Shown: positions 1 to 5,146 of the stretch, in pieces
How the letters are laid out: each line of letters starts with the position of its first letter
How positions within the stretch are numbered: the stretch's first letter is position 1
Source of the DNA: Candidatus Eiseniibacteriota bacterium
GTDB lineage: Bacteria; JAFGKV01
Length of the DNA: 5,146 nucleotides
Reading direction: 5' to 3'
Assembly: GCA_025453925.1 (NCBI GenBank)
Contig: JALOPK010000264.1
Span: forward strand, 1-5,146
Translations under genes and position numbers: made by a program
Notes under the pieces: model-generated
What the model was told of the DNA's origin: nothing
Database searches by the model: none
Seen by the model: the letters and a program-made list of their open reading frames with translations, nothing else

Positions 1-2
1 TG

Positions 3-614
3 GTGCATACGGGGACGAGCCGGAGTCATCGTGTAGACTCCGGCGGGCGCTGTGGAGTAGTGGCGTATGACAAGGCGGGCGAACTGAAATGGGCCAGCGA
101 GGTGGTGCCGGGAGGAACGGGCGGCAATTGGGGGGTTGTGGATGCCTCCCCCGACGGATCGAGGGCCGCGTTCATCGCAGTGGCATCGAGGGGCACAGGG
201 GCATCTCACAGGACTGATGTGAACGAGTACCTGACTAGCGGCCAGGGGATGACGCTGTCGCAGGATGGTCTCGGGAGCAAGGGGCAGGGCCGGATTCGGT
301 TCTCGATGGACGGCACACGACTCCTCGTGACGTATCCCCATCGGCATCTGGTGCGAGCCAGAGATGCCGAGACGGGGAGGTTGCTATGGGAATACGGGCC
401 CGAAGACTGGGTTGCGGTTGTCTCGTCCAGCCGGGCAACGGAAATCGTTGCGATTGTGACACGTGGAGGCATTCTGACCATTCTATCATCCGATGGGGAG
501 CTGCTGATGCGTGCGCAGCGACCAAACGCGGAGGTGCTTGTCGCACCCAATGGCACGCTGCTTCTCGAGACAGCGGGGTGGTTGAAGCTCAGCAAACTCG
601 AGCTGGCCGAGTAG
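3..614 (+). CDS. WD40/PQQ-like beta-propeller protein, 3' part (5' end outside window)
   Basis: The visible 203 codons end at TAG 612-614. The frame is still open at the left edge, and the first possible start (GTG at 3) has no signal peptide or ribosome site in view, so the true N-terminus is probably upstream and the gene is partial. The protein reads as tandem propeller blades. 'AGELKW' (25-30) and 'TGRLLW' (124-129) are the turn-plus-Trp pieces typical of PQQ-like blades. 'ASPDGS' (48-53), 'FSMDGT' (100-105) and 'APNGTL' (181-186) are the [SA]xDG/NG turns seen in WD40/PD40 blades, and 'SSDGEL' (162-167) is another. Spacing is irregular, about 50 to 80 residues. Such propellers are usually non-catalytic binding or scaffold modules, and no enzymatic motif is visible. 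It lies 10 bases upstream of the giant secreted-protein gene on the same strand, so co-transcription is likely. The fold class is fairly secure; ligand and function are unknown. Confidence 0.72.
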   Translation: MHTGTSRSHRVDSGGRCGVVAYDKAGELKWASEVVPGGTGGNWGVVDASPDGSRAAFIAVASRGTGASHRTDVNEYLTSGQGMTLSQDGLGSKGQGRIRFSMDGTRLLVTYPHRHLVRARDAETGRLLWEYGPEDWVAVVSSSRATEIVAIVTRGGILTILSSDGELLMRAQRPNAEVLVAPNGTLLLETAGWLKLSKLELAE

Positions 615-620
615 GGGGTG
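614..620 (+). promoter_or_regulatory. Shine-Dalgarno-like site for the giant secreted-protein gene
   Basis: GGGGGTG differs by one base from the consensus GGAGGTG and ends 4 bases before ATG 625. It overlaps the last base of the upstream TAG stop, so translation of the second gene may be helped by ribosomes finishing the first. The site supports ATG 625 over the in-frame GTG 535, TTG 538 or TTG 583 further upstream, which would bury the signal peptide inside the protein. No separate promoter fits in the 10-base gap. Confidence 0.55.
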
Positions 621-624
621 CGAG

Positions 625-3600
625 ATGGCGGCAAGAGGAAAGGACGCTCGAGCAGGCGTAGCGCTGGTCGCGGCTATCATTGGCCTTCTCAGTACCGCGC
701 GGCAGGTGATGGGGATTCCCTGGCCGATAGGGAATCAGGTCACGGCTTGGCCGATCAACAAGACCTATGGTGACTGGAATGGGTATGTGTTCGCGATCGA
801 CACGATACCGGCCACCCCAACTCACCCCGAGCAGTACCTTGCCAGTATTCGCTACCACACCGGAGTCGACATCCCCGCAGACTCCGGCACGGCGGTGCGG
901 GCGGTGTTCGCTGGATATGTGACGGGGGTCAAGCCTGCGATCGGGGATACGGGCTACGTTACCATCGCGAGGACGCTTGCAGGCAACCCATCCTGGCACT
1001 ACGGGCATGTGATGCCGTGTTCGACGCTGGCCGAGAGCACCTATGTTTCCTTCGGCGACACTTTGGGGTGGGTGGCGAAGTTCGGCAACGGCACCAACAA
1101 CCATGTCCACTTCTATCTGGAGGAGGAGGTCGGCGGCCTGACGCGGTCAGTGTGCAATCCTTTGGACAGCCTGGCGCCGACGCCAAGTCAGGATGTGCAG
1201 TTCTTCACGCGGTATCCGAATCTTGAGAGACATCAGTACAAGATCGACTACGTCAAGGACGGAGTTGAGACCGTTGCTGTCGCGAGATCCTTCTGGGATT
1301 CCACTCACCAGGAGTATCTGCTGAAGGATTCGGTGGATGTGGTAGTAGGTGCAATAACAGTGACCACAGGTAACTCCGATCCCGGCATCTATGGCCTCGG
1401 GTACTCTGTGTCGCCGGTTGACACCGGCGGGTCGATTCCGTACCGCAACATGCTGGTAATGCGAGGCCCGTTCGAGGTGGCGGACTCCTCGGCGTACTAC
1501 CGGACATTTGTCGATACGTTGGCCTACGCGGCCGACTGGCCCCTCTGCCGCTACATCGTGACCAACTGTGGGGACAGCATACCGAGTGCGACCAAGGGCA
1601 TCTCGAATGTGAGGGAGGACTGCTGGCCGACCAAGGTGGACACCAGCGGATCGGGAGTGGCGACGCGGAACGAAGAGGCACGGTTTCCGGATGGGTGGTA
1701 TGACGTGCTTCTGAAGGCGTGGTCGCACTCGGGAGACACTGCCGCGGTGCACGACACGGTGTTCGTGGGGAACTTCACACCCATCGTGAACCGAGCGCTG
1801 GTGCGGCAGACGAGAGGGGCCAGGGATTCGACGATCGTGTATGATGCCCACTGGGAGGACGGCGAGCTGGTTGTCGAGACGGACGAGCCGGTACGTTTGA
1901 TTCAGAACGACGTACTGGAGGCCGAGCTCACCTTCTCAGAAGGTCTTCACGACACCATCCAGGTAACCCTGGAGGGGCCGTACGCAGGGCTACCGTTTAC
2001 GACGGTGCGTTGGGACAGTGTGGAGCACCCCCGGGACCGGTGGGTGGGGCGGTATCCGCTGACGGCGTGGGACAGCATCCGGAACGTGATGGCAGGAGAA
2101 CGGCGGCTGGTGATCTGGGCGGAGGACGCGGTGACGCGGCACGCGCTGGACGCCAATCCTGCGACAGCAGCCTACTGGGACGGCGAGGCGGAGGAGTGGG
2201 TGGGCTACGAGGGGGACGACGGTCTACCCGGGCAGACAGGCGGGTACGACCGGGTGCATCGGCTGCGGATCGAGCCCTGGCGTGACGTGCTGCTGCACAT
2301 GGACGTGAGCGCGAGCGTGACGAATCCGCCGACTGGGGGGTGGGCGGCGTCCGCGTATCACATGGCGGACAGCCTGTTGGCGCGGATGAAGCAGGATCAC
2401 CTCGACAGCGGGCGGGCGGACACTTGGCGGGCGGGGGTCGCGCGATACTTCGGGAACACCGGAACGAACTCATGGGCGGTGGAGCTGCTGCAGGATCTGA
2501 GCCCGAACATCGAGGCGTCGCGGACCGCGCTTACCTACTTTGTGTCGCCGCCGGGGACGCCCTGCAGCGGCCAAGGAGAACCGCTGGACAGCGTGGTGAG
2601 GTATCTGGAAGGTCCGGCGACGCACAGTGCGCCGCGGCAGGTAGTGGTGTTCACGGACGGCGAGATGAATCGAGGCGCACCGAAGGCGGCGCAGGAGCGA
2701 TTGTGGGTGGAGGCGGCGACGGACAGTACGTTCGGCTGTGGGACCTACCTGTACGCGGTCATGCCTGCGGCGAAGGCGAACCTCTCTGATGGCATGTGCG
2801 CCGCGGTAGGACGGTCAGGGGGGAGGTACCTGACGATCCCCGAGGGGGACATGTTCGCGGGCTCTCCGGGCGGCGTGCTGTACGACGACCTGGTGCACAA
2901 CAGCCGGATCTACGAGGCGCAGGCGGAGGGCAGCGGCACGCGGTCGACGCACTGGTTTCGGGTGGATGCGATGACCTGGAGCCTGTTCCTGTTGGGGTCA
3001 TGGTGTGACTGGGGGCTGCAACTGGCCCAGGGCGAGCTGTTCTGCGGGGGGCTGCCGAAGGGGGGGCAGGAAGAGTGTGGGGAGTGTGGAGGTGGTACGG
3101 CGCAGGCGGGCGCAGATGCGCACGCCGAGGATGGCGACGGGAAGGCCCTGGATCGGGTCGCGGTGCCGGGAATCGGAGACGCATCCGCGGGACAGCGATC
3201 CCGTCCCCAGACCAGCGGGGAGCCTTCCGTACCCGATGCGACGCCGGATCGTGAAGATGATACCGCGAAGGCGCCTCCGACCCGGCTGAGCATGACGCTG
3301 TACGATGCGGATGGCGTGGTGGTGCCGCCGACCGGGACGATAGGGGGCGCCATCGCGTATTGGAGTCTCAGCCCGACTTCCGCCGACACGGGCATGTGGC
3401 GGGTCGAGGTGAGCGGAGAAACGGGACCGTATGACCTGCGGGTGAGCGGTCGAGGCGGAGTGCGGATCGAGCTAGCGGGGAAGCGTCTGGCCGGCGTGAA
3501 CATGGTATGCGACGTCAAGGTGCGTGTTGAGAGCGAGTGGCCGGTGCAAAGCCCGAGTTGGAGCCTGGTGGATGGCGAAGGCGCGACAGTAGCCGGTCTG

Positions 3601-5146
3601 AGCCTGTATGATGACGGGACGCACGGCGACGGCCTGTCGGGAGACGGGGTCTGGGGGGGAGCCCTGGCAGGTGTGGCCGAACCCGGGCTGTACCGGGTGC
3701 GCATGGCGGTCGTGGTGAACGGGATGGGGATCGAGCGGGTGACGGGCGAAGGGCTGTGGGTGACGCGGCCGGAGTTCGTGTTCCTGACGCCTGCCGCGGG
3801 GATCGACACGGTGGAGGCGAACTACCTGATCACGTGGGCGGACACCAGCGAGTTTGCGGCCGAGATCGGGCTGTACTACGACACGGACAGCGTAGGGGCT
3901 GACGGAACGCTGATCCTGGAGGGACGGGCTGAGGATGCGGACGGCGCCGGGGATCAGTACCTGTGGAACACGATGTCGGTGCCCGAGGGGCGGTACTGGG
4001 TGTACGCAGTGATAGGAGACGGGATTGGATCGCCCCGGACGATCTATAGTTCAGGGAGCTTGGTCGTGGAACGTGAAGAGCACCCGGGATGGCCTGTCAC
4101 CGCAGGCCGACAGATCCTGGCGCCGATCACGCTGGCGGATCTTGACGGGGATGGAGCCGAGGAGACGATAGTGGGGGCGGGCGACAGCCTCCTGTACTGC
4201 CTTCAGCACGACGGGACACACCGGGCGGGATTCCCATTCGCGTGCGCGGGATTGATCACTGCGGGGGCTGCGGTGGGCGATGTGGACGGCGATGGATTCA
4301 AGGAGCTGATTGCGGTGACGGGGGACTACTGGGGGCCTGCGTACGTGTGGGTGCTGGATGATGAGGCGAGCGTGGAGGCGGGATGGCCGGTTGAGATCAC
4401 TCAGGGAACGCGAAGCACGCCGCTGTTGGTGAACCTGGTGGGAGACGCGAGCAGTCCGCCTGAGATCGTGCTGGCGGGGTACGACAGTCTGGTGCATTCG
4501 TGGACCGGGGATGGGAGCGCAGTGTCGGGCTGGCCGAGGAAGTTGAGCGGTCCGATACAGGACAGTTCTCCCGTGGGCGGGGACATCGATGGGGATGGGC
4601 AGAACGAGGTCGTGGTGGCCCGCGCCGCGGCCTGGCCGACAGGGGTGATCACCGCGCTGGAAACGAACGGGACGATCAAGTGGGAGAAGGCGACGCCGAG
4701 CTTCATCTACTCCGCTCCCGCATTGTGGGATGTGGACAATGACGGGAAGCCCGAGGTGATCGTGGCAACGTCGAATCCGAATGCCATGGGACGTCTGTAC
4801 GTGCTGAACGGGGAGAACGGGAGTGACGCGCCGGAATGGAGCGGAGGAATCGAGATTGGCTATCGTGGTTCGTGGGCATCACCCGCGGTGGGGTATCTGA
4901 CCCTGGTGGATGAGCCGCGAATCGTGGTGGCGAGCAGGCGGAGCGATCTTCAGAGCGAGGTTCGAGCATACGGCAGGGACGGCACGTTGGTGTGGCAAGA
5001 GTCGGTATCCGGCTCTGTGATCAAGACCTCACCGGTGATCGCGGATGTCAATGGGGACATGGCGACCGAAGTGCTGCTGGTCACCAACCGGCGTCTCTGC
5101 GTGCTTGAAGGGGCCGATGGGGACACGATATCAGCGTACAACAAGG
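625..5146 (+). CDS. Giant secreted multidomain protein: M23 peptidase, vWA, Ig-like modules and FG-GAP propeller (3' end outside window)
   Basis: One frame is open from ATG 625 to the right edge: 1507 codons, no stop, C-terminus missing. The N-terminus looks like a Sec signal (R4, K6, R9, then hydrophobic 10-25). Residues about 45-180 form an M23 (lysostaphin-like) zinc peptidase domain: 'HTGVD' (H78, D82), 'YGH' (H128) and 'NHVHF' (H160, H162). M23 enzymes cleave peptide cross-links or glycine-rich peptides, and the intact site suggests activity. Residues about 170-550 are beta-rich, Ig-like. A vWA domain follows at about 555-745 (D560, S562, S564; 'FTDGE' with D678), then a PPC-like sandwich apparently split by a Cys-containing linker (about 797-887), an Ig-like module with an Asp/Gly loop (996-1010), a fibronectin-like module (about 1055-1150) and FG-GAP/VCBS repeats from about 1155. 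A cell-surface or extracellular role in adhesion plus proteolysis is inferred; substrate and anchoring are unknown. The peptidase and propeller calls are the surest. Confidence 0.9.
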   Translation, partial: MAARGKDARAGVALVAAIIGLLSTARQVMGIPWPIGNQVTAWPINKTYGDWNGYVFAIDTIPATPTHPEQYLASIRYHTGVDIPADSGTAVRAVFAGYVTGVKPAIGDTGYVTIARTLAGNPSWHYGHVMPCSTLAESTYVSFGDTLGWVAKFGNGTNNHVHFYLEEEVGGLTRSVCNPLDSLAPTPSQDVQFFTRYPNLERHQYKIDYVKDGVETVAVARSFWDSTHQEYLLKDSVDVVVGAITVTTGNSDPGIYGLGYSVSPVDTGGSIPYRNMLVMRGPFEVADSSAYYRTFVDTLAYAADWPLCRYIVTNCGDSIPSATKGISNVREDCWPTKVDTSGSGVATRNEEARFPDGWYDVLLKAWSHSGDTAAVHDTVFVGNFTPIVNRALVRQTRGARDSTIVYDAHWEDGELVVETDEPVRLIQNDVLEAELTFSEGLHDTIQVTLEGPYAGLPFTTVRWDSVEHPRDRWVGRYPLTAWDSIRNVMAGERRLVIWAEDAVTRHALDANPATAAYWDGEAEEWVGYEGDDGLPGQTGGYDRVHRLRIEPWRDVLLHMDVSASVTNPPTGGWAASAYHMADSLLARMKQDHLDSGRADTWRAGVARYFGNTGTNSWAVELLQDLSPNIEASRTALTYFVSPPGTPCSGQGEPLDSVVRYLEGPATHSAPRQVVVFTDGEMNRGAPKAAQERLWVEAATDSTFGCGTYLYAVMPAAKANLSDGMCAAVGRSGGRYLTIPEGDMFAGSPGGVLYDDLVHNSRIYEAQAEGSGTRSTHWFRVDAMTWSLFLLGSWCDWGLQLAQGELFCGGLPKGGQEECGECGGGTAQAGADAHAEDGDGKALDRVAVPGIGDASAGQRSRPQTSGEPSVPDATPDREDDTAKAPPTRLSMTLYDADGVVVPPTGTIGGAIAYWSLSPTSADTGMWRVEVSGETGPYDLRVSGRGGVRIELAGKRLAGVNMVCDVKVRVESEWPVQSPSWSLVDGEGATVAGLSLYDDGTHGDGLSGDGVWGGALAGVAEPGLYRVRMAVVVNGMGIERVTGEGLWVTRPEFVFLTPAAGIDTVEANYLITWADTSEFAAEIGLYYDTDSVGADGTLILEGRAEDADGAGDQYLWNTMSVPEGRYWVYAVIGDGIGSPRTIYSSGSLVVEREEHPGWPVTAGRQILAPITLADLDGDGAEETIVGAGDSLLYCLQHDGTHRAGFPFACAGLITAGAAVGDVDGDGFKELIAVTGDYWGPAYVWVLDDEASVEAGWPVEITQGTRSTPLLVNLVGDASSPPEIVLAGYDSLVHSWTGDGSAVSGWPRKLSGPIQDSSPVGGDIDGDGQNEVVVARAAAWPTGVITALETNGTIKWEKATPSFIYSAPALWDVDNDGKPEVIVATSNPNAMGRLYVLNGENGSDAPEWSGGIEIGYRGSWASPAVGYLTLVDEPRIVVASRRSDLQSEVRAYGRDGTLVWQESVSGSVIKTSPVIADVNGDMATEVLLVTNRRLCVLEGADGDTISAYNK
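757..1164 (+). other. M23-type metallopeptidase domain within the giant protein
   Basis: The domain begins with 'PINKTYGDW', resembling the lead-in strand of many M23 domains, and then has HxxxD (H78, D82) followed by 'GTAVRAVFAGYV', the usual strand after the first metal ligands. H128 in 'WHYGHV' matches the conserved Y-x-H, and H160/H162 form the HxH motif after 'GDTLGWVAKFGNG'. In the family, HxxxD and the second His of HxH bind zinc, while the other two histidines take part in catalysis. No key position is replaced. 'NPLDSL' just after HxH is the usual closing segment. A proteolytically dead relative would normally have lost one of these residues. Confidence 0.85.
1165..2274 (+). other. 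Ig-like / beta-rich modules between the M23 and vWA domains
   Basis: This stretch (about residues 181-550) has no catalytic motif. It reads as at least two beta-sandwich modules. The first ends with 'RFPDGWYDV' (353-361) and 'NFTPIV' (383-388), a pattern like bacterial Ig-like domains that describe 'build-up then DG-turn then final strand'. The second contains 'LTFSEG' (435-440), typical of bacterial Ig-like domains with a 'TFSE' strand, and ends near 'LDANPAT' (508-514) and 'WVGYEG' (525-530). Three cysteines (C308, C315, C333) sit close together in the first module and could form a disulfide after export. The boundaries are estimates, and the second module is less certain than the first. 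Confidence 0.5.
2287..2862 (+). other. von Willebrand factor A-like domain within the giant protein
   Basis: The segment opens with hydrophobic 'VLLHMDVSASV', containing the DxSxS metal-site motif (D560, S562, S564). It has an amphipathic first helix ('ASAYHMADSLLARM'), the 'GEPLDSVVRYL' helix after the loop that usually carries the metal-site Thr, and 'VVVFTDGEMN' with D678. It closes with 'GRYLTIPEG', the usual last strand. vWA domains bind protein ligands through a Mg2+ or Mn2+ ion at this site. Glu652 stands where the family normally has Thr, so metal binding may be altered. C647, C705 and C725 are in the domain and may pair after export. Confidence 0.72.
3013..3285 (+). other. Cys-containing, acidic low-complexity linker inside a PPC-like sandwich
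   Basis: Residues about 797-887 separate 'WSLFLLGSW' from 'LSMTLYDADG' (888-897). In PPC-like and related vWA-following beta-sandwiches these two strands are usually close together. The segment has C807 and a C-G-E-C pair (C818, C821), with C794 just before it. It continues as Ala/Gly/Asp/Glu/Pro-rich, probably disordered sequence. The reading frame stays open through it, and the neighbouring frames give Arg-rich or interrupted products, so it is not easily explained as a frameshift. It may be a flexible or disulfide-stapled insertion. Confidence 0.5.
4087..5146 (+). repeat. Seven FG-GAP/VCBS-type propeller repeats (protein-level, about 50 residues each)
   Basis: Loops of the type DxDxDGxxE end at E1179, E1227, E1328, E1377 and E1482. 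Two degenerate versions align at E1280 and E1430. Intervals are 48, 53, 48, 49, 53 and 52 residues, giving seven units, the number in an integrin-alpha-like seven-bladed propeller. Four units carry a Gly-[Trp/Phe]-Pro turn (1155, 1202, 1253, 1302). The acidic loops are calcium-binding in this family. The last unit is followed by only about 25 visible residues, so closure of the propeller cannot be seen. The repeat is conserved at protein level and only weakly at DNA level. Confidence 0.8.

Follow-up and report, generated by a model that had tools for sequence, protein, structure and literature searches.

What does the window—one whole contig (G000:C298) of 5,146 nucleotides—encode: a single very long protein or two genes joined by assembly, and what would such a protein do? 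An earlier note, drawn from the sequence alone, had described one open frame of at least 1507 codons that combines an M23 zinc peptidase, Ig-like modules, a von Willebrand factor type A (vWA) domain, a PPC-like sandwich, and a seven-unit FG-GAP propeller. The reading favored here, at a probability of about 0.6, is that of an exported multi-module, substrate-binding zinc peptidase in which paralogues have traded heads and bodies along module borders. The source genome is a metagenome-derived draft assembly of 3.9 Mb in 502 contigs that is 82% complete. Its phylum is small and is sampled by three species: the window genome (G000), a congener (G001), and a member of the sister genus (G002).

The frame itself is real and belongs to a very long bacterial protein, which is predicted by its signal sequence to be exported. 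It contains no stop and exits the contig at the 3′ end; at a GC content of 65%, the probability that a stop-free run of this length arises by chance is about 1e-20. Each of the remaining five frames is interrupted by 12 to 62 stops. Ten bases before its start ends a second gene, a β-propeller gene whose PQQ_2 match lies under the cut-off of that model and which shares 45.6% identity with the gene at the same place in the congener. Homologues of this partner directly precede, or overlap, the M23 gene in the congener, in a WOR-3 genome (L043), and in a UBP2 genome (L044)—four loci, including the window. The partner propeller protein may be a functional partner of the M23 protein. In the congener, a second and shorter pair of partner and M23 genes (L046, G001:C276, 3471-5404; 313 and 331 aa) adjoins the long pair; its M23 copy ends before any vWA domain and looks truncated. 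The features of the window are collected in Table 1.

Table 1. Features of the window, with nucleotide positions, strand, and the evidence for each assignment
Feature	Position	Strand	Evidence
Partner gene, BamB/PQQ-like β-propeller, C-terminal 203 aa	3..614	+	PQQ_2 E 3.9e-4; synteny
Giant ORF	625..5145	+	1507 codons, 3′ end missing
Likely Sec signal peptide	625..717	+	Basic start, hydrophobic core, ...QVMG/IPWP; by eye from sequence
M23 zinc peptidase domain (aa 77-166)	853..1122	+	Pfam E 1.9e-9; residues invariant; LytM and lysostaphin matches
β-Sandwich/Ig-like linker modules, M23 to vWA (aa ~170-549)	1132..2271	+	Homology of first part to L043 and L044
Junction	2266..2286	+	Left allied to G001:C276, right to G001:C224
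vWA domain, type A (aa 550-790)	2272..2994	+	Profile-profile match; MIDAS D560-x-S562-x-S564, S648 in Thr loop, D678
Cys/Gly-rich and acidic linker	3043..3270	+	By eye from sequence
Weak galactose-binding-like (hemicentin/IRG7 GBD) sandwich	3292..3579	+	Sub-threshold matches
Choice-of-anchor X domain (aa 992-1027)	3598..3705	+	NCBIfam NF041940 E 4.6e-9, above cut-off
Ig/Fn3-like module	3757..4074	+	Conserved in paralogues; fold inferred
FG-GAP β-propeller, units 1-7	4078..5145	+	FG-GAP_3 E 1.6e-18; five with DxDxDG-type Ca loop

The head of the protein is an M23 domain, as had been claimed. Its Pfam match exceeds the 28.7-bit cut-off and encloses the HxxxD and HxH motifs, and its profile matches the LytM and lysostaphin chains. 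From the sequence, H78, D82, and H162 are assigned as zinc ligands and H128 and H160 as catalytic residues; all five are invariant across four lineages. The linker modules that follow have no match in a Pfam search of the window. Their first part is homologous to the proteins of L043 and L044, where the next Ig module matches Big_5. Among 386 genomes, a small sample, a clear M23-Ig head is confined to the genus of the window, besides the distant heads in the one WOR-3 and the one UBP2 genome; it is absent from the sister genus (G002). The predicted structure of the M23-Ig part has a mean pLDDT of 28.7, too low for the model to be of use.

The vWA domain lies below the Pfam cut-off when the window is searched as a single sequence (E 0.27-0.29), as it does in all paralogues, which is why a profile of five family members was built. 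This profile was aligned by hhalign with genuine, Pfam-found vWA domains of the same phylum and matched them with 97.6% probability and a score of 83 over 168 columns. As controls, 100 column shuffles reached at most 3.3% probability and a score of at most 23, and an M23 profile reached 0.45%. The DxSxS motif and the later Asp are invariant in the five paralogues and fall on the MIDAS residues of the reference domains; where these have the MIDAS Thr, or close to it, the window has a Ser. The vWA claim thus holds by profile-profile comparison and by an invariant metal-site motif but not by single-sequence Pfam search. Searching PDB profiles with the vWA domain returned a chance-level match only, and its predicted structure, with a mean pLDDT of 31.5, is likewise not usable. 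Among 290 genomes, again a small sample, this vWA type is clear only in the phylum of the window, with three marginal matches elsewhere.

Between the vWA domain and the propeller, the proposed PPC-like sandwich gives way to a choice-of-anchor X domain, which is preceded by the weak GBD-like stretch (best E 0.0012 in one paralogue and 0.14 in the window). A PDB profile search with the post-vWA region gave no match. The propeller passes the Pfam cut-off as a tandem array of FG-GAP repeats, in which the Ca-loop motif survives in only five of the seven units on the contig. Seven units are visible because the contig ends there: the homologue G001:C224 continues past this point with an eighth unit, an Ig/Fn3-like domain, and a stop. 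Hence, the propeller of the earlier note is confirmed, whereas its count of seven is set by the contig end. With M23, vWA, and FG-GAP recovered by profile searches, the modules and their order had been read correctly in outline.

Relatives were sought in the window genome and 59 other genomes. The window genome has a single further copy, C413; the congener has C224 and C276, and G002 has several copies. No complete gene copy was recovered within one contig. Over 859 residues, C413 is 58.6% identical to G002:C235, in which the M23 head is replaced by an S8 subtilisin (Pfam E 4.8e-27) with D363, H418, and S598 in the expected motifs. C413 also shares 39% identity with the body of the window protein over window residues 875-1507. 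Since it resembles both, M23 and S8 heads are each found on homologous bodies. The contig of the S8-headed C235 breaks off right ahead of the propeller. The 114 bases at this end recur without change at the beginning of C279 (L051) and of C280 (L050), two propeller-Fn3 gene ends of G002 that are themselves 89.4% identical over 1889 nt. The shared 114 bases are a sign of recent duplication and account for the assembly break at this place. A further copy in G002 (L048, G002:C219, 10407-13807) is headless and overlaps, at its start, the stop codon of a gene for an SNF2-type helicase. It resumes in another frame at the propeller with the middle modules missing; it is probably decayed or rearranged.

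The favored reading can be spelled out along the chain. The Sec signal would export the protein, and the M23 head would cut peptide bonds, probably in glycine-containing cross-links of peptidoglycan or in glycine-rich proteins. Docking onto its substrate or onto a surface would fall to the body, which comprises Ig-like spacers, a vWA domain with a MIDAS, choice-of-anchor X, an eight-unit Ca-loop propeller, and an Ig/Fn3-like end; the vWA domain and the propeller presumably bind in a metal-dependent manner. The co-directional upstream propeller protein would act as its partner. The family appears small and, among the sampled genomes, confined to this phylum, and its M23 or S8 heads and vWA-to-end bodies would be swapped at module borders. 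Because homologous bodies are found under both M23 and S8 heads, degradation of a substrate that is external or bound to a surface is favored over remodeling of the cell's own wall. The suggestion of the earlier note of a surface adhesin that cleaves its own binding target would agree with the intact M23 and MIDAS residues and with the S8-headed homologous body. Its suggestion of a predatory protein was set aside, as no supporting evidence was found.

The ends of its homologues bear on a possible passage of the protein through the outer membrane. C224 and C413 carry neither a FlgD_ig sorting tail nor any other C-terminal sorting domain of T9SS type A cargo at their ends (the C terminus of the window protein is missing), despite 53, 67, and 69 FlgD_ig matches in G000, G001, and G002, respectively, many of them in long frames. 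An assignment to the outer surface is therefore uncertain, and the protein may stay in the periplasm. So many matches hint that proteins bearing a T9SS-like tail are numerous in this phylum. The absent tail also speaks for a different reading, in which the protein is a periplasmic remodeler of the cell's own peptidoglycan that is held by its body in an envelope complex with the BamB-like partner. The resemblance of the partner to BamB points the same way, as does the observation that M23 enzymes act mostly on peptidoglycan, often that of their own cell (PMC9662197). However, a homologous body joined to an S8 subtilisin in the sister genus is ill-suited to wall remodeling, the combination of vWA, propeller, and Fn3 is unusual among wall enzymes, and the distant UBP2 relative does end in a FlgD_ig/T9SS-type tail. 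The M23 head is, moreover, missing from G002 and, therefore, does not serve a core envelope function. Taken together, such a periplasmic role is rather unlikely, though it comes next after the exported, substrate-binding peptidase.

A trace of exchange that also raises doubt about the continuity of the gene is an abrupt switch of ancestry at nt ~2272. As far as residue ~549, the window closely resembles G001:C276, with 77% identity over the whole M23-Ig region and roughly 74 to 94% in blocks of 40 columns. From the vWA domain onward, it is near G001:C224 and no longer near C276, whose vWA domain is of another type. In the 90 nt to the left of the switch, the identity is 86% to C276 versus 28% to C224, and in the 90 nt to the right, it is 33% versus 88%. 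The switch coincides exactly with the Ig/vWA border. As the left half lies behind the orthologous partner gene, the window and the congener represent the same locus, and the body would have been replaced in the lineage of either the window or the congener.

Such a switch, found in a draft metagenome assembly of 502 contigs in which every paralogue contig breaks within these genes, is also what one would see if the frame were an assembly chimera, with the M23 head of one gene fused to the vWA-propeller body of a paralogue. A k-mer chimera requires a long identical stretch, but between C276 and C224, which serve as proxies for the parental types, the identical stretch is only 6 bases long at the border and nowhere exceeds 13, making this route unlikely. 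Furthermore, the window has no 21-mer in common with C413, the paralogue of its own genome, no left-over parental piece was found in that genome, and the frame stays open across a border that is also a domain border. A chimera is, thus, unlikely, and the concern raised earlier that two genes had been misassembled is largely, though not wholly, answered: the switch could still stem from a chimeric read or clone, in the window contig or at the contig end of the congener. The hybrid gene is most plausibly natural, with some reserve since the contig of the congener stops only ~75 residues into its vWA domain.

A more specific proposal may be ventured, at somewhat less than even odds: catalytic heads (M23 and S8) and vWA-to-end bodies would be recombined in frame at domain borders between paralogues, and one locus, marked by the partner gene, would keep its head while the body is replaced between species. 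If so, chemically distinct peptidases would make use of the same binding body, and a given peptidase would be re-aimed through replacement of its body. The division of labor between head and body would become testable, and a first functional handle would be gained on large exoproteins in a phylum that is uncultured and poorly known. Least credible of the readings, slightly behind even a chimera, is an adhesin whose M23 fold only binds and has lost its cutting activity: many M23-fold proteins are degenerate and the body looks adhesive, but none of the five catalytic or zinc residues is lost, and none varies among four lineages.

Compared with known systems, the window protein shares its catalytic domain and residues with the M23 peptidoglycan hydrolases LytM and lysostaphin; unlike it, proteins of that type bear LysM, SH3b, or Csd3-like modules. 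With the M23-Ig exoproteins of WOR-3 (L043) and UBP2 (L044), it has the upstream partner gene in common, and the heads are homologous (35-39% identity). In contrast to the window protein, neither of these was found to contain a vWA domain or FG-GAP repeats; the former continues with Fn3 repeats, and the latter ends in the FlgD_ig/T9SS-type tail. The L043 gene contains an in-frame TAG (4755-4758) within an Fn3-like domain, beyond which the same frame runs on without a stop for hundreds of residues. Candidate explanations are recoding, decay, and a sequencing error.

The novelty claimed for the architecture stands in part. No paper in the literature searched combines "peptidase M23" and "von Willebrand factor" with "FG-GAP." In the main text of a review of M23 peptidases, a term search found mention of neither von Willebrand nor propeller domains (PMC9662197). 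That review counts over 1,000 M23 architectures, so a new combination is to be expected in itself. If the architecture alone holds, it is one further entry among very many. Each module is individually known; what is new is this combination, and the module exchange is its more interesting part.

The general layout with exchangeable heads is, however, known from the CLCA metalloproteases (PMC3650047). Membership of the window protein in that family was rejected: no HExxH motif occurs in any family member examined, no CLCA or DUF1973 model matches, and between the vWA domain and Fn3 only the weak GBD-like match and choice-of-anchor X are found. The CLCA proteins are nevertheless the closest precedent. 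They are secreted, have bacterial and archaeal members too, and are built as CLCA_N–vWA–DUF1973–Fn3, with the head exchanged for M10 in Teredinibacter and for CHAP in Methanosarcina (PMC3650047). Both systems run from an N-terminal peptidase through a vWA domain and a β-sandwich to Fn3, and in both the heads appear swappable above a vWA/Fn3 body. The window family differs in that its head is M23 or S8 and in that an FG-GAP propeller is added, and the exchange proposed for it would parallel that of the CLCA heads.
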